Shown piece by piece: positions 1 to 57,795 of a DNA stretch of 57,795 bases. The position numbers and the translations under genes were made by a program. Location: NCBI GenBank assembly GCA_028875655.1, contig JAPPCX010000097.1, forward strand, positions 1 to 57,795. Reading direction: 5' to 3'. How positions within the stretch are numbered: the first letter of the stretch is position 1; the number at the start of each line of letters is the position of its first letter. The notes under the pieces were generated by a model. That model searched no databases. It was given only the letters and a program-made list of their open reading frames with translations, and was not told where the DNA came from. Source of the DNA: Chloroflexota bacterium. Its GTDB lineage: Bacteria > Chloroflexota > Dehalococcoidia > Lucifugimonadales > UBA3495.

Positions 1-1
1 G

Positions 2-75
2 AGGCGACGGGCGGATTCGAACCGCCGAATAGAGGTTTTGCAGACCTCCGCCTTAGTCCACTTGGCTACGTCGCC
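2..75 (-). tRNA. tRNA-Cys (GCA)
   Basis: On the minus strand the sequence folds as a full cloverleaf. The acceptor arm GGCGACG pairs with CGTCGCC, the discriminator is U, and the anticodon loop carries GCA. The T-arm contains GGTTCGAATCC. No CCA is encoded. It follows tRNA-Leu by 65 nt on the same strand, so both are probably cut from one transcript. Confidence 0.96.
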
Positions 76-140
76 TGGTCAATAGACACTTGCAATTGGG
101 GGGTTACACGTCCGGTACGGCTCTGCTCGCCCAGCCTGTC

Positions 141-227
141 TGGTGCCGAGGGCGGGACTTGAACCCACACGAGCGAAAGCCCACGGCCCCCTCAAGACCG
201 CGTGTCTACCATTTCCACCACCTCGGC
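141..227 (-). tRNA. tRNA-Leu (GAG)
   Basis: A long-variable-arm tRNA on the minus strand. The acceptor arm begins GCCGAGG and pairs with CCTCGGC, the discriminator is A, and CCA is encoded at 143-141. The anticodon stem CGGTC/GGCCG encloses a loop with GAG, which reads CUC leucine codons. The variable arm (CGTGGGC..GCTCGTG region) is the class II hallmark of tRNA-Leu. Confidence 0.95.
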
Positions 228-241
228 ATACACATGTGGGG

Positions 242-272
242 ATTATAGCACAACCGAAGGGCGCTTCGTCAA
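242..272 (-). promoter_or_regulatory. Promoter of the tRNA-Leu/tRNA-Cys unit
   Basis: Minus-strand TATAAT (247-242) is preceded by TGC, giving an extended -10. TTGACG (272-267) lies 19 nt upstream. The -10 sits 15 nt before the first base of tRNA-Leu. The spacer is longer than the usual 17 nt, which the extended -10 could offset. Confidence 0.6.
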
Positions 273-367
273 AGCACCGGGGGACTTGACACAGTTCCGT
301 TGAGATGAGACGGCGACGGCGGGTCAGACTACCCGGAGCCGGCCCGCCGTCAGTTCGCGATGGATGT

Positions 368-700
368 TTAGTTGACCTGATGCTCTCGGTGCAGGAGGTC
401 CTTGGCGACCGTTCCGATGTTGGCTTCAATGCAGTCGCGCAGAGCCGAGTAAATCGAGCGGTTGATGGAATCCATCATCCAGGGCTCGTACTCGGAGCCA
501 GACTGGTATTCGTTCTTGACCGCAATCAGTTGTCGCAGCGATTCCAGATAATGGGTCTGCAACGGAGTCAAAGACTCGATGTCGAAATCCTCCACCTGAG
601 GACCCGCCTGCTCCTCCAGCCTGATAGGATTCGGATCGGCCATCGGGTTTTCGTTTTCGAACCCGCCGACTTCAACGTCGTCTTTTTGTGATGCGTTCAT
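368..700 (-). CDS. Hypothetical acidic protein, 110 aa
   Basis: I do not recognise the family. The start at 700 (MNASQKDD) is chosen because GGGGGA lies a short way upstream and the longer reading frame runs through the promoter region. The first 40 residues are acidic and probably disordered. The rest (from about residue 45) looks helical, with a central EYQSGSEYEPWMMDSINRSI segment. There is no signal peptide, membrane segment or Cys cluster. A TATAAT with the extended form TGCTATAAT lies at 766-761 on the same strand. It follows dnaK in the same direction, 143 nt downstream of the dnaK stop, so it may have its own promoter. Confidence 0.6.
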   Translation of the reverse strand: MNASQKDDVEVGGFENENPMADPNPIRLEEQAGPQVEDFDIESLTPLQTHYLESLRQLIAVKNEYQSGSEYEPWMMDSINRSIYSALRDCIEANIGTVAKDLLHREHQVN

Positions 701-842
701 TGCATATCCCCCAATTTCCGGCGTGGAGATACCACCGCGGCAGGTGGCTAGCTCGACATCATTATAGCACTTGCGGAATCGAGCAACACCGTAGTCGCGG
801 TAGTTTACACAGGATTTGCGGTTTGGCAACCCCGAAACAGGG

Positions 843-2732
843 CTACACTTCCCGGAATTCGCCTTCCACGGTGTCATCGCCGGGAGCGTCCGCCGATGGT
901 CCGGCGCCGGGGCCGTCGGCCCCCGGCTGAGCGTACACCGCCTGGCCCACCCTCTGCAGGACCTCGTTCAGCTCGTTCATCGCCGTCTGCATCTGCGCGA
1001 CGTTGTTGGCCGCGATGGCGGAGCGCAGAGCCTCGAGCTTGCCTTCGGCTTCCGATTTCAAGTCGGCCGGCAAAATCTCCGCGTGTTCGGTGAGCAGGCG
1101 TTCCGCAGAGTAGGCCAAACTGTCGGCCTGGTTGCGCGTTTCGACTTCCGCGCGCCGGGTTCGGTCAGCCTCTTCATTGGCCTGCGCCTCGGCCATCATC
1201 TGCTCGATGTCTTCCTGGGAAAGCCCGCTACTGGTCTGGATGACGATGCGCTGCTCTTTGCCGGTGCCCTTGTCCTGGGCGGACACGCTCAAGATGCCGT
1301 TGGAGTCGATGTCGAAGGTGACGTCGATTTGCGGCATGCCACGGGGGGCCGGCAGGATGCCGTCCAGCATGAAGCGGCCGATGGTCTTGTTGTCGGCGGA
1401 CATGGGCCGCTCGCCCTGGAGGACGTGGATGTCCACGCTGGGCTGGTTGTCAGCAGCGGTGGTGAAGGTTTCGGTTTTCTTGGTGGGGATCGTGGTGTTG
1501 CGAGGGATCAGGGCGGTGGTGACATTGCCCAGGGTCTCGATGCCCAGGGTCAGCGGGGTAACGTCAAGGAGGACAATATCGCCGACTTCGCCGCCCAAAA
1601 CGCCGGCCTGAATAGCCGCTCCCAGGGCGACCGCTTCGTCGGGGTTGACGGAGCGCGACGGCTCCTTGCCGAAGATCTGCTGAACCTTGGCCTGGACCGA
1701 GGGCATACGGGTCATTCCACCGACGAGGATCACGTCGTCGATCCGGTCGGCGGAGACGCTGGCATCGGCAATAGCCTGGCGGCAGGGTCCTTCAGTCCGG
1801 TCGATGAGGTCGCTAACCAGTTGCTCAAGGCGGGATCGGCTCAGGGACTTCACCAAGTGTTGAGGGCCGCTGGCGTCGGCGGTGATGAACGGGAGGTTGA
1901 TTTCGGTTTCCAGAGTGCTGGAAAGCTCAATCTTGGCACGTTCCGCCGCGTCGCGCAGACGTTGGAGAGCCATGCGGTCCTGGGCCAGGTCAATGCCGGT
2001 TTCGGAGCGGAATTCCGTTACCAGCCAGTTGAGGATGGCTTCGTCAAAGTCGTCGCCGCCGAGGTAGGTGTCCCCGTTGGTGGACAGGACCTCGAACACC
2101 CCGTCGCCAAGCTCGAGGATGGTGATATCGAAAGTGCCGCCGCCCAGGTCAAAGACGGCCACGGTGGAGTCCGTCTGCTGCCGGTCAATGCCGTAGGCCA
2201 GGGAAGAAGCGGTTGGTTCGTTGATGATGCGCAGCACGTCCAGGCCGGCGATGGTGCCGGCGTCCTTGGTCGCCTGACGTTGGGCGTCGTTGAAGTAGGC
2301 CGGCACGGTGATGACGGCCTGCGTGATGCGTTCGCCCAGCTTGGCTTCGGCGTCCTGACGGATCTTCTGCAGAACCATGCTGGAAATCTGCGGAGGCGCG
2401 TAGGACTGGCCGGCCATTTCCACGTGAGCGTCGCCGTTCTCACCGGATACGATCTTGTAGGGGAGACGGGTGGCGGCGTCCTGAACCTCGGGATCGCCGT
2501 AGCGGCGTCCCATCAGGCGTTTCACGGAGAAAATGGTGTTCTCCGGATTGGTGACCGCTTGCCGTTTGGCGGTTTGCCCGACGTAACGCTCGCCGCTGCG
2601 GGTGTTCACCGCGACAACGGAGGGGGTAATGCGGTTGCCCTCGGCGCTCTCCACCACCTCAGCTTCGCCAGCTTCGATCACCGCAGCCACCGAGTTGGTA
2701 GTGCCGAGGTCGATTCCCAAGATTTTCGCCAT
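843..2732 (-). CDS. dnaK: Chaperone DnaK (Hsp70)
   Basis: An ATP-driven cytosolic chaperone that binds exposed hydrophobic segments and cycles with the exchange factor GrpE. It has 629 aa, normal for the family. The N-terminal ATPase domain opens with GIDLGTTNS at residues 6-14 and has the phosphate loop FDLGGGTFD near residue 190. The conserved interdomain linker region reads [13 protein letters not shown], and the substrate domain has the helical lid. The tail is Gly/Pro/Asp-rich and ends in the acidic stretch EGEFREV. AGGAG lies just before the ATG. It is the last gene of hspR-grpE-dnaK, 77 nt after grpE. No dnaJ follows it here. Confidence 0.98.
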
Positions 2733-2809
2733 TGTTGTACTCCTGAAATCTGATTGACGATGATAGGTACGTTTGGACAGTGCGCCCGGTTCCGGTTGGG
2801 GCGCGTTAG

Positions 2810-3436
2810 TTACTGGTTCACGACTACCTGAGCTACCTGGACGACGCGATCATGCAGACGGTATCCCTGGCGCAGGACTTCCACGATGTGTCCCGACTCG
2901 GCATCCTGGACCTGGGCCAAGCCCACGGCCTCGTGCAGTTCCGGGTTGAAGGGCTCGCCCAAGGCTTCGATCCTGGCGACGCCTTGCGATTCAAGGAATC
3001 CGGCGAGTTTGCGCTGTATCAAACGAACTCCCTGCGCCCAGGATTCGGACACCGATTCTTCAGGGGCGGCGGGGTTGCCGTTTTGCAGGTGATTCACGGC
3101 CAGGTCCAGCTCGTCCACGATGGGCAACAGTTGCACCAACAGGCGGCTGTTGGCCTGCTGCTGGATGCTCAGTCTGTCTTCGTCGTGTCGCCGGCGCGCG
3201 TTGGCCAAATCGGCCTTGCCACGCTGTACAGCGTCGATCTGGCGGTCGATCTCTTCCCGGGCTTCGGCCAGAGCGACGCGCAGCATCGCGGCTTCCTGCT
3301 CGGGAGTCATTGGCGGACTTGCAACGGCATCTGCCTCGAAGCCGGCATCATCGACCTGGTCGCAGTCGCCGGAGAGGGTTTGGGCGGTTTCCTCGGGCCG
3401 ATTTTCGTCCAAGGGGTAGATTGATTCGTTGGTCAT
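2810..3436 (-). CDS. grpE: Nucleotide exchange factor GrpE
   Basis: Homodimeric ADP/ATP exchange factor for DnaK, 208 aa. About 50 acidic N-terminal residues precede a long coiled coil ([20 protein letters not shown] region). The beta-domain follows with the family signature [11 protein letters not shown] and the C-terminal [12 protein letters not shown]. The ATG at 3436 is chosen because it overlaps the hspR stop as ATGA and has AGGA upstream. The longer frame upstream is simply the hspR region read in another phase. The overlap implies translational coupling to hspR. Confidence 0.96.
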
Positions 3437-3960
3437 CGGGTGTTCCTGGTTCGGTCGGTGGATGAGGGTTGGTCCGGTGAGGGGAGGCTGAGACTGTCGC
3501 ACAGCAGGGCCACTTCTTCGCGGATGCGTTCCGCCATGGCAGCGTCGTCCGCGGATCTAGAGAGTCGCCGGGTGAACACGTTGAGATTATTGACGAGCTT
3601 CAAAACGAACTCGACCCCGGCGAGGTTCAAGCCCAGGTTGTCCATCAAGTGCCGGATCAGCATAACTTTGCGGAGGTCGTCCTGGGAGTAGAGCCGGAGC
3701 ATGCCGACGGTTCGCACGGGCTGAATGAGGCCCAGCCGCTCGTATTTGCGCAGGGTCTGGGGGTGCATTTCCAAGAGACGGGCGGCAACCGAGATAATGT
3801 ACACACCCTCCAGCTCACCGGCCGGGGGGGCCGGTTCGGCGCCTTCGGGGATTACCTTGAGATTGATTGGCCAGGAAACGGGGGTATCGGCAATGGGAGC
3901 CGGGTATGCTTCCAGTTGCCTGCTACCAACCCGGGCCTGTCTGGGCCATCGTTGTCGCAT
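3433..3960 (-). CDS. hspR: Heat-shock repressor HspR (MerR family)
   Basis: A MerR-type winged-helix protein of 175 aa. The core starts near residue 53 (YIISVAARLLEMHPQTLRKY), which is the HspR form of the MerR helix-turn-helix. A dimerisation helix follows. HspR represses dnaK-type operons by binding HAIR boxes, with DnaK as co-repressor in Streptomyces. The roughly 50-residue Pro/Ala-rich N-terminal extension is unusual, but the start at 3960 has AGAGGT 7 nt upstream. It is the first gene of the operon and sits next to a HAIR-like box at 4031-4050, which suggests autoregulation. Confidence 0.93.
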   Translation of the reverse strand: MRQRWPRQARVGSRQLEAYPAPIADTPVSWPINLKVIPEGAEPAPPAGELEGVYIISVAARLLEMHPQTLRKYERLGLIQPVRTVGMLRLYSQDDLRKVMLIRHLMDNLGLNLAGVEFVLKLVNNLNVFTRRLSRSADDAAMAERIREEVALLCDSLSLPSPDQPSSTDRTRNTR

Positions 3961-4020
3961 CGTCTTACCTCTTAATCCTGCGCACCGCGCCTGTGAATTA
4001 TATCACATTGCTATGCCGTA

Positions 4021-4049
4021 AATATATCCCTTGACACAAGGCGTGTCAA
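4021..4049 (-). promoter_or_regulatory. Promoter of hspR-grpE-dnaK
   Basis: Minus-strand TTGACA (4049-4044), a 17-nt spacer and TATATT (4026-4021) form a near-consensus sigma-70 promoter. Transcription would start near 4014, about 55 nt before the hspR ATG. It overlaps the plus-strand promoter almost fully. Confidence 0.85.
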
Positions 4050-4059
4050 GGGATATATT
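4031..4059 (+). promoter_or_regulatory. Promoter of the zinc-ribbon gene
   Basis: TTGACA (4031-4036), a 17-nt spacer and TATATT (4054-4059) form the mirror image of the hspR promoter. Transcription would start near 4066, leaving a 5' leader of about 160 nt before the zinc-ribbon gene. Confidence 0.82.
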
Positions 4060-4225
4060 CGGTTCTGACAGGACGAGGCTATCGTTTCCCATGAGGAAAG
4101 AAGGCGGAAAAAAACCGAGGGGACGGCAATCCGACCCGCAAGCCAAAGCGTATATCCATCGAGCGACAACGAAAAGAAGCGCCACGCGACAACCCCGCGT
4201 ACGTCGAATGGGCGAGGAGGTAATC

Positions 4226-4429
4226 ATGACGCTCAAATTCAGCGCCTGTCCGAAGTGTCAAGGTGACCTGCAGGTCAAGCGGGACATCTACGGGATGTTC
4301 CTGAACTGCCTCCAGTGTGGGCTACAGCGAGACCTGGACGCGCCGAGCCCGGGGATTGAGGTAACCACGCCGGAAGCGGCGAGCGCCATACCGCGCGCCT
4401 CCCACGTGGAGTTGCTGAAGGCCGCGTAG
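4226..4429 (+). CDS. Small zinc-ribbon protein, 67 aa
   Basis: A tiny protein with a single zinc ribbon, CPKC at residues 8-11 and CLQC at about 28-31, which probably binds one zinc ion. The rest is short and flexible (SPGIEVTTPEAASAIP) and ends HVELLKAA. GGAGG lies 5 nt before the ATG at 4226, which decides this start. The same frame is open further upstream (possible ATG at 4091, very basic sequence), but that start has no comparable ribosome site. It shares its promoter/operator with hspR, so it is probably heat- or stress-induced. I cannot name a function. Confidence 0.75.
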   Translation: MTLKFSACPKCQGDLQVKRDIYGMFLNCLQCGLQRDLDAPSPGIEVTTPEAASAIPRASHVELLKAA

Positions 4430-4454
4430 GCCACACGCACCAAGCCGATTGCGA

Positions 4455-4485
4455 CGCAGGGGCGGGTTTCAAACCCGCCCCTGCG
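4455..4485 (+). terminator. GC-rich hairpin, likely terminator (hairpin family B)
   Basis: A perfect 15-bp inverted repeat (4455-4469 with 4471-4485) is followed by GGTTTT. It lies 25 nt after the zinc-ribbon stop. The same GGGGCGGGTTT..AAACCCGCCCC hairpin recurs after other genes in the window. Confidence 0.65.
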
Positions 4486-4516
4486 GTTTTCGGAAAGCCG
4501 CTTATTTTTGCAGGAT

Positions 4517-4546
4517 TCTGGATTCCCGCTTTCGCGGGAATGACGG
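4517..4546. repeat. Dispersed palindromic repeat A, copy 1
   Basis: The core ATTCCCGC-TTTC-GCGGGAAT at 4522-4541 is flanked by TCTGG and GACGG. It is one of six copies, all in the same orientation. It lies between convergent genes. Confidence 0.85.
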
Positions 4547-4558
4547 AATGATTTTGCC

Positions 4559-5221
4559 TCAGCGGGTCAGCTCCGGCCAGAAGCGTTCTTCCTGCCACGG
4601 GTCGCCGTTGTTGTTGTAACCGCGCTGTTCCCAGAACCCCGGGGCGTCCTCCGCCATCAGTTCGATGCCGTTCACCCACTTGGCGGACTTCCACCCGTAG
4701 CGGCTGGGAATGATCAGGCGCAGCGGCCAGCCGTGATCCTTGCCGATTTCCGCGCCGTTCTGCTTGTGGGCCAGCAGTCCTTCCGACAGCGCGAGATCGA
4801 GCGGCACGTTGGTCGTGTAGTCTCCAAAGCAGTGGGCCATGAGGTGCCGGGCCTCGGGGGATATGCCGGCCTGCTCCAGCAGGTCCGCGACCCAGACTCC
4901 TTCCCAGGTCTGGTCCAGCGAAGACCATTGGGTGACGCAATGGAAGTCGGCGTTGACCTCCACCCAAGGGAGAGCGCAGAACTGAGGCCAGTCCAACTCG
5001 ATCTCCCGGCTTACCAAACCCCAGACCCGGATGCGCCAGGTCGCCAGGTCAACCTCGGGCGTGTCGCCGTAGGTGAGGACCGGAAAGGTCTTGGCGACGA
5101 ATTGGCCGGGCGGCACGCGTTCGCCGGCCGGCGGCGCGATCTTCACCTGGTCGGGTCGTTTCAGCCCGAATTCCGGCTGGACAGCCGTGGACTGCTGGCT
5201 TGGCTGGTTGGAAGTAGTCAT
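4559..5221 (-). CDS. Molybdopterin-dependent oxidoreductase, sulfite oxidase/MsrP-like
   Basis: 220 aa made up almost entirely of one oxidoreductase molybdopterin-binding fold, as in sulfite oxidase and the methionine-sulfoxide reductase MsrP. The likely Mo-coordinating Cys is in DFHCVTQWS near residue 95. Other family features are VWVADLLEQAG and the late WKSAKWVNGIELM segment. There is no Tat or Sec signal and no heme or dimerisation domain, so it is probably cytoplasmic, unlike exported MsrP. The substrate is unknown. The ATG at 5221 has GGAG 9 nt upstream, and the gene starts 20 nt after selD on the same strand, so it is probably cotranscribed with selD. Confidence 0.85.
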   Translation of the reverse strand: MTTSNQPSQQSTAVQPEFGLKRPDQVKIAPPAGERVPPGQFVAKTFPVLTYGDTPEVDLATWRIRVWGLVSREIELDWPQFCALPWVEVNADFHCVTQWSSLDQTWEGVWVADLLEQAGISPEARHLMAHCFGDYTTNVPLDLALSEGLLAHKQNGAEIGKDHGWPLRLIIPSRYGWKSAKWVNGIELMAEDAPGFWEQRGYNNNGDPWQEERFWPELTR

Positions 5222-5241
5222 CGGGCAGGCTCCGTCTCAAC

Positions 5242-6294
5242 TCACGGGTTGGCAATGATCGTGCCGGCCACGCCGGCGGTAACCCGGCCAACAACGGCGG
5301 CGCAGGGCGCTCCCTCTTCACGCAAAGCGGCGATCAGGTCATCCGCTTTGGACGACGGGACCGACATGAGCAGTCCGCCGGAGGTCTGCGCGTCGCAGAG
5401 CAGCATGCGGTCGTTATCGGTGAGGTCGGCGTGCCAGTTGACCACGTCGTTGACGCTGCCGACGTTGCGGTGCGTGCCGCCGGGAGCTACGCCTCGTTCA
5501 AGCAGATCGCGCGTCCCCGGCAGCACGGGCACTGCGGACAAATTGACCTCGGCCGAAACGCCACTGCCCTTCACCATGCTCTTGAGGTGGCCGAGCAGTC
5601 CGAAGCCGGTGATGTCGGTGGCGGCGTTGACGCCGACGCGCTGCATCGCCTGGGAAGCCGGACGGTTTAAAGCGGCCATATTGTCCACGGCGCCGGCCAG
5701 CACGTCGGCATCCACCACGCCCTGCTTGCCGGCGGTGGTGATGATGCCGGTGCCAATGGGTTTGCTCAGTACCAACACATCGCCGGACTGGGCGTTGGCG
5801 TTGCTGACCTGCTTGCCGGGCTCCACAACGCCGATGACCGACAGGCCGTACTTGGGCTCGGGATCGTCCACGGTGTGGCCGCCGACGATGAGACACTCGG
5901 CCTCAGCCGCCTTGGCGTAACCGCCCTGGAGGGTCTTGCCCAGGATTTCCTTGTCCAGAGACGCCGGGAATCCGACTACATTCAGGGCGATCAGGGGCTT
6001 GCCGCCCATGGCGTACACGTCGGACAGGGAGTTAGCGGCGGCGATGGCGCCGAACTCGTAGGGGTCGTCCGTAATGGGCGGGAAGAAGTCCACCGTCACG
6101 ATGAGCGCGGTATCGTCGTTGAGACGGTACACTGCGGCATCATCGCCTGTCTCGGCGCCGACCAGCAGGTCGGGGTGGCTCAGCAGCGGAACATAACTCA
6201 GGACCTGACCCAGGTCCTCAAGGCTCAGCTTGGCCGCTCAACCCGCGCAGTGGGAGAGCTCGGTTAGGCGGATGGGTAGTTCAGTCTGGGTCAT
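5242..6294 (-). CDS. selD: Selenophosphate synthetase SelD, itself a selenoprotein
   Basis: Makes selenophosphate from selenide and ATP, the selenium donor for Sec-tRNA. Read as one gene of 350 aa with UGA at codon 19 (6240-6238) decoded as Sec. The N-terminus then reads HCAGUAAKLS, where Sec occupies the catalytic Cys/Sec position and is followed by the conserved Lys. The rest has GDDAAVY, GGHTVDD, TDITGFGLLGHL and DAQTSGGLL, all SelD signatures. If UGA were a stop, translation would have to begin at 6132 and the catalytic loop would be lost. A SECIS-like hairpin follows the UGA. The gene starts 11 nt after the restriction-enzyme gene. Confidence 0.94.
6200..6218 (-). promoter_or_regulatory. 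bSECIS element of selD
   Basis: On the minus strand, AGGACCT (6218-6212) pairs perfectly with AGGTCCT (6206-6200) around the loop GGGTC. The stem starts 20 nt after the UGA and the GGU-containing loop at +27, inside the window where SelB reads bacterial SECIS hairpins. Confidence 0.85.
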
Positions 6295-6305
6295 ACGGAA
6301 AATTC

Positions 6306-7070
6306 CTATTGCTCAAATTGTTTCAGGAAGTCAATCCAGCTCTTAGCGGGAATGCCGGCAAGGGGAAGCCCAAGCATATCGGTAATGTACTCGTCCATTA
6401 TACCTATCCTTGCCAACCTCCCAAAGTTGCCTCCGCCGTCTCTAGCGGGTCGGTCCGTAACTTGATCGCTCTTCGCGGGATAAGGACTGACTCCTTCGGG
6501 GATGGCGATACTCTTGTCTGTGGATGTCCGTCGCACATTTGCCCACCAGTAATTCCGATACTCCGCTGCATATCTGGCTTGAGTAACAAAGGGCTTGTAG
6601 GTCACTGGCATACCGGACAGTACGTTGCTCAAAGCCCAAGGGACGACCACAATCAAGTCTGCCTCCGCGCAAGCATCGGCCGTTACCTGGAACCGGAAGT
6701 TGGGCATCTCTTCTTTAGACAACAAATACCATCCCTTGAGTTCTATCCCAAGTATGATTTCCTGGCCATTGCGGTCGGCCTTGAGGAGGACATCAGGGAA
6801 TACTTGGGCTTGTCGTTGAAAGAAGAACCGCTGATACCTCTCTTCAGGATCCCAGACCGTTCTCATACGGTTCAGCGTTGCTACAACTTGCTCTTCGATG
6901 GTAGCGCCCAGTACGGTGTTGAGCGTCTGCAAATCGGTGGCGGCGATGCCCTCAATCGCCGTGCGGCTAGTGAAATGTGCCGGTACCGCATACAGTGCAT
7001 CGATTACCCTGCAGTAAAGCTGGTAGTGCGCCCAAGAATCGGCGGGCTCTGACGGGTTAGGGGGTGGCAT
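6306..7070 (-). CDS. Putative type II restriction endonuclease, PD-(D/E)xK type
   Basis: 254 aa from the ATG at 7070, which overlaps the end of the methyltransferase gene by 14 nt. A PD-(D/E)xK nuclease core is visible: PD at 92-93 (VFPDVLLKAD), then E110-L-K112 in ILGIELKGWYLL. The region around residues 60-90 is helical and Arg-rich. The overlap with a DNA methyltransferase and the nuclease motif together suggest the restriction half of a type II system. I cannot predict the recognition site. The longer upstream frame overlaps coding sequence of the methyltransferase and is not used. Confidence 0.75.
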   Translation of the reverse strand: MPPPNPSEPADSWAHYQLYCRVIDALYAVPAHFTSRTAIEGIAATDLQTLNTVLGATIEEQVVATLNRMRTVWDPEERYQRFFFQRQAQVFPDVLLKADRNGQEIILGIELKGWYLLSKEEMPNFRFQVTADACAEADLIVVVPWALSNVLSGMPVTYKPFVTQARYAAEYRNYWWANVRRTSTDKSIAIPEGVSPYPAKSDQVTDRPARDGGGNFGRLARIGIMDEYITDMLGLPLAGIPAKSWIDFLKQFEQ

Positions 7071-8091
7071 GGTAAGCGAGTCTTTCCCGAGCTGCCGTAA
7101 AATAATCCAACAGTATTTCCGCGCTGTGACATTCTCGTCCCGTGTTCGCCGCAGCGATGGCAACAGAGCACAGCCCGCCGAAGGGTTCCCACACTACATC
7201 GCCGGGGTCAGAAGATGCCATGATAATCTGCTCCAACAGGCGCAAGGGTTTCTGGTTCATGTGAACGCATTTGTAGGCGTTTTTTATGCGTTCTCCGCCA
7301 CGGACTGCGGGTTCTCGCCAAACGTTGGTGATTCCCACGTCGCAGTGGAACTTGGCCCGCATATGGCTCCATTCCCCCGCTGTCATCGGTTTCACTCCGT
7401 CCAGGCTATAGTATGGTCGGCCATTCTGCCGGCCATGCCTATTGGCATATCGGGCCAGCAGTTCAAAGGCTTCCGGTGGCGGGAAGTACCAAAGATGGCA
7501 TTTCGTAAGATACTTGCGGGTAGCCGCATTTTTAACACCGCACGCAGCGTTGGCTTTGTATAGCGGCAGACCGCTGCGTTCCCATTCCGCTCTGAGCCAC
7601 TCTTTCAGGCTCATCGCAGGCCCACGGGCCCCACCAACCTTGACCTTGCGGACGTATTGAGCGCAGACTTCCGTGACTACAGGGAACCGGCGCAGGGTTT
7701 TGCTGTTGGCGTTTCCAGCGATATGACCGATACCTTTGTCCCAGATATGGCAGGAACGGTATTCCCAGCCGTTTTCGACGAGTATAGGATGCACACTGGC
7801 CCATCCTATCTCGGTATTCCAGAACCAAAGCGTCGTTTCAGGCAACGCGCGCTCCGACCAGCGGACGATGTGCGGGCGGTACCAATCAGGCAAGGCTTCG
7901 TGTGAAACCGGGTCGCCGGGAAAACTGCCGACGCCATAAGGCCCGTCAACTATGATGACCGTAGGGGAAGGCCATTCTTCCGATGCCTCCAGAAAATCGG
8001 CGTGGTACAACGTCGCGCCAAGCCGACGAAAGGAGGACGCCAATTCGACTGGCCGGTCGTTCTGCATGGGGGCGTTGAACAGTTGTTGCAT
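7057..8091 (-). CDS. DNA methyltransferase of a type II restriction-modification pair
   Basis: 344 aa. The catalytic motif IV appears early as DGPY (residues 49-52, in IIVDGPYGVG). The AdoMet-binding motif I is late, as EPFGGL near residue 302. That IV-before-I order is typical of beta-class amino-methyltransferases (N6-adenine or N4-cytosine). DGPY rather than D/N/SPPY is a variant. A Lys-rich recognition region lies between the two. It starts 20 nt after the acyl-CoA dehydrogenase stop, and a second ATG at 8067 is possible. It is followed by the overlapping nuclease gene. Confidence 0.85.
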   Translation of the reverse strand: MQQLFNAPMQNDRPVELASSFRRLGATLYHADFLEASEEWPSPTVIIVDGPYGVGSFPGDPVSHEALPDWYRPHIVRWSERALPETTLWFWNTEIGWASVHPILVENGWEYRSCHIWDKGIGHIAGNANSKTLRRFPVVTEVCAQYVRKVKVGGARGPAMSLKEWLRAEWERSGLPLYKANAACGVKNAATRKYLTKCHLWYFPPPEAFELLARYANRHGRQNGRPYYSLDGVKPMTAGEWSHMRAKFHCDVGITNVWREPAVRGGERIKNAYKCVHMNQKPLRLLEQIIMASSDPGDVVWEPFGGLCSVAIAAANTGRECHSAEILLDYFTAARERLAYHATP

Positions 8092-8111
8092 ACTGATTGT
8101 GGCGACGCCTT

Positions 8112-9320
8112 TTACAGCTGGTACTCAGGGCGGCGGAGTAGTTGGCGGGCAATGACCAGGCGCATGATTTCGTTGGTGCCTTCGCCGATGATCATGAGGG
8201 GGGCGTCGCGGTAGTAGCGTTCGACCGGGAAGTCCTTGGTGTAGCCGTAGCCGCCGTGGATGCGCATGGCTTCCATGGACACCTCGCCGCAGACCTCGCT
8301 GGCGAAGAGCTTGGCCATGCCCGATTCAAGGTCGATGCGCTCGCCGCTGTCCTTTTTGTTGGCCGCGTCGTACACCAGCAGGCGCGCCGCCTGGATCTTG
8401 GTGGCCATGTCGGCGATTTTCAGTTGAATGGCCTGGTGCTGGCTGATGGGCTGGCCGAAGGTCTCGCGTTGCTGCACGTAGCGCATGGATGCGTCCAGGG
8501 CGGCTTGCGCCACGCCCACGGCGCGCGCTGCCACGTTGATGCGGCCGGTTTCGAGGCCGCTCATGACGTGGCCGAAGCCGACGTTCTCAACCCCGCCGAT
8601 CAGGTTCTCAGCGGGGATGCGGAAGTCCTCAAAGAACAGTTCGCAGGTGTCGAGGCCACGGTAGCCCAGCTTGTCCAAGTGTCGGCCCACCTTGAAGCCG
8701 GGGCTGCCATCCTTTTCGATGACGAAGGCGGACAGGCCGCGGTGCTTGATGGACGAGTCGGGGTCGGTGCGCGCGAGCAGGCAGAAAGCGTCGCCGGAGT
8801 CGGCGTTGGTGATGAACATCTTGGAGCCGTTGACGACGTACTCCTCGCCATCCTTGACGGCGCGGGTTTGCAGAGCGCCGACATCGCTGCCGCCGCCGGG
8901 TTCGGTGAGGGCGAGGCCGCCGCGAATCTGGCCGCTGGCCAGGCGGGGGAGGAATCGCTGCTGTTGCTCCGGCGTGCCGTAGTTGGCAAGCACGTAGGTG
9001 AGGATGTGATGGGTGCCCAAGGCGCCGGTGAGCGCCATGTAACCCTTGCTGATCTCCTCGAAAATCATGGCAAAGGTGGTGTAGTCCAGCCCCATGCCGC
9101 CGAATTCCTCGGGCACGTTGATGCCGAACAGGCCCAGTTCCTTCATCTGATCGATAAGGTCGTAAGGGACCGTGTCGTTGGCGTCGTGTTCGGCGGCGAC
9201 CGGCTCAACTTCCTGGCGCACGAAATCGCGCACCATGCTGACGATCTGGGAACGGGCTTCGATTGGAGTTTGGGCAATGGGAGTCTGGGCGACGGTGGGT
9301 GTCTTGCCGGTGGTGGTCAC
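8112..9320 (-). CDS. Acyl-CoA dehydrogenase
   Basis: An FAD-dependent dehydrogenase that introduces the alpha-beta double bond in acyl-CoA substrates and passes electrons to ETF. 402 aa. The three domains are the N-terminal helical domain (FVRQEVEPVAAEHD), the middle beta domain (GGLALTEPGGGSDV, FITNADSGD) and the C-terminal helical domain with HGGYGYTKDFPVERYYRD. The catalytic Glu is likely in IGEGTNEI. GTG at 9320 is chosen because AGGAG sits 8 nt before it; a TTG at 9362 is the alternative. Chain length and branching preference cannot be told from sequence alone. It diverges from the CocE-type gene. Confidence 0.93.
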   Translation of the reverse strand: MTTTGKTPTVAQTPIAQTPIEARSQIVSMVRDFVRQEVEPVAAEHDANDTVPYDLIDQMKELGLFGINVPEEFGGMGLDYTTFAMIFEEISKGYMALTGALGTHHILTYVLANYGTPEQQQRFLPRLASGQIRGGLALTEPGGGSDVGALQTRAVKDGEEYVVNGSKMFITNADSGDAFCLLARTDPDSSIKHRGLSAFVIEKDGSPGFKVGRHLDKLGYRGLDTCELFFEDFRIPAENLIGGVENVGFGHVMSGLETGRINVAARAVGVAQAALDASMRYVQQRETFGQPISQHQAIQLKIADMATKIQAARLLVYDAANKKDSGERIDLESGMAKLFASEVCGEVSMEAMRIHGGYGYTKDFPVERYYRDAPLMIIGEGTNEIMRLVIARQLLRRPEYQL

Positions 9321-9477
9321 GGCGGTGGCTCCTGGTATCTCGCCTGCTGCGATGATTGACAATCAGTCTATCCCAGCGTATGCGGCGGCGCAACTTGGCC
9401 GCATTGACGCTGCACGCCGGGGCGGGTATCGTTGGCGGCAATCAGGCGCTAACGAGCCGTGCCGCCCGGAGGTTTCG

Positions 9478-11241
9478 ATGACTGCCCAGCGACGCCAGTA
9501 CGAGGTGATACGCGAACCCGACGTGATGGTGCCCATGCGGGACGGCACGCGCCTGGCCACCGACGTGGTGCGACCCGACGCGCCCGGCCGGTTCCCGGTG
9601 CTGATCAATCGCGGGCCGTACAGCAAGGACAGCTACCTGGACAACCCCGACCATTCCATCTGGTTCTTTCCGCGCAACGGCTACGTCCTGCTGAGCCAGG
9701 ACGTGCGCGGGCGGTTCAATTCGGAAGGGGACTACAACCCGCTGTTCCAGGAGGCCCTGGACGGCTACGACACGGTGGAATGGGCGGCGCGACAGCCCTG
9801 GTCCACCGGGCAGGTAGCGACCACCGGGCAGAGTTATCTGGGAGCGACCCAATACACCCTGGCGGGCAAACGCCCGCTGCCGCCGCAGCTGCGGACCATG
9901 GCTACGGTATCGGCGTCCTCCGACTTTCACCAGTCGTGGGTGTACCACACGGGCGGCGCGATGGAATGGGGTTGGACGGTGCCCTACGCCATCCTGAAAG
10001 GACGGAACACGCTGGCGCGAGGGGGTTACGAAGACCTGCTTGCCAAGATGGATGAGTATGTAATCGAGCCGGGCAACTTTGGACAGCCGCTATCGGATGA
10101 GTGGTATCGCCACCTGCCGCTGCGGGACTGGATCGACCGCCTGAAGGAGGCCGCGCCCTATTTTCACGAATACTTCGACGAGGAGTTGGACGGACCGTAC
10201 TGGTGGGACATCAACTTGATGCGCCACGCGAGCAACGTGACCATCCCGATGTTCCACGTGAGTTCGTGGTACGACATTTTCCTGGAAGGGGCGCTGAACG
10301 CATTTCAGAGCATCCAGAAGCACGGCGGGAGCGAGTTGGCGCGGAACAACCAGAAGCTGCTGATCGGCCCGTGGGCGCACTTGCGTCCCTTCACGGAGCC
10401 GACCACGGGCGGGGCCGGCAACGTTGACTTCGGGTCGGAGGCGGCCATTGAATTGCACGATTTCCTGCTGCGCTGGTACGACTACTGGCTCAAGGGCGAA
10501 GAGACGGGCATCATGGACGATCCGCCCGTCCGCCTGTTCGTGATGGGGGAGAACCGCTGGCGCGACGAGCAGGAATGGCCGTTGGCTCGCACGCAGTACA
10601 CTCGTTGGTATTTCCATTCCGGCGGCAGCGCCAATACCCGTAACGGCGACGGGGCATTGTCCACCATCCCGCCCGAACCCGATGAACCGGCAGACGAGTA
10701 CACCTACGATCCTGCCGATCCGGTTCCCACGCTGGGCGGAAACACGCTGATCATTGAGTACGGCGTGTTTGACCAAGGGCAGGCCGAGGATCGTGCCGAC
10801 GTGCTGGCGTTCACGTCGGAGCCCCTGGATGCGGACCTGGAAATCACCGGCTATATCAACGTGACCCTGTACGCCGCAACGTCGGCGGTGGATACGGACT
10901 TTACCGCCAAGCTGGTGGACGTGCGGCCGGACGGTTTCGCGCACAATTTGCAGGACGGCATAGTGCGCGCCCGCTACCGCACCTCGGTCCGCGAACCGTC
11001 GTTGGTGAGGCCGGGGGAGGTGTACCGCTACACCATCGACCTTTGGGCTACCAGCCACGTGATCAAGGCCGGCCACCGGATTCGGGTGGACATATCCAGC
11101 AGCAACTTTCCGCGTTTTGACCGCAACCCCAACACGGGGGCTGCGCTGGGCGTGGACACCCGGCTGGAGACGGCACGGCAAACGGTGCACCATTCCGCTC
11201 GATATCCGTCGCACATTACGCTGCCGGTCATTCCCCGGTAA
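9478..11241 (+). CDS. CocE/NonD family X-Pro dipeptidyl-peptidase-like hydrolase
   Basis: A serine alpha/beta-hydrolase of 587 aa, related to cocaine esterase and Xaa-Pro dipeptidyl peptidase. The N-terminal catalytic domain has PMRDGTRLATDVVRP and the nucleophile motif G-Q-S-Y-L-G in VATTGQSYLGATQY. The Asp region is HVSSWYDIFLEG and the His is likely in LLIGPWAHL. The C-terminal jelly-roll domain carries HVIKAGHRIRVDISSSNFPR. There is no signal peptide. The ATG at 9478 follows CGGAGG; the open frame upstream runs into the acyl-CoA dehydrogenase promoter side and is not used. The substrate (ester or amide) is not predictable. Confidence 0.92.
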   Translation: MTAQRRQYEVIREPDVMVPMRDGTRLATDVVRPDAPGRFPVLINRGPYSKDSYLDNPDHSIWFFPRNGYVLLSQDVRGRFNSEGDYNPLFQEALDGYDTVEWAARQPWSTGQVATTGQSYLGATQYTLAGKRPLPPQLRTMATVSASSDFHQSWVYHTGGAMEWGWTVPYAILKGRNTLARGGYEDLLAKMDEYVIEPGNFGQPLSDEWYRHLPLRDWIDRLKEAAPYFHEYFDEELDGPYWWDINLMRHASNVTIPMFHVSSWYDIFLEGALNAFQSIQKHGGSELARNNQKLLIGPWAHLRPFTEPTTGGAGNVDFGSEAAIELHDFLLRWYDYWLKGEETGIMDDPPVRLFVMGENRWRDEQEWPLARTQYTRWYFHSGGSANTRNGDGALSTIPPEPDEPADEYTYDPADPVPTLGGNTLIIEYGVFDQGQAEDRADVLAFTSEPLDADLEITGYINVTLYAATSAVDTDFTAKLVDVRPDGFAHNLQDGIVRARYRTSVREPSLVRPGEVYRYTIDLWATSHVIKAGHRIRVDISSSNFPRFDRNPNTGAALGVDTRLETARQTVHHSARYPSHITLPVIPR

Positions 11242-11268
11242 CCGTTGGTCTAAAGTGGAGGCCATACC

Positions 11269-11949
11269 ATGACGACTCAAACTGCGAAACTGCCTCGTCA
11301 GAGCGTCGGCGAGGCTGTCTATTGGCTGGATGCCGACAGCCCTGGCTTGCCGATAACGTTAGACTTGCGCCCGCTGCTGGGTGGCAAGACGCTGGCGGAG
11401 ATAGATTTTGAACTGTTGTGGGCGTTTATCGAGGCTAACGAACTGTACGCAATCGAATACAACGAAGCCGGAGAGTTGATTGTTATGCCCCCGATGTACA
11501 TGCCGGGCGGAAATGAAGAAACGGAATTGCTCGCTGACGTGAAAATCTGGCAGCGTTTGCGTGGCGGGATAACACCGTCCTCCACCACGATTTTCCGCAT
11601 TCCCGGCTTGGGTGGGCGCGGGCCGGATGCTTCGTGGTTATCTCCGGAACGGTTGGCTCAACTTGACCCGGAGCAGTACCGAACCGGTCAGATCTGCCCC
11701 GATTTCGTCGCTGAGATTCGTTCGCCGTCCAACTCTCTGGCTTACTTACAGCGTAAGATGGGCGAGTACCTTGCCAATGGAGCACGGCTGGGTTGGCTCA
11801 TTGACCCCCGCAACCGCCGGGTAACTATCTACCGTGCAGGACAAGCCCCCGAAACGCTGGAAGACCCTGAGATACTGTCGGGTGAGGATGTAATGGCCGG
11901 CTTTGAGTTCCGCGTTCGCGAGCTGATCTTTGACGGCGCACAGCAGTAG
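11269..11949 (+). CDS. Uma2 family (DUF820) endonuclease-like protein
   Basis: 226 aa with the PD-(D/E)xK-like DUF820 fold. The visible motif set is GRGPDASWLSPERL, then CPDFVAEIRSPSNS, then the helix MGEYLANGARLGWLIDP. The Asp of PDF, the Glu of EI and the Lys of QRKMGEY fit the family active site. Uma2 proteins are common in Chloroflexota and Cyanobacteria, often in many copies, and their physiological role is unclear. It starts 27 nt after the CocE-type gene and ends 13 nt before the Rieske gene. The position looks like insertion into a catabolic operon. Confidence 0.85.
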   Translation: MTTQTAKLPRQSVGEAVYWLDADSPGLPITLDLRPLLGGKTLAEIDFELLWAFIEANELYAIEYNEAGELIVMPPMYMPGGNEETELLADVKIWQRLRGGITPSSTTIFRIPGLGGRGPDASWLSPERLAQLDPEQYRTGQICPDFVAEIRSPSNSLAYLQRKMGEYLANGARLGWLIDPRNRRVTIYRAGQAPETLEDPEILSGEDVMAGFEFRVRELIFDGAQQ

Positions 11950-11962
11950 GGGGAGACCCACT

Positions 11963-13300
11963 ATGAACATCGAGAGCTTGGTTTATGACCGCCCCGACCT
12001 GGGGAAATTTCGCGTGCATCGTTCCAGCATGACGTCGCCAGAAATCCACGAGCTGGAAAAGCGGAGGATTTTCGATAAGTGCTGGCTTTACCTGGGCCAT
12101 GAATCGGAGGTGCCGAATCCTGGCGACTACGCGCGCCGGGTGGTGGCGGAGCGGGCGCTGTTCTTCGCGCGGAACCGCGATGGGGAACTGGTAGTGTTTC
12201 ACAACACCTGCCCGCACCGGGGCGCGCTGATCTGCCGCACCGACCATGGGAACGCGCAGGTATTCCAGTGCTTCTACCACGCCTGGAGTTTCAATACTTC
12301 GGGTGAGCTGGTCGGTATGCCAGACATCGACGGATATGGCCCGGACTTTGATCGGGCGGAGATGAGCCTCCGCTCGCCCCGCTTTGACAGCTACAAAGGG
12401 TTTATCTTCGTCTGCTTTGACCAGGCTACGGAATCTCTGGTGGAATACCTGGCCGGGGCGGCGGAATATCTTGACCTGGTGGCGGACCAATCGCCGGCCG
12501 GGATGCGGGTCATCCCCGGGTCCAACCGCTATACCATCAAGGCCAACTGGAAGTTGCTGGCCGAGAATAGCATTGACGGCTATCACGCTTTGCCGACGCA
12601 CCAAACCTACTTCGACTACATGGCGAATGAGGTGGGGGGCAACGTGCCGGCCATCAACAACCGGCAGGGATTCGGACGCGCGCTGGGCAATGGGCATGGG
12701 GTGATGGAAAACGACGCGATTTATGGACGGCCCATCGCGATGTGGCATCCGTATTTCGGAGAAGAAGCTCGCCCCGAAATTCAGCGCATCAAGGACGATC
12801 TGATAGCGCGGCACGGCCAGGAGAAGGCGCTGCGAATGTGCGAGAAGAGTCGCAACATGGTGATATTCCCGAACCTGGTCATCAACGACATCATGGCGGT
12901 AACCATAAGGGCGTTCCAGCCTACGGGGCCGGACAGCATGGACGTAATCGCCTGGGAGATGGTGCCGGCCGACGAAACCGGGAATCTGCTGCGGCGTAGG
13001 CTGGATTCGTTCCTCAGTTTCCTGGGGCCGGGCGGTTTCGCAACTCCCGACGACACCGAAGCCCTGGAATCGTGCCAGCATGGGTTCCGCTCCGGGGGCG
13101 TGGAATGGTCCGATCTTTCGCGCGGGTTCCACCGGGATCCCAGGGGCAACGACGAGTTGCAGATGCGCTCCTTCTGGCGGCGGTGGCAGTCGCTGGTTGC
13201 CGACCTGCCGCACGTCGAGCAGTTTGAACGGGGCCTGACTCTGGGCGAAATGCCCGAAGTGCTGCCTTCACCGGAGTTGTCGGTGGCAGCGGACAATTAG
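11963..13300 (+). CDS. Rieske aromatic-ring-hydroxylating oxygenase, alpha subunit
   Basis: 445 aa. The N-terminal Rieske [2Fe-2S] domain has C83-P-H85 and C103-F-Y-H106. The catalytic domain has the mononuclear iron signature NSIDGYHALPTH, with H208 and H213 as likely iron ligands and Asp204 bridging the two centres. Such enzymes add O2 to aromatic or related ring substrates using electrons from a reductase. No ferredoxin or reductase gene is next to it. GGGGGAG lies upstream of the ATG at 11963. The beta subunit gene follows after 19 nt, so the pair should form an alpha3beta3 oxygenase. Confidence 0.95.
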   Translation: MNIESLVYDRPDLGKFRVHRSSMTSPEIHELEKRRIFDKCWLYLGHESEVPNPGDYARRVVAERALFFARNRDGELVVFHNTCPHRGALICRTDHGNAQVFQCFYHAWSFNTSGELVGMPDIDGYGPDFDRAEMSLRSPRFDSYKGFIFVCFDQATESLVEYLAGAAEYLDLVADQSPAGMRVIPGSNRYTIKANWKLLAENSIDGYHALPTHQTYFDYMANEVGGNVPAINNRQGFGRALGNGHGVMENDAIYGRPIAMWHPYFGEEARPEIQRIKDDLIARHGQEKALRMCEKSRNMVIFPNLVINDIMAVTIRAFQPTGPDSMDVIAWEMVPADETGNLLRRRLDSFLSFLGPGGFATPDDTEALESCQHGFRSGGVEWSDLSRGFHRDPRGNDELQMRSFWRRWQSLVADLPHVEQFERGLTLGEMPEVLPSPELSVAADN

Positions 13301-13319
13301 TGAGGGGAGACGATAAGGA

Positions 13320-13859
13320 ATGGCAATGCAAACTGCGCCCATCGCTCCATCGGTCAACGGGTTGTCGGCTACCCCTGAATCCTTGTTGTTGCAGCACGAA
13401 GTGGAGCAGACGCTGTACCTGGAAGCCCGGTTGCTGGATGACTGGAACCTGGACGAATGGCTCACGCTCTACACCGAGGACGCGCGTTACGTCGTGCCAA
13501 CTACGGATTTGCCCGAGGGCGACCCCGAGTCCGATTTGGTGTTTATTGACGACGATTACAATCGGATGGCGGCGCGCGTCGTGCGCCTGAAGAGCCGGCA
13601 TGCCCACCGCGAGTACCCCTGGTCGCGTACCCGCCGGTTTATCGGCAACGTAATGGTAACCGCGACGGACGGTGAGGAAGTGGAAGCGACGGCGTCGGTC
13701 GCCGTCTGGCGCTTCCGCGCCGGGGAATCGTCTCCTTACGTGGGGCGCTACGACGTGCGGCTGCGCCGGGTGGATGGGCACTTGCGGTTGTGCTACAAGC
13801 GGGCAATCCTGGATCTGGAGGAACTGTCGGACCACGGAGCATTAAGCATCATCTTTTGA
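13320..13859 (+). CDS. Ring-hydroxylating oxygenase, beta subunit
   Basis: 179 aa, a SnoaL-like (NTF2) fold small subunit. Typical family parts are LLQHEVEQTLYLEARLLDD, then WLTLYTEDARYVVP, DDDYNRMAARVVRL and a C-terminal RLRRVDGHLRLCYKRAIL. It has no cofactor motif and serves as the structural partner of the alpha subunit just upstream. GAGGGGAGA lies before the ATG at 13320; ATG at 13326 is an alternative. The spacing suggests cotranscription. Confidence 0.93.
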   Translation: MAMQTAPIAPSVNGLSATPESLLLQHEVEQTLYLEARLLDDWNLDEWLTLYTEDARYVVPTTDLPEGDPESDLVFIDDDYNRMAARVVRLKSRHAHREYPWSRTRRFIGNVMVTATDGEEVEATASVAVWRFRAGESSPYVGRYDVRLRRVDGHLRLCYKRAILDLEELSDHGALSIIF

Positions 13860-13929
13860 TGTTGGCGGCAGCGGTTGAGCAATTGCGGAGGCCGGGCCGC
13901 GTGGTATCATCGGTGTCGATATTGAAGGG

Positions 13930-14403
13930 ATGGACGTTTCCACTATGACGGCAACGAACGACATTTTGAGCTCGGAACAGCGCGGCCTGATGGCGACGGT
14001 ACTGAACCGGATTGTGCCGGCGCAGAATGAAATGCCCGGCGCGGGTGACCTGGGCGTCGCCGAGTTTGTCGAATCGGTGGCGGGCGGCAGCCCCGAGAGC
14101 CGTCGTCGTCTGCTGGAGGGTTTGGTGCAGATAGAGTTGGCCGCCGCGGAACGAGGGGCCGATTTTGCAGCATTGTCGGCGGAGACGCAGATGGATGCAT
14201 TGCGAGCGGTGGAGTCGGCGGCGCCTGAGTTCTTCCAGTACCTGGTAACGCAAACTTACCGGGGCTACTACACCAACCAGACTGTGACCGAGTTGTTGAG
14301 CTACCGCGCGCCGAACCGGGAGGACTACGACCCACTGCCCTTTGACGAGTCGTTGCTGGAACCGGTGCGAGAGCGCGGTCAAATCTGGGTTTCCGCCTCC
14401 TAG
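13930..14403 (+). CDS. Gluconate 2-dehydrogenase subunit 3-like protein
   Basis: 157 aa. Matches the small-subunit family by its opening (LSSEQRGLMATVLNRIVPAQ), a central helical part and the closing TQTYRGYYTNQTVTEL. Such subunits normally accompany a GMC-type flavoprotein, but none is in the window. No twin-arginine signal is visible, although related subunits often have one. The start could also be ATG 13945, since GAAGGG directly abuts the first ATG. The TAG stop overlaps the stop of the convergent radical SAM gene inside CTAG. Confidence 0.8.
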   Translation: MDVSTMTATNDILSSEQRGLMATVLNRIVPAQNEMPGAGDLGVAEFVESVAGGSPESRRRLLEGLVQIELAAAERGADFAALSAETQMDALRAVESAAPEFFQYLVTQTYRGYYTNQTVTELLSYRAPNREDYDPLPFDESLLEPVRERGQIWVSAS

Positions 14404-15368
14404 GCGGCCATCCCGAGTGTCAGTTGCACGGGCGCTCGCGGCTCAAAGTCCAGCGCCAGCGACGGTTCATCGAACCAATCGGGTTCGGAAATCATGGCGG
14501 GCTGCAAGCTGTTGACCGAGGGCATCCTCGGCAGTTCCCAGCGCAGCCGGGCGTCTTCCACCAGGCCCACGACGGCATTAGTGTAATCGCGGGGAGCGTG
14601 TTCGCTGCGGTAGAGGCGCGCGTAGCCGGGGGCGAGGTGTGGGTAGGATTCCCGGATCAAGGGCATGAACCACTCCCGGCTGCCGGGTCGAAGGAACAGG
14701 AGGTTGCCCGACAGGAACTGCGCGCGATGTTGCGCAGCCGCCTGGACCAAGGCGTCAATGCTGGCCGCGCTATCGGACAGCCCGGGCAGCAGCGGAGCGG
14801 CCAGAACGCCGGCCGGTATGCCGTGTTCCACAAGGTACTGCATGGCTTCCAAGCGAGCCATGGGGTTTGGAGCGCCGGGCTCGGTCTGTCGCCAAACCTT
14901 CTCGTCGATGGCGCCCACACTGAACACCACCTGGACGCCGGCCACCTCGTGCAAGTGTCGCAAGACGTCGATGTCGCGCCGCACCAGGGTTCCCTTGGTG
15001 GTGATGGACGCGGGGTTGCGAAACTCCGCCATGGTTTCCAGCACCTGACGAGTGAGGCGGTACTGGGCTTCAGCCGGTTCGTAAGGGTCTGACGCGGTGC
15101 CGATGACGATGGGCTCTCCGCGCCAGCTATGCCGGGAGAGTTCCTGCCGCAACACAATGGGAGCGTTGACCTTGGCGAAAATCTGACTTTCGAAATCTAC
15201 GCCGGCATCCATGCCCCAATACTGATGGGTTGACCGGGCGTAGCAATACCGGCAGGCGTGGCGGCAGCCCCGGTACGGATTGATGGTCCAACGGAAGTGA
15301 TAATCGGGGGCGTTGACGCGGTTGATCAGCGTCTTGCAGTATATTTCCGTTACCTGGGCAGCTGCCAT
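14400..15368 (-). CDS. SPL-like radical SAM protein (PA0069/Rv2578c type)
   Basis: 322 aa. The radical SAM cluster motif is C35-x3-C39-x2-C42 in NPYRGCRHACRYCYAR, which binds a [4Fe-4S] cluster and AdoMet. Further on are IGTASDPYEPAE and ITTKGTLVRRDIDVL, as in proteins annotated as spore photoproduct lyase-like or PA0069 family. The role is unknown; relatives are often found near DNA-repair genes. It has a distinct promoter with an inverted repeat (15383-15412) about 15 nt upstream. It ends convergently, sharing CTAG with the upstream-facing gene. Confidence 0.87.
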   Translation of the reverse strand: MAAAQVTEIYCKTLINRVNAPDYHFRWTINPYRGCRHACRYCYARSTHQYWGMDAGVDFESQIFAKVNAPIVLRQELSRHSWRGEPIVIGTASDPYEPAEAQYRLTRQVLETMAEFRNPASITTKGTLVRRDIDVLRHLHEVAGVQVVFSVGAIDEKVWRQTEPGAPNPMARLEAMQYLVEHGIPAGVLAAPLLPGLSDSAASIDALVQAAAQHRAQFLSGNLLFLRPGSREWFMPLIRESYPHLAPGYARLYRSEHAPRDYTNAVVGLVEDARLRWELPRMPSVNSLQPAMISEPDWFDEPSLALDFEPRAPVQLTLGMAA

Positions 15369-15382
15369 CGGTGGGCCTCCGT

Positions 15383-15412
15383 TACTAACGTTCTATTATA
15401 CGAACGTTAGTA
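15383..15412 (-). promoter_or_regulatory. Inverted repeat over the radical SAM gene promoter
   Basis: Perfect 11-bp arms (15383-15393 and 15402-15412) flank an 8-nt spacer. Minus-strand TATAAT (15400-15395) lies inside the spacer, 27 nt before the radical SAM start. A repressor bound here would block this -10. The arms (ACTAACGTTC) resemble TetR-type operators, but the regulator is unknown. Confidence 0.6.
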
Positions 15413-15538
15413 TAGGGCGCATGTTCGGCGTTGTCAAGGTAATTGGCAAATTTTTTCGTACATCGGTGCCAACAGGCCGCCGGGGGTTATTCTGAAAGGG
15501 CTATAATCTACGGAATCGATCCACACAGGAGGACTCTT

Positions 15539-16066
15539 TTGATTCGCAGCATTGGCGGCAAGACGCCGCAGATCCATCCCAGCGCGTTCATCAGCGAGGC
15601 AGCGTACGTCGTGGGCGACGTGGTCATCGGAGAAGGGACCAACGTATGGCCCGGAGCGGTGATCCGTGGGGACTATGGCCGCATCATCATCGGCAAGCAC
15701 TGCTCGATCCAGGACAACTGCGTCATCCACACCGACGATTACCTGGAGTTTGGCGACCACGTGCTGATGACCCACGGCGCGGTGGTGCACGGTGGCAAGA
15801 TCGGAAGCAACGTGATGATTGGCGTCAACGCCGTGTGCCTTGAGGACTGCGACGTGGGCAACTATGTCCTGATCGGCGCCGGCGCCATTGTCACGGGAAC
15901 GCCGATTCCGGATGAATCGCTGGTGATTGGCGTTCCGGGCCGGATTCGGGAACTGCCGGCAGTGCACCGGGAAAGATTGGAAAATCCCACGGCGCGCTAC
16001 CAAGAGAACGCCAAACGCTTCATAGCGGCAGGGTTGGGCCTGCAAATACCGGCGACGGAACAGTGA
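15539..16066 (+). CDS. Gamma-carbonic anhydrase family protein (YrdA/PaaY-like)
   Basis: 175 aa with a left-handed beta-helix of hexapeptide repeats. The family core reads GVNVWPGAVIRGD-like (here GTNVWPGAVIRGDYGRI), then SIQDNCVIHTD, then MTHGAVVHGGKIG. The three zinc His are likely in IHTD, THG and VHG. It may hydrate CO2 or act as a related acyltransferase-like protein; the family is functionally mixed. TTG at 15539 is chosen as start because AGGAGG (15527-15532) lies 6 nt before it and the ORF upstream has no ribosome site. A TATAAT lies at 15502-15507. It converges on dnaE. Confidence 0.9.
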   Translation: MIRSIGGKTPQIHPSAFISEAAYVVGDVVIGEGTNVWPGAVIRGDYGRIIIGKHCSIQDNCVIHTDDYLEFGDHVLMTHGAVVHGGKIGSNVMIGVNAVCLEDCDVGNYVLIGAGAIVTGTPIPDESLVIGVPGRIRELPAVHRERLENPTARYQENAKRFIAAGLGLQIPATEQ

Positions 16067-16073
16067 AGCATCA

Positions 16074-16101
16074 GTAGGGGCGAATAGTTATTCGCCCCTA
16101 C
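16074..16101. terminator. Hairpin family B between gamma-CA and dnaE
   Basis: A perfect 13-bp inverted repeat (16074-16086 with 16089-16101, loop GT) with arms starting GTAGGGGCG. It sits between two convergent genes and contains the dnaE stop codon (16100-16098). It could terminate both transcripts, though neither side has a strong U tract. Confidence 0.55.
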
Positions 16102-19100
16102 GAGTGGTACTCGGAGCAGCTACCGCTTTTCTCCAGGGCTTTCTCGACGCGCTCCTGGAGTTCATCGCAGTATCCGGTGGAGATGGTGGGAATCTCCATC
16201 AGAACACGCCGGCCTTCCTTGAGGGACAGTTCCAGATAAACCTTGTCGTCTCCGGTGTACTCCAGCATCACCCGGATGGCCTGCCGAAGGCGGTAGCGGT
16301 CTTCCTCGGGGTCGTCGCTTTCGGTCATCTGGACGAGTACGCCGTTTTCCCGGACGCTGTGGCCGTTGCCGTTAAACGAGGGAGAGGCGGATGGAGGCGG
16401 AGGTTTATGGCCGTTGCCGTTCCTGCCGGCCGGACCAGGTTGCACGGATCGGCCGTTGGGACGGCCGGCTGCCGGAGGCGCGGTGCCGTTGGTTTGGGCT
16501 GACGCAGCCTGGTCGGGCAACTGGTAGTCCTGGGCTTCGTAGCAGGCAATGGAGAAATCGTCGCCGCGGATTTGCAGCCGGCCGGTAGTTCGGGCAATGC
16601 GGCCTGCCTGCCAGACATGCTCCGTTTTTTCCAGCACGTCCGGCCACACCATCGTCTCTACCTGTCCACCCACCATGGCCAGATCAACGCGCAGGAATTT
16701 GCGGTTGTCCCGGGTATATCGCTCCGAAACCGCCGAGATATGGCCCAGCAGGGTAACCGTGCTGCCCAGCATATCCTCGCCCAGCTGGTCCACGGAGATG
16801 TAGGCGTCGCCGGGGTTGTAGGCGGCTAGAGCGAGAAGCGGATTGTAGGATAGGGCTACGCCCAGGTATTCCTTTTCGAGGGCCGCCTTTTCCTGCGGAG
16901 TGTAGTCGGGTTGCGAGGTATCCAGTTCCAGCAGGGGAGCGCCGGCGCCGCCGTCCGACTCCTGACCGAACATGCCGAACTGGCCGGAGTTGCGGTTGCG
17001 GGTTTCCTGCTGGGCGACCGCCCAAATCCGGTCAATGCTGCTGATGACTGCGGCGCGGGGCGCCAGGGAGTCGAACGCCCCGGCCTTGGCAAGACCCTCC
17101 AGGGTGCGCCGGTTCAGTCCCGACACGTCAACCCGCTGGCAGAAATCGCTGATGGAGGAGTAAGGTCCCCTGGCTTCGCGCTCGTCCACGATGGGGGTTA
17201 CGGCCGCTTCTCCCACGGTTTTGATAGCCGCCAGGCCAATGCGGAGTTTGGCGTCTTTCCGGGAGGCGTCGCCGGAGCGGTCGATGGAATAGAGCACGCC
17301 GGAATCGTTGACGTCGGGCAGGCCGATTTCAATGCCCATGCGGGTACATTCATTGATTGACGCTACGTAACGGTCGCCCTGGTTCAGACGGCAGTTGAGC
17401 ACCGAGGCCATGTATTCCAACGGATAGTGGGTCTTGAAGTATGCGGTCCAGTACGAAATCAAGCCGTAGCTGACGCTGTGGGCCTTATTGAAGGCGTAGC
17501 CGGCGAAGGGTTCAATGAGGTTGAAGATTTCAACGCCCATCTCCTCGGTATAGCCCTGCTTAATGGCGCCGTCCACGAAACGGTCGCGCTCTTCCGCCAT
17601 CAGTTCCGGGATTTTCTTTCCCATTGCCTTGCGGACGGTGTCGGCCTCGCCCAGGGAGTACCCGGCGAAATTCTGCAGGACGTGGAGCACCTGGTCCTGA
17701 TAAACGATGACACCGTAGGTTTCGTCCAGGAGGTCTTTCAGGCTGGGATGCGGATAGGACACCTTTTCCTGGCCGTGCTTGGAGCGAATGAAACGGTCGA
17801 TGTGCTCCATGGGGCCCGGGCGGTAGAGGGCGATCATCGCCGCGATGTCGCCAAGATCCGACGGCTTTAGTTCCTTGATGTAGCGCTGCATCCCAGCGCT
17901 TTCGAGCTGGAACAGGTCGGAGGTATTGCCGGTTCCCAGCAGTTGGTAGGTGTCCGGGTCGTCCAGCCCCAGGCGGGTGAGGTCAATGCGGATGCCCTTT
18001 TCCTGGTCGATGAGCTTGATGGTCCGGTCCAGGATGGTGAGGTTGGTCAAGCCGAGGAAGTCCATCTTGAGCAGGCCCAGCTTGGCCACCGGGTCCATGG
18101 AATACTGGGTCATCATCACCGGACTGTTTTCGTCGCCGCGCGCGGGACGCTGCAACGGCACCGTCTCGGTCAGCGGCTCGTCGGCGATGAGGACGCCGGC
18201 GGCGTGTGTGCTCACGTGATGCACGATGCCTTCCAGGGCCTGGGCGTTGTCCACGAGGGTCTGAATCACGGCGTCGCCCTGGTAGGTATCCATGAATTCC
18301 GGGTTGGCGGTCATAGCGTCGGCGATGGTGCGGGACTTGAACGGAACCATGCGGGCGATGCGGTCAACGTCGCCGTAACTCATGCCGAGGCCGCGCCCCA
18401 CGTCCCGCAGGGCCGCTTTGGGCCCCATGGTGCCGAAGGTGATGATCTGGGCCACCCGGTCGCTGCCGTAGCGGTCGATTACGTAGCGCAGGACTTCGTC
18501 GCGGCGGTCGTCCTGGAAGTCCATGTCGATGTCGGGCATTTCCTTGCGCTCGAAGTTCAGGAAACGCTCGAATACCAGGTTGTAGGCCATAGGGTCAACG
18601 TCGGTGATACCCAGGCAGTACAGGACGACGCTGGCGGCGGCGCTGCCCCGGACTCCGAAGAGGATTTGCTGGCGGCGCACGAAGGATATGATGTCCCACA
18701 CCACGAGGAAGTAGTTCGCAAAGCTGGTCTGTCGGACGACTTCCAGCTCGTATTCCATGCGGGCACGGGCGGCTTCGTTGTTATAGCCATAACGCTTGTT
18801 GAATCCCTCCCAGCACAGCCTTTCGAGGTAGGCGTCGGCGTCCTCGTTGTTGGGAGTTGGATAGCGGGGCAGGTGCATCTGGCCAAAGCCCAGCGACACG
18901 TTGCACTGCTGAGCAATCTCGCCGGTGATGTCCAAGGCCTGGGGAAACTCGGGGAACAGCGCCGCCATTTCCGCCGGCGACTTGATGTAGTAGGACGAGT
19001 CCTCCATCCTCAGCCGCTTGTCATCCTGCACGTTGGTTCCGGTCTGGATGCAGATATAGACGTCCTGGTACTGGTAGTCGGACTGGCGGACATAGTGGGC

Positions 19101-19709
19101 GTCGTTGGTGACGAGCAGGGGGATACCCGTTTCCCGGTTGAGCCGGATCAGGCCCTCGTTGATGCGTGGCAGTTGTTCGATGTGCGCGTGCTGCTGCAAC
19201 TCCAGGAAATAGTTTTCGCCGAACAGTTCCCGGTACCAGCCAACCTGCTCTTTGGCGGCGTTGTAGTTGCCATCGGCGAGCAGGATGGGAACTTCCGCGG
19301 ATGGGCAACCGGAGAGGCAGATCAAGCCCTGGCGGTGCTCGTGAAGCAGTTCTTTGTCGATGCGCGGGCGGTAGTGGAATCCCTCCAAGTGCGACCGGGT
19401 AACGAGCTGCAGCAAGTTTCGATAGCCCGTGTTATCTCTGGCGATGAGCACCAGGTGGTTGGCGGTGCGTTCGTTGGGGGTGCGGTCGCGGCGGCTGCCG
19501 TGGGCTACGTAGAGCTCGCATCCGATGATCGGTTTGATGCCGGCGTCCTTGCACTCGGAATAAAAATCGACCACGCCGTAGAGAGAGCCGTGGTCGGTGA
19601 TGCTCATGGCATCCATGCCCAATTCGCGGGTGCGGCCGACCAGATCCGGTATGCGGCTGATGCCGTCGAGCATACTGTATTCGGTATGGGTATGAAGGTG
19701 AGTGAACAC
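16098..19709 (-). CDS. dnaE: DNA polymerase III subunit alpha
   Basis: The replicative polymerase, 1203 aa. The N-terminal PHP domain begins FTHLHTHTEYSMLDG. The catalytic palm contains PDIDMDFQDDRRDEV with the metal-binding Asp residues. The thumb and finger regions and a helix-hairpin-helix follow. The OB-fold (GHISAVSERYTRDN) lies near residue 1000. A Pro/Gly/Asn-rich linker of about 50 residues follows, then a C-terminal segment ending SGSCSEYHS. The length is normal for the DnaE1/DnaE type without a fused exonuclease. The last codon and stop fall in a palindromic repeat. Confidence 0.97.
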   Translation of the reverse strand: MFTHLHTHTEYSMLDGISRIPDLVGRTRELGMDAMSITDHGSLYGVVDFYSECKDAGIKPIIGCELYVAHGSRRDRTPNERTANHLVLIARDNTGYRNLLQLVTRSHLEGFHYRPRIDKELLHEHRQGLICLSGCPSAEVPILLADGNYNAAKEQVGWYRELFGENYFLELQQHAHIEQLPRINEGLIRLNRETGIPLLVTNDAHYVRQSDYQYQDVYICIQTGTNVQDDKRLRMEDSSYYIKSPAEMAALFPEFPQALDITGEIAQQCNVSLGFGQMHLPRYPTPNNEDADAYLERLCWEGFNKRYGYNNEAARARMEYELEVVRQTSFANYFLVVWDIISFVRRQQILFGVRGSAAASVVLYCLGITDVDPMAYNLVFERFLNFERKEMPDIDMDFQDDRRDEVLRYVIDRYGSDRVAQIITFGTMGPKAALRDVGRGLGMSYGDVDRIARMVPFKSRTIADAMTANPEFMDTYQGDAVIQTLVDNAQALEGIVHHVSTHAAGVLIADEPLTETVPLQRPARGDENSPVMMTQYSMDPVAKLGLLKMDFLGLTNLTILDRTIKLIDQEKGIRIDLTRLGLDDPDTYQLLGTGNTSDLFQLESAGMQRYIKELKPSDLGDIAAMIALYRPGPMEHIDRFIRSKHGQEKVSYPHPSLKDLLDETYGVIVYQDQVLHVLQNFAGYSLGEADTVRKAMGKKIPELMAEERDRFVDGAIKQGYTEEMGVEIFNLIEPFAGYAFNKAHSVSYGLISYWTAYFKTHYPLEYMASVLNCRLNQGDRYVASINECTRMGIEIGLPDVNDSGVLYSIDRSGDASRKDAKLRIGLAAIKTVGEAAVTPIVDEREARGPYSSISDFCQRVDVSGLNRRTLEGLAKAGAFDSLAPRAAVISSIDRIWAVAQQETRNRNSGQFGMFGQESDGGAGAPLLELDTSQPDYTPQEKAALEKEYLGVALSYNPLLALAAYNPGDAYISVDQLGEDMLGSTVTLLGHISAVSERYTRDNRKFLRVDLAMVGGQVETMVWPDVLEKTEHVWQAGRIARTTGRLQIRGDDFSIACYEAQDYQLPDQAASAQTNGTAPPAAGRPNGRSVQPGPAGRNGNGHKPPPPSASPSFNGNGHSVRENGVLVQMTESDDPEEDRYRLRQAIRVMLEYTGDDKVYLELSLKEGRRVLMEIPTISTGYCDELQERVEKALEKSGSCSEYHS

Positions 19710-19845
19710 GATGATGTAGCCAGTTTGGGGGAATTATTTCGGGACAATCCCGGCCCTCAAATGATAGCAGTCGGCATGGGCCGCCGCCAGCAGCGATATG
19801 GCATGGGTGAGCGTGGCGGCCGAAAAACCGGGAACGGAAATGCCT

Positions 19846-19873
19846 TGCCCCCAGTACGAGGCTGCTGGGGGCA
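19846..19873 (-). terminator. Hairpin after the conserved unknown gene
   Basis: A perfect 9-bp stem (TGCCCCCAG with CTGGGGGCA) around a 10-nt loop, 29 nt after the stop of the minus-strand gene ending at 19902. There is no clear U tract, so it may be a weak or factor-dependent terminator. Confidence 0.45.
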
Positions 19874-19901
19874 GGGGCGAAGCCGGGAGGGCAAAGGAGC
19901 C

Positions 19902-20975
19902 CTAACCCGGAATTTCGATTTTCTCGGTGACCACCCGGGTAACGCCCCAGCCGGCCAGCCAGGCGGAGTGGCGGCCATCGCCTCCGGCGACCACGATCAC
20001 GATGTCGTCGGCCTGAGGGGCAATAGGGACCATGGTGTCGGGTTTGCTGTCGTCGATCCAGGCCGGGTAGTTCCGATTGCCCCAGTGTCCCAGCCCGGAC
20101 AACTCGGAGATGGACATGCGGGCGTTGGCGTAGATGTACTCGCGAACATCCTTCTTGCTGAGGCCGTCGGCGGCGATTTCAGCGGCGTGTTCCGGGCTGA
20201 TCACCAGCGTAACCTGAGCCCCGGTGCCGATCTGGTAATAGTTGGAAAACCCCGTGGCACGGGTCGCCTGCACCAGGGTGTTCAGCACCTCGATGCCCCG
20301 GGAGACGGTAGTTTCCATAATCGGGTAGAAGGCGCGGATGGCGTGCAGCGTGATCATGCTGTCATCCGGGTCGTAGCCGAGTTCTACATGGCGCGGCTCC
20401 CAGGGGCTGCGGGATTCATTCTCCGCAAAGCAGAACGAGTAGCGTCCCGGCATGGCCAGGGTAGCCTTATCCATGTCGCCGATGATCAGCCCGGCGACGT
20501 TGCGGACGAACAGGCGCAGCGCCCGGCCGATGGTGGCGTTGGCGCGGTAACCGGGGCCGAACGCGCCGGAATCGCCGTTGATGCCCAGCCGCTCTGCGAT
20601 AGGTCCGTTAACGATGACCACCGGAGCAGCGCCGCCGGTAGTAGCCTGGCAGCCGGCCAGGTTGAAGGGCCTTTGCAACGCGGCTTTGACACAGGCCACC
20701 ACCACGGGGAAGTACTCCGGTCGGCAGCCGGCCATCACCGCGTTTACGGCGACTTTCTCGATGGATACCTCGGCGTTGGATGGCTGCGCCACGCCGAGGG
20801 ACAGGGACGGGTCTTCACCCCACGGGCCCAGCATACGGCGCACGGCGTCCTCGGTGGCGGGCACGACGGGCATACCGTCGGTCCAGCCCTGCTCTTCGTA
20901 ATAGTCCTGGATGGCGTCGTAGGCGTCGGGAATGTCGATGCGGCTGGAGCTGAGCGCTGGGGTGTTGGTGGACAT
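19902..20975 (-). CDS. Conserved protein of unknown function in the UGSC selenoprotein cluster
   Basis: 357 aa. I recall similar unnamed proteins but can give no function. Visible features: an N-terminal DYYEEQGWTDGMPVVPAT segment, then EKVAVNAVMAGCRPEYFPVV, NGPIAERLGINGDSGAFGPG and RANATIGRALRLFVRNVAG, and SFCFAENESRSPWEP. Cys84, Cys95, Cys109 and Cys182 lie in or next to these conserved-looking segments and could be redox or metal residues. There is no signal peptide or membrane segment. ATG 20975 is chosen because the next gene upstream ends at 20986. It is the last gene of a three-gene run that begins with a selenoprotein. Confidence 0.8.
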   Translation of the reverse strand: MSTNTPALSSSRIDIPDAYDAIQDYYEEQGWTDGMPVVPATEDAVRRMLGPWGEDPSLSLGVAQPSNAEVSIEKVAVNAVMAGCRPEYFPVVVACVKAALQRPFNLAGCQATTGGAAPVVIVNGPIAERLGINGDSGAFGPGYRANATIGRALRLFVRNVAGLIIGDMDKATLAMPGRYSFCFAENESRSPWEPRHVELGYDPDDSMITLHAIRAFYPIMETTVSRGIEVLNTLVQATRATGFSNYYQIGTGAQVTLVISPEHAAEIAADGLSKKDVREYIYANARMSISELSGLGHWGNRNYPAWIDDSKPDTMVPIAPQADDIVIVVAGGDGRHSAWLAGWGVTRVVTEKIEIPG

Positions 20976-20985
20976 AAGCGTTACT

Positions 20986-21711
20986 CTACTTGTTGGAGGA
21001 TAGCGTGGCAACGACGCCGAAGTGGTCGGATAATTCCCGGCCATCATCCCGGAGGTTGCTGATGGCAGTCATTGACCTGGCATCCAGATCGGGCGTAAGC
21101 GCCATGTGGTCAATTGCGCGGCGCCCTTGGAACTCGAGCGATGCAGTGGCTATGCGCAGGCCCACGTCGTCAAACGTGCGCTTGAGCTTGTCTCGCAGCC
21201 TGATCGGGGCGGAGTTGCGGCCCCCGATGGACTGGTTGTAGTCGCCGATGACGACCATGCGGGGTTTGAGTCCAGGCTGGAACAATGTTCTCAGACCGTC
21301 AAGGTAGCTTTCGTGGTCTTCCCACTGGCTATAGTGGCCGCGGAATCGCTTAGTACGGGAACCCGACCACGGAATGCAAACGCCGACGACGGTTACCGGG
21401 CCTTCGGACGTGTCAGTAACGCCGGCCACGAAACGCCCGGGCGGGAACACAGCACTCCCTAATCCGACAACGGCGTACCAGGGATTGCGGGACCACAGCG
21501 CCACCTTACGACGGCCTTTGATCATGCGATGGCCATAGTCGGGAAGGGAGTGGATCGCGTGTCCTCCGAAACTGTCCAACAGCCGGTGGTTGGTTTCGGT
21601 GAGGCAGATAATTTCCGGGCTGTGTTCTGCGATGCGGCTCAGAATTTCAGGGCTACGCACCGACCGGGGCGTAGCCCATTCAACATTCCAATTTACGACC
21701 CTAAGGGTCAT
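20986..21711 (-). CDS. Endonuclease/exonuclease/phosphatase (EEP) family protein
   Basis: 241 aa with the EEP metal-dependent phosphodiesterase core: MTLRVVNWNVEW at the start, EIICLTETN with the metal-binding Glu near residue 39, VVIGDYNQS with the catalytic Asp/Asn, and the terminal LSDHFGVVATL with the Asp-His pair. All catalytic signatures are present, so it is probably active on a phosphodiester or phosphomonoester. There is no secretion signal. It starts 18 nt after the selenoprotein gene and ends 10 nt before the conserved unknown gene, so the three are likely one transcript. Confidence 0.88.
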   Translation of the reverse strand: MTLRVVNWNVEWATPRSVRSPEILSRIAEHSPEIICLTETNHRLLDSFGGHAIHSLPDYGHRMIKGRRKVALWSRNPWYAVVGLGSAVFPPGRFVAGVTDTSEGPVTVVGVCIPWSGSRTKRFRGHYSQWEDHESYLDGLRTLFQPGLKPRMVVIGDYNQSIGGRNSAPIRLRDKLKRTFDDVGLRIATASLEFQGRRAIDHMALTPDLDARSMTAISNLRDDGRELSDHFGVVATLSSNK

Positions 21712-21729
21712 GGAATTGAGACAGCGCGC

Positions 21730-22266
21730 CTAATCGCTGGTGAGCATTTCGGCGATTTGGCCGGCATATTCGTGGGCCATCTGCCGGACCTCGGGGATGG
21801 AGCGGGGGGCCAGCGGGCTGGGCAAGGCCAGGATCTGGACGGTGGGCATGCCCAGGGACGAGGCGCGCGCGTGGGCGGCCCGGGTGAAACTCTCGGTGAT
21901 GACGCTCACGGAGGGAACGCCGCGGCTCTCGGTAACTACTGTGTCGTGGAGACCCCACGCCGTGCAGCTCCCTCAATCCGCGATTCCGTGCACCACGGCG
22001 TCGCACTGGGCCACCAACTCGTCGATGGTTTCGTCGGCACAAGGGGCGCTGAAGCTGAACTTGCGCAGGTACAGCACCTTTTCGACGGCGTATTCCTCTT
22101 CCAGAATCGCCTGCAATTCCTGCAGGAAATTATCGGAGTGGTACTTGCGGTTTTCCAGCAGGCCGATGGTCTTTCCGGCCAGGCCGGGCAACCGACCGGC
22201 GGCGGCGCGCTCGGCAGTTTTCTGCTCCGGGCGCGGGTCGAGAATCTGGATTGTCGCTGTGGTCAT
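21730..22266 (-). CDS. UGSC family selenoprotein
   Basis: 178 aa when the in-frame UGA at 21975-21973 (codon 98) is read as Sec. The Sec region reads HGIADUGSCTAWGLHD, so Sec98 and Cys101 form the UGSC motif that names the family. Before it lie GLAGKTIGLLENRKYHSDNF and DELVAQCDAVV; after it VPSVSVITESFTRAAHA and a helical C-terminus ending at a TAG. Both parts are in one frame, keep the same coding character and join without gap, which argues against a pseudogene. A SECIS-like hairpin follows the UGA. U-x-x-C suggests thiol/selenol redox chemistry, but the reaction is unknown. It is the first gene of its run. Confidence 0.9.
21939..21967 (-). promoter_or_regulatory. bSECIS element of the UGSC gene
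   Basis: On the minus strand, CGTGG (21959-21955) pairs with CCACG (21949-21945) around the loop GGTCT. An outer CTG/CAG helix closes the structure at 21967 and 21939. The apical loop lies 19-23 nt after the UGA and carries GGU, as SelB-recognised bacterial SECIS loops do. Confidence 0.78.
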
Positions 22267-22287
22267 TACGTTCCTCCGTTAGCGCGA

Positions 22288-22317
22288 TCTGGATTCCCGC
22301 TTTTGCGGGAATGACGG
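22288..22317. repeat. Dispersed palindromic repeat A, copy 2
   Basis: The core ATTCCCGC-TTTT-GCGGGAAT at 22293-22312 has the same TCTGG and GACGG flanks as copy 1. It lies between the GuaB-like gene and the UGSC selenoprotein gene. Confidence 0.85.
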
Positions 22318-22332
22318 GGGATTTGTGGGTTG

Positions 22333-23469
22333 TTAGCCCAACATCTGATAGTGTTTGCCTTCGGTTTTGATCGCGGGGGCGATCACCATTTCGGTCTTGT
22401 GGAAATCGCGTACAGTATAGGCGCCGCACATGCCCATCGCAACGCGGAGCGCACCGACCAGGTTCTGGGTGCCATTGGTGACGTTGCTGGGGCCGTGCAG
22501 GAGTTGGCGGAGGCTGCCCTTGGTGCCGACGTTGATGCGGGTGCCACGGGGCAACTCCGGATGCGCGTTAGCCATGCCCCAGTTGTAGCCCCGCCCCGGC
22601 GCTTCGGCGGCCTGGGCGAAGGGCGTACCCAGCATCACGCCGTCGGCGCCGCTGGCCATGGCCTTGCAGACGTCGCCGCCGGTGCGCAGCCCGCCGTCGG
22701 TGATGACGCTGACGTAGCGGCCGGTGCGTTCGAAGTAGTCCTCGCGGGCGGCGGCGCATTCAAGGGTGGCCGTCACCTGGGGAACGCCGACGCCGGTAAC
22801 TTCCCGTGTGGTGCAGGCCGCTCCCGGCCCGACTCCCACCAGCACGGCGTCGATGCCGGTTTCCATCAGTTCGCTGGCGACGTTGTAGCTGACGCAGTTG
22901 CCCACGACGACGGGCACTTTCAGGGAGCTGATCAGGTCCGAGAAAATCAGGCCACGGTAGCTGCGGGACATGTGCCGCGCCGTGGTCACGGTGGATTGCA
23001 CGATGATGATGTCGGCGCCGGCTTCCACAGCGAGAGGGCTGAACGTCTTGGTGGTTTGCGGAGTGAACGCGATGGCCGCGATTGCCCCGGTCTGCTTGAT
23101 CTCCTGCACCCGTTCGCCAATCAGGTTTTCCTTGACCGGCTCGCCGTACACTTCCTGCAGGTACTCGGTCACTTCGGCCTGGTCCATGGAAATGATCTCT
23201 TCCAGGACAGAATAAGGGTCATCGTACCGGGTGTAGAGTCCTTCGCCGTTGAGAGCGCCCAGTCCGCCCATCTCATGCATGAGGGTAGCGAAGCGTGGGG
23301 AAACGGAACCGTCCATTGCGGAGGCAATTACGGGCGCGTCGAAAGAATACGGCCCGATGCTCATTTGAGTTGAAGTCATCTCAGGATTGATGGTGACATC
23401 GCCGGGAACGATGGCGACTTCGTCGAAACCGTAAGACCGTTCCAATTCTTTGAGCAAGCGCCTGGCCAT
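22333..23469 (-). CDS. GuaB-type IMP dehydrogenase/GMP reductase family protein
   Basis: 378 aa, a TIM-barrel protein of the IMPDH/GMPR superfamily. The active-site loop is [17 protein letters not shown], with a Cys in the IMPDH nucleophile position. [16 protein letters not shown] and [20 protein letters not shown] fit the barrel. No CBS domains interrupt the barrel, so it resembles the GuaB3/GuaB1 proteins of Actinobacteria rather than canonical GuaB. Substrate and direction are uncertain: GuaB1-type proteins can be GMP reductases, and GuaB3 has no firm role. The final YQMLG and ATG 23469 give a full-length protein. Confidence 0.87.
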
Positions 23470-23519
23470 AATCTCACCTCAGTGCCGGCTGGGTTGGTCG
23501 AGTTCGATAAATTGTAGCA

Positions 23520-23549
23520 TTTGGGGGCGCCATCTTTGACGCCCCCAAA
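23520..23549 (-). terminator. Hairpin downstream of clpC
   Basis: A 10-bp inverted repeat TTTGGGGGCG/CGCCCCCAAA lies between the clpC stop and the GuaB-like gene. It is a strong stem without a perfect U tract on the minus strand. Confidence 0.55.
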
Positions 23550-23587
23550 ATTTTCCGGTGTACGAATTGCCGCGTTTGAGAGTTTGC

Positions 23588-26062
23588 TTAGGCCGGCGAC
23601 AGTGCGGCCATTTCCTCCTTGCGCACCTTGATGCAGATGTTGCCATCGTCATCCAGGTCCACTATCGCGGTGTCGCCTTCAGCGATCTCGCCGCTGAGCA
23701 ACACGTCCGACATGCGGTCTTCCACCTCGTTCTGGATCAGTCGGCGCAATGGGCGAGCCCCCAGCACCGGGTCGAAGCCGTTGGCTCCCAGGTGCTCCCG
23801 GGCCGCTTCGGTCAGCTCGATGCTGATGCTCCGTTCCTTGAGTTCGTCGCGCACCATGTTCATCATGAGGTCAACGATCTGGTGGATTTCACTCTGGCTG
23901 AGCGCGTGGAAAACGATTGTAGCGTCCAAGCGGTTAAGGAATTCGGGTCGGAAGAAGCGCTTGACTTCATCCATGACCTTGTCCTTCATCCGCTCGTAGG
24001 CCTGGCGGTCGGATTGGGCTTCGTCGGCCTTGACCGCGAACCCCAGCGACGTGTCGCGCTTGATAAGGTCGGAACCCAGGTTGCTGGTCATGACGATGAT
24101 GGAGTTGCGGAAATCAACGCGGCGACCCCTGGCGTCGGTAAGCTGGCCGGCGTCGAAAATCTGGAGCAGGATGTTGAAGATTTCAGGGTGGGCCTTTTCG
24201 ATTTCGTCCAGCAGGATGGCGCAGTAATTCTTCTTGCGCACGCCTTCCGTCAACTGTCCACCTTCGTCATAGCCAACGTACCCCGGAGGCGCTCCGATGA
24301 GGCGGGCGGTGGTATGGCGTTCCTGGAACTCGGACATGTCCAGGCGGATCATGTTGTCTTCGTGGCCGAAAAGGAACTCGGCCATAGCCCGCACCAACTC
24401 GGTCTTGCCGACGCCGGTGGGGCCGAGGAACAGGAAAACGCCGATGGGATGGCGGGGGTCCTTCAAGCCGGCGCGGGCGCGGCGCACCGCTTTGGAGATG
24501 CCGACGATGGCTTCATCTTGGCCGATGATGCGCTTGTGGAGCTCCTGCTCCATGTGGAGGAGACGGGTAGTTTCCTCTTGAGCGAGGCGCGTCACCGGGA
24601 TGCCGGTCCACATGGCGACCACTTCGGCAATGTCTTCCTCGGTAACTTGAGCGCGTTCCTTGTTGCGGTCGGCTTTCCACTCAGCTTCCAGGTTGCCCAC
24701 GTTTTCCGAGAGGTGCAGTTCACGGTCGCGCAGTTCGGCGGCGACTTCGTACTGCTGGGAGGCGATGGCTTCGTCCTTTTCTTTGCGCACGCGCTCCAGG
24801 ACTTCCATGGCGTCCCTCACTTCCTGGGGAGCGTGGCTGCCCCGGAGGCGGACACGGGAACCGGCTTCGTCCAAGAGGTCGATGGCCTTGTCGGGCAGGA
24901 AGCGGTCCGGAATGTAGCGGGTGGACAACGTTGCCGCGGCCTTCACGGCGTCGTCGGTGATCTCAACGTTGTGGTGTTCTTCGTATTGACCCTTTACGCC
25001 CTGGAGGATGTCCACGGTCATATCAGGATCGGGTTCTTCAACGCGGACGGGCTGCAGCCGGCGTTCCAAGGCGGGGTCGCGCTCCACGTACTTGCGGTAG
25101 TCGTCCAACGTGGTTGCGCCGATGCACTGAATCTCGCCCCGGGCCAAGGAGGGCTTGAGGATGTTGGAAGCATCGACGGCGCCCTCAGCGGCGCCGGCGC
25201 CGACCAGGGTATGAATCTCATCGATGAAGAGGACGCAGTTGCCGGAGGACTTGATTTCCTCAATGACCTTCTTCAGACGTTCTTCGAACTCGCCTCGGTA
25301 CTTGGTGCCGGCGACCAGCGCGCCCATGTCCAGGGTGACCAGGCGCTTGCCCTGCAGTGTTTCCGGCACAGAGCCCGACGAAATTTGCTGGGCCATGGCT
25401 TCGACGATGGCGGTCTTGCCGACGCCCGGCTCGCCGACCAGCACCGGGTTGTTCTTGGTGCGTCGGCTGAGGATCTGGGTCACGCGCTCGATTTCGGTAT
25501 CGCGACCGACCACCGGATCCAGCTTGCCGCCCAGCGCTGCGTTGGTGAGATCGACGCCCAATTGGTCCAGCGTAGGCGTGCGAGTACTGGAGCGGGAGCT
25601 GCTGGAGCCGCCGCCGCCGGAGTTGCTCAGGATGCGATGGGTCTCGGCGCGAACCTTTTCGAGGTTGACGCCCAGGCTTTCGAGGACGCCGGCGGCAACG
25701 CCTTCGCCTTCTCGCAACAGGCCAATGAGCAGGTGCTCAGTGCCGATGTAGGTATGGTTCATGCGGCGGGCTTCGTCAACGGCCAGCTCGACGACCTTCT
25801 TGGCGCGGGGGGTAAGTCCGATTTCGCCCTGGGCCGGACGCTCACCGCGTCCGATGATGAACTCCACGGCCGAGCGTACCTTGGTCAGGTCAACGCTCAG
25901 GCCGGACAGCACTCGAGCGGCAACGCCCTCGGTCTCCCGTACCAGCCCAAGCAGGATGTGCTCGGTGCCGATGTAGTTGTGGTTGAACCGCTGCGCTTCT
26001 TCCTGGGCGAGGGAAAGAACCCTGCGCGCCCTTTCGGAAAACTTCTCGAACCTGCTGCCCAT
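23588..26062 (-). CDS. clpC: ATP-dependent Clp protease ATPase subunit ClpC
   Basis: Hsp100 unfoldase, 824 aa. Two N-terminal Clp repeats ([15 protein letters not shown] and [15 protein letters not shown]) come first. The first AAA+ module has Walker A GEPGVGKT and Walker [10 protein letters not shown]. The middle domain has a UVR-like segment ([14 protein letters not shown]). The second AAA+ module has GPTGVGKTE and [11 protein letters not shown]. It would feed substrates to ClpP, which is not in the window. No mcsA/mcsB/ctsR genes are adjacent. A Ser/Gly linker of about 12 residues follows the Clp-N domain. Confidence 0.96.
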
Positions 26063-26310
26063 GAGACTCTCCTGGGTTGGGGTAGGCCTGCGTTCCGCCG
26101 GAGGGAGGCGCTGGCGCCGACATTCTATCGCATTTGGACAAAAATAAAAGCGGCCACACCGCCGGTCGAATCCCGGCGAGCCACTTTGAGGACCAAGTTA
26201 ATTGCCCAAGAGCGATTTTCTCGGACTTCCAGCCTTTCCTTCGTGCGTCATCACACCCGCCCCGAATTTGACGATGATCGGTTTAGTCGGAGTTTCCTCC
26301 GCATGGACGG

Positions 26311-26333
26311 CGGAGCGAGGAGGACTCGCTCCG
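26311..26333 (-). terminator. Hairpin downstream of the 5S rRNA gene
   Basis: Perfect 9-bp arms CGGAGCGAG (26311-26319) and CTCGCTCCG (26325-26333), with a 5-nt loop. It lies 20 nt past the 5S 3' end on the same strand. Confidence 0.6.
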
Positions 26334-26354
26334 TAGCCATCCTGTCAGAACTTC

Positions 26355-26468
26355 CCGGCGGTGACCTATTTTCCCACTCCGTCACCAGAGCAGTATCGTC
26401 GGCGCTGGGGCGTTTCACTTCCGTGTTCGGGATGGGAACGGGTGGGACCACCCCGCTTGAACCACCAG
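26355..26468 (-). rRNA. rrf: 5S ribosomal RNA
   Basis: On the minus strand the sequence has the conserved 5S core (CCCATCCCGAACACGGAAG and the GAAACGC loop). The terminal helix GGUGGU/ACCGCC closes it at 26467-26462 and 26362-26357. The ends are accurate to a few bases. No 16S or 23S gene is in the window; the neighbours are clpC and tRNA-Lys, so this 5S is unlinked to them here. Confidence 0.93.
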
Positions 26469-26484
26469 AAAGTCAGTGGCAAGA

Positions 26485-26513
26485 TTATGCAACATTTCAC
26501 GAACTTTGGCAAG
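26485..26513 (-). promoter_or_regulatory. Promoter of the 5S rRNA gene
   Basis: Minus-strand TTGCCA (26513-26508), a 17-nt spacer and CATAAT (26490-26485). Transcription would start about 10 nt before the 5S 5' end, which fits a dedicated promoter. Confidence 0.65.
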
Positions 26514-26567
26514 CGCGAGCAACCCACGATTCACGAATAATTGTCATCGGAGAGCCGGGATGGGCTG

Positions 26568-26576
26568 TGCTATACT
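26568..26576 (+). promoter_or_regulatory. Extended -10 upstream of tRNA-Lys
   Basis: TGC followed by TATACT, ending 28 nt before tRNA-Lys. No good -35 lies at 17-18 nt, but the TGN extension can substitute. Confidence 0.45.
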
Positions 26577-26604
26577 GGCTTGCAGGGAAATAGGTCAACG
26601 CCTA

Positions 26605-26680
26605 GGGCCGTTAGCTCAGTTGGTAGAGCACCGGACTTTTAATCCGGGTGTCGTGGGTTCGACCCCCACACGGCCCACCA
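26605..26680 (+). tRNA. tRNA-Lys (TTT)
   Basis: Acceptor GGGCCGT pairs with ACGGCCC, the discriminator is A, and CCA is encoded at 26678-26680. Anticodon stem CCGGA/TCCGG encloses the loop CTTTTAA with anticodon TTT. The T-arm has GGGTTCGACCC. Confidence 0.97.
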
Positions 26681-26688
26681 TTTTGCCC

Positions 26689-26711
26689 ACGCCGGTATGC
26701 CGGCGTTTTTT
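26689..26711 (+). terminator. Intrinsic terminator of tRNA-Lys
   Basis: A 7-bp stem ACGCCGG/CCGGCGT with loop TATG is followed by six T residues, starting 9 nt after the tRNA. Confidence 0.88.
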
Positions 26712-26732
26712 GATTCCATTGGAGACGGTACG

Positions 26733-27155
26733 ATGCGCGTGATGGTGCTGGTGAAGGCGACCGCGGACAGCGAAGCCGGCGTGATGCCCTCGGAAGATCT
26801 GTTCCAGGCCATGGGAGAGTTCAACGCGGCGCTGGTGGAAGCCGGAATCATGCTGGCCGGCGAAGGGCTCAAACCTTCGTCGGAGGGCCGGCGGGTCAGG
26901 TTCGACGGCGCTGAACGGACGGTGGCGGACGGACCGTTCCCGGTGGTGAATGAACTGGTTGCCGGTTTCTGGCTGTGGGAAGTGAAGGACATGGACGAGG
27001 CGTTGGAGTGGGTAAAGCGCTGCCCTAATCCCATGCCCGGCCCGAGCGAAATAGAGATTCGCCCGTTGTATGAGATGGAAGACTTCGCCGATGCGATACC
27101 CGAGGAATTGCGCGACCGGGAAGACCGTCTGCGCCGGGAAATTGCCGACCGCTGA
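26733..27155 (+). CDS. YCII-related (YciI family) protein
   Basis: 140 aa of one YCII-like ferredoxin-like fold. It opens MRVMVLVKATADSEAG and has the conserved ELVAGFWLWEVKDMDEALEW. Many relatives sit near sigma factors or metabolic genes and have no defined reaction; no partner is obvious here. GGAGACGG lies before the ATG at 26733. The frame opens at 26697 inside the tRNA-Lys terminator, which rules out the earlier start. Confidence 0.88.
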   Translation: MRVMVLVKATADSEAGVMPSEDLFQAMGEFNAALVEAGIMLAGEGLKPSSEGRRVRFDGAERTVADGPFPVVNELVAGFWLWEVKDMDEALEWVKRCPNPMPGPSEIEIRPLYEMEDFADAIPEELRDREDRLRREIADR

Positions 27156-27287
27156 TTGACGGTGGGGGCAACGGATTCATCGCAGTGGGCGAGGATGACA
27201 ATGGTCTCGTCGCCGTCTGCACCGTCTCCTTCCTCGGTGAGAGCCCGGCTACGTTGGCGAGTTGGACCGTAGTGCGCCGGGCGAGCT

Positions 27288-28136
27288 CTATGAGCGGTTT
27301 TCCTCACTGTTGGTTTGTCCATAGGCGGCGTCAACGGTGACGCGCACGCCGCTGATGGTGCCGGTGACGGCGTCGCGCACGGCATCGCCGGCGGCGTCGC
27401 TGACGTCGTAAGCAGCGTCGATGGCGCCGGTGGCGGCAGCGGCGGCGGTTTGCTCGACGTTCTGGCCGGTGGTGCGGGCGGCGTCGATGGCGCCATTGAC
27501 GGCGGACACGGCCACCTGAGCCACGTCTTCGCCGGCCTGCGCCGCGCTGCTTACCAGCTGGCGAGTGGTCGCCGTGGTGGCGGCGGTGACGTCGCCGGCG
27601 GTTCCGGCGACGGCAGTAACAACCCCTGCGACGGTGCCGCGAGCGGCATCGGTCAACGCGCCGCCGATTTCCCTGGTGCCGTCGATGGTGCCGCGAGTTA
27701 CTTGGACCACTGACTCTTCGGCGGCCAGGCCGACGGACGCCCCGCCGCGCAACGCTCCTTCGACCGCGTGTTGGGTGGCGGTCCCCAGTTCCGCGCCGGC
27801 GTCGCTCGAGCCGCGGATAGCGCCGACCACCACGTCATGGAGCATGGTGGTGGTAGCAGTGCCTACCATGCCGACACCCTGGATCACGCCGATCATGGAG
27901 TCCCGGATGACGGTTCCGCCAGCGCCGCCGACGTTGCCGACCGCCTGGAGCGTGCCGACAATGGCGTCCTGGGCCAGGTGACCTGCTTCGCCGCCCACGC
28001 TGCGGGCGCCCCGCAGCGTATTTGCGGTGGTGTCCCGAACGGTGTCAATGGCCACGTTGCCGACACGGCCGGTGCCTTCCAAAGTGCCGGTCAAAGCGTC
28101 TCGCACTGTAGTGCCTATCCTTCCCAATATCGCCAT
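27288..28136 (-). CDS. Protein of 22-residue repeats, apolipoprotein/LEA-like
   Basis: 282 aa built from about 12 tandem 22-residue units. The clearest seven (about residues 7-156) end in a G, with the pattern RD-x3-G-T-L-x-G-x-G-x-V-G, for example GAGGTVIRDSMIGVIQGVGM followed by VG. Later units are Ala/Thr/Val-rich. Twenty-two residues equals two 11-mers, the period of amphipathic helices in apolipoproteins and late-embryogenesis proteins, so it may coat a membrane, polymer granule or lipid surface. Cys, Trp and Pro are absent. GGGGAGG precedes ATG 28136. No family is recognised. Confidence 0.75.
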   Translation of the reverse strand: MAILGRIGTTVRDALTGTLEGTGRVGNVAIDTVRDTTANTLRGARSVGGEAGHLAQDAIVGTLQAVGNVGGAGGTVIRDSMIGVIQGVGMVGTATTTMLHDVVVGAIRGSSDAGAELGTATQHAVEGALRGGASVGLAAEESVVQVTRGTIDGTREIGGALTDAARGTVAGVVTAVAGTAGDVTAATTATTRQLVSSAAQAGEDVAQVAVSAVNGAIDAARTTGQNVEQTAAAAATGAIDAAYDVSDAAGDAVRDAVTGTISGVRVTVDAAYGQTNSEENRS

Positions 28137-28255
28137 GGTCGGCCTCCCCATTGATAGATTTATCGCAGTCAATCGTTGCGCTGAATGATACCATAACCTT
28201 TTTATTCCCGATGTTGGGAATGCGCGCAACATACGGGAATTGTCAGGATTTGTTC

Positions 28256-29281
28256 ATGCCATCAACTCACGAGGACGATGACTCTGGCAGTCGCCGTAAC
28301 TCCACGGTGCGATACACGCAGGGCTTGAGAGTTCGATTTCGCCGGCCCGACGGGCTACTGGAAAGGATGCTGTGGTTCTTGCGGCAGGCATCCGCCCTGG
28401 AGAGATTGATCAATCGGTGGCGTCCTTTACTGGTCCTGGAGGCGTCGCTGCTGGCGATAATGCGGCCCAACATACAGCAGTTGGGCGCCGGCGTGGCCTA
28501 CTACGGAATCATGGCTATGACGCCCCTGTTGGTGGTCGGTATGCAGATAATCGCGGTGTGGCTGGGGCAGGAGGAAGCTCGCACCTGGTTCAGCGAGCTC
28601 TCAGCGCGAGTTTTCCCTGCCCAGCTTGACATTACTGCGTTGCTCGGCGACCCCAGCGTGCAAACGGTGGGCGTCATCAGCGGACTCGCCTTCGTGGGGT
28701 TAGCCTGGGGACTTTTCAAGCTGTTCGGGGCAGTCAGCGCGATTCTCAATCTAACCTGGGGCATCGAGCCATCCAACACGAGATTCGCGGATAGACTCAA
28801 AGAGGTCATGGCAATCGGCGGAGCCACCACGGTTTTCCTGGTGTCGAGTGTGCTGACGTGGCTGGTGGTTGACGACTTCACCACTCAGATATTGCGCGCG
28901 CTGCGACTGCTACGGTGGGCGGACGCGCTGGCTTCAACTTTGGTGACCGGGCTGGTTAACCTGCTGGCCTGGCTGCTGCTGGTGTTGTCGCTGGTTATCA
29001 TCTATCGGTACGTGCCCCGGCGGACGGTGCGCTGGCGTTGGGCGTTTCTGGGCAGCCTGGCGGTTGGCGTAGCCCTACAGTTGATGAACTACGGTTTCGC
29101 GATGTTTATGGCTCATGTCGCACCGTCGCAATTCGTGCAGGGCATACTGGCTACCGCGCTGGTGATTCTGTTCTGGCTTTTCTTGGCGGCCCGACTGCTC
29201 GCCTGGGGGGCGGCCCTGTCTGCCTACGCGCAAAGCGTGTACGACCGTGACGGTCCCGCGCCGGGTTCTTTGTTCAGATGA
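28256..29281 (+). CDS. YihY/BrkB-type integral membrane protein
   Basis: 341 aa with about six membrane helices, typical of the YihY/virulence factor BrkB family. The family cores are LGAGVAYYGIMAMTPLLVVG, the second segment WLVVDD and the final TALVILFWLFLAARLLAWGA. The N-terminal 60 residues are charged and cytoplasmic. The protein is not an RNase, despite old annotations of the family; its role is unknown. ATG 28256 has AGGA 9 nt upstream. It diverges from the 22-residue-repeat gene across about 120 nt. Confidence 0.87.
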   Translation: MPSTHEDDDSGSRRNSTVRYTQGLRVRFRRPDGLLERMLWFLRQASALERLINRWRPLLVLEASLLAIMRPNIQQLGAGVAYYGIMAMTPLLVVGMQIIAVWLGQEEARTWFSELSARVFPAQLDITALLGDPSVQTVGVISGLAFVGLAWGLFKLFGAVSAILNLTWGIEPSNTRFADRLKEVMAIGGATTVFLVSSVLTWLVVDDFTTQILRALRLLRWADALASTLVTGLVNLLAWLLLVLSLVIIYRYVPRRTVRWRWAFLGSLAVGVALQLMNYGFAMFMAHVAPSQFVQGILATALVILFWLFLAARLLAWGAALSAYAQSVYDRDGPAPGSLFR

Positions 29282-29396
29282 GATGCGCGTTCCGGCTCGC
29301 CGCGCGCCATTCCGGTTGCGCCCGGTTGACTATCCTTATAAAGTGAGCGGAACTTGGCGCCGGCCCCAGGTCTGCGCGCATAGCGGAGGTATCGGA

Positions 29397-30152
29397 ATGG
29401 CCAGACTGGAAGGCAAGGTTGCCCTGATCAGCGGCGGCGCTCGTGGCCAAGGCGCGGTGGAGGCGCGGATGTTCGCGGAAGAGGGGGCCAGCGTAGTGAT
29501 CGGCGATATTCTTGATGAGCAGGGTCGCCAGACCGAGGCGGAGTTGCAGGAGTTGGGCTACAACGTCACTTTCGTGCATCTGGACGTTACCAGCGAATCC
29601 GACTGGGACGCGGCGGTGCAGGCCGCCATCGGCGCTTACGGCAAGCTGGACATCCTGCTCAACAACGCGGGCATCCTGATTCGCAAGAACATCGAGGAAA
29701 CGACCGAAGAGGATTGGGATCGCATCTTCTCGATCAATGCCAAGGGCGTGTTCCTGGGCACCAAGGCCGCGATCCCGGCGATGCGGGAGAACGGCGGCGG
29801 CTCGATCATCAACATATCCTCCACCGCCGGCCTGGTGGGGAGTCCCAACGGTTCCGCCAGCTACACGGCGACCAAGGGCGCGGTGCGGCTGTTCACCAAG
29901 TCCACGGCCATCCAGCACGCCCGGGAGGGCATTCGGTGCAACTCCATCCACCCGGGGCCGATTGAAACGGACATGATCGCCGACACGCTGAATGACCCGG
30001 CGAACCTGGCGCTGCGGATGCAACGGCTTCCGTTGGGCCGGGTAGGCAAGCCCAGCGAAATCGCGTACGGGGCGATTTACCTGGCATCGGATGAATCGTC
30101 GTTCGTAACCGGCTCCGAGTTGGTCATCGACGGCGGCACGACCGCCGCATAA
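29397..30152 (+). CDS. Short-chain dehydrogenase/reductase (SDR)
   Basis: 251 aa, classical SDR. The cofactor motif is SGGARGQG (residues 12-19), the NNAG motif is at LLNNAGILI, and the active site is SSTAGLVGS with ASYTATKGA (Tyr and Lys). An Asp-like residue at GDILDEQ after beta-2 suggests NAD(H) preference. The C-terminus ELVIDGGTTAA is typical of glucose/3-oxoacyl-type SDRs. CGGAGG lies before ATG 29397. The next gene starts 12 nt after, so the two are likely cotranscribed. The substrate is not predictable. Confidence 0.93.
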   Translation: MARLEGKVALISGGARGQGAVEARMFAEEGASVVIGDILDEQGRQTEAELQELGYNVTFVHLDVTSESDWDAAVQAAIGAYGKLDILLNNAGILIRKNIEETTEEDWDRIFSINAKGVFLGTKAAIPAMRENGGGSIINISSTAGLVGSPNGSASYTATKGAVRLFTKSTAIQHAREGIRCNSIHPGPIETDMIADTLNDPANLALRMQRLPLGRVGKPSEIAYGAIYLASDESSFVTGSELVIDGGTTAA

Positions 30153-30164
30153 GGAGGACGCACC

Positions 30165-30686
30165 ATGCCGAGATTTGCAGTTGATTTGAACACGCCGGAG
30201 GGTCGTGGCAAGGTTGGAGGACAGCCGTGGCGTGTGGCACCGGGGCTGGTGCCCGGAGAACCCAACGAAGGGCTGTCGGCGCGCTTGCTGGCTGCGCCGC
30301 CGCGTTTGGCAGACTACGACGATTCTTCGTGGGACGAATGCGACAACGTGCGGCAGAGCCTGTCCGAGGGGTTCACCTTCGCATGGTATCGGATCGCCGT
30401 TACGCTGCCGGAGACTATCGACGGCGTAAACGTAGCCGGCTACCGCGTGTGGTTCGAGACGAACTTTGACAACTACGGCGAGGTGTGGGTGAACGGCGAG
30501 ATTGACCGGGCCTACGGCAGCATCGTCGGCCTGAACACGCCGCACCGTGTTGAGATCGCAGAGGTTGGGGAGCCCGGCGCGCAGTACGTCATCGCGTGCC
30601 TGTGCCTGAACGGGCCGCTGGCCGCGCCACGCGGGGGCATCTTCATGCGGTTCGCCACGCTGGCGTTTGAGGCTACGGACAACTAA
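30165..30686 (+). CDS. Galactose-binding-like (GH2 sugar-binding fold) protein
   Basis: 173 aa. It resembles the N-terminal sugar-binding jelly-roll of glycoside hydrolase family 2: the DDSSWDECDNV..FTFAWYRIAVTLP region and NYGEVWVNGEIDRAYG, both typical of that fold (substrate-carrier domain with a Trp). No catalytic domain is attached, so it is a free domain of unknown role. It starts 12 nt after the SDR gene. AAGGAGG lies upstream of the ATG. It may work with the SDR on a sugar-derived substrate, but that is only inference from position. Confidence 0.65.
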   Translation: MPRFAVDLNTPEGRGKVGGQPWRVAPGLVPGEPNEGLSARLLAAPPRLADYDDSSWDECDNVRQSLSEGFTFAWYRIAVTLPETIDGVNVAGYRVWFETNFDNYGEVWVNGEIDRAYGSIVGLNTPHRVEIAEVGEPGAQYVIACLCLNGPLAAPRGGIFMRFATLAFEATDN

Positions 30687-30711
30687 GGCCATATCCCAGG
30701 GTGGTACGATG

Positions 30712-30738
30712 TAGGGGCGGGCTTGATACCCGCCCTTA
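30712..30738. repeat. Hairpin family B, degenerate copy
   Basis: An imperfect inverted repeat TAGGGGCGGGC..ACCCGCCCTTA lies between the jelly-roll gene and the DUF433 gene. It is related to the perfect copies at 4455 and 31578. Confidence 0.6.
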
Positions 30739-30756
30739 TGGATTGGAGGTGTGCTG

Positions 30757-31275
30757 ATGGCAAATTGGCAGCATTGCCCGGCTGTAGAACGGGCCAGTGG
30801 GCAAGACGGCGGCCTGTGGATGTTCAAGGGCACTGACGTACCGCTGTATCACCTATATGAAAGATTGGCGGACGGTGGGACGGTGGATGATTTCGCTACT
30901 CGGCACGGGGTGGATGTTGAGATGGCGGCAGCGGCGCTGGAATATGAGGCCGACGAATTGCACGATTACAGGCTGGATTACGCCGGCCGGGTCCCTTTCG
31001 CGCGCAATATCGATCCGGCTCACCTCCGCCCGGATAATACCCTGTGGGGGAACTGCCCACTGGTGGAACAGGCCGAAGGCCGGCTGGGCGGCGCGTGGGT
31101 ATTTAAACACAGCCGATTGGCGTTGTACGTCCTGCATTATCACCTTGCCGGCGGCCGGACACTTGACGAATTCGACGAATGGTACGGAATGGACACGTCC
31201 AAGGCAGTAGCCGTGCTACAGCATGAAGCGAAGGTGCTGGAGAGAGCGCAGCCCGCACATGCAGATATTGTTTGA
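30757..31275 (+). CDS. Tandem DUF433 protein, likely antitoxin
   Basis: 172 aa containing two DUF433 units, residues about 3-70 and 98-165. Both share W/C-P-x-V-E-x..G-G-x-W-x-F-K followed by a helical domain (YERLADGGTVDDFATRHGVD; YHLAGGRTLDEFDEWYGMD). DUF433 is a short DNA-binding antitoxin-like fold, usually single. Here it is duplicated in one chain. GGAGGT lies 7 nt before ATG 30757. The following PIN-like gene overlaps its end by 17 nt, as toxin and antitoxin genes often do. Confidence 0.82.
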   Translation: MANWQHCPAVERASGQDGGLWMFKGTDVPLYHLYERLADGGTVDDFATRHGVDVEMAAAALEYEADELHDYRLDYAGRVPFARNIDPAHLRPDNTLWGNCPLVEQAEGRLGGAWVFKHSRLALYVLHYHLAGGRTLDEFDEWYGMDTSKAVAVLQHEAKVLERAQPAHADIV

Positions 31276-31579
31276 CCAGGGGACTCCATGGCCGCTCCGG
31301 CACTATCTGGCCGGGCATACCATCCACCGCGCGCTCCAACTAGGTTGGGATAGAGATGCCGACGGCTTGCTGATAGCGCGAGCGGAGGAGGCGGGATATG
31401 AACTGCTAATCACCACCGACCAAAACATTCAGTATCAACAAAATCTTGCCATCCTGAAAATCGCTATTTTGGTATTGGTTGACCACAACTGGCCGTACAA
31501 TCAGGCATCCATCGATCCCATCGTAGCTGCCGTTGAAACAGCCACAGAGGGCAGTTACCTGGAAATAAAAGTCCAATAA
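31259..31579 (+). CDS. PIN-like DUF5615 toxin candidate
   Basis: 106 aa. The opening MQILFDQGTP contains the first catalytic Asp of the PIN-like DUF5615 family, and DADGLLIARAEEAGYELLIT followed by TDQNI carries the later acidic residues. DUF433/DUF5615 gene pairs are annotated as type II toxin-antitoxin modules, the toxin being a putative ribonuclease. The start at 31259 is inside the antitoxin gene, and its TAA stop lies at the base of a terminator hairpin. Confidence 0.85.
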   Translation: MQILFDQGTPWPLRHYLAGHTIHRALQLGWDRDADGLLIARAEEAGYELLITTDQNIQYQQNLAILKIAILVLVDHNWPYNQASIDPIVAAVETATEGSYLEIKVQ

Positions 31580-31611
31580 GGGGCGGGTTTTCAAACCCGC
31601 CCCTTGTTTTT
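31578..31611 (+). terminator. Intrinsic terminator of the DUF433/PIN pair (hairpin family B)
   Basis: Perfect 13-bp arms AAGGGGCGGGTTT/AAACCCGCCCCTT are followed by GTTTTT. The PIN stop codon TAA runs into the left arm. Confidence 0.8.
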
Positions 31612-31630
31612 CGGTCTGTGGCGCTATCGC

Positions 31631-32377
31631 TTACGACAGGTGCTGGCGGTAGAAGTCGAAGATGCGGGGCCAGGCGGCGTTGGACGCTTCCACGGCGTAG
31701 CTGGGGCGGTCAACGGCGACGAAGCCGTGGCCGGCGTTGGGGTAGATCTCGTACTCCCAGGACTTGCCGGCGGCCTTGATGGCGGCGTCGGTGGCGGCTA
31801 CCTCTTCGACGGTGGGGCGCGCATCATCCGCGCCGAAGATGCCCAGCATCGGGCAGGACAGGTCGGCCACGAACTCGATGGGGGCGTGGGGCATGGCCTC
31901 GGTGGGAGGCTCGCTGTCTCGGGGGGTTACGCCGCCGCCCCAGCAGTCCACCGCGGCGTCGATGCCGGACAGCTTGCATGCGGCCAGGAACACCTGGCGT
32001 CCGCCGGAGCAGAACCCGATGATGCCAACCTTGCCGTTATAGTTGGACAGGTGGCGCAGGTAGCTGATGGCACCGGCCGCGTCGCCCAGCGTGCGGTCGT
32101 CGGGCATGCCACCGGCCTCGCGGATGCTGTTGCTGTTGGCGACCGGGTCGTCGTGGCCCTGGCGGTAGTGAAGGTTGGGCATGATGGCGATGAAGCCGTT
32201 ATGCGCGAACTTGCGCGCCATCTCCTTGCTGGCCTCGTCCCAGCCGGGCATGTGGTGGAACAAGTGGACAGCCGGGAAGGGTCCCGGGCCCAAAGGTCGA
32301 GCCAGATAAGCGTTGATGGCGTCGCCGTTGTGGCCTTCCACCCAGATGTGTTCGGCCGTCATTCCCTGGTAAGCCAT
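31631..32377 (-). CDS. Dienelactone hydrolase family protein
   Basis: 248 aa, alpha/beta-hydrolase of the DLH type. The nucleophile is Cys123 in IGFCSGG; Asp184/185 in GADDARP and His217 in NAGHGF complete the triad, as in carboxymethylenebutenolidase. True DLH opens dienelactones from chloroaromatic breakdown, but the family also has other esterases, so the substrate is uncertain. It is on the minus strand, opposite to the toxin pair, and 111 nt from the methyltransferase gene behind it. Confidence 0.92.
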   Translation of the reverse strand: MAYQGMTAEHIWVEGHNGDAINAYLARPLGPGPFPAVHLFHHMPGWDEASKEMARKFAHNGFIAIMPNLHYRQGHDDPVANSNSIREAGGMPDDRTLGDAAGAISYLRHLSNYNGKVGIIGFCSGGRQVFLAACKLSGIDAAVDCWGGGVTPRDSEPPTEAMPHAPIEFVADLSCPMLGIFGADDARPTVEEVAATDAAIKAAGKSWEYEIYPNAGHGFVAVDRPSYAVEASNAAWPRIFDFYRQHLS

Positions 32378-32488
32378 GTTGAAAACCTCCGATAGCGTAA
32401 GCGTGGTTCGTTTCGCGGTGTTGCGACCAACCGACGGGACATAACCGTCGATTGACGGGTAGCAGGTTAATCGCCGCTGTGCCGGGTG

Positions 32489-33520
32489 TCAAACGGCAGA
32501 CAACGATGGAGCGGCCAGGTTCTCCCAGACGATGCCGCGCCTTTCCAGCCGGCGCTCAGTTACTCCCCGGGCCGCCGGAGCGTTGTCCATGCCGATGAAA
32601 CGCCGGCCCAAGCGCGCCGCGGTCAGCAGGGTACTCCCGCTGCCGGCGTAGCAGTCCAGCACGGTGTCGCCGGGGTTGGATGAGGTGAGGATGATGCGTT
32701 CCAGCATCCGCGCGTTTTTCTCGGTTGGGTACTTCGGGCGTTGCGGGTCTTTGTAGAGCCAAACATCCTGGGGCAGTTTGCCGGCGGCATTGCCCGTAAC
32801 CGGGTCACGGGCGTAGCGGATTTTGCGGGGGTTGCCGGTAGAGCTCCATGCAATCAGCCCGGCGGCCTCCAGTGCGTCAAGCTCGGCAGGCGGGTAGCGC
32901 CAGTGGCGGCCTGGTGGCGGGTCCATGCCGCGCCACGGTTGACCGGTGGGGCCGTTGGCGGTGACGCCAGGGGCGTGAAGGGGGGTGGTGGCATAGCGAC
33001 GGCCGGCGGAGTCGGTATGCGGGTATAGCCGGGGCACTTCGTCATCGCTCAGCGGTTCCCGCTGTGGATTCCAGGTAATTTGACCGGGGGACACTGAGTA
33101 GAAGAGGATGGTGTCCTTGATATTGCCGTAGGAGAAGCGGTCGAAGTTCTTGGGGTTGCACTTGATGCGGGTGATGGCGTTGCGGAAGTTCTCGGGGCCG
33201 AACACGTCGTCCATGAGCAGGCGCACGTGGTGCTCCATCTTCACGTCGATGTGGACGTATATGGAGCCGGCGGACGACATAACGCCACGAATGGCAGCCA
33301 GCCGCTCGCCCAATGCATCCAGGTAGTCCGAGCCGCGCAGGCGGTCGGAGTAGGCGGGCCGACCGGAAGCGCTGACGGTGTTGGCGCGGTGGTCGTCAAT
33401 CAGGAATTCGTGATTGGTGGCGAAGGGTGGGTCGATATAGACCAGATCGACGACAATGCCGATGTCGGCGATGCGGCGCAGGCCGTCCAAGTTTTCGCCG
33501 GGGTAGAAAAGGTTTTCCAT
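32489..33520 (-). CDS. Orphan site-specific DNA methyltransferase
   Basis: 343 aa, beta-class adenine-type methyltransferase. DPPF at residues 30-33 is motif IV, and the late DCYAGSGSTLL is motif I. A conserved YVHIDVKMEHHVRLL helix follows the first motif. The same family includes type III-like and solitary enzymes. No restriction gene is adjacent, so it could regulate gene expression or be a remnant of an R-M system. The middle segment (PPGRHWRYPPAELDALEAAG) is a probable recognition region. The site is unknown. Confidence 0.88.
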   Translation of the reverse strand: MENLFYPGENLDGLRRIADIGIVVDLVYIDPPFATNHEFLIDDHRANTVSASGRPAYSDRLRGSDYLDALGERLAAIRGVMSSAGSIYVHIDVKMEHHVRLLMDDVFGPENFRNAITRIKCNPKNFDRFSYGNIKDTILFYSVSPGQITWNPQREPLSDDEVPRLYPHTDSAGRRYATTPLHAPGVTANGPTGQPWRGMDPPPGRHWRYPPAELDALEAAGLIAWSSTGNPRKIRYARDPVTGNAAGKLPQDVWLYKDPQRPKYPTEKNARMLERIILTSSNPGDTVLDCYAGSGSTLLTAARLGRRFIGMDNAPAARGVTERRLERRGIVWENLAAPSLSAV

Positions 33521-33545
33521 GCGGTGATTCTAGCAAAATCCCGCG

Positions 33546-34322
33546 TTACACCAGGCCCGCATTGTTCAAGAGGGCTGTCAGCATTCTGGCCATCTGGGCT
33601 TCGTGGTGAGGCGCGAGCCCCTCGAACTCGCGCAGGTTGCGGGCGGCTTCTTCCGTCGGGTCAAAGCGGTCGCCCATCAGGGAGTAGTCGCCGGCGAGTT
33701 CGCGGTTCCAGACCCGGAGTTCATCGAGGGTCAACTGCGGCTCGAACTGGAAGCCATAGGATACGCCGTAGCGGAAGGCCATGGGGAAGCGGACGTACCC
33801 GCCATCGCGGCGCAGCATAGTGCCTTGCGCCAGCAGGGTCGCGTTGGGCGGCACGGTGAACTGCTCGCCATGCAGGGTTGGGACCAGCAGGATTTTGATT
33901 TGGCTGAACGCGGGGTCAGCTGCGCCGGCGGCGGTGACGTCGATCTTGCGGAGGCCGAACTGGTAGCCGCCGGTGGGGGCGACGGCGCCGCCCAACGCGC
34001 GGGAAAGCAGCTGCGCGCCGAGGCAGATGCCGACCACGGGCGTGGGAGGGACGCTGCCCAAATCTCCCGTCGCCGCAGCCCGTAGGTAGGCCATTTCCTG
34101 AACGAGCGCCGGGTAATTGTCGTTGGCGGACATGGGGCCACCGAGGGATACGATAAGGTCAACCTCGGACAGGTCGGGAGCGTTGAAGGCAGCGAAGTCG
34201 GGCACGCCCTCATAGAGTGGGACGGTGGTGAGCTCAAAGCCGGCATCCCGCAGCACGCCGGTGAAGTTGCCGCCGAGGGTTTCGACGGCGATGTGCTGGA
34301 TGATGACGGCGTGCCTGGTCAT
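33546..34322 (-). CDS. Class I glutamine amidotransferase-like protein
   Basis: 258 aa with a GATase fold. The nucleophile is Cys100 in VGICLGAQLL, and HGEQFTVPP is the later His region. It resembles free GuaA-type amidotransferase domains without a synthetase. It may transfer ammonia, hydrolyse gamma-glutamyl bonds or be a defence-like peptidase; no partner is visible. The start at 34322 overlaps the NUDIX stop as ATGA, so translation is coupled. Confidence 0.86.
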   Translation of the reverse strand: MTRHAVIIQHIAVETLGGNFTGVLRDAGFELTTVPLYEGVPDFAAFNAPDLSEVDLIVSLGGPMSANDNYPALVQEMAYLRAAATGDLGSVPPTPVVGICLGAQLLSRALGGAVAPTGGYQFGLRKIDVTAAGAADPAFSQIKILLVPTLHGEQFTVPPNATLLAQGTMLRRDGGYVRFPMAFRYGVSYGFQFEPQLTLDELRVWNRELAGDYSLMGDRFDPTEEAARNLREFEGLAPHHEAQMARMLTALLNNAGLV

Positions 34323-34846
34323 GGGGATTTCTTTTTGTACGACGCCAAATCCGCCAGCACTATTCTGTCCGTAGGGAACGCCAGCGGTTCCGGCGGAGTC
34401 TCTGGGGGGAACCAGGCTACCCGGTCCAGGTCGTCCGACGCGCGTGGTTCTCCGCCGGCTATTTGGCCGTAGAACCACACGCCGACTGTAAGGGAGTTGG
34501 GGTTGTGGAAGTTGGAATGAACGGCGCACACGTCGCCGATTGCCACGTCAATGCCGGTTTCTTCAAGGAATTCCCGGCGGGCAGCGTCGCGGATGTCCTC
34601 GCCCCACTCGACGTAGCCGCAGGGGATGCACCACTCGCCCACGTTGCCGCCGGCGGAACGCCGGCCCAGCAGGACGCGGCCGGCATCATCTAGAAGGACA
34701 ACGGCGACACCCACCGCCGGGTTGCGGAAATGCACGAATCCACAGGATGCGCAGCCGGGGCGGGGCAGACCGCCGCGAATCTTGGGCACTAGCGGCTCGG
34801 CGCAGCGGGGGCAGTAGCTGTAGTCAGGGGAGAGGGATTGGGGCAT
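34319..34846 (-). CDS. NUDIX hydrolase with zinc ribbon
   Basis: 175 aa. A zinc ribbon (CPRC 12-15 and CASC 32-35) leads into a NUDIX fold with the full box GYVEWGEDIRDAARREFLEE at residues 77-96, followed by TGI. It resembles NADH pyrophosphatase-like or ADP-ribose-type hydrolases that carry an N-terminal ribbon. The substrate is probably a nucleoside diphosphate derivative. The ATG at 34846 is chosen over one eight codons earlier because the family starts near here. It is the first of a coupled pair with the amidotransferase. Confidence 0.9.
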   Translation of the reverse strand: MPQSLSPDYSYCPRCAEPLVPKIRGGLPRPGCASCGFVHFRNPAVGVAVVLLDDAGRVLLGRRSAGGNVGEWCIPCGYVEWGEDIRDAARREFLEETGIDVAIGDVCAVHSNFHNPNSLTVGVWFYGQIAGGEPRASDDLDRVAWFPPETPPEPLAFPTDRIVLADLASYKKKSP

Positions 34847-34885
34847 CGTGGAGAGAACGCCAAACGGCATTAATGGGCAGGACTT

Positions 34886-34915
34886 TCTGGATTCCCGCTT
34901 TCGCGGGAATGACGA
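34886..34915. repeat. Dispersed palindromic repeat A, copy 3
   Basis: The core ATTCCCGC-TTTC-GCGGGAAT at 34891-34910 sits between the NUDIX and aminoacylase genes, in the same orientation as the others. Confidence 0.85.
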
Positions 34916-34965
34916 GTAAGTGGGCGGGAATGACGGGTAAGTGGGTGGGAATGACGGTGTAGGGT
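34905..34965. repeat. Tandem decay of the GGGAATGACGG end
   Basis: Three degenerate copies of GGGAATGACG(G)GTAAGTGGG follow copy 3 of repeat A. They look like slipped or partial duplications of its right half. Confidence 0.65.
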
Positions 34966-35002
34966 CTGGAGCGACGGTTAGGGCCGGGAATGGTGGTTAC
35001 GG

Positions 35003-36583
35003 TTAAGTATTGGGGTGGCCCCGGCGGAGGCCGCGGCCGGGGAGGGCGCCGGTGTTTTCGCCCTGCTGGACCACAACCTGGCCGTTGACGATGACGCACT
35101 CGATGCCGACGGGGTACTGCTTGGGGTTTTCTTTGGTGGCGAGGGCCTTCACGGTGTCGGGGTTGAACACCACTACGTCGGCCTTGAAGCCGTCGCGGAG
35201 CAGGCCGCGGTCGGGGATGCCGAGACGCTGTGCGGGGAAGGAGGTCATCTTGCGGATGGCCTCGGGTAGTCTCAGGTGCTGCTCGGCACGGACGAATTCG
35301 GCCAGGACGATGGGGAAGCATCCGTAGGTGCGCGGGTTCGGGTACTCGCCGAAGAGGATGGCGTCGGAGGCGATCATGCCGTAAGGGTGGGACACGAAGG
35401 CGTAGAGGGTCTGGGCGTTGGTGCCAAGACCGACGGTGCTGATGCCCAGGTTTTCGGACAGCAGCAGGTCGAACAAGGTGTCGGCGGGGTCTTGCCCGCG
35501 CATTTCGGCGATGTCGGTGATGAGGCGGCCGTCGTAGATTTGATTCTCGGGGCGGGTGAAGTTGGTGAGCCAGTTGTTTTCCAGGCGGCTGGGTGTGATT
35601 TCGCGTTTCATGCGGGCGCGGTCGTCGGCGTCCTGCAAGGCGGCGATGAGGCGTTCCGGGCCGCCGTCCTTGGCCCAGTGGGGCAGGCCGATGGTGGGCG
35701 TGGTGCCGGAGTAGGGATAGGTGTAGCAGTCAAAGGTGCAGTCGATGCCCTCGGCGCGGGCGTTTTCGACCAGCTCCAGGTGTCCGATGTGACTGCCCAC
35801 GCCGGACACCGATTGCCGGTAGTGGGTCAGGTGAACGGGGATGCCGCTGCGACGGCCGATGTCCACGGCCTCGTGCCACGGCGCGAGGTAGCCCTGGCTG
35901 AGCAGGCTGGCGCGGGTGTGGGTGTGGTAGTGGCCGCCGAGGGACGCGGCGGTTTCGGAGAGCGCGACCAGTTCGTCGGTGTCGGCGTAGGCGCCGGGCG
36001 GGTAGTCGAGGCCGGTGGACAGTCCCCATGCGCCTTCTTCCATCGCCTCGCGCACGACGGACTGCATGTCGGCGATTTCGGCGGGTGTGGCCGGGCGCTG
36101 GTCCCAGCCGACGCTCCAGATGCGGACGGGGGAGTTGCCCAGGATGTACGCCATGTTGATGGCGACGGAGTTGTCGTACTTGCCCAGCAGGTCGGCGACG
36201 GTGAGCCAGTCCGCTGGCATGGGCGGGTATCCGTTGAGCCCGGCGTCCAGCCAGATGTAGCGATGCAGTTCCTCCTGCGTCTTGAAGGGCGCGTGGGAGA
36301 TGCCGTCGATGCCGACCAGTTCGGTGGTGACGCCCTGGCGCACCTTGGGATCATGGTGCGGTTCGCCGAAGATGGTCAGGCCGGCGTGGGAATGGAGGTC
36401 GATGAAGCCGGGGCAGACGACGTGGCCGGTGGCGTCGATGACTCGGGTGGCGTTCTGGCGCAGGTCAGCGTCGTCGCCGCGGTGGATGGTGACGGTGTCG
36501 CCGGTGATGGCGACGGCGGCGCGGAAGCCGGGGCTGCCCGAACCGTCGATCACCTGGCCGTCGGTGATGAGGAGGTCGATCAT
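35003..36583 (-). CDS. D-aminoacylase/N-acyl-D-amino-acid deacylase family amidohydrolase
   Basis: 526 aa, amidohydrolase superfamily. The N-terminal metal site is FIDLHSHAGL (HxH). HYHTHTRASL, PVHLTHYRQSVSG and the later Asp-containing strand fit the D-aminoacylase family. Such enzymes release D-amino acids from N-acyl or peptide derivatives; several members are dihydroorotase- or dipeptidase-like, so the exact substrate is open. Two nearby ATGs (36592, 36583) are possible, with no good ribosome site for either. The gene diverges from the CMD gene across about 150 nt. Confidence 0.88.
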   Translation of the reverse strand: MIDLLITDGQVIDGSGSPGFRAAVAITGDTVTIHRGDDADLRQNATRVIDATGHVVCPGFIDLHSHAGLTIFGEPHHDPKVRQGVTTELVGIDGISHAPFKTQEELHRYIWLDAGLNGYPPMPADWLTVADLLGKYDNSVAINMAYILGNSPVRIWSVGWDQRPATPAEIADMQSVVREAMEEGAWGLSTGLDYPPGAYADTDELVALSETAASLGGHYHTHTRASLLSQGYLAPWHEAVDIGRRSGIPVHLTHYRQSVSGVGSHIGHLELVENARAEGIDCTFDCYTYPYSGTTPTIGLPHWAKDGGPERLIAALQDADDRARMKREITPSRLENNWLTNFTRPENQIYDGRLITDIAEMRGQDPADTLFDLLLSENLGISTVGLGTNAQTLYAFVSHPYGMIASDAILFGEYPNPRTYGCFPIVLAEFVRAEQHLRLPEAIRKMTSFPAQRLGIPDRGLLRDGFKADVVVFNPDTVKALATKENPKQYPVGIECVIVNGQVVVQQGENTGALPGRGLRRGHPNT

Positions 36584-36729
36584 GGCGGCCATGATAGCGG
36601 CGGGGGATGCAGTGGGCAAGGTTAGGTTTTCGCATGGATGCACACGATAAACAAGATTTTGTTGATTTGGGTATCTAGCCGTCTTACACTGCCGCTTGAT
36701 TTACCAGTCCACCACGTATGGAGGCAGTT

Positions 36730-37512
36730 ATGAGCGAACTGGATGCTCGCTACGAACGCGGGCAGGAGACGCGGCGAATGTTCGGCGGCGGCCAGATTAC
36801 CGGCGGGTCGTCGCCGGGGGCATGGGACATCGCGCCGGACCTGGAGCGGATACTTGGGGAAGGGTTGTTCGGGTCCATTTGGCCCAGGGAGAACCTGACG
36901 CCGGTGCAGCGTGAGATGATCACGCTGTCGTGCCTGATCGTGTTAAACCGGGAGGTGCAGCTGCGGCGGCATTTGGGGAATGCGCTGAACATCGGGCTGA
37001 CGCCGGAACAGGTCGTGGAGCTGATCATTCACGACACCTGGTATGGCGGCGCGCCGGCCGGCATCCAGGCGCTCACGATTTGCAAGTCGGTGTTCGAGGA
37101 ACGCGGCATTGACTTCACGCCGGCCCGGATTCACGACACCAACGAGGACCCGGACAGCCTGTTCCAGAGAGGCGACGAGTATCGCCGCAACTATATGGGC
37201 GGAGGCGGCTCACGTCCCGCGCCACCGACTCAGGCCGAGACGGAATTGGGTCGGATCACCGGGGAATACTACTGGGGCGCGACGTGGACGCGGCCGGGGC
37301 TGGACCTGCCGAGCCGGTGCATCTGCACGATGACCTGCCTGGCTGCCCTGGGACGCGAAGGGCCGTTGCGGAGCCACATCCGGGGCGCGCTGAACATCGG
37401 GTTCACGCAGGACCAGATCATCGAGGTGTTCGGGCACATGACGCTGTACGCCGGCATCCCGTTTGCGCGGGGCGCAATGGACATTGCCAACGAGATATTC
37501 GCGAGCGGGTGA
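36730..37512 (+). CDS. Carboxymuconolactone decarboxylase (CMD) family protein, two CMD domains
   Basis: 260 aa with two related CMD units, residues about 55-115 (EMITLSCLIVLNREVQLRRH) and about 195-255 (CICTMTCLAALGREGPLRSH). Both have the alpha-helical LGNALNIGLTPEQ / RGALNIGFTQDQ segment typical of AhpD/CMD folds. Neither unit shows the AhpD Cys-x-x-Cys pair clearly, so peroxidase activity is not assured. The function is probably catabolic. GGAGG at 36721-36725 decides the ATG at 36730. Confidence 0.88.
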   Translation: MSELDARYERGQETRRMFGGGQITGGSSPGAWDIAPDLERILGEGLFGSIWPRENLTPVQREMITLSCLIVLNREVQLRRHLGNALNIGLTPEQVVELIIHDTWYGGAPAGIQALTICKSVFEERGIDFTPARIHDTNEDPDSLFQRGDEYRRNYMGGGGSRPAPPTQAETELGRITGEYYWGATWTRPGLDLPSRCICTMTCLAALGREGPLRSHIRGALNIGFTQDQIIEVFGHMTLYAGIPFARGAMDIANEIFASG

Positions 37513-37541
37513 TACCGTACCGGCGTAGCAGTTCACGATGC

Positions 37542-37565
37542 AGGGGCGAATGATTATTCGCCCCT
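37542..37565. terminator. Hairpin family B between the CMD gene and zwf
   Basis: A 10-bp inverted repeat AGGGGCGAAT/ATTCGCCCCT, as at 16074. It lies 30 nt after the CMD stop and before the convergent zwf stop, and may end transcription from both sides. Confidence 0.5.
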
Positions 37566-37595
37566 ACAAGGTGCCGGGTGTGTTGAGCCTGGGCG

Positions 37596-39098
37596 CTAGG
37601 CGACGTAGCCCACGTCGGCGCAGCCCGGGAGCCAGGAGTGGCCATCGCTGAGCAGGAGTTCTTCGCTGTGGGGTGGGCCGCTCATGCCGGGCAGGTAGCG
37701 GTATGGGGCGGGCGCTCCGGGCACATCCAGGCTGTCGATGACGGGGTCTATGATGCTCCACGCCAGTTCGATTTCGTCGTTGCGGGTGAACAGGGAGGCG
37801 TCGCCAGCCAGCACATCCAGCAGCAGCCGCTCGTAGGCGTCGGGTATGTCGATGCCGGCAAAATCGTCGTGGTAGTGAAACTCCAGGTCAACGGCTCGCA
37901 TTTCCAGCCCGGCGTCGGGGACCTTGGACTGGAACTCCAGGCGCATCCCTTCGTTGGGCTGGATGCAGATTGACAGGGTGTTGCCGGGGATGGCCACGTC
38001 CTCGGGCACCGGAAACATCATGTGGGGCGGCGAGTGGAACTGGATTACCATTTCGGTGCTCTTTCGAGCGAGTCCCTTGCCTGAGCGCAGGTAAAACGGG
38101 ACGCCCTGCCAGCGCCAGTTGTCGATGAACAGGCGCAAGGCGGCGTAGGTGGGGGTCTGGGAACCGGGGGCGACGCCCGGCTCGACGTGGTAGCCGTCGT
38201 ACTGGCCGATGACCAGGTTCCGGTGCAGTTCGCGCAGGGACATGCGCCGCACGGAGTTGAGCGCCTTCACCTTTTCGTTGCGCAGGGCGTCGGCCTCAAA
38301 GGCGTAGGGTGGGTCCATGGCCACCAGGGCGAGCAGTTGCAGCAGGTGGTTCTGGAACATATCGCGCAGAACGCCGGCGCGGTCGTAGTATTCGCCGCGT
38401 TCTCCGACCAGCACATCCTCGGCGACGGTAATCTGCACCTGGTCAATGTAGTTGCGGTTCCATACGGGTTCGAAAATGGCGTTGGCGAACCGAAACACGA
38501 GGAGATTCTGGACGGTTTCCTTGCCGAGGTAGTGGTCGATGCGATAGACCTGATCTTCCCGGAGGACTTTGTGGATGTGGGAGTTGAGCCGGCGGGCGGT
38601 ACTCAGGTCGGAACCGAAGGGCTTTTCCACGACCATGCGTCGCCAGCCGCCGGTTTCCGTGGTAAGGCCGGCCGATGACAGGGCGGACACGGCCGGCTCG
38701 TAGAGGCCGGGGGCCAGGGCCAGGTAGAACAGGCAGTTGAGCCGTCCGTCGCCGTCGGCGGATAGATGGCCGATGCGCGCGCCGGCTTCCGACAGAGAGC
38801 CTGGATCGGTAACGTCAGCCGTAACATAGCTGAGGCGCGAGGCGAACTCATCCCACTCCGCGCCGGAAGGTCGTCCGCAGCCCTCGCGCAGCCAATTGCG
38901 AAACTCCTCGTCGGTCATCTCGTTGCGGGCAACGCCGACGATGTGCACGTGGATGGGCAGCCGCTCCTTTTGGAACAGGCTGAACAGGGCCGGCCCCAGC
39001 TTCTGGTGAGTCAGGTTGCCGCTGGCGCCCAGGATGACCAGGGCAGTGACGTCGCCGTCATCGCCCCTGCCGAGCAGATTCGCGCCGGAGGTCATCAT
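37596..39098 (-). CDS. zwf: Glucose-6-phosphate dehydrogenase
   Basis: Converts glucose 6-phosphate to 6-phosphogluconolactone with NADP(+), 500 aa. The N-terminal coenzyme domain has ILGASGNLTHQKLGPAL (the GASGDLA-type fingerprint with N for D). The active site is RIDHYLGKETVQN. The remainder is the family's beta+alpha domain. The start at 39098 overlaps the gnd stop as ATGA, and the ORF extends much further upstream in a shadow of gnd. It is the last gene of a pgi-gnd-zwf run; no 6-phosphogluconolactonase gene is adjacent. Confidence 0.97.
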   Translation of the reverse strand: MMTSGANLLGRGDDGDVTALVILGASGNLTHQKLGPALFSLFQKERLPIHVHIVGVARNEMTDEEFRNWLREGCGRPSGAEWDEFASRLSYVTADVTDPGSLSEAGARIGHLSADGDGRLNCLFYLALAPGLYEPAVSALSSAGLTTETGGWRRMVVEKPFGSDLSTARRLNSHIHKVLREDQVYRIDHYLGKETVQNLLVFRFANAIFEPVWNRNYIDQVQITVAEDVLVGERGEYYDRAGVLRDMFQNHLLQLLALVAMDPPYAFEADALRNEKVKALNSVRRMSLRELHRNLVIGQYDGYHVEPGVAPGSQTPTYAALRLFIDNWRWQGVPFYLRSGKGLARKSTEMVIQFHSPPHMMFPVPEDVAIPGNTLSICIQPNEGMRLEFQSKVPDAGLEMRAVDLEFHYHDDFAGIDIPDAYERLLLDVLAGDASLFTRNDEIELAWSIIDPVIDSLDVPGAPAPYRYLPGMSGPPHSEELLLSDGHSWLPGCADVGYVA

Positions 39099-40012
39099 TG
39101 GCTGTTGGCCTCGCGCACGGCGTGGCCGCCGAACTGGTTGCGGAGGGCAGCCAGCATCCGGGCGCCGAAAGGTTCCTCCTGGCGGGAGCGGAAACGCTGG
39201 TAGAGGGCGGCGGTGATCGCAGGGGTGGGAACGGCCAGGTCCACGGATTCGTTGACCGTCCAGCGGCCCTCGCCGGAGTCGTCCACGTAAGCGGACAGGC
39301 TCTCCAGGTCGGGGTCGGCTTCCAGGGCCAGCACGGCCAGATCCAGCAGCCACGAGCGGACCACGCTGCCATGCTGCCAGGTTTTGGCGATGGCCTTGAG
39401 GTCCAAGTCAAAGTCGGACTGCTTGGCCTGGAGTAGCTCGAATCCCTCGGCGTAGGCCTGCATGAGGGCGTATTCCACGCCGTTGTGCACCATCTTGGTG
39501 AAGTGGCCGGCGCCGGTGGGTCCGACGTGGCTGTACCCCTTGTCCTCGGCCGGCGCGAGGGTTTGGAAGATTGGCTCCAGCCTGGCGAAAGTCGCCGGGT
39601 CGCCGCCGACCATGAGCGAGTAGCCTTCCACCAGTCCCCAGACACCGCCGCTGGTGCCGGCGTCCAGGAGGTGGATGCCGCGCTCTCCGAGCAGTTCGCC
39701 CCGGCGCATGGTGTCCTTGTAGTTGGCGTTGCCGCCGTCGATCACGGCGTCCCCGGCGTCCAGCAGGCTGCCGAGTTCGGAAATGACGTTATCGGTAACG
39801 GCGCCGGCGGGCAGCATCACCCAAACCGTGCGGGGCGAGGCCAGGCGGCCCACCAGGTCGGGGACGGATGCCGCGGCCACCGCGCCGCCGGACGCGCTGG
39901 ACGCCACCGCGTCGGTGTTCCGGTCGTACACCACGATCCGGTGGCCGCCGCTGAGCAGGCGCTGGGTCATGTTTGCGCCCATGCGGCCGAGGCCGATCAT
40001 TCCTAGTTCCAA
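39095..40012 (-). CDS. gnd: 6-phosphogluconate dehydrogenase, short GndA type
   Basis: 305 aa, the short NAD-type enzyme. The dinucleotide motif is GLGRMGANM (7-15), then VIDGGNANYKD, then the catalytic GPTGAGHFTKMVHNGVEYA. The family short form (about 300 aa) is distinct from the 470-aa E. coli Gnd. Relatives in Gram-positive and other bacteria are often NAD-preferring. It follows pgi by 16 nt and overlaps zwf by 4 nt, so it is translated in one coupled unit with zwf. Confidence 0.95.
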   Translation of the reverse strand: MELGMIGLGRMGANMTQRLLSGGHRIVVYDRNTDAVASSASGGAVAAASVPDLVGRLASPRTVWVMLPAGAVTDNVISELGSLLDAGDAVIDGGNANYKDTMRRGELLGERGIHLLDAGTSGGVWGLVEGYSLMVGGDPATFARLEPIFQTLAPAEDKGYSHVGPTGAGHFTKMVHNGVEYALMQAYAEGFELLQAKQSDFDLDLKAIAKTWQHGSVVRSWLLDLAVLALEADPDLESLSAYVDDSGEGRWTVNESVDLAVPTPAITAALYQRFRSRQEEPFGARMLAALRNQFGGHAVREANSQ

Positions 40013-40028
40013 GATATTATCTCCCTGG

Positions 40029-41672
40029 TTATAACGTGTCGGCGATTCGATTTATTGCATTGGCCGGGTCGCCCCGCAGCCGGATGGATACTATACGCCG
40101 GCCGAGTTCCCGCAGCGCGTGCAAGTCGCCCAGCGCTTGAGCGTCGGCGAGGATGCCAAAACTGAACGGCCAGCCCGGGATGTTGAGGTCCTGGGCATGT
40201 TCCTGGGTCAGTTGCAGGAAGATGCCGGTGTTGGGGCCGCCTTTGTGCAACTGCCCGGTTGAGTGCAGGAACCTCGGGCCGTAGCCGGCGGTGGTCGCGA
40301 TGCCGTAGCTTTGGACAACGCTCCGGCGCAGCCGGTAGATGGCGTCCGCGATGCCGGGCGAGTCGGGCAGGTAGGCCATGACGGCCAGGTAGTCGCCGGG
40401 GTTGGAGGCGGCAAGCAGGTCTGAGAGGCTCCCGACATCGTCGGTTTTCATCACCGGCAATTGGCCCTCGCCCTGGTAGCGGTCGAGAACGCTGACGGTG
40501 CGGTCCTTTGCGCCCTGCACGTCGGGCTGGTCGAAGGGATGGATTCCGAGGATATGGCCGGCGATGGCGGTGGCGTACTCCCAACGGTAGAACTCCGCGC
40601 CCAGGTCGTAGGCGTCGGACATTTCCAGGCGCACTACCGGGTGTCCGGCGGCGATCAATTTCTCCATCGTCCGATCCTCTTCAGCCGCCGGTTCGGAATC
40701 GTCGTTCGAGAGCCGCAACTGCACGAAAAGGCGATCCGCGCCGTAGTGGTCGGGCGTTTCCGGCGGCTCCGCGGCTACCGGAATGATGCCGGTTCCGTTT
40801 TTGCCTGCGCTCTCCGCCAGCAGTTGCTCAACCCAAAGGCCGAATCCGGCGATGCGTGGCGATGCGACCAACGTGAGCTTGTCGCGCCCATGCTTTGCCA
40901 GCGCGCCGATTGTGGCGCCGAGCCAGGCGCCGGGGTTGTCGGCGGTCGGAACGTCGGGGAGGCATTGCCGGCGCATTGACTCGGCGCGACTCAGTATTAG
41001 CCGTGCATCCACGCCCATAAGGGTTGCCGGAACCAGGCCGAAAAGGGAAAGGACGGAATATCGGCCGCCGATGTTGGGATCGTTGATGAAAGCATGGCGG
41101 AAATTGTCGGATCGGGCCAACTGGGCTAGAGGTGTTTCGGGGTCGGTTACGGCGACAAAGTTGTTCCCCGGGTGACCATTCCGGAGACTCGACTCCACGA
41201 GCCGGCGAAAGTAGGCGTAAAAGGCAAGAGGCTCGGTGGTGGTGCCGGACTTGGATGAAATCACGAACAGGGTTCGCGCCGGGTCAATAGTGGCGGTTGT
41301 TGCCGACACCCACGCGGGGACGGTGCTGTCCAGCGTGAGCAGGTTCGGGTGAACGCCGTTGACGGAAGATCCGATGACCTTCCGTATAACTTCCGGGCCC
41401 AGGCTGCTGCCGCCCATACCCAGCAGGACGACGTGACGAAAGCCGTCGCCCCGGACGGTGGCGGCGAACTCGGTCAGCGGGTCGATTTCCGGCTGGATGT
41501 CGGTCGGGAGCGTAAGCCAGGCCAGCCGGTCGGTAATCTCGACGGGGCTATCACTCCATAAAGTATGGTCGTGGGCGCTCAACCGGGCCGGAACATTTTC
41601 GGCGTCAAGCTGTGAGGCAATCCGGGATACTAGTGGCGCATAGTCGCCCAGGTGATAACGGTCGGTCGTCAT
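40029..41672 (-). CDS. pgi: Glucose-6-phosphate isomerase
   Basis: 547 aa. The substrate-binding region has SSKSGTTTEP and VLLGMGGSSLGPEVI. The catalytic area includes GPRFLHSTGQLHKGGPNTGI. The type is the one commonly found as the C-terminal part of bifunctional transaldolase-PGI proteins, but here there is no transaldolase domain. GGAGG lies shortly before ATG 41672. It opens the pgi-gnd-zwf operon, so the three enzymes link glycolytic hexose phosphates to oxidative pentose phosphate flux. Confidence 0.92.
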   Translation of the reverse strand: MTTDRYHLGDYAPLVSRIASQLDAENVPARLSAHDHTLWSDSPVEITDRLAWLTLPTDIQPEIDPLTEFAATVRGDGFRHVVLLGMGGSSLGPEVIRKVIGSSVNGVHPNLLTLDSTVPAWVSATTATIDPARTLFVISSKSGTTTEPLAFYAYFRRLVESSLRNGHPGNNFVAVTDPETPLAQLARSDNFRHAFINDPNIGGRYSVLSLFGLVPATLMGVDARLILSRAESMRRQCLPDVPTADNPGAWLGATIGALAKHGRDKLTLVASPRIAGFGLWVEQLLAESAGKNGTGIIPVAAEPPETPDHYGADRLFVQLRLSNDDSEPAAEEDRTMEKLIAAGHPVVRLEMSDAYDLGAEFYRWEYATAIAGHILGIHPFDQPDVQGAKDRTVSVLDRYQGEGQLPVMKTDDVGSLSDLLAASNPGDYLAVMAYLPDSPGIADAIYRLRRSVVQSYGIATTAGYGPRFLHSTGQLHKGGPNTGIFLQLTQEHAQDLNIPGWPFSFGILADAQALGDLHALRELGRRIVSIRLRGDPANAINRIADTL

Positions 41673-41798
41673 CGCAACCTCCTCGCCATCGAGGCATCCT
41701 GTTTGGGCAGATTTTAGCACATCGAGTTCCGCGGCCATGAAGATGGAACGTTGGGAGTATAATCACCGGCGAATCCAGTCCCAAGGGAGCGAACCAGC

Positions 41799-42686
41799 GT
41801 GTCCAGCCAGAACCCCGCAGCCGGCAGCAGCCAACCGACAGCCCACACGGTCGCGCTTGGGGACTTGAGCGTTCACTACCTGGACTGGAACGGCGACGGC
41901 GAACCGGCGCTGGCGCTGCACGGGCTGGCATCATCGGGGCACTGGTACCGGCGGCTCGCTCCATACCTTGCTTCGGATTACCGCGTGGTTGCTCCCGACC
42001 AGAGGGGACACGGCGCGACGACGCAGGCGCCGTCGGGCTACGACTGGCAAACGTTGGCGGAGGACGCGGTACGTCTCTTGGACTATTTGGGCATAGAACG
42101 GGCGGCGGTGCTGGGCCACTCCTGGGGTGGGCACGTGTCCAGCAACCTGGCCATGCGATTTCCTGACCGGGTCAGCCGGCTGGTGATGATTGACGGCGGA
42201 TTCCAGGATGGTACGCTACTGCCCAACCCGACGTGGGAGGCGTTCCGGCAGCGACTGGCTCCGAGGCTAGTGGCGGGAACCCGAGCCGAGTACCTGGCGC
42301 AGTTGGCGGATAACCTGTCATTCTGTTGGGGCGACGACTTGGCGGAGATTGCGCTGACCATGGTGTACGAGGGAGCGGACGGCCAGATGCGAGACATCCT
42401 GCGCCCGGAAAACCACGCGCAGGTGCTGGAAACGATGTGGAAGGAGCCTCCGTCTGTGGTGCTGCCGCGGCTATCCGTACCGACGCTGGTGGTGCCTGCC
42501 GGGCCGCGACCCGAGCGGGCGAACTCGTCGTTTTCGCGGCAGCGGGAAGTGATGGTTGCGGCTGCCGAGGCCGCGCTGCCCAATGGCCGGGTTCACTGGA
42601 TTCCCGATACCGTCCATGACATCGGCTACGACAAGCCGGGGGAGCTGGCAGCGGTGATCAGGGATTTCCTGGAAGAGGTCAACTAG
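41799..42686 (+). CDS. Alpha/beta-hydrolase
   Basis: 295 aa. The oxyanion and nucleophile motif is GHSWGGHVS. VHYLDWNGDGEPALALHGL is the first strand-turn with the HG motif, VAPDQRGHGATTQAP the second. The catalytic His lies in PDTVHDIGYD near the C-terminus. Substrate unknown (esters, epoxides or C-C bonds). GTG start at 41799 with AAGGGA upstream; a TATAAT-like element lies just before it. The TAG stop overlaps the convergent ABC-gene stop inside CTAG. Confidence 0.9.
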   Translation: MSSQNPAAGSSQPTAHTVALGDLSVHYLDWNGDGEPALALHGLASSGHWYRRLAPYLASDYRVVAPDQRGHGATTQAPSGYDWQTLAEDAVRLLDYLGIERAAVLGHSWGGHVSSNLAMRFPDRVSRLVMIDGGFQDGTLLPNPTWEAFRQRLAPRLVAGTRAEYLAQLADNLSFCWGDDLAEIALTMVYEGADGQMRDILRPENHAQVLETMWKEPPSVVLPRLSVPTLVVPAGPRPERANSSFSRQREVMVAAAEAALPNGRVHWIPDTVHDIGYDKPGELAAVIRDFLEEVN

Positions 42687-44611
42687 TCGGCGGCGGCCGG
42701 TGAAAGGCCGTCAGCGCCGATGACCTCGCCGCCGACTGGTGCGACATCCACGCTGGGGCCGGACAGGCCGTAGTTGATGGCGTACAACTGGGCGTACACG
42801 CCGCCGGCTTCCAGGAGCTGGTCGTGGTTACCGACCTCGGCGACCCGGCCACGGTCCAGCACTACGATCTTGTCGGCGTTGCGAATGGTGGACAGGCGGT
42901 GAGCGATGACGATGGACGTGCGGCCCTTGAGGATGCGGCTGAGAGCCTGCTGAATGAGGAGTTCGGTGTGGGTGTCGATGTTGGCGGTGGCTTCGTCCAG
43001 GACCAAAATCCGGGGGTTGCCGGCGATGGCGCGGGCAAAGCTGATGAGCTGACGCTGCCCGATGCTCAGGTTGATGCCGCGTTCGGCCAGTTCCGAGCCG
43101 TAGCCGTTATCCATGTCCATGATGAAGTCATGGGCGCCCACGGCTTTGGCGGCTTCGATAATCTGGTCTTCGGTGAGTTCTTCATTCTGGTAGCTGATGT
43201 TTTCGCGCACGGTGCCGGAGAACAAGTAAGGTTCCTGGAGGACCATGCTCATCTGGTGCACCAGCGATTCGCGCTTGACGTCCCGGAGGTCGTAACCGTC
43301 AACCGAAATAGACCCGCCCGTAACGTCGGCAGAACGGTGCAACAGATTGACAAAGGTGCTCTTGCCGGCGCCGGTGGAGCCGACGAGGGCCACGTTCTCG
43401 CCAGCGTTGATGTGGACGTTGATGTTCTTGAGAACATCGACGCCTTCCACGTAGTGGAAGGTCACGTCGTTGTAGCGAATTTCTCCTTTGACCTCGGGCA
43501 GCGCTACCGCGTCGGGCTTGTCGTTGATGTCCGGGTCGAGGTCTAGCACTTCGAAGATGCGGACGCCGGCGGCCATGGCGCGCTGGAGCTGGCTGTACTG
43601 CATGGTGAGCTGGCGGATGGGCTCGAAGAAACGCTGAATCCAGAAAGCGAATGCTACCAGCGTGCCTACTTCCAGGGCATCGCGTTGCAGGAGCCAGCCG
43701 CCGAAGAGCACCACGCCCAGGCCGATGCCGAGGCCGATGAGGAGCTCCACCAACGGCTGCAACATGCCGGAATAGCGGGCCGCTTCCAGGTTGGCATCGA
43801 GGTACTCCTGGTTGAGAGTACGGAAGTGCGCCATGTTTTCGTCCTGGCGGTTCAGGCTCTGCACGACGCGGACGCCCGTAATGTTCTGGTTGTACTCGCC
43901 GTTGACCATGGCGATGGCGCGGCGGATCCGCATGAACGAATGACGGGCGAAACGCTGCCAGTACATCATGATCAGCGTGAGCACCGGCACGACGAACATG
44001 CAGACCAGGGCCAGCTTCCAGTTGACGATGAGCATCAGGGTGATGATGGCGCCGACCGTCACCAATTCCGCCAGGGCCAGGGCGAGGAGTTCGAAGGTTT
44101 CCTGGAGCTGGAGGATGTCGGACTGCATGCGGGACATGATGCGTCCGATAGGAGTGCGATGATAGAAGGCGTTGGACTGGTTCTGCAGGTGGCTGAACAT
44201 GCCCGAACGCAAGTCGTAAAGGACGTGCTGGCCGGTGCGCGAAATGAAAATGAACTGCAAGCGGTTCGACAGGAAGTGAATCACCGTAATGACCATGAAG
44301 GCAGCGCCGATGATATGCACCCGGCCGACTTCGCCTTCGGCGACGGCCCAGTCGATTCCGTACTTGATGAGCAGCGGGATGCCGGCGTTGACCGCGGCGT
44401 ACACGAGCAGGGAAGCCAGGGCGATCAGGGCGTAGCCCTTGTAGGGCTTGATGAAGGTCATAAACCGCATCACGACGCGGTTGTCGTACACTCGGCCGAC
44501 GACATCCTCATCGGTCAGGTTGTCGTTGGACGGGGCGAACATGCTGTCCGCGGAGGTGCCGCGCATCCCCCGCATCATGCCGCCGCCCATGCCGCCGCCA
44601 CCTCGCATCAT
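42683..44611 (-). CDS. ABC exporter subunit B (half-transporter)
   Basis: 642 aa: six transmembrane helices (residues about 55-320) and an ATPase domain with GSTGAGKST (Walker A), LSIGQRQ (signature) and VLDEATANID (Walker B). An odd Met/Gly-rich N-terminus (MMRGGGGMGGGMMRGMRG) precedes the helices. It pairs with the upstream half-transporter to make a heterodimer, as in LmrCD/TM287-288 type exporters. The substrate is unknown. Its ATG overlaps the upstream gene stop (ATGA). Confidence 0.94.
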   Translation of the reverse strand: MMRGGGGMGGGMMRGMRGTSADSMFAPSNDNLTDEDVVGRVYDNRVVMRFMTFIKPYKGYALIALASLLVYAAVNAGIPLLIKYGIDWAVAEGEVGRVHIIGAAFMVITVIHFLSNRLQFIFISRTGQHVLYDLRSGMFSHLQNQSNAFYHRTPIGRIMSRMQSDILQLQETFELLALALAELVTVGAIITLMLIVNWKLALVCMFVVPVLTLIMMYWQRFARHSFMRIRRAIAMVNGEYNQNITGVRVVQSLNRQDENMAHFRTLNQEYLDANLEAARYSGMLQPLVELLIGLGIGLGVVLFGGWLLQRDALEVGTLVAFAFWIQRFFEPIRQLTMQYSQLQRAMAAGVRIFEVLDLDPDINDKPDAVALPEVKGEIRYNDVTFHYVEGVDVLKNINVHINAGENVALVGSTGAGKSTFVNLLHRSADVTGGSISVDGYDLRDVKRESLVHQMSMVLQEPYLFSGTVRENISYQNEELTEDQIIEAAKAVGAHDFIMDMDNGYGSELAERGINLSIGQRQLISFARAIAGNPRILVLDEATANIDTHTELLIQQALSRILKGRTSIVIAHRLSTIRNADKIVVLDRGRVAEVGNHDQLLEAGGVYAQLYAINYGLSGPSVDVAPVGGEVIGADGLSPAAAD

Positions 44612-46422
44612 AGCGCCGCCCTCCCGTCGGCCATGGCCGGGACTGCCGCCTCCAGCAGGACTTCCTCCTGGGGTCGCAGTTGCAACTCGTAGATACTCTG
44701 GTAGATACCGTCGGAGCGAATCAGCTCCTCGTGGGTGCCGCGCTCGACGATGGTTCCCTTGTCCAGGACGAGGATCTGGTCAGCCTCGCGGACGGTGCTG
44801 AGGCGGTGGGCGATGACAAAAGTGGTGCGGCCCTTCATCACTTCGACCATAGCGCGGTGAATCTGGCGCTCGGTTTCCACGTCAACGCTGGAGGTCGAGT
44901 CGTCCAGGATCAACACCGGGGGGTCAATCAGGATGGTGCGGGCGATGGAAAGTCGTTGTCGCTGACCGCCGGAGAGGGTGGTGCCGCGCTCGCCGACCCA
45001 GGTGTCGTAGCCGTGGGGCAGGGCCATGATCTGGTCGTGCAATTGGGCGACCTTGGCGGCGCGTTCGATGTCCTCGTGGGTGGCGTCCTTGACGCCGTAG
45101 CCGATGTTGTCGCGGATGCTGGCGCTGAACAGGTACACGTCCTGGTGCACGATACCGACGTTGTGGCGAAGGGATTGCAGCGTGAAGTCACGGATATCGG
45201 CGCCGTCGATGGTAATCTTGCCGTCGGTTACGTCATAGAAGCGGGGCAAGAGGTTGACCACGGTGGTCTTGCCGCTGCCGGGGGCGCCCAGGATTGCCGT
45301 AACCTGGCCGGGCCTGGCGTCTAGGTTGACCTCGAGCAGGGCGGGCGAACGGTCCTGATAGGAGAACCCCACTTTATCGAACCGGACGTGTCCTTCGGGG
45401 CGTCCCATGTCCCGGGCGTTGGCACGCTCGGATACGGGCGAAACGGTGTCCAGGACGTTGAAAAGGCGCTGCCCGGAGGACATGGCGCGGGAGAAAGTGT
45501 TGATGATCTGCGCCGAGGCACGGATGGGGAAGGTCAACTGGTTCAGGTACAGGAAGAACTTGGCGAGGTCGCCGGGGGTGAGATTGCCGTCCACCACCTG
45601 CCAGCCGCCATACCAGAGGACGACGCCCAGGGCGAAGGTGAAGTACAGGGTCATCCACGCGCTGTTGGTACCCTGCATCCGCTCGGCGTCGAAATACTCT
45701 ACGCGGAGTTCTTCGGCCTTGCGGTTATATTTGCGCCGCTCGAAGTCCTCGGAGGCAAAGGCCTTGACCACGTGCATGCCGGCCAGGTTTTCCTGGAGCA
45801 CCGTGACCGATTCGCCCATCACCTGCTGCACGTGGAGCCACTTTCGGCGCAGGGCGCGCATGACGAAAGTGGAGCGCAGGACGATGGCCGGGACGAAGAT
45901 CATGCTGATCAGGGCCAGTTCCCAGTTGAGGAAGAAGAGGATGAACGGGATGGCAAGGATGCGAACTACCACGTCCAGGGAGCGAATCATGCCCATGTTG
46001 ACGAAGCGGCGCATGGCCTCCACGTCGGCGGTGGCGCGGGACATCAAGTCGCCGGTGTGCTCCTTGTCGTGGAACGCGAAGCTGACGTTTTGCAGCTTGT
46101 CGTAGAGCAGGTTGCGGCAGTCGAACGAGACCTTCTGCGACAGGGACTCGGTGGTGTAGGTGCGGGCGAAATCGCAGAATCCGCGACCAAGGCTGACGCC
46201 GAGTATGCCGACGCCAAAGGAAACGAGGGCGGCCAGGGAGAAGTCCTGAACGATGAACTTGCCCGTGACGGGGTCGCGCCCGACCATCAGGTCAATGGCG
46301 TTTCCGAACAGCCAGGGGAGCGCCAGCGAGAAACCGATTGCCGCCAGCGCCGACGCGTAGGCTAAGCCCAACCGCATTGGGTAGTGGGAGGCCATCCCGA
46401 TGATGCGCAGCAGGATGCCCAT
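44608..46422 (-). CDS. ABC exporter subunit A (half-transporter)
   Basis: 604 aa with six membrane helices and an ATPase domain. Walker A is GAPGSGKTT, the signature is LSGGQRQ, and the Walker B segment is VLILDDSTSSVDVET, which has D where most family members have E, so this site is likely degenerate. Heterodimeric exporters commonly have one such degenerate site. ATG 46422 (MGILLRIIGM) is preferred over a GTG 12 codons earlier. The two genes are coupled and on one transcript. Confidence 0.93.
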   Translation of the reverse strand: MGILLRIIGMASHYPMRLGLAYASALAAIGFSLALPWLFGNAIDLMVGRDPVTGKFIVQDFSLAALVSFGVGILGVSLGRGFCDFARTYTTESLSQKVSFDCRNLLYDKLQNVSFAFHDKEHTGDLMSRATADVEAMRRFVNMGMIRSLDVVVRILAIPFILFFLNWELALISMIFVPAIVLRSTFVMRALRRKWLHVQQVMGESVTVLQENLAGMHVVKAFASEDFERRKYNRKAEELRVEYFDAERMQGTNSAWMTLYFTFALGVVLWYGGWQVVDGNLTPGDLAKFFLYLNQLTFPIRASAQIINTFSRAMSSGQRLFNVLDTVSPVSERANARDMGRPEGHVRFDKVGFSYQDRSPALLEVNLDARPGQVTAILGAPGSGKTTVVNLLPRFYDVTDGKITIDGADIRDFTLQSLRHNVGIVHQDVYLFSASIRDNIGYGVKDATHEDIERAAKVAQLHDQIMALPHGYDTWVGERGTTLSGGQRQRLSIARTILIDPPVLILDDSTSSVDVETERQIHRAMVEVMKGRTTFVIAHRLSTVREADQILVLDKGTIVERGTHEELIRSDGIYQSIYELQLRPQEEVLLEAAVPAMADGRAAL

Positions 46423-46654
46423 TAACTGCCGATCTCTCCGGTACAGACAGTCGAGCACCGACGCCGGACACCAGGAAGCGAAAAATCGGCCGGGTTACGA
46501 GATTCGCCGTCCCCGACCCTCCGCGTTACGACCGGAGACGCAATAGGAAAACATGATGCCATAGGCTGCTCAATATACACCTGCCGGGCGGTTGCGGCAA
46601 GTTTGGCGCTGGCCTGATTGGCGCTTTTTGGAGAACTAGCTTCGGTTCGTAGGA

Positions 46655-48349
46655 CTAACTCCGTTCCATCCGGTCGGGGGCGGACATGCCCATGAGGGCC
46701 AAGGTGCGGCGGAAGGCGACCTGGGCGGCGGCCACCAACTTGAGGCGAGCCAGCGTCAGTTCGTTGTCTTCCTGGTCGGCCGAGATGACGCGGCAGTTCT
46801 CGTAGAAGTGATGGAACGCCGTAGCGAGTTCCATGGCGTAGTGAGGGAGATGGTGCGGTTCCAGGTTTTCGGCGACCTGAACGACGAGTTCGGGCAGCCG
46901 CAGCATGGTGCGGATCAGTTCCAGCTCGTTGGGATGGGTGAGCAGGCTGACGTCGCCGGCGCCGTAGTCGATGCCCCGCTCGGCGGCGAGGTTGAGGATG
47001 CTGGCGTTGCGGGCGTGGGCGTACTGCACGTAGTAAACCGGGTTTTCGGAGGACTCGCGGGTGGCCAGTTCCAGGTCAAACTCCATTTGGGTGGACGCGG
47101 CGCGAGCCAGGAAGAAGTAGCGGCAGGCGTCCATGCCAACCTCGTCAACCAGTTCGCGCAGGGTGACGAAATCGCCGGTGCGTTTGGAGGCGCGGACGGT
47201 CTCGTCGCCGCGCTTGAGAGTGACCATCTGGGAGATGAGAACCGTGAGGTTGTCAGGCTCGATGCCCAATGCCTGCACGGCCGCTTTCATGCGTATCACG
47301 TGGCCCTGGTGGTCGGCGCCCCAGATGTCGATGACGCGGTCGAAGCCGCGTTCCGCGAACTTGTTGAAGTGGTACGCGATGTCGGAGGCGAAATAGGTAT
47401 GCTCGCCTGACGAGCGCACCACGACATTGTCGCGCTCGTCGCCGAATGCGGTAGAAAGGAACCAGAGCGCGCCGCTGTGTTCGGCGAGATGGCTGCCGCT
47501 GCGCAAACGGGCCATTGCCCGGTCGTAGTCGCTTGACGGAGAGTCCGGGTTCTGGAAAAGCGAGCGTTCGCTGAACCAGTTGTCAAAGGACACACCGATG
47601 GCGTCCATGTCGTTGCGGATCAAGGCGACCATCTTGTCGCGGGCCACGTCGCCAATTTCGCGGACGGCGGTGGCCTCCGCTTTGTCGAGGTAACGGTTGC
47701 CCTCAGACTCGATGATCTCGCTGGCGATGTCGGCGATGTACTCGCCCTGGTAGCCGTTCTCCGGCATTTCCGCGTCCTGGCCCAGGGCCTGCCGGTAGCG
47801 GGTCCAAACGGAGCGATAGAAGGCTTCCATCTGAGAGCCGCCGTCGTTGACGTAGTACTCGCGGGTCACGTCGTAGCCGGCGGCGGCCAGGGTGTTGGCG
47901 AGAGCGCTGCCGAGGACGGCGCCCCGGGTGTGGCCGACGTGGACCGGGCCGGTGGGGTTGACGCTGACGAACTCCACCATGACCTTGCGGCCGGCGCCGA
48001 TGTCGCACGCGCCGAAGGAATCGCCGGCGGCGCGGACGGTTTCGACCTGCTGCTGGAGCCAGGATTCGCTGAGCTTGAAGTTGATGAAACCGGGCGGGGC
48101 CGGAGCCACGCTGTCGATTTCGGGAGTGCTTTCGATGCGTTCCGCGATCAGTTGGGCAAGTTGCAGGGGATTAGCGCGAGCGGCCCTGGCGAGACGCAAG
48201 GGGAGGTTGGTGGCGAAGTCGCCGTGATCGGCGTTGTTGGGCCGCTCGACCTCAATCTCGGGCACGGAATCGACGTTAATCACGCCGTCGCTGCTCGCCT
48301 TTTCCAGGGCGGCGGCGACGGCGTTGGCAATGGTGTCTCTGACTAGCAT
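46655..48349 (-). CDS. argS: Arginyl-tRNA synthetase
   Basis: 564 aa, class I synthetase that charges tRNA-Arg. The N-terminal additional domain has VPEIEVERPNNADHGDFATN, the HIGH motif is HVGH in NPTGPVHVGHTRG, and the KMSK-like motif is ASKRTG near residue 385. The C-terminal anticodon domain is DALR-type. It has full normal length. It is not close to other translation genes except hisS about 7 kb away. Confidence 0.96.
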   Translation of the reverse strand: MLVRDTIANAVAAALEKASSDGVINVDSVPEIEVERPNNADHGDFATNLPLRLARAARANPLQLAQLIAERIESTPEIDSVAPAPPGFINFKLSESWLQQQVETVRAAGDSFGACDIGAGRKVMVEFVSVNPTGPVHVGHTRGAVLGSALANTLAAAGYDVTREYYVNDGGSQMEAFYRSVWTRYRQALGQDAEMPENGYQGEYIADIASEIIESEGNRYLDKAEATAVREIGDVARDKMVALIRNDMDAIGVSFDNWFSERSLFQNPDSPSSDYDRAMARLRSGSHLAEHSGALWFLSTAFGDERDNVVVRSSGEHTYFASDIAYHFNKFAERGFDRVIDIWGADHQGHVIRMKAAVQALGIEPDNLTVLISQMVTLKRGDETVRASKRTGDFVTLRELVDEVGMDACRYFFLARAASTQMEFDLELATRESSENPVYYVQYAHARNASILNLAAERGIDYGAGDVSLLTHPNELELIRTMLRLPELVVQVAENLEPHHLPHYAMELATAFHHFYENCRVISADQEDNELTLARLKLVAAAQVAFRRTLALMGMSAPDRMERS

Positions 48350-48423
48350 GGTGGGTAATCCGGGGAGATGGAATGAATGAAGACGGACTTATATGTTAGC
48401 ACTCTCGACGGCGGCGCCGTCCG

Positions 48424-48825
48424 TTAGCCTTCCGCAATCTGGAACGGGAAGCCCAGGGCGCTGGACGGGGCGATGTTGGCGGTCATGTAGCCTTCGGCGC
48501 TGCGGGACATGCCGTTTTTGCCGGCCATTTCGTTGCCTTTGGCGGACAGTTGGGCGGCCTTGTCCGCAATGTCGGTGACGCCGAAGGCCATGTGGTAGGG
48601 GCCGGGGCCAAAGGTCTCGAGGTACCGGCCCATCGCCGAATCGGGGTCCAGGGGTTCGGTAAATTCCACGTTGGTCTGGCCCACCTTGTAGATGGCGTTT
48701 TTCATGCCCCGGGCGGGATAGACCTCGATTTTGACGGGAGTCATGCCGAAGTTTTCTTCGATGTACGCGGCCATGGCCTCGGCGTCGTGGACAAGGATGC
48801 GGACGTGATGTATAAACTCGAACAT
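48424..48825 (-). CDS. VOC/glyoxalase-superfamily protein
   Basis: 133 aa. The fold has His near HHVRILVHDAEAMAA, Glu in TNVEFTEP, and a second His/Glu-type pair in PYHMAFGVTD. This resembles methylmalonyl-CoA epimerase-like or related VOC enzymes with a divalent metal. The last residues LGFPFQIAEG are a common end. Reaction uncertain. It diverges from the S51-like gene. Confidence 0.87.
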   Translation of the reverse strand: MFEFIHHVRILVHDAEAMAAYIEENFGMTPVKIEVYPARGMKNAIYKVGQTNVEFTEPLDPDSAMGRYLETFGPGPYHMAFGVTDIADKAAQLSAKGNEMAGKNGMSRSAEGYMTANIAPSSALGFPFQIAEG

Positions 48826-48851
48826 CTTTCCCCCATGGTGAGCGAAAACAA

Positions 48852-49565
48852 GTGGCGAATTTGGAACGGCGAATTTTGCTGGTGGGCGGCGAAGAGTTCA
48901 GGCCTGCCGCCGTTGGGATGGACCGGCATTTACTGCAATCGACGGGCAAGGACGCGCCGCGCGTGGCTATCATACCAACGGCGGCGGCCCGCGAAAACCC
49001 GCAACTGGCGGCGTCCAATGGCGTCAGGCATTTCAACGGACTGGGGGCGGACGCTTACGGCGTGGACGTTATTCAGCGCGCCGACGCCGAGAACCCGCGC
49101 ATTGCCGCGCAACTGGACGGCGCGGACGTAATCTATTTCACGGGTGGGAGCCCGGAGCATCTTCACTCTGTGCTGGCCGGATCTCCGCTGCTGGATGCGG
49201 TGGTTGCGGCCAACACGGCAGGGACGATATGGGCCGGGTCCAGCGCGGGGGCGATGGTGCTGGGCGCGGTGATGCGCCGGCCGTCGTCGGGATCTCCGTT
49301 GTCGCCGGCGTTGAACGTGGTGCCGAACGTGATGACGCTGCCGCACCACGAGCGGAGCGATCCGGAGGCGGTGTTGTCCCAATTGTCGGGCCGGGAGCAC
49401 ACGGGCCTCACCGTGCTGGGGATAGACGGGGGTTCGGGCGTGCTGCTGAAACCGGGCGGCGCGACGGCGCTGGGGGGCGGTAACGTAACTGTGTACCGGG
49501 ACGGGAGTTGGAAACGGTATGAAGGGGGTGAGGCGATTCCGGGTTTGACCGTGGACGGGGCGTAG
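48852..49565 (+). CDS. Peptidase S51/cyanophycinase-like protein
   Basis: 237 aa. The nucleophile motif is GSSAGAMVLG near residue 130, preceded by VIYFTGGSPEHLHS, which together mark the S51 family (dipeptidase E, cyanophycinase). The likely catalytic Ser is the one in SSAG. The final part has TVLGIDGGSGVLL. GTG start at 48852 gives the most family-like N-terminus. The substrate could be Asp-containing dipeptides or a storage polymer. Confidence 0.88.
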   Translation: MANLERRILLVGGEEFRPAAVGMDRHLLQSTGKDAPRVAIIPTAAARENPQLAASNGVRHFNGLGADAYGVDVIQRADAENPRIAAQLDGADVIYFTGGSPEHLHSVLAGSPLLDAVVAANTAGTIWAGSSAGAMVLGAVMRRPSSGSPLSPALNVVPNVMTLPHHERSDPEAVLSQLSGREHTGLTVLGIDGGSGVLLKPGGATALGGGNVTVYRDGSWKRYEGGEAIPGLTVDGA

Positions 49566-49575
49566 AGATTGACGA

Positions 49576-49605
49576 CTGGGTTCCCGCTTTCGCGGGAATG
49601 ACGGT
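49576..49605. repeat. Dispersed palindromic repeat A, copy 4
   Basis: TTCCCGC-TTTC-GCGGGAA at 49581-49598 with GACGG after. Further degenerate GTGGGAATG units follow to 49640. It lies between the S51-like gene and hisIE. Confidence 0.8.
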
Positions 49606-49656
49606 AAGGGCGTGGGAATCGGGCAGGGGTGTGGGAATGGTGGATGTTAATGTGTT

Positions 49657-50280
49657 CTAACGGCGGCGGTTGCGGAGCTCTTCCCAGACGGCGTTGGGGG
49701 ATACGCCGGCGGACGCCATGAGCGTGAGGGTGTGGTAGAGGAGATCGGCGATTTCGCCGGGCAGGTTCTCGGCGTCGCCGGTGGCGGCGGCCAAGGCGGT
49801 TTCGCCGGCCTCTTCGATGACTTTCTGGGCAACGCGGCTGGCGCCCTCGGCGAGTAGTTGAGCGGTGTAGCTGCCCTCGGGCATTTCGCGCTGGCGGTCC
49901 TTGATGACGGCAAAGAGTTCGTCCAACACTCGCGGGCCGCCGTCGGATGCGGTGTAGTCATCGGGCAGGTCGTCCATGCGGGTGAAGAAGCAGGTAGGTT
50001 CGCCGGTGTGGCAGGTGGGGCCGTCGGGTTCGACCTTGAGCAGGATGGTGTCGGCGTCGCAGTCAACGTACCATTCGCGGAGGTTGAGGTAGTTGCCGGA
50101 GACTTCGCCCTTGTGCCAGAGGTCTTCCTGGCTGCGGCTGTAGAACCACACCTGCGTTCCCTCTACCGTGCGCTTGAGAGAGCCGGGGTTCATGTAGCCC
50201 AGCATGAGCACCTGGCCGGTGTTGATGTCCTGGGCGATGGCGGGGACGAGGCCCTTGTCATCAAGCTTTACATGGGTCAT
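49657..50280 (-). CDS. hisIE: Bifunctional phosphoribosyl-AMP cyclohydrolase/phosphoribosyl-ATP pyrophosphatase
   Basis: Two steps of histidine synthesis in one chain, 207 aa. The N-terminal HisI domain has the zinc/metal motif DCDADTILLKV with C-type ligands and HTGEPTCFF. The C-terminal HisE domain has KVIEEAGETALAA and ENLPGEIADLLYH. ATG 50280 is chosen because AGGAG lies 9 nt upstream; a TTG at 50289 is less likely. It is downstream of hisF and a HAD gene on the same strand. Confidence 0.95.
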   Translation of the reverse strand: MTHVKLDDKGLVPAIAQDINTGQVLMLGYMNPGSLKRTVEGTQVWFYSRSQEDLWHKGEVSGNYLNLREWYVDCDADTILLKVEPDGPTCHTGEPTCFFTRMDDLPDDYTASDGGPRVLDELFAVIKDRQREMPEGSYTAQLLAEGASRVAQKVIEEAGETALAAATGDAENLPGEIADLLYHTLTLMASAGVSPNAVWEELRNRRR

Positions 50281-50305
50281 AAGGGCCAACTCCTATGTTG
50301 GGGTT

Positions 50306-50337
50306 ACGCTGGATTCCCGCTTTCGCGGGAATGACGG
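50306..50337. repeat. Dispersed palindromic repeat A, copy 5
   Basis: The core ATTCCCGC-TTTC-GCGGGAAT at 50313-50332 is followed by decaying GGGAATGACG units to about 50400. It lies between hisIE and the HAD gene. Confidence 0.82.
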
Positions 50338-50445
50338 TGGGTAATCGGGAATGACGCTGGACAAGCGGGAGGGACGGGGTACGGGGGAATGACGATGGGT
50401 ATGAGGGAATGGCGGGGTTCTCGAGGACAGACGGACAGATCCTTT

Positions 50446-51147
50446 TCAGGTGAGGCGGTCGAGGACGTCGGGGAGTTCGAGCAGGGTGCGGATTTCGGCG
50501 TCCGGGGCGGGCAGGTCGGGGTTCAGGGGTTCGGCCTTGCGGTTGATCCAAACCACCGACATGCCGGCGCTGCGGGCGCCTTTCACGTCCTCGAATTGCT
50601 TATCGCCAACATATACACACTCGGCGGGTTCGGCGTCCAATTGGCGGAGAACCATCTGAAACAAACGGGCATCCGGCTTGTAGCATTGGCCGCCTTCGGA
50701 AGATGCGACGGCGGCGAAGTCGGCCGGGATGCGGGCGACGACCGGATGCAGGTAGGCGTCATCGGCGTTGGAAAGTACGGCCAGGCGTCGGCGTTGGCCG
50801 AGGATCGAAAGGGCCTCGGGCGCGTCGGGGAATATGGGGCGAGTGCCCAGGTCTTCGATGGACTTTTGGGAGGCGTCCTGCGGGTCGCCCTTCAGGTTCA
50901 GGTCGGCGAACGCCCGGGCGAATGCATCGGCCCAGCCGTCCAGGTAGGAGATGAAGGGGCCGTGCGGGTCAATGCGCCGCTCGCGGAAATTGTTGGAGCC
51001 GTAATCCCAGGCGTGACGGAGGGATTCCGGATCGGTGTCCAGCCTCTGTTCTTCGATGATCCGTACGAAAGACTGGCGCCACAGGTCGGGGCCGTCCTGC
51101 GCTATGGTGTTGAACATATCGAAAATTATGGTGGTGATAGCGCTCAT
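50446..51147 (-). CDS. HAD superfamily hydrolase
   Basis: 233 aa, subclass with an alpha-helical cap (residues about 25-95). Motif I is IIFDMFNT, so the nucleophile Asp is present but the usual second Asp two residues on is replaced by Phe. Motif II is AVLSNADD, and the later VYVGDKQFEDVKGARSAG is motif IV. Its place between hisF and hisIE suggests, but does not prove, a histidinol-phosphatase role. The Phe replacement is more typical of dehalogenase-type HADs and speaks against simple phosphatase chemistry. Confidence 0.88.
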   Translation of the reverse strand: MSAITTIIFDMFNTIAQDGPDLWRQSFVRIIEEQRLDTDPESLRHAWDYGSNNFRERRIDPHGPFISYLDGWADAFARAFADLNLKGDPQDASQKSIEDLGTRPIFPDAPEALSILGQRRRLAVLSNADDAYLHPVVARIPADFAAVASSEGGQCYKPDARLFQMVLRQLDAEPAECVYVGDKQFEDVKGARSAGMSVVWINRKAEPLNPDLPAPDAEIRTLLELPDVLDRLT

Positions 51148-51165
51148 GTAGCTGCCTCACGGAGT

Positions 51166-51196
51166 ATCTGGATTCCCACTTTCGCGGGAATGACGG
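51166..51196. repeat. Dispersed palindromic repeat A, copy 6
   Basis: The core ATTCCCAC..GCGGGAAT at 51172-51191 has one mismatch against its partner. GACGGTGGGTGAGTGGGGATGACGG-like units follow. It lies between the HAD gene and hisF. Confidence 0.75.
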
Positions 51197-51256
51197 TGGG
51201 TGAGTGGGGATGACGGGGTGGACTAGTTCGGACAATTTCTAACGCAACAAGTCTAG

Positions 51257-52066
51257 TCAAGTGCGCATAGGGATGCCGCGTCCGGCGAGGAAATCCTTGG
51301 CCTGGGCGATGGAGTAGGTTCCAAAGTGGAAGATGCTGGCGGCGAGCACGGCGTCCGCCTCGCCGTCGGTGAAAGCGTCGTAGAGGTGGTCAAGGTTGCC
51401 GGCGCCGCCGCTGGCGATGACCGGGACGGGCACGGCACGGGAGATGGCCCGGGTGAGCGAAAGGTCGTAGCCGTCCTGCTGGCCGTCCTCGTCCATACTG
51501 GTGAGCAGAATCTCGCCGGAACCCAGGCCGACGGTGCGCTTCGCCCACTTGACGGCATCGAGGCCGGTGGGATTCCGGCCGCCGTGGGTGTACACCTGCC
51601 AGCCCGACGCAGCGTCAAGGGCGAGTGTCGCGTCCCTGGGCTCGGGATGGGATTCGCCGGACACGACGCGCCGGGCGTCAATGGCGGTGACGATGCACTG
51701 GCTGCCGAACTGGGCGGAACCCTGGGCGACCAGTTCCGGGGTGTTGATGGCGGCGGTGTTGACGGACACCTTGTCGGCGCCGGCGTTGAGCATCCGGCGC
51801 ACATCCTCGATGGAACGGATGCCGCCGCCGACGGTGAGGGGAATAAAGACCTGCTCGGATACGGCGCGCACCACGTCCACCATGGTGTCGCGGGAGTCGC
51901 TGCTGGCGGTGATGTCGAGGAATACCAGCTCGTCGGCCCCTTCCTCATCATACCGGGACGCCAACTCGGCCGGGTCGCCGGCGTCGCGCAAGTTGACGAA
52001 ACTCGTGCCCTTGACGACGCGGCCGGCGTCGACGTCGAGGCACGGGATGATACGGCGAGTCAACAC
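51257..52066 (-). CDS. hisF: Imidazole glycerol phosphate synthase cyclase subunit
   Basis: 269 aa TIM barrel that closes the imidazole ring with ammonia from HisH. Catalytic Asp residues lie in [13 protein letters not shown] and TAIDARR. Phosphate-binding motifs are VGGGIRS and IASGGAGN. The ring is complete. hisH is not adjacent. It is the first his gene of the minus-strand group hisF, HAD, hisIE. Confidence 0.96.
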
Positions 52067-52215
52067 GGTGGGGTTGCGGTCCGGTACGGAAAAAAAGTCG
52101 GTTGGTAGTATATCACCACCGGCTGGCGCGGTTTACGCTTGCCCCGGCGGGGCGCTGGACATAATATGTCTGCGAATCGCCGGTCAGTCAAAGCCGGCAA
52201 CTTGGAGGAAATGAG

Positions 52216-52611
52216 ATGGCTCTCACACTAGAGGACAGCAACCGGGTCATGGCGGCGGCGATTGCCAAAGCCGAGGAACTGAACATCAAGGTCAGCGTGG
52301 CCGTGGTGGACGCCGGCGGGCGTCTGATCGGAGTGCAGCGGATGGACGGCGCGATCTGGGCGTCGGCGTACGGCTGCCAGGGCAAGGCGGTGGCCTCGGC
52401 GGCGTTTGGCCGGCCCAGCGGTGAGATGCAGGACCGGGCCACGGCTCCGACGCCGGCGGGCATCCGGGAGCGTTCCGGTTCGGAAATGATTTTCGGACAG
52501 GGCGCGGTGCCCATCATCGCCGACGGGGCGGTAGTCGGAGCGTGCGGCGTAGGCGGCGGAACCAGCCAGGAGGATGAGGACTGCGCGTCGGCCGGAGCGG
52601 CGGCGTTGTAA
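52216..52611 (+). CDS. GlcG/HbpS family heme-binding-type protein
   Basis: 131 aa of a single GlcG/HbpS domain: LTLEDSNRVMAAAIAKAEEL, then VSVAVVDAGGRLIGVQRMDG, then GAVPIIADGAVVGACGVGGG. Some HbpS members bind heme or cobalamin-like ligands; others are enzymes of unknown role. A ribosome site GGAGGAAA lies right before the ATG. It is divergent from hisF. Confidence 0.9.
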   Translation: MALTLEDSNRVMAAAIAKAEELNIKVSVAVVDAGGRLIGVQRMDGAIWASAYGCQGKAVASAAFGRPSGEMQDRATAPTPAGIRERSGSEMIFGQGAVPIIADGAVVGACGVGGGTSQEDEDCASAGAAAL

Positions 52612-52620
52612 AGGGACGCC

Positions 52621-52655
52621 CCCTCACCCCAGCACTCTCCCACCAGGGGAGAGGG
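52621..52655. repeat. CCCTCACCCC..GGGGAGAGGG-type dispersed repeat
   Basis: CTCTCCC (52635-52641) pairs with GGGAGAG (52647-52653). The flanking CCCTCACCCCAGC matches a widespread bacterial intergenic repeat. It sits between the convergent GlcG-type and cyclase genes, possibly as a terminator. Confidence 0.65.
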
Positions 52656-52696
52656 AGTTCATTAACGCTCTCCAACCTGCTTTATGGGATCGTGGT

Positions 52697-53416
52697 TCAG
52701 GGGGTGAGTGCCAGCACGCTGGCCGGAGAACCGCTGCCGCCTACCAGGCGCAGCCGTCCGACAACGACGGTTGCGCCGGCGGGCGGCAGTTGTTCCAGGT
52801 TGTTAAGGCATTCCAGGACCAGCGCAGGACGCGCCAGGACGAGACGACTGACCGTGAGGCCCGTGTCGGCTCCCGCGTCGATGCCGTGGGTGTCGATGCC
52901 GAAGCCCGCTACATTGCGCCATTCCAGCAGGAAGCGGGCGGCCTCCAAGCTGAAGCCGGGGGTGTGCATAGCGCCGTCGTCGCCGGCGTTGAGAAACCGG
53001 GCGGGACGGTCCCAGAAACGGGCCCACCCGGTATTTAGCAAGACCAGAGCATTGGGGACGATAGGGCCGTGCGTCCGCTCCCAATCGGCGACGTCGCCGG
53101 CGGACAGGGTGTAATTCGGGTCAAGGGACGCCGGGCGCCGAACGTCGATCACCACGGCCGGGGCGACCAGGGATTCGGCGGGTATACCGTCCGGGTCAAC
53201 GCCGTCGTTGTAATAAGTGGAGGGAGCGGCGAGATGGGTCCCGCTGTGCTCCCCCATGCTGAACCTTCTGAGGAAGTAGTCCTGATCAGCGAGGTCAGAG
53301 ACGGGTTGAAAATCCACCGCCGGGTCGCCGGGCCAGACCGGGATGTCCGGGCTGATGGGGTGGCTGAGGTCCAATACCCGGCGGTAGGCGATGATATTTT
53401 CGTCGTTATGCGCCAA
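52697..53416 (-). CDS. Cyclase/kynurenine formamidase-like protein
   Basis: 239 aa. The family metal-binding motif is HxGTHxDAP, but here it reads GEHSGTHLAAPSTYYN, so the usual Asp is Ala and the later His of the motif is Ser or Thr. The overall fold is kept: LDLSHPISPDIPVWPGDP at the start and GFGIDTHGIDAG later. Kynurenine formamidase activity needs both metal ligands, so this protein may have a different or lost activity. A small hypothetical gene is 14 nt upstream. Confidence 0.85.
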   Translation of the reverse strand: MAHNDENIIAYRRVLDLSHPISPDIPVWPGDPAVDFQPVSDLADQDYFLRRFSMGEHSGTHLAAPSTYYNDGVDPDGIPAESLVAPAVVIDVRRPASLDPNYTLSAGDVADWERTHGPIVPNALVLLNTGWARFWDRPARFLNAGDDGAMHTPGFSLEAARFLLEWRNVAGFGIDTHGIDAGADTGLTVSRLVLARPALVLECLNNLEQLPPAGATVVVGRLRLVGGSGSPASVLALTP

Positions 53417-53430
53417 CGGTTATGCTCGCT

Positions 53431-53730
53431 TTACGCAGCGGCTGGCAGGTGGCTGGCGATTGAGCAGCCCGTGCCACGAGTTCCCACGGGCATCGGGCGT
53501 TGCATCTGGGCGCAGTGGCGGTCAACCCAGCGCATGGCGGAGGGGAAGGATTGAGCCGCGCCGAGTTCCGCAACCTGGCCGAATTCGTTTCGTCCGTAAA
53601 TCACGTATGAAATCCCCGGGATTTCGCCATGGATCAGGTATCCGCGATAGTACACCTTGCGTCCGCGATTGGGGATGGAGGTGGTGCGAATGGCGGTGGT
53701 TGCTCCGACGATGCTGGCGTTGCTGAACAT
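53431..53730 (-). CDS. Small hypothetical protein upstream of the cyclase gene
   Basis: 99 aa from ATG 53730 (MFSNASIVGATTAIRTTSIP). It has RVKVYYRGYLIHGEIP-like basic and aromatic residues and a C-terminal CSIASHLPAAA. No membrane segment or metal motif is clear. Its stop is 14 nt before the cyclase start, so the two are probably one operon. I do not recognise the family. Confidence 0.55.
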   Translation of the reverse strand: MFSNASIVGATTAIRTTSIPNRGRKVYYRGYLIHGEIPGISYVIYGRNEFGQVAELGAAQSFPSAMRWVDRHCAQMQRPMPVGTRGTGCSIASHLPAAA

Positions 53731-53860
53731 AACGGTTGATTCTCCTGTGGCGCGGGTTAGGCGCATTTGTGCTGTCCGTATGTTCTAGCAAACTGGTGTT
53801 CAATGTCAACTAACGTTTGACGCAATTTTTCCGAAAAATCGTTCTTTTCTGTGTTCCCGG

Positions 53861-53883
53861 AAAAAGCCGGCCAACAGGCCGGC
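53861..53883 (-). terminator. Intrinsic terminator of hisS
   Basis: On the minus strand GCCGGCC-TGTT-GGCCGGC (53883-53866) is followed by five T residues (53865-53861). It lies 23 nt after the hisS stop. Confidence 0.9.
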
Positions 53884-53906
53884 CAAAATTGTGAGAGGAG
53901 GGCGGA

Positions 53907-55166
53907 TTACTCCACCGCGACGTTGTTGAGAAAGTCCTCGATGGTTAAGGCTTCCTGGCTGGACGTGGACATGTCCCGCACCATTACGGTCCCGTCGCGC
54001 ACCTCGTCCTGGCCCAGGATGAGTACGCCCGACACGGCCAGGGCGTTGGCCTGGCGCATCTGGCCACGCAAGGCACGCCCGCCATTGGCGAGGATTGCGC
54101 CGACGCCGACGGCACGCATCCGGTTGGCGAGGCGAACGCCTGCGACGCGGGCCTCTTCGCCGATGGTGGCGATGAGGTACTGCGGGGAAGGTTCGTCCGG
54201 GACATCGACCTCAGCGCGCTGCACGTTCAGGGCGAGGCGTTCGATGCCACTGCCGAAACCGATGCCGGGGGTTGGCCGGCCGCCGAGCTGTTCGATGAGG
54301 CCGTCGTAGCGCCCGCCGCCGAGAAGAGTGGACTGGGCGCCCTCCACAGCGGGCTGGATCTCGAAGACGGTGCGGGTGTAGTAATCGAGGCCGCGGACGA
54401 GACGGTGGTCGATACGGTTGGCAATGCCCATGGCATCGAGGTAGGACTGGACGCGGTTCCAGTGGCTGTCGCAGTCGTTGCACAGGCATTCGGTGGACTT
54501 GGGGGCCTCCTCGCCGAGAGCACGGCAGGTTTCGACCTTGCAGTCCAGCAGGCGCAGGGGGTTGCGTTCGAGACGAGTCTTGCAGTCCTGGCAGAGGTGG
54601 GCCTGCCGCTTTTCGTAGTAGGACTTTAGCGAGCGGATGTACTCGGGCCGGCATTCGGGGTCGCCGATGCTGTTGGTGACCAGGGTCATGTCGGAGAGGC
54701 CGATGTCGTGCATGAAGGTCCAGGCGAGCTCGATGACCTCGGCGTCCACTGACGGGTCGGGGTCGCCGATGGCCTCGATGCCGAACTGGTGGTGCTGTCG
54801 GAACCGGCCGGCCTGGGGGCGTTCGTAGCGGAACACTGGGCAGATGTAGTACATGCGCACGGGCTGGGGCTGGTTGGACATACCATGCTGGAGGTAAGCG
54901 CGGCAGACGGGAGCGGTTCCTTCGGCGCGGAGGGTGAGCATGTCGCCGCCGCGGTCCTCAAAGACGTACATCTCCTTTTCCACGATGTCGGTTCCCTCGC
55001 CGACGCCGCGGATAAACAGCCCCGCGTCTTCAAACATGGGGCTGTCGATGCGGCCGTAGCCGAAGCGGCGGGCGACGTCCATGGCCTTGCCTTCGATGTA
55101 TCGCCAGTATTTTTGCTCCGCCGGCAGGCGGTCGGTGGTGCCTCTGGGGGACTGGAAGGTAGGCAT
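53907..55166 (-). CDS. hisS: Histidyl-tRNA synthetase
   Basis: 419 aa, class II synthetase. Motif 1 is near the start, motif 2 is FRYERPQAGRFRQHHQF, and motif 3 is GFGSGIERLAL. The HisA/B signatures are LVRGLDYYTRTVFE and GGRYDGL. The C-terminal anticodon-binding domain has AILANGGRALRGQM and DGTVMVRDMST. ATG 55166 (MPTFQSPRGTTDRLP) is the right start; 79 residues of the open frame upstream do not look like protein. A Cys-rich stretch (CQDCKTRLERNPLRLLDCK) lies mid-protein. Confidence 0.95.
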   Translation of the reverse strand: MPTFQSPRGTTDRLPAEQKYWRYIEGKAMDVARRFGYGRIDSPMFEDAGLFIRGVGEGTDIVEKEMYVFEDRGGDMLTLRAEGTAPVCRAYLQHGMSNQPQPVRMYYICPVFRYERPQAGRFRQHHQFGIEAIGDPDPSVDAEVIELAWTFMHDIGLSDMTLVTNSIGDPECRPEYIRSLKSYYEKRQAHLCQDCKTRLERNPLRLLDCKVETCRALGEEAPKSTECLCNDCDSHWNRVQSYLDAMGIANRIDHRLVRGLDYYTRTVFEIQPAVEGAQSTLLGGGRYDGLIEQLGGRPTPGIGFGSGIERLALNVQRAEVDVPDEPSPQYLIATIGEEARVAGVRLANRMRAVGVGAILANGGRALRGQMRQANALAVSGVLILGQDEVRDGTVMVRDMSTSSQEALTIEDFLNNVAVE

Positions 55167-55206
55167 ATTGCCGTCAGCGCTCCATAGGTTGTGCTCGATT
55201 GATTGA

Positions 55207-55635
55207 CTAGTCGGTATGACGTTCGGACTCGTCGGAAAGGATCCGCTCCGCTTCCGGCGTAAGTATGCCCTGTTGGTCCAACTCTTTCCTGATGCGCTCC
55301 CGCTCGGACTCACGGCCTTCTTGACGGCCTTCTGTACGGCCTTCTGTGCGGGCACGTTTAAGCCAGTCGTCTCGCCAACGTTTGTAGTCCCGGTAAGCTG
55401 CAAAGACCATTTTGACCCCCACGTAAAACGCGAACGCGGTCGGGAACAGCAGAGCCATTCCCGTGATTATCACTCCATTATCCTGTTCGGTCAGATTTTT
55501 GAAGAACCCGATGACCGGCAAGCCGGCGCAGCCGGCACATTTGGCTATTGCATACGCGATAAGTATGCTGGCGCTGACCGATATTGAACCTTCGACGAAT
55601 GCCCAGGATGCGCGGTCATCATCGGTAAACTTCAT
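55207..55635 (-). CDS. Hypothetical membrane protein with charged coiled-coil tail
   Basis: 142 aa. Two membrane segments are visible: residues about 18-42 (ISVSASILIAYAIAKCAGCA) and about 56-80 (NGVIITGMALLFPTAFAFYV). A basic/acidic tail follows, rich in Arg, Glu and Gln (RTEGRTEGRQEGRESERERI), likely a coiled coil in the cytoplasm. AGGTGA precedes ATG 55635. No family is recognised. It lies between hisS and the CaiB/BaiF gene. Confidence 0.6.
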   Translation of the reverse strand: MKFTDDDRASWAFVEGSISVSASILIAYAIAKCAGCAGLPVIGFFKNLTEQDNGVIITGMALLFPTAFAFYVGVKMVFAAYRDYKRWRDDWLKRARTEGRTEGRQEGRESERERIRKELDQQGILTPEAERILSDESERHTD

Positions 55636-55670
55636 TGTATCACCTGCCACTACCGGCGGTTTCCGCGTTC

Positions 55671-56921
55671 CTATGCCTTGCCCTCAGCCTCGAGTTGCGC
55701 CAGTTCCTCGGGAGTGAGGCCGCCGATGTTGCAGAGGATGTCGTGGTTGTGCTGGCCGAGGGTGGGCGGTGGGTTGGCCGGCGTATCGACGCATCCGGTG
55801 AGCTGGATGGGCGTGTTGACGGTGCGGAACGGGCCGCCGTAGGTGTCTCCGCTGTCGATGAACATGTTGCGGGCTTCCAGGTGGGGGCAGTTATCCAGGT
55901 CGGCGCTGTCCTGAACGATGCCCATGGAGAAGCCGCAGTCCAGCAGATGCTGGTTCAGCTCGCGCTTGGGGATATTTTGCGACCATTCCTCGATAATGGG
56001 CACGATGTTGGTTACGTAGAACTGGCCGGACACGTCGCGTCCAAGGTAGCGGGAATCGTCGGAGAGCTCGGGGCGGCCGATGAGGTTCCACATGGCGCGC
56101 CACTTGTCATCGGCGTTGCCGGCGCCGGCCAGGACGACGTAACCGTCGGATGCGCGCAGGGTCAGCTGGGCGGAGAACATATTCTCGCGGGCGGTGGTAG
56201 TAATCTGGCCGTTTGTCTGGTAGAGGGGCATGCTGCTGGTGGTGTGGGCGGCCATGCAGTCGTACATGGCCATGTCCACGTGCTGGCCCCGGCCGGTCTT
56301 GCGACGGGACTCCAGCGCTAGCATGACGCCGAGGGCGGTCCAGACGGCGGGCACGGAGTCGCCCATGTTGTCGCCCACCATCTGGGGGCCGCTTTCGGGG
56401 GTGCCGGTGGTGGCCATCCAGCCGCCCATGCCCTGAACGCAGGGGTTGTTGGCGGGCCAGTCGGAGTAGGGGCCGCGCCGGCCGTCGCTGTCGCCGTAAC
56501 CGGAAATGCTGGCGTACACGAGGCCGGGATTGATTTCGCTGAGGCGTTCGTAGGGGTAACCCAGCCGGCCCATGGCTCCCGGGCCCCAGTTGTCGAGCAG
56601 GACGTCGGAGACGCGGAGCATGTTTTCGAAGGCGCGCTTGGCGACGGAGTCGCGCAGGTCCAGGGACACGCTCTTCTTGTTGCGGTTGACGCCGAGGTAG
56701 CGGGCGCTGACCTGGGAGCCGTCGGGGCCCTGGATGAAGGGGTGGTTGAGGCGGGCCTGGTCGCCGCGGCCGGGACGTTCGATCTTGATGACCTCGGCGC
56801 CCATGTCCGCGAGGGTCATGGCGCAGAAGGGGCCGGCGACGATGTGGGTGGCGTCGAGGACGCGCAGGCCCTCCAGGGGCAGGGGCTGGAGTTCGGGGTT
56901 GGAGTGAGGTTGAGCGGTCAT
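55671..56921 (-). CDS. CaiB/BaiF family CoA transferase
   Basis: 416 aa, formyl-CoA/carnitine-CoA transferase type. The family opens LRVLDATHIVAGPFCAMTLA; the catalytic Asp lies near DVDMAMYDCMAAH. The full double-crossed two-domain fold is present. It moves CoA between carboxylic acids; donor and acceptor are unknown. No acyl-CoA ligase or racemase is adjacent. The start at 56921 is followed by PHSNPELQPLPLEG. Confidence 0.92.
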   Translation of the reverse strand: MTAQPHSNPELQPLPLEGLRVLDATHIVAGPFCAMTLADMGAEVIKIERPGRGDQARLNHPFIQGPDGSQVSARYLGVNRNKKSVSLDLRDSVAKRAFENMLRVSDVLLDNWGPGAMGRLGYPYERLSEINPGLVYASISGYGDSDGRRGPYSDWPANNPCVQGMGGWMATTGTPESGPQMVGDNMGDSVPAVWTALGVMLALESRRKTGRGQHVDMAMYDCMAAHTTSSMPLYQTNGQITTTARENMFSAQLTLRASDGYVVLAGAGNADDKWRAMWNLIGRPELSDDSRYLGRDVSGQFYVTNIVPIIEEWSQNIPKRELNQHLLDCGFSMGIVQDSADLDNCPHLEARNMFIDSGDTYGGPFRTVNTPIQLTGCVDTPANPPPTLGQHNHDILCNIGGLTPEELAQLEAEGKA

Positions 56922-57051
56922 GTTGGGCTCCGATGGTGGAAAGGGATGGGGAGGTTAGAGGGGATGTTGGCTGTCGCCAACTATACAATCCGATATGGGA
57001 CATTCAAAGACCGTGCTATCCTGCACAGCCGTTGGCAAAAGTCCAGTTGGT

Positions 57052-57081
57052 TTGACAATTCTTCGGGCATCCGCCTACAAT
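57052..57081 (+). promoter_or_regulatory. Promoter of tRNA-Asp
   Basis: TTGACA (57052-57057), an 18-nt spacer and TACAAT (57076-57081), 33 nt before tRNA-Asp. Both boxes are near consensus. Confidence 0.8.
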
Positions 57082-57114
57082 TGATACCACGCAGTTCAGG
57101 CTGCGGATCGATGT

Positions 57115-57190
57115 GGCCCGGTGGTGTAGCGGTTAACATACTGCCCTGTCAAGGCAGAGATCGGCGGTTCGAATCCGCTCCGGGTCGCCA
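57115..57190 (+). tRNA. tRNA-Asp (GTC)
   Basis: Acceptor GGCCCGG pairs with CCGGGTC (one G-U), the discriminator is G, and CCA is encoded at 57188-57190. Anticodon stem CTGCC/GGCAG encloses the loop CTGTCAA with anticodon GTC. Confidence 0.96.
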
Positions 57191-57711
57191 TTACAATCCC
57201 GGCTAATTATCAGCGGCCCCCTTTAAGGGGGCCGCTTGCTTTGCAGGGCCTTCCGATTCTCCGGTAAATGCCCTCTCTCCTGATGGTAGGGGGTTCGATC
57301 CCGTCCCGTGCTTGATACAGTGGTGAGGGTGACCGGTGACACTTCCCACTTGCCTCCGCCCTCCGCCTGTCCTTACCATTTAACTCAACAAAACCATCCA
57401 ATCGCCGCAATCCAAATGACCGGAAACCTCTATCCCGAAAATCCTTCCCCCTCTGGCGGATGGCAATCACAGGACAGGCCCAAACACCGCTCCCCCAAAT
57501 CCTCCCAAATGCCCGCCAAAGCCTTCATTCTCGCCCCCAAAAACCCGCCCAATCCGCGCCCATGCACCCCCACCTCACGCCCCGATGCCCTACTCAAACG
57601 AACGAAAGTGAAAGGAAATGAGCGGAAAATCCCAAAATCCCGTCCATCCTGCCGTAGGTCCGCCTCTGGCGGTTTCATCCATGCCAATAACTCCCTCTCG
57701 GAGGTAATCCC
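57191..57711. other. Region with no recognisable gene after tRNA-Asp
   Basis: About 520 nt. It begins with the tRNA terminator at 57212-57236. After that there is C-rich, repeat-poor sequence with unusual runs of CCC and CCA. Small open frames on both strands (for example 57430-57726 minus) have no family-like features. No IS, tRNA-copy or inverted repeat is clear apart from the terminator. Confidence 0.5.
57212..57236 (+). terminator. Terminator of tRNA-Asp
   Basis: A perfect 12-bp stem (57212-57223 with 57225-57236) is followed by TGCTTT, a weak U tract. Confidence 0.75.
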
Positions 57712-57795
57712 ATGACCATCTCCCAAATCCGCCGCCGCATCAACGCCCTCAACCGCCGGTTCGCCCCGGAACTCGCCATCATCAAGATGCGCCGC
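57712..57795 (+). CDS. Start of a gene cut by the window end
   Basis: GGAGG (57700-57704) lies 7 nt before an ATG at 57712. Twenty-eight codons are open to the window edge, opening MTISQIRRRINALNRRF and continuing basic and Arg-rich. Too short to identify. Confidence 0.55.
   Translation, partial: MTISQIRRRINALNRRFAPELAIIKMRR

Follow-up and report, generated by a model that had tools for sequence, protein, structure and literature searches.

GrdB and PrdB are the selenium subunits of glycine/betaine/sarcosine and D-proline reductases, and to our knowledge the UGSC proteins differ from them in being found largely in organisms that are not known for amino-acid (Stickland) fermentation. In the case of glycine reductase, trxB is part of the grd cluster (PMC2897892). 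The UGSC-containing protein, with its UxxC motif, appears in the GOS selenoproteome of 2008 with 255 selenoprotein sequences, and that paper presumes a Trx-like fold and records a fusion to a second domain, 'Unknown_1' (PMC2398784). According to a 2026 review, UGSC is among the families whose biological functions are still largely uncharacterised (PMC13188914). Our literature search returned no paper with the phrase 'UGSC family' and none with both SAR202 and selenoprotein.

We report a UGSC gene on a 57,795-nucleotide contig of a Chloroflexota bacterium (the window, i.e. the whole stretch analysed). The family has been known since 2008 and is represented by the models PF24696 and NF041046, and hence the window gene is one more member; it shares with the GOS family the motif, the Sec position, the occurrence of Cys-form relatives and the fusion to a second domain, and differs from the description in that paper in that its predicted fold is not thioredoxin-like (PMC2398784). 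What is new is the predicted five-stranded beta-alpha fold, the GrdB/PrdB-like profile, an unnamed partner protein, and neighbourhoods with trxB and carboxylate-transporter genes. An obligate partner gene, thioredoxin-reductase neighbours and a GrdB-like profile were not found described for UGSC in the accessible text of the 2008 paper (PMC2398784).

The gene (Table 1) starts at an ATG (22266-22264, minus strand) with a GGAGG ribosome-binding sequence 5' of it; codon 98, at 21973-21975, is the sole in-frame TGA within the 178 codons, and the next in-frame stop past it is the TAG at 21730-21732. A reading made from the letters of the window alone (the sequence-only reading) had joined two minus-strand frames through this single UGA, and the sequence confirms the join. 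It had also warned that gene callers would lose the C-terminal half: the mechanical ORF list holds a 97-aa ORF ahead of the TGA, corresponding to the first half of the protein, and a family member on an Acidovorax plasmid is indeed annotated as a 97-aa hypothetical protein cut at its UGA. The UGSC motif occupies codons 98-101, and the window copy reads U-x-x-C-x-x-W, with Trp where many relatives carry a third Cys (UxxCxxC; present in about half of the aligned family). Searched against both UGSC models, the joined 178-aa protein scored 133.9 bits with NF041046 (cutoff 125) and 171.2 bits with PF24696 (cutoff 25), versus 46.3 and 73.9 bits for the 97-aa fragment, whose match ends at residue 97. 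By these profile scores, above both curated cutoffs, the joined protein is a member of the UGSC family, as had been proposed.

Table 1. Features of the window discussed in the text (positions on the window; all on the minus strand).
Feature	Position	Strand	Remarks
SelD (selenide, water dikinase)	5242..6294	-	TIGR00476 383.9 bits (cutoff 125), TGA read as Sec; makes the selenium donor
Partner protein, 357 aa	19902..20975	-	near-invariant Cys codons 20724-20726 and 20430-20432
Exo_endo_phos family protein, 241 aa	20986..21711	-	PF03372, E 1.5e-10; between UGSC and partner
UGSC family selenoprotein CDS	21730..22266	-	178 codons + TAG stop; PF24696 171.2 bits, NF041046 133.9 bits; AF2 model pLDDT 92.9
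SECIS-like hairpin CGUGG-GGUCU-CCACG	21945..21959	-	16-30 nt past the U of UGA; pairing and covariation
Cys101 codon, C of U-G-S-C	21964-21966	-	invariant in 43 sequences of the Sec-form set and 42 Cys-form sequences
UGA codon 98, read as Sec	21973..21975	-	TGA kept in 30/30 orthologues listed with loci; Cys in 41 other loci; full Sec machinery
28-base repeat (CGTCATTCCCGCNAAAGCGGGAATCCAG)	4518, 22289, 34887, 49576, 50309, 51168	-	one copy just upstream of the UGSC gene

An 80-codon stretch free of stops, as found after the TGA, has a chance of about 12% at this GC; the open frame therefore proves little and the weight falls on comparative evidence. The host genome (3.45 Mb, 97% complete) has tRNA-Sec (SelC), SelB, SelA and SelD. 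Homologues that end at the UGA, or a loss of conservation past it, were the observations named beforehand as speaking against selenocysteine, and we found neither: in all 30 orthologues listed with loci (47-98% protein identity) the TGA is kept and the frame runs through it. Differences past the TGA among 28 of these are distributed over the codon positions as 322/250/790, which is coding-like, and the share of non-synonymous differences is smaller past the TGA than ahead of it. Moreover, homologues with Cys at codon 98, the check that had been suggested, do occur in other groups: when 84,980 species genomes were searched with a pattern that demands a Cys codon, 41 loci had Cys at the Sec position, from Pseudomonadota, Actinomycetota, Bacteroidota and others.

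Directly 3' of the UGA, as expected for a SECIS, we found a hairpin with a five-pair stem and a GGUCU apical loop that contains the G/GU of such loops; no SECIS appeared in the Rfam listing for the window. All five pairs of the stem can form in 42 of the 43 distinct Sec genes versus 11 of 38 Cys genes. Two of these pairs connect third codon positions, and they form in 100% of the Sec genes versus 63% and 50% of the Cys genes; pair 20-26 shows a compensatory change, being G-C in the window gene's subfamily and C-G in the other. Codon usage accounts for part of the difference between the two sets, since the Cys genes belong to other taxa. Still, genes that have lost their SECIS are expected to relax just these pairs, and judged by pairing and covariation the hairpin is a SECIS-like element. 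These comparisons together make it almost certain that codon 98 is decoded as Sec. A genuine stop at this UGA, or an error of sequencing, with the downstream frame a relic, is extremely improbable: all that favours it is the meaning of TGA as a stop in table 11, and it would have to accommodate a UGA kept in 30 relatives with coding constraint past it, Cys in 41 other loci at the same position, hairpin constraint confined to UGA-bearing genes, and a complete Sec machinery in the genome.

The SelD gene in the window has an in-frame UGA of its own (6238-6240, SHCAGU), and naive gene calling would consequently truncate this enzyme, which makes selenophosphate, near its N-terminus.

The AlphaFold2 model of UGSC (43 sequences; pLDDT 92.9, pTM 0.87) has five alternating strands and helices (E33-38 H44-58 E63-68 H78-87 E90-96 H99-114 E119-124 H125-137 E144-148 H157-176). 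Residue 98 is placed between strand 90-96 (strand 3) and helix 99-114, and Cys101 one turn further. The fold as modelled is five-stranded beta-alpha and lacks thioredoxin topology, and this prediction speaks against the thioredoxin-like fold proposed in 2008. Foldseek and VIA-align searches with the model gave generic Rossmann/flavodoxin-like folds only, many of them near-tied (Z 9-12), so we name no specific structural relative; GrdB was absent among the matches listed. Profiles of UGSC and of its partner gave nothing convincing against PDB chains. The idea that UGSC is a thioredoxin-like thiol/selenol oxidoreductase (a peroxidase or disulfide reductase) in redox defence, as proposed in 2008, agrees with the U-x-x-C motif, and the TrxB/TrxA genes beside some Cys forms (see below) would also fit a peroxidase. 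We nevertheless consider it unlikely, given the confidently predicted five-stranded alternating model without Trx topology, the lack of a thioredoxin-family Pfam match among those listed for the 43 UGSC members, and an obligate partner and transporter context unlike those of a general peroxidase.

The UGSC motif region, UGSCSxC...E..GIP...ICT...HPL, resembles the Sec end of GrdB, UGTCNRCGAT...E.AGIP...HPLGNP; as in GrdB/PrdB, U-G-x-C stands in register, with stretches of E-x-x-G-I-P and HPL coming after it. For hhalign the templates were GrdB/PrdB-like proteins of the same phylum, read through their UGA. UGSC aligned with the whole set at a probability of 91.7% (score 49.6), with GrdB alone at 95.4%, and at 95.9% (score 62.0) when Cys forms were added on the UGSC side, in each case with U and C in register. 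Column-shuffled templates scored at most 20.6, or at most 22.9 with the motif block kept, and the reversed template 18.8. With the UGSC motif masked the alignment fell to 48% and a score of 34.7, a run in which template columns were also masked, but not the motif, leaving only the UGSC-side mask on target; the UGSC-side mask alone gave 34.1. The families listed for the 43 UGSC members at E up to 10 did not include PF07355 (GRDB). This model stops just before the Sec, a possible reason for the missing Pfam link between UGSC and GrdB. The profile comparisons suggest that UGSC and the C-terminal Sec domain of GrdB/PrdB are domains of one kind, in the sense of distant homology and not of membership.

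Unlike GrdB/PrdB, UGSC has no PF07355 match and is much shorter than full-length GrdB, the window copy (U-x-x-C-x-x-W) lacks the UxxCxxC of GrdB/PrdB, and its partner is a different protein; a GrdE/PrdA-type pyruvoyl subunit (PF09338) had no match in this genome. Without a PF07355 match and a GrdE-type subunit the exact chemistry of glycine reductase cannot be assumed. Two partial PF07355 matches do exist elsewhere in the same genome (L111 and L112; G000 contigs C68 and C106), again without a PF09338 match, and these represent PrdB/GrdB-like proteins without their usual partner.

The partner of UGSC, a protein of approximately 350 residues, matched no Pfam or NCBIfam family. Partner and UGSC occur in the same 38 of 50 genomes in nearly equal copy numbers (8 and 8 in this genome), and the partner gene is adjacent and on the same strand in 41 of 41 Cys-form loci. 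All eight UGSC copies of the present genome adjoin a partner gene, with the window copy one gene apart, and on contig C47 a paralogue has both fused in one frame that is read through a UGA. Co-occurrence, adjacency and fusion thus show, at the level of genes and genomes, that the two work together, and they may well form a complex. In the window the Exo_endo_phos gene separates them; UGSC and partner lie too close for such a gene in several other genera, so that it is probably a later insertion and its product probably not part of the UGSC system. Two Cys residues of the partner, Cys85 and Cys183 (in the numbering of A2, which begins one codon 5' of the ATG), are near-invariant whether the system is of the Sec or the Cys form (79/79 aligned and 78/80, respectively). 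The U-x-x-C pair had been taken from the sequence as a redox site; we retain the redox role and give up the stand-alone pair, which becomes part of a two-protein system.

The partner model is confident (pLDDT 90.8) but gave weak matches, to class I fumarase and to chorismate-mutase-like proteins, and we assign it no fold. Its Foldseek match to the class I fumarase alpha domain (PF05681) had an E-value of 3.2e-4 over most of the partner, a weak likeness that is unaccompanied by profile similarity (0.3%); with a TM-score of 0.27 and a VIA Z of 4.2 at 5.6 A, kinship with class I fumarase was rejected. A GrdE-like pyruvoyl protein was likewise discarded, there being no profile similarity to GrdE.

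In several relatives trxB adjoins the UGSC genes, an arrangement shared with the grd cluster (PMC2897892). The order trxB-trxA-partner-UGSC is seen on an Arthrobacter plasmid and in a Nocardioidaceae MAG, and partner-UGSC-trxB in Chelatococcus and on a Roseovarius plasmid, there with a TRAP transporter and a CoA transferase. On the Variovorax SRS16 plasmid trxB, TctC and SDR genes lie upstream of the pair, and a V. boronicumulans plasmid carries a TrxB-type oxidoreductase, TctC and a fused UGSC-partner; in Bradyrhizobium trxB, a Na+:dicarboxylate symporter, partner and UGSC follow in a row on one strand. TrxB-type genes are also near the pair in Yinghuangia. Among genome contigs, 9 of 41 loci, in at least five lineages, have a TrxB-type protein with CxxC in the vicinity of the pair, with 9 in the 426 kb near the pair versus 0 in the outer 164 kb; taken alone this difference is modest, 4 of the 9 being from Methylobacterium and a background of 0.4 per Mb being assumed. 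No TrxB-type gene was found near the eight UGSC copies of this genome, and the thioredoxin link accordingly rests on relatives, mostly Cys forms. Gene order together with the domain relation to GrdB favours a thioredoxin-dependent reductase over a peroxidase.

TctC proteins are among the commoner neighbours of the pair. Since TctC, TRAP and Na+:dicarboxylate transporter genes adjoin it in other bacteria, the substrate is probably a small carboxylic acid. Near the seven other copies of this genome we found SDR, luciferase-like, ABC peptide transport and CoA transferase genes, too weak a common theme for a substrate to be named. In Arthrobacter (L192, 3678-4466) and in the haloarchaeon Natrinema (L189, 4497-4964) the pair has genes with the annotation phosphosulfolactate synthase nearby, which hint at a sulfonate; with two cases only, the Arthrobacter one below the NCBIfam cutoff, we leave this as a lead. 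Catabolic enzymes, transporters and TrxB as neighbours elsewhere also bear on whether the pair might instead be a redox or ligand sensor, or a carrier of a labile (possibly sulfur or selenium) compound, and not a catabolic enzyme. These neighbours make such a role quite improbable, even though it would suit the high number of paralogues in a genome (8 in this one, at most 13), the housekeeping genes around the window copy and the near-invariant cysteines of the partner.

The eight UGSC/partner pairs of this genome are found on contigs C76, C29, C43, C106, C110, C38 and C47 and in the window, and as many as 13 UGSC matches occur in the relative G031; for a selenoprotein this is a large expansion of paralogues. 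Plasmid copies with a UGA also exist. The IncP conjugative plasmid p2-T1 of Acidovorax sp. T1 (L190, 6911-9406) carries a UGA-bearing UGSC-partner fusion that adjoins IS1071 and IS91 elements, is annotated only as the 97-aa hypothetical protein referred to above, and continues in frame into an ISCR-type transposase-like end. On plasmid pFER4 of Paracoccus ferrooxidans (L191, 6998-13745) the UGA splits UGSC, which is annotated as two hypothetical proteins; the partner comes next, and selB lies a few genes further on. No tRNA-Sec was found in the 14 kb examined, and the arrangement is possibly a plasmid-borne selenoprotein cassette. Separately, the palindrome-containing 28-base repeat of Table 1 is present in the window in six near-identical copies, where none is expected by chance.

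On balance, we propose, with about even confidence, that UGSC, with its UGA read as Sec, is the Sec subunit of a thioredoxin-dependent, GrdB-like two-protein reductase that acts on a small carboxylate. The partner would hold the substrate, probably a small carboxylic acid, for attack by the selenolate of Sec98; Cys101 would then resolve the selenyl adduct to give a selenenylsulfide, and, by analogy with glycine reductase, thioredoxin and thioredoxin reductase may regenerate the enzyme. More tentatively, the pair could represent an unrecognised class of thioredoxin-dependent selenoenzymes, in which a GrdB-type Sec domain works with an unrelated substrate-holding subunit in place of the pyruvoyl subunit, and of which, in this lineage, some ten paralogues per genome would serve different carboxylates.

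With 255 sequences in GOS (PMC2398784), UGSC ranks with the most common selenoprotein families of aquatic metagenomes. For this uncharacterised family the partner, the GrdB-like Sec domain and the trxB neighbours provide a concrete, testable proposal of function, and its genetics and biochemistry can be approached without selenium through the Cys-form pairs of Methylobacterium, Bradyrhizobium, Arthrobacter and Variovorax, which are culturable.
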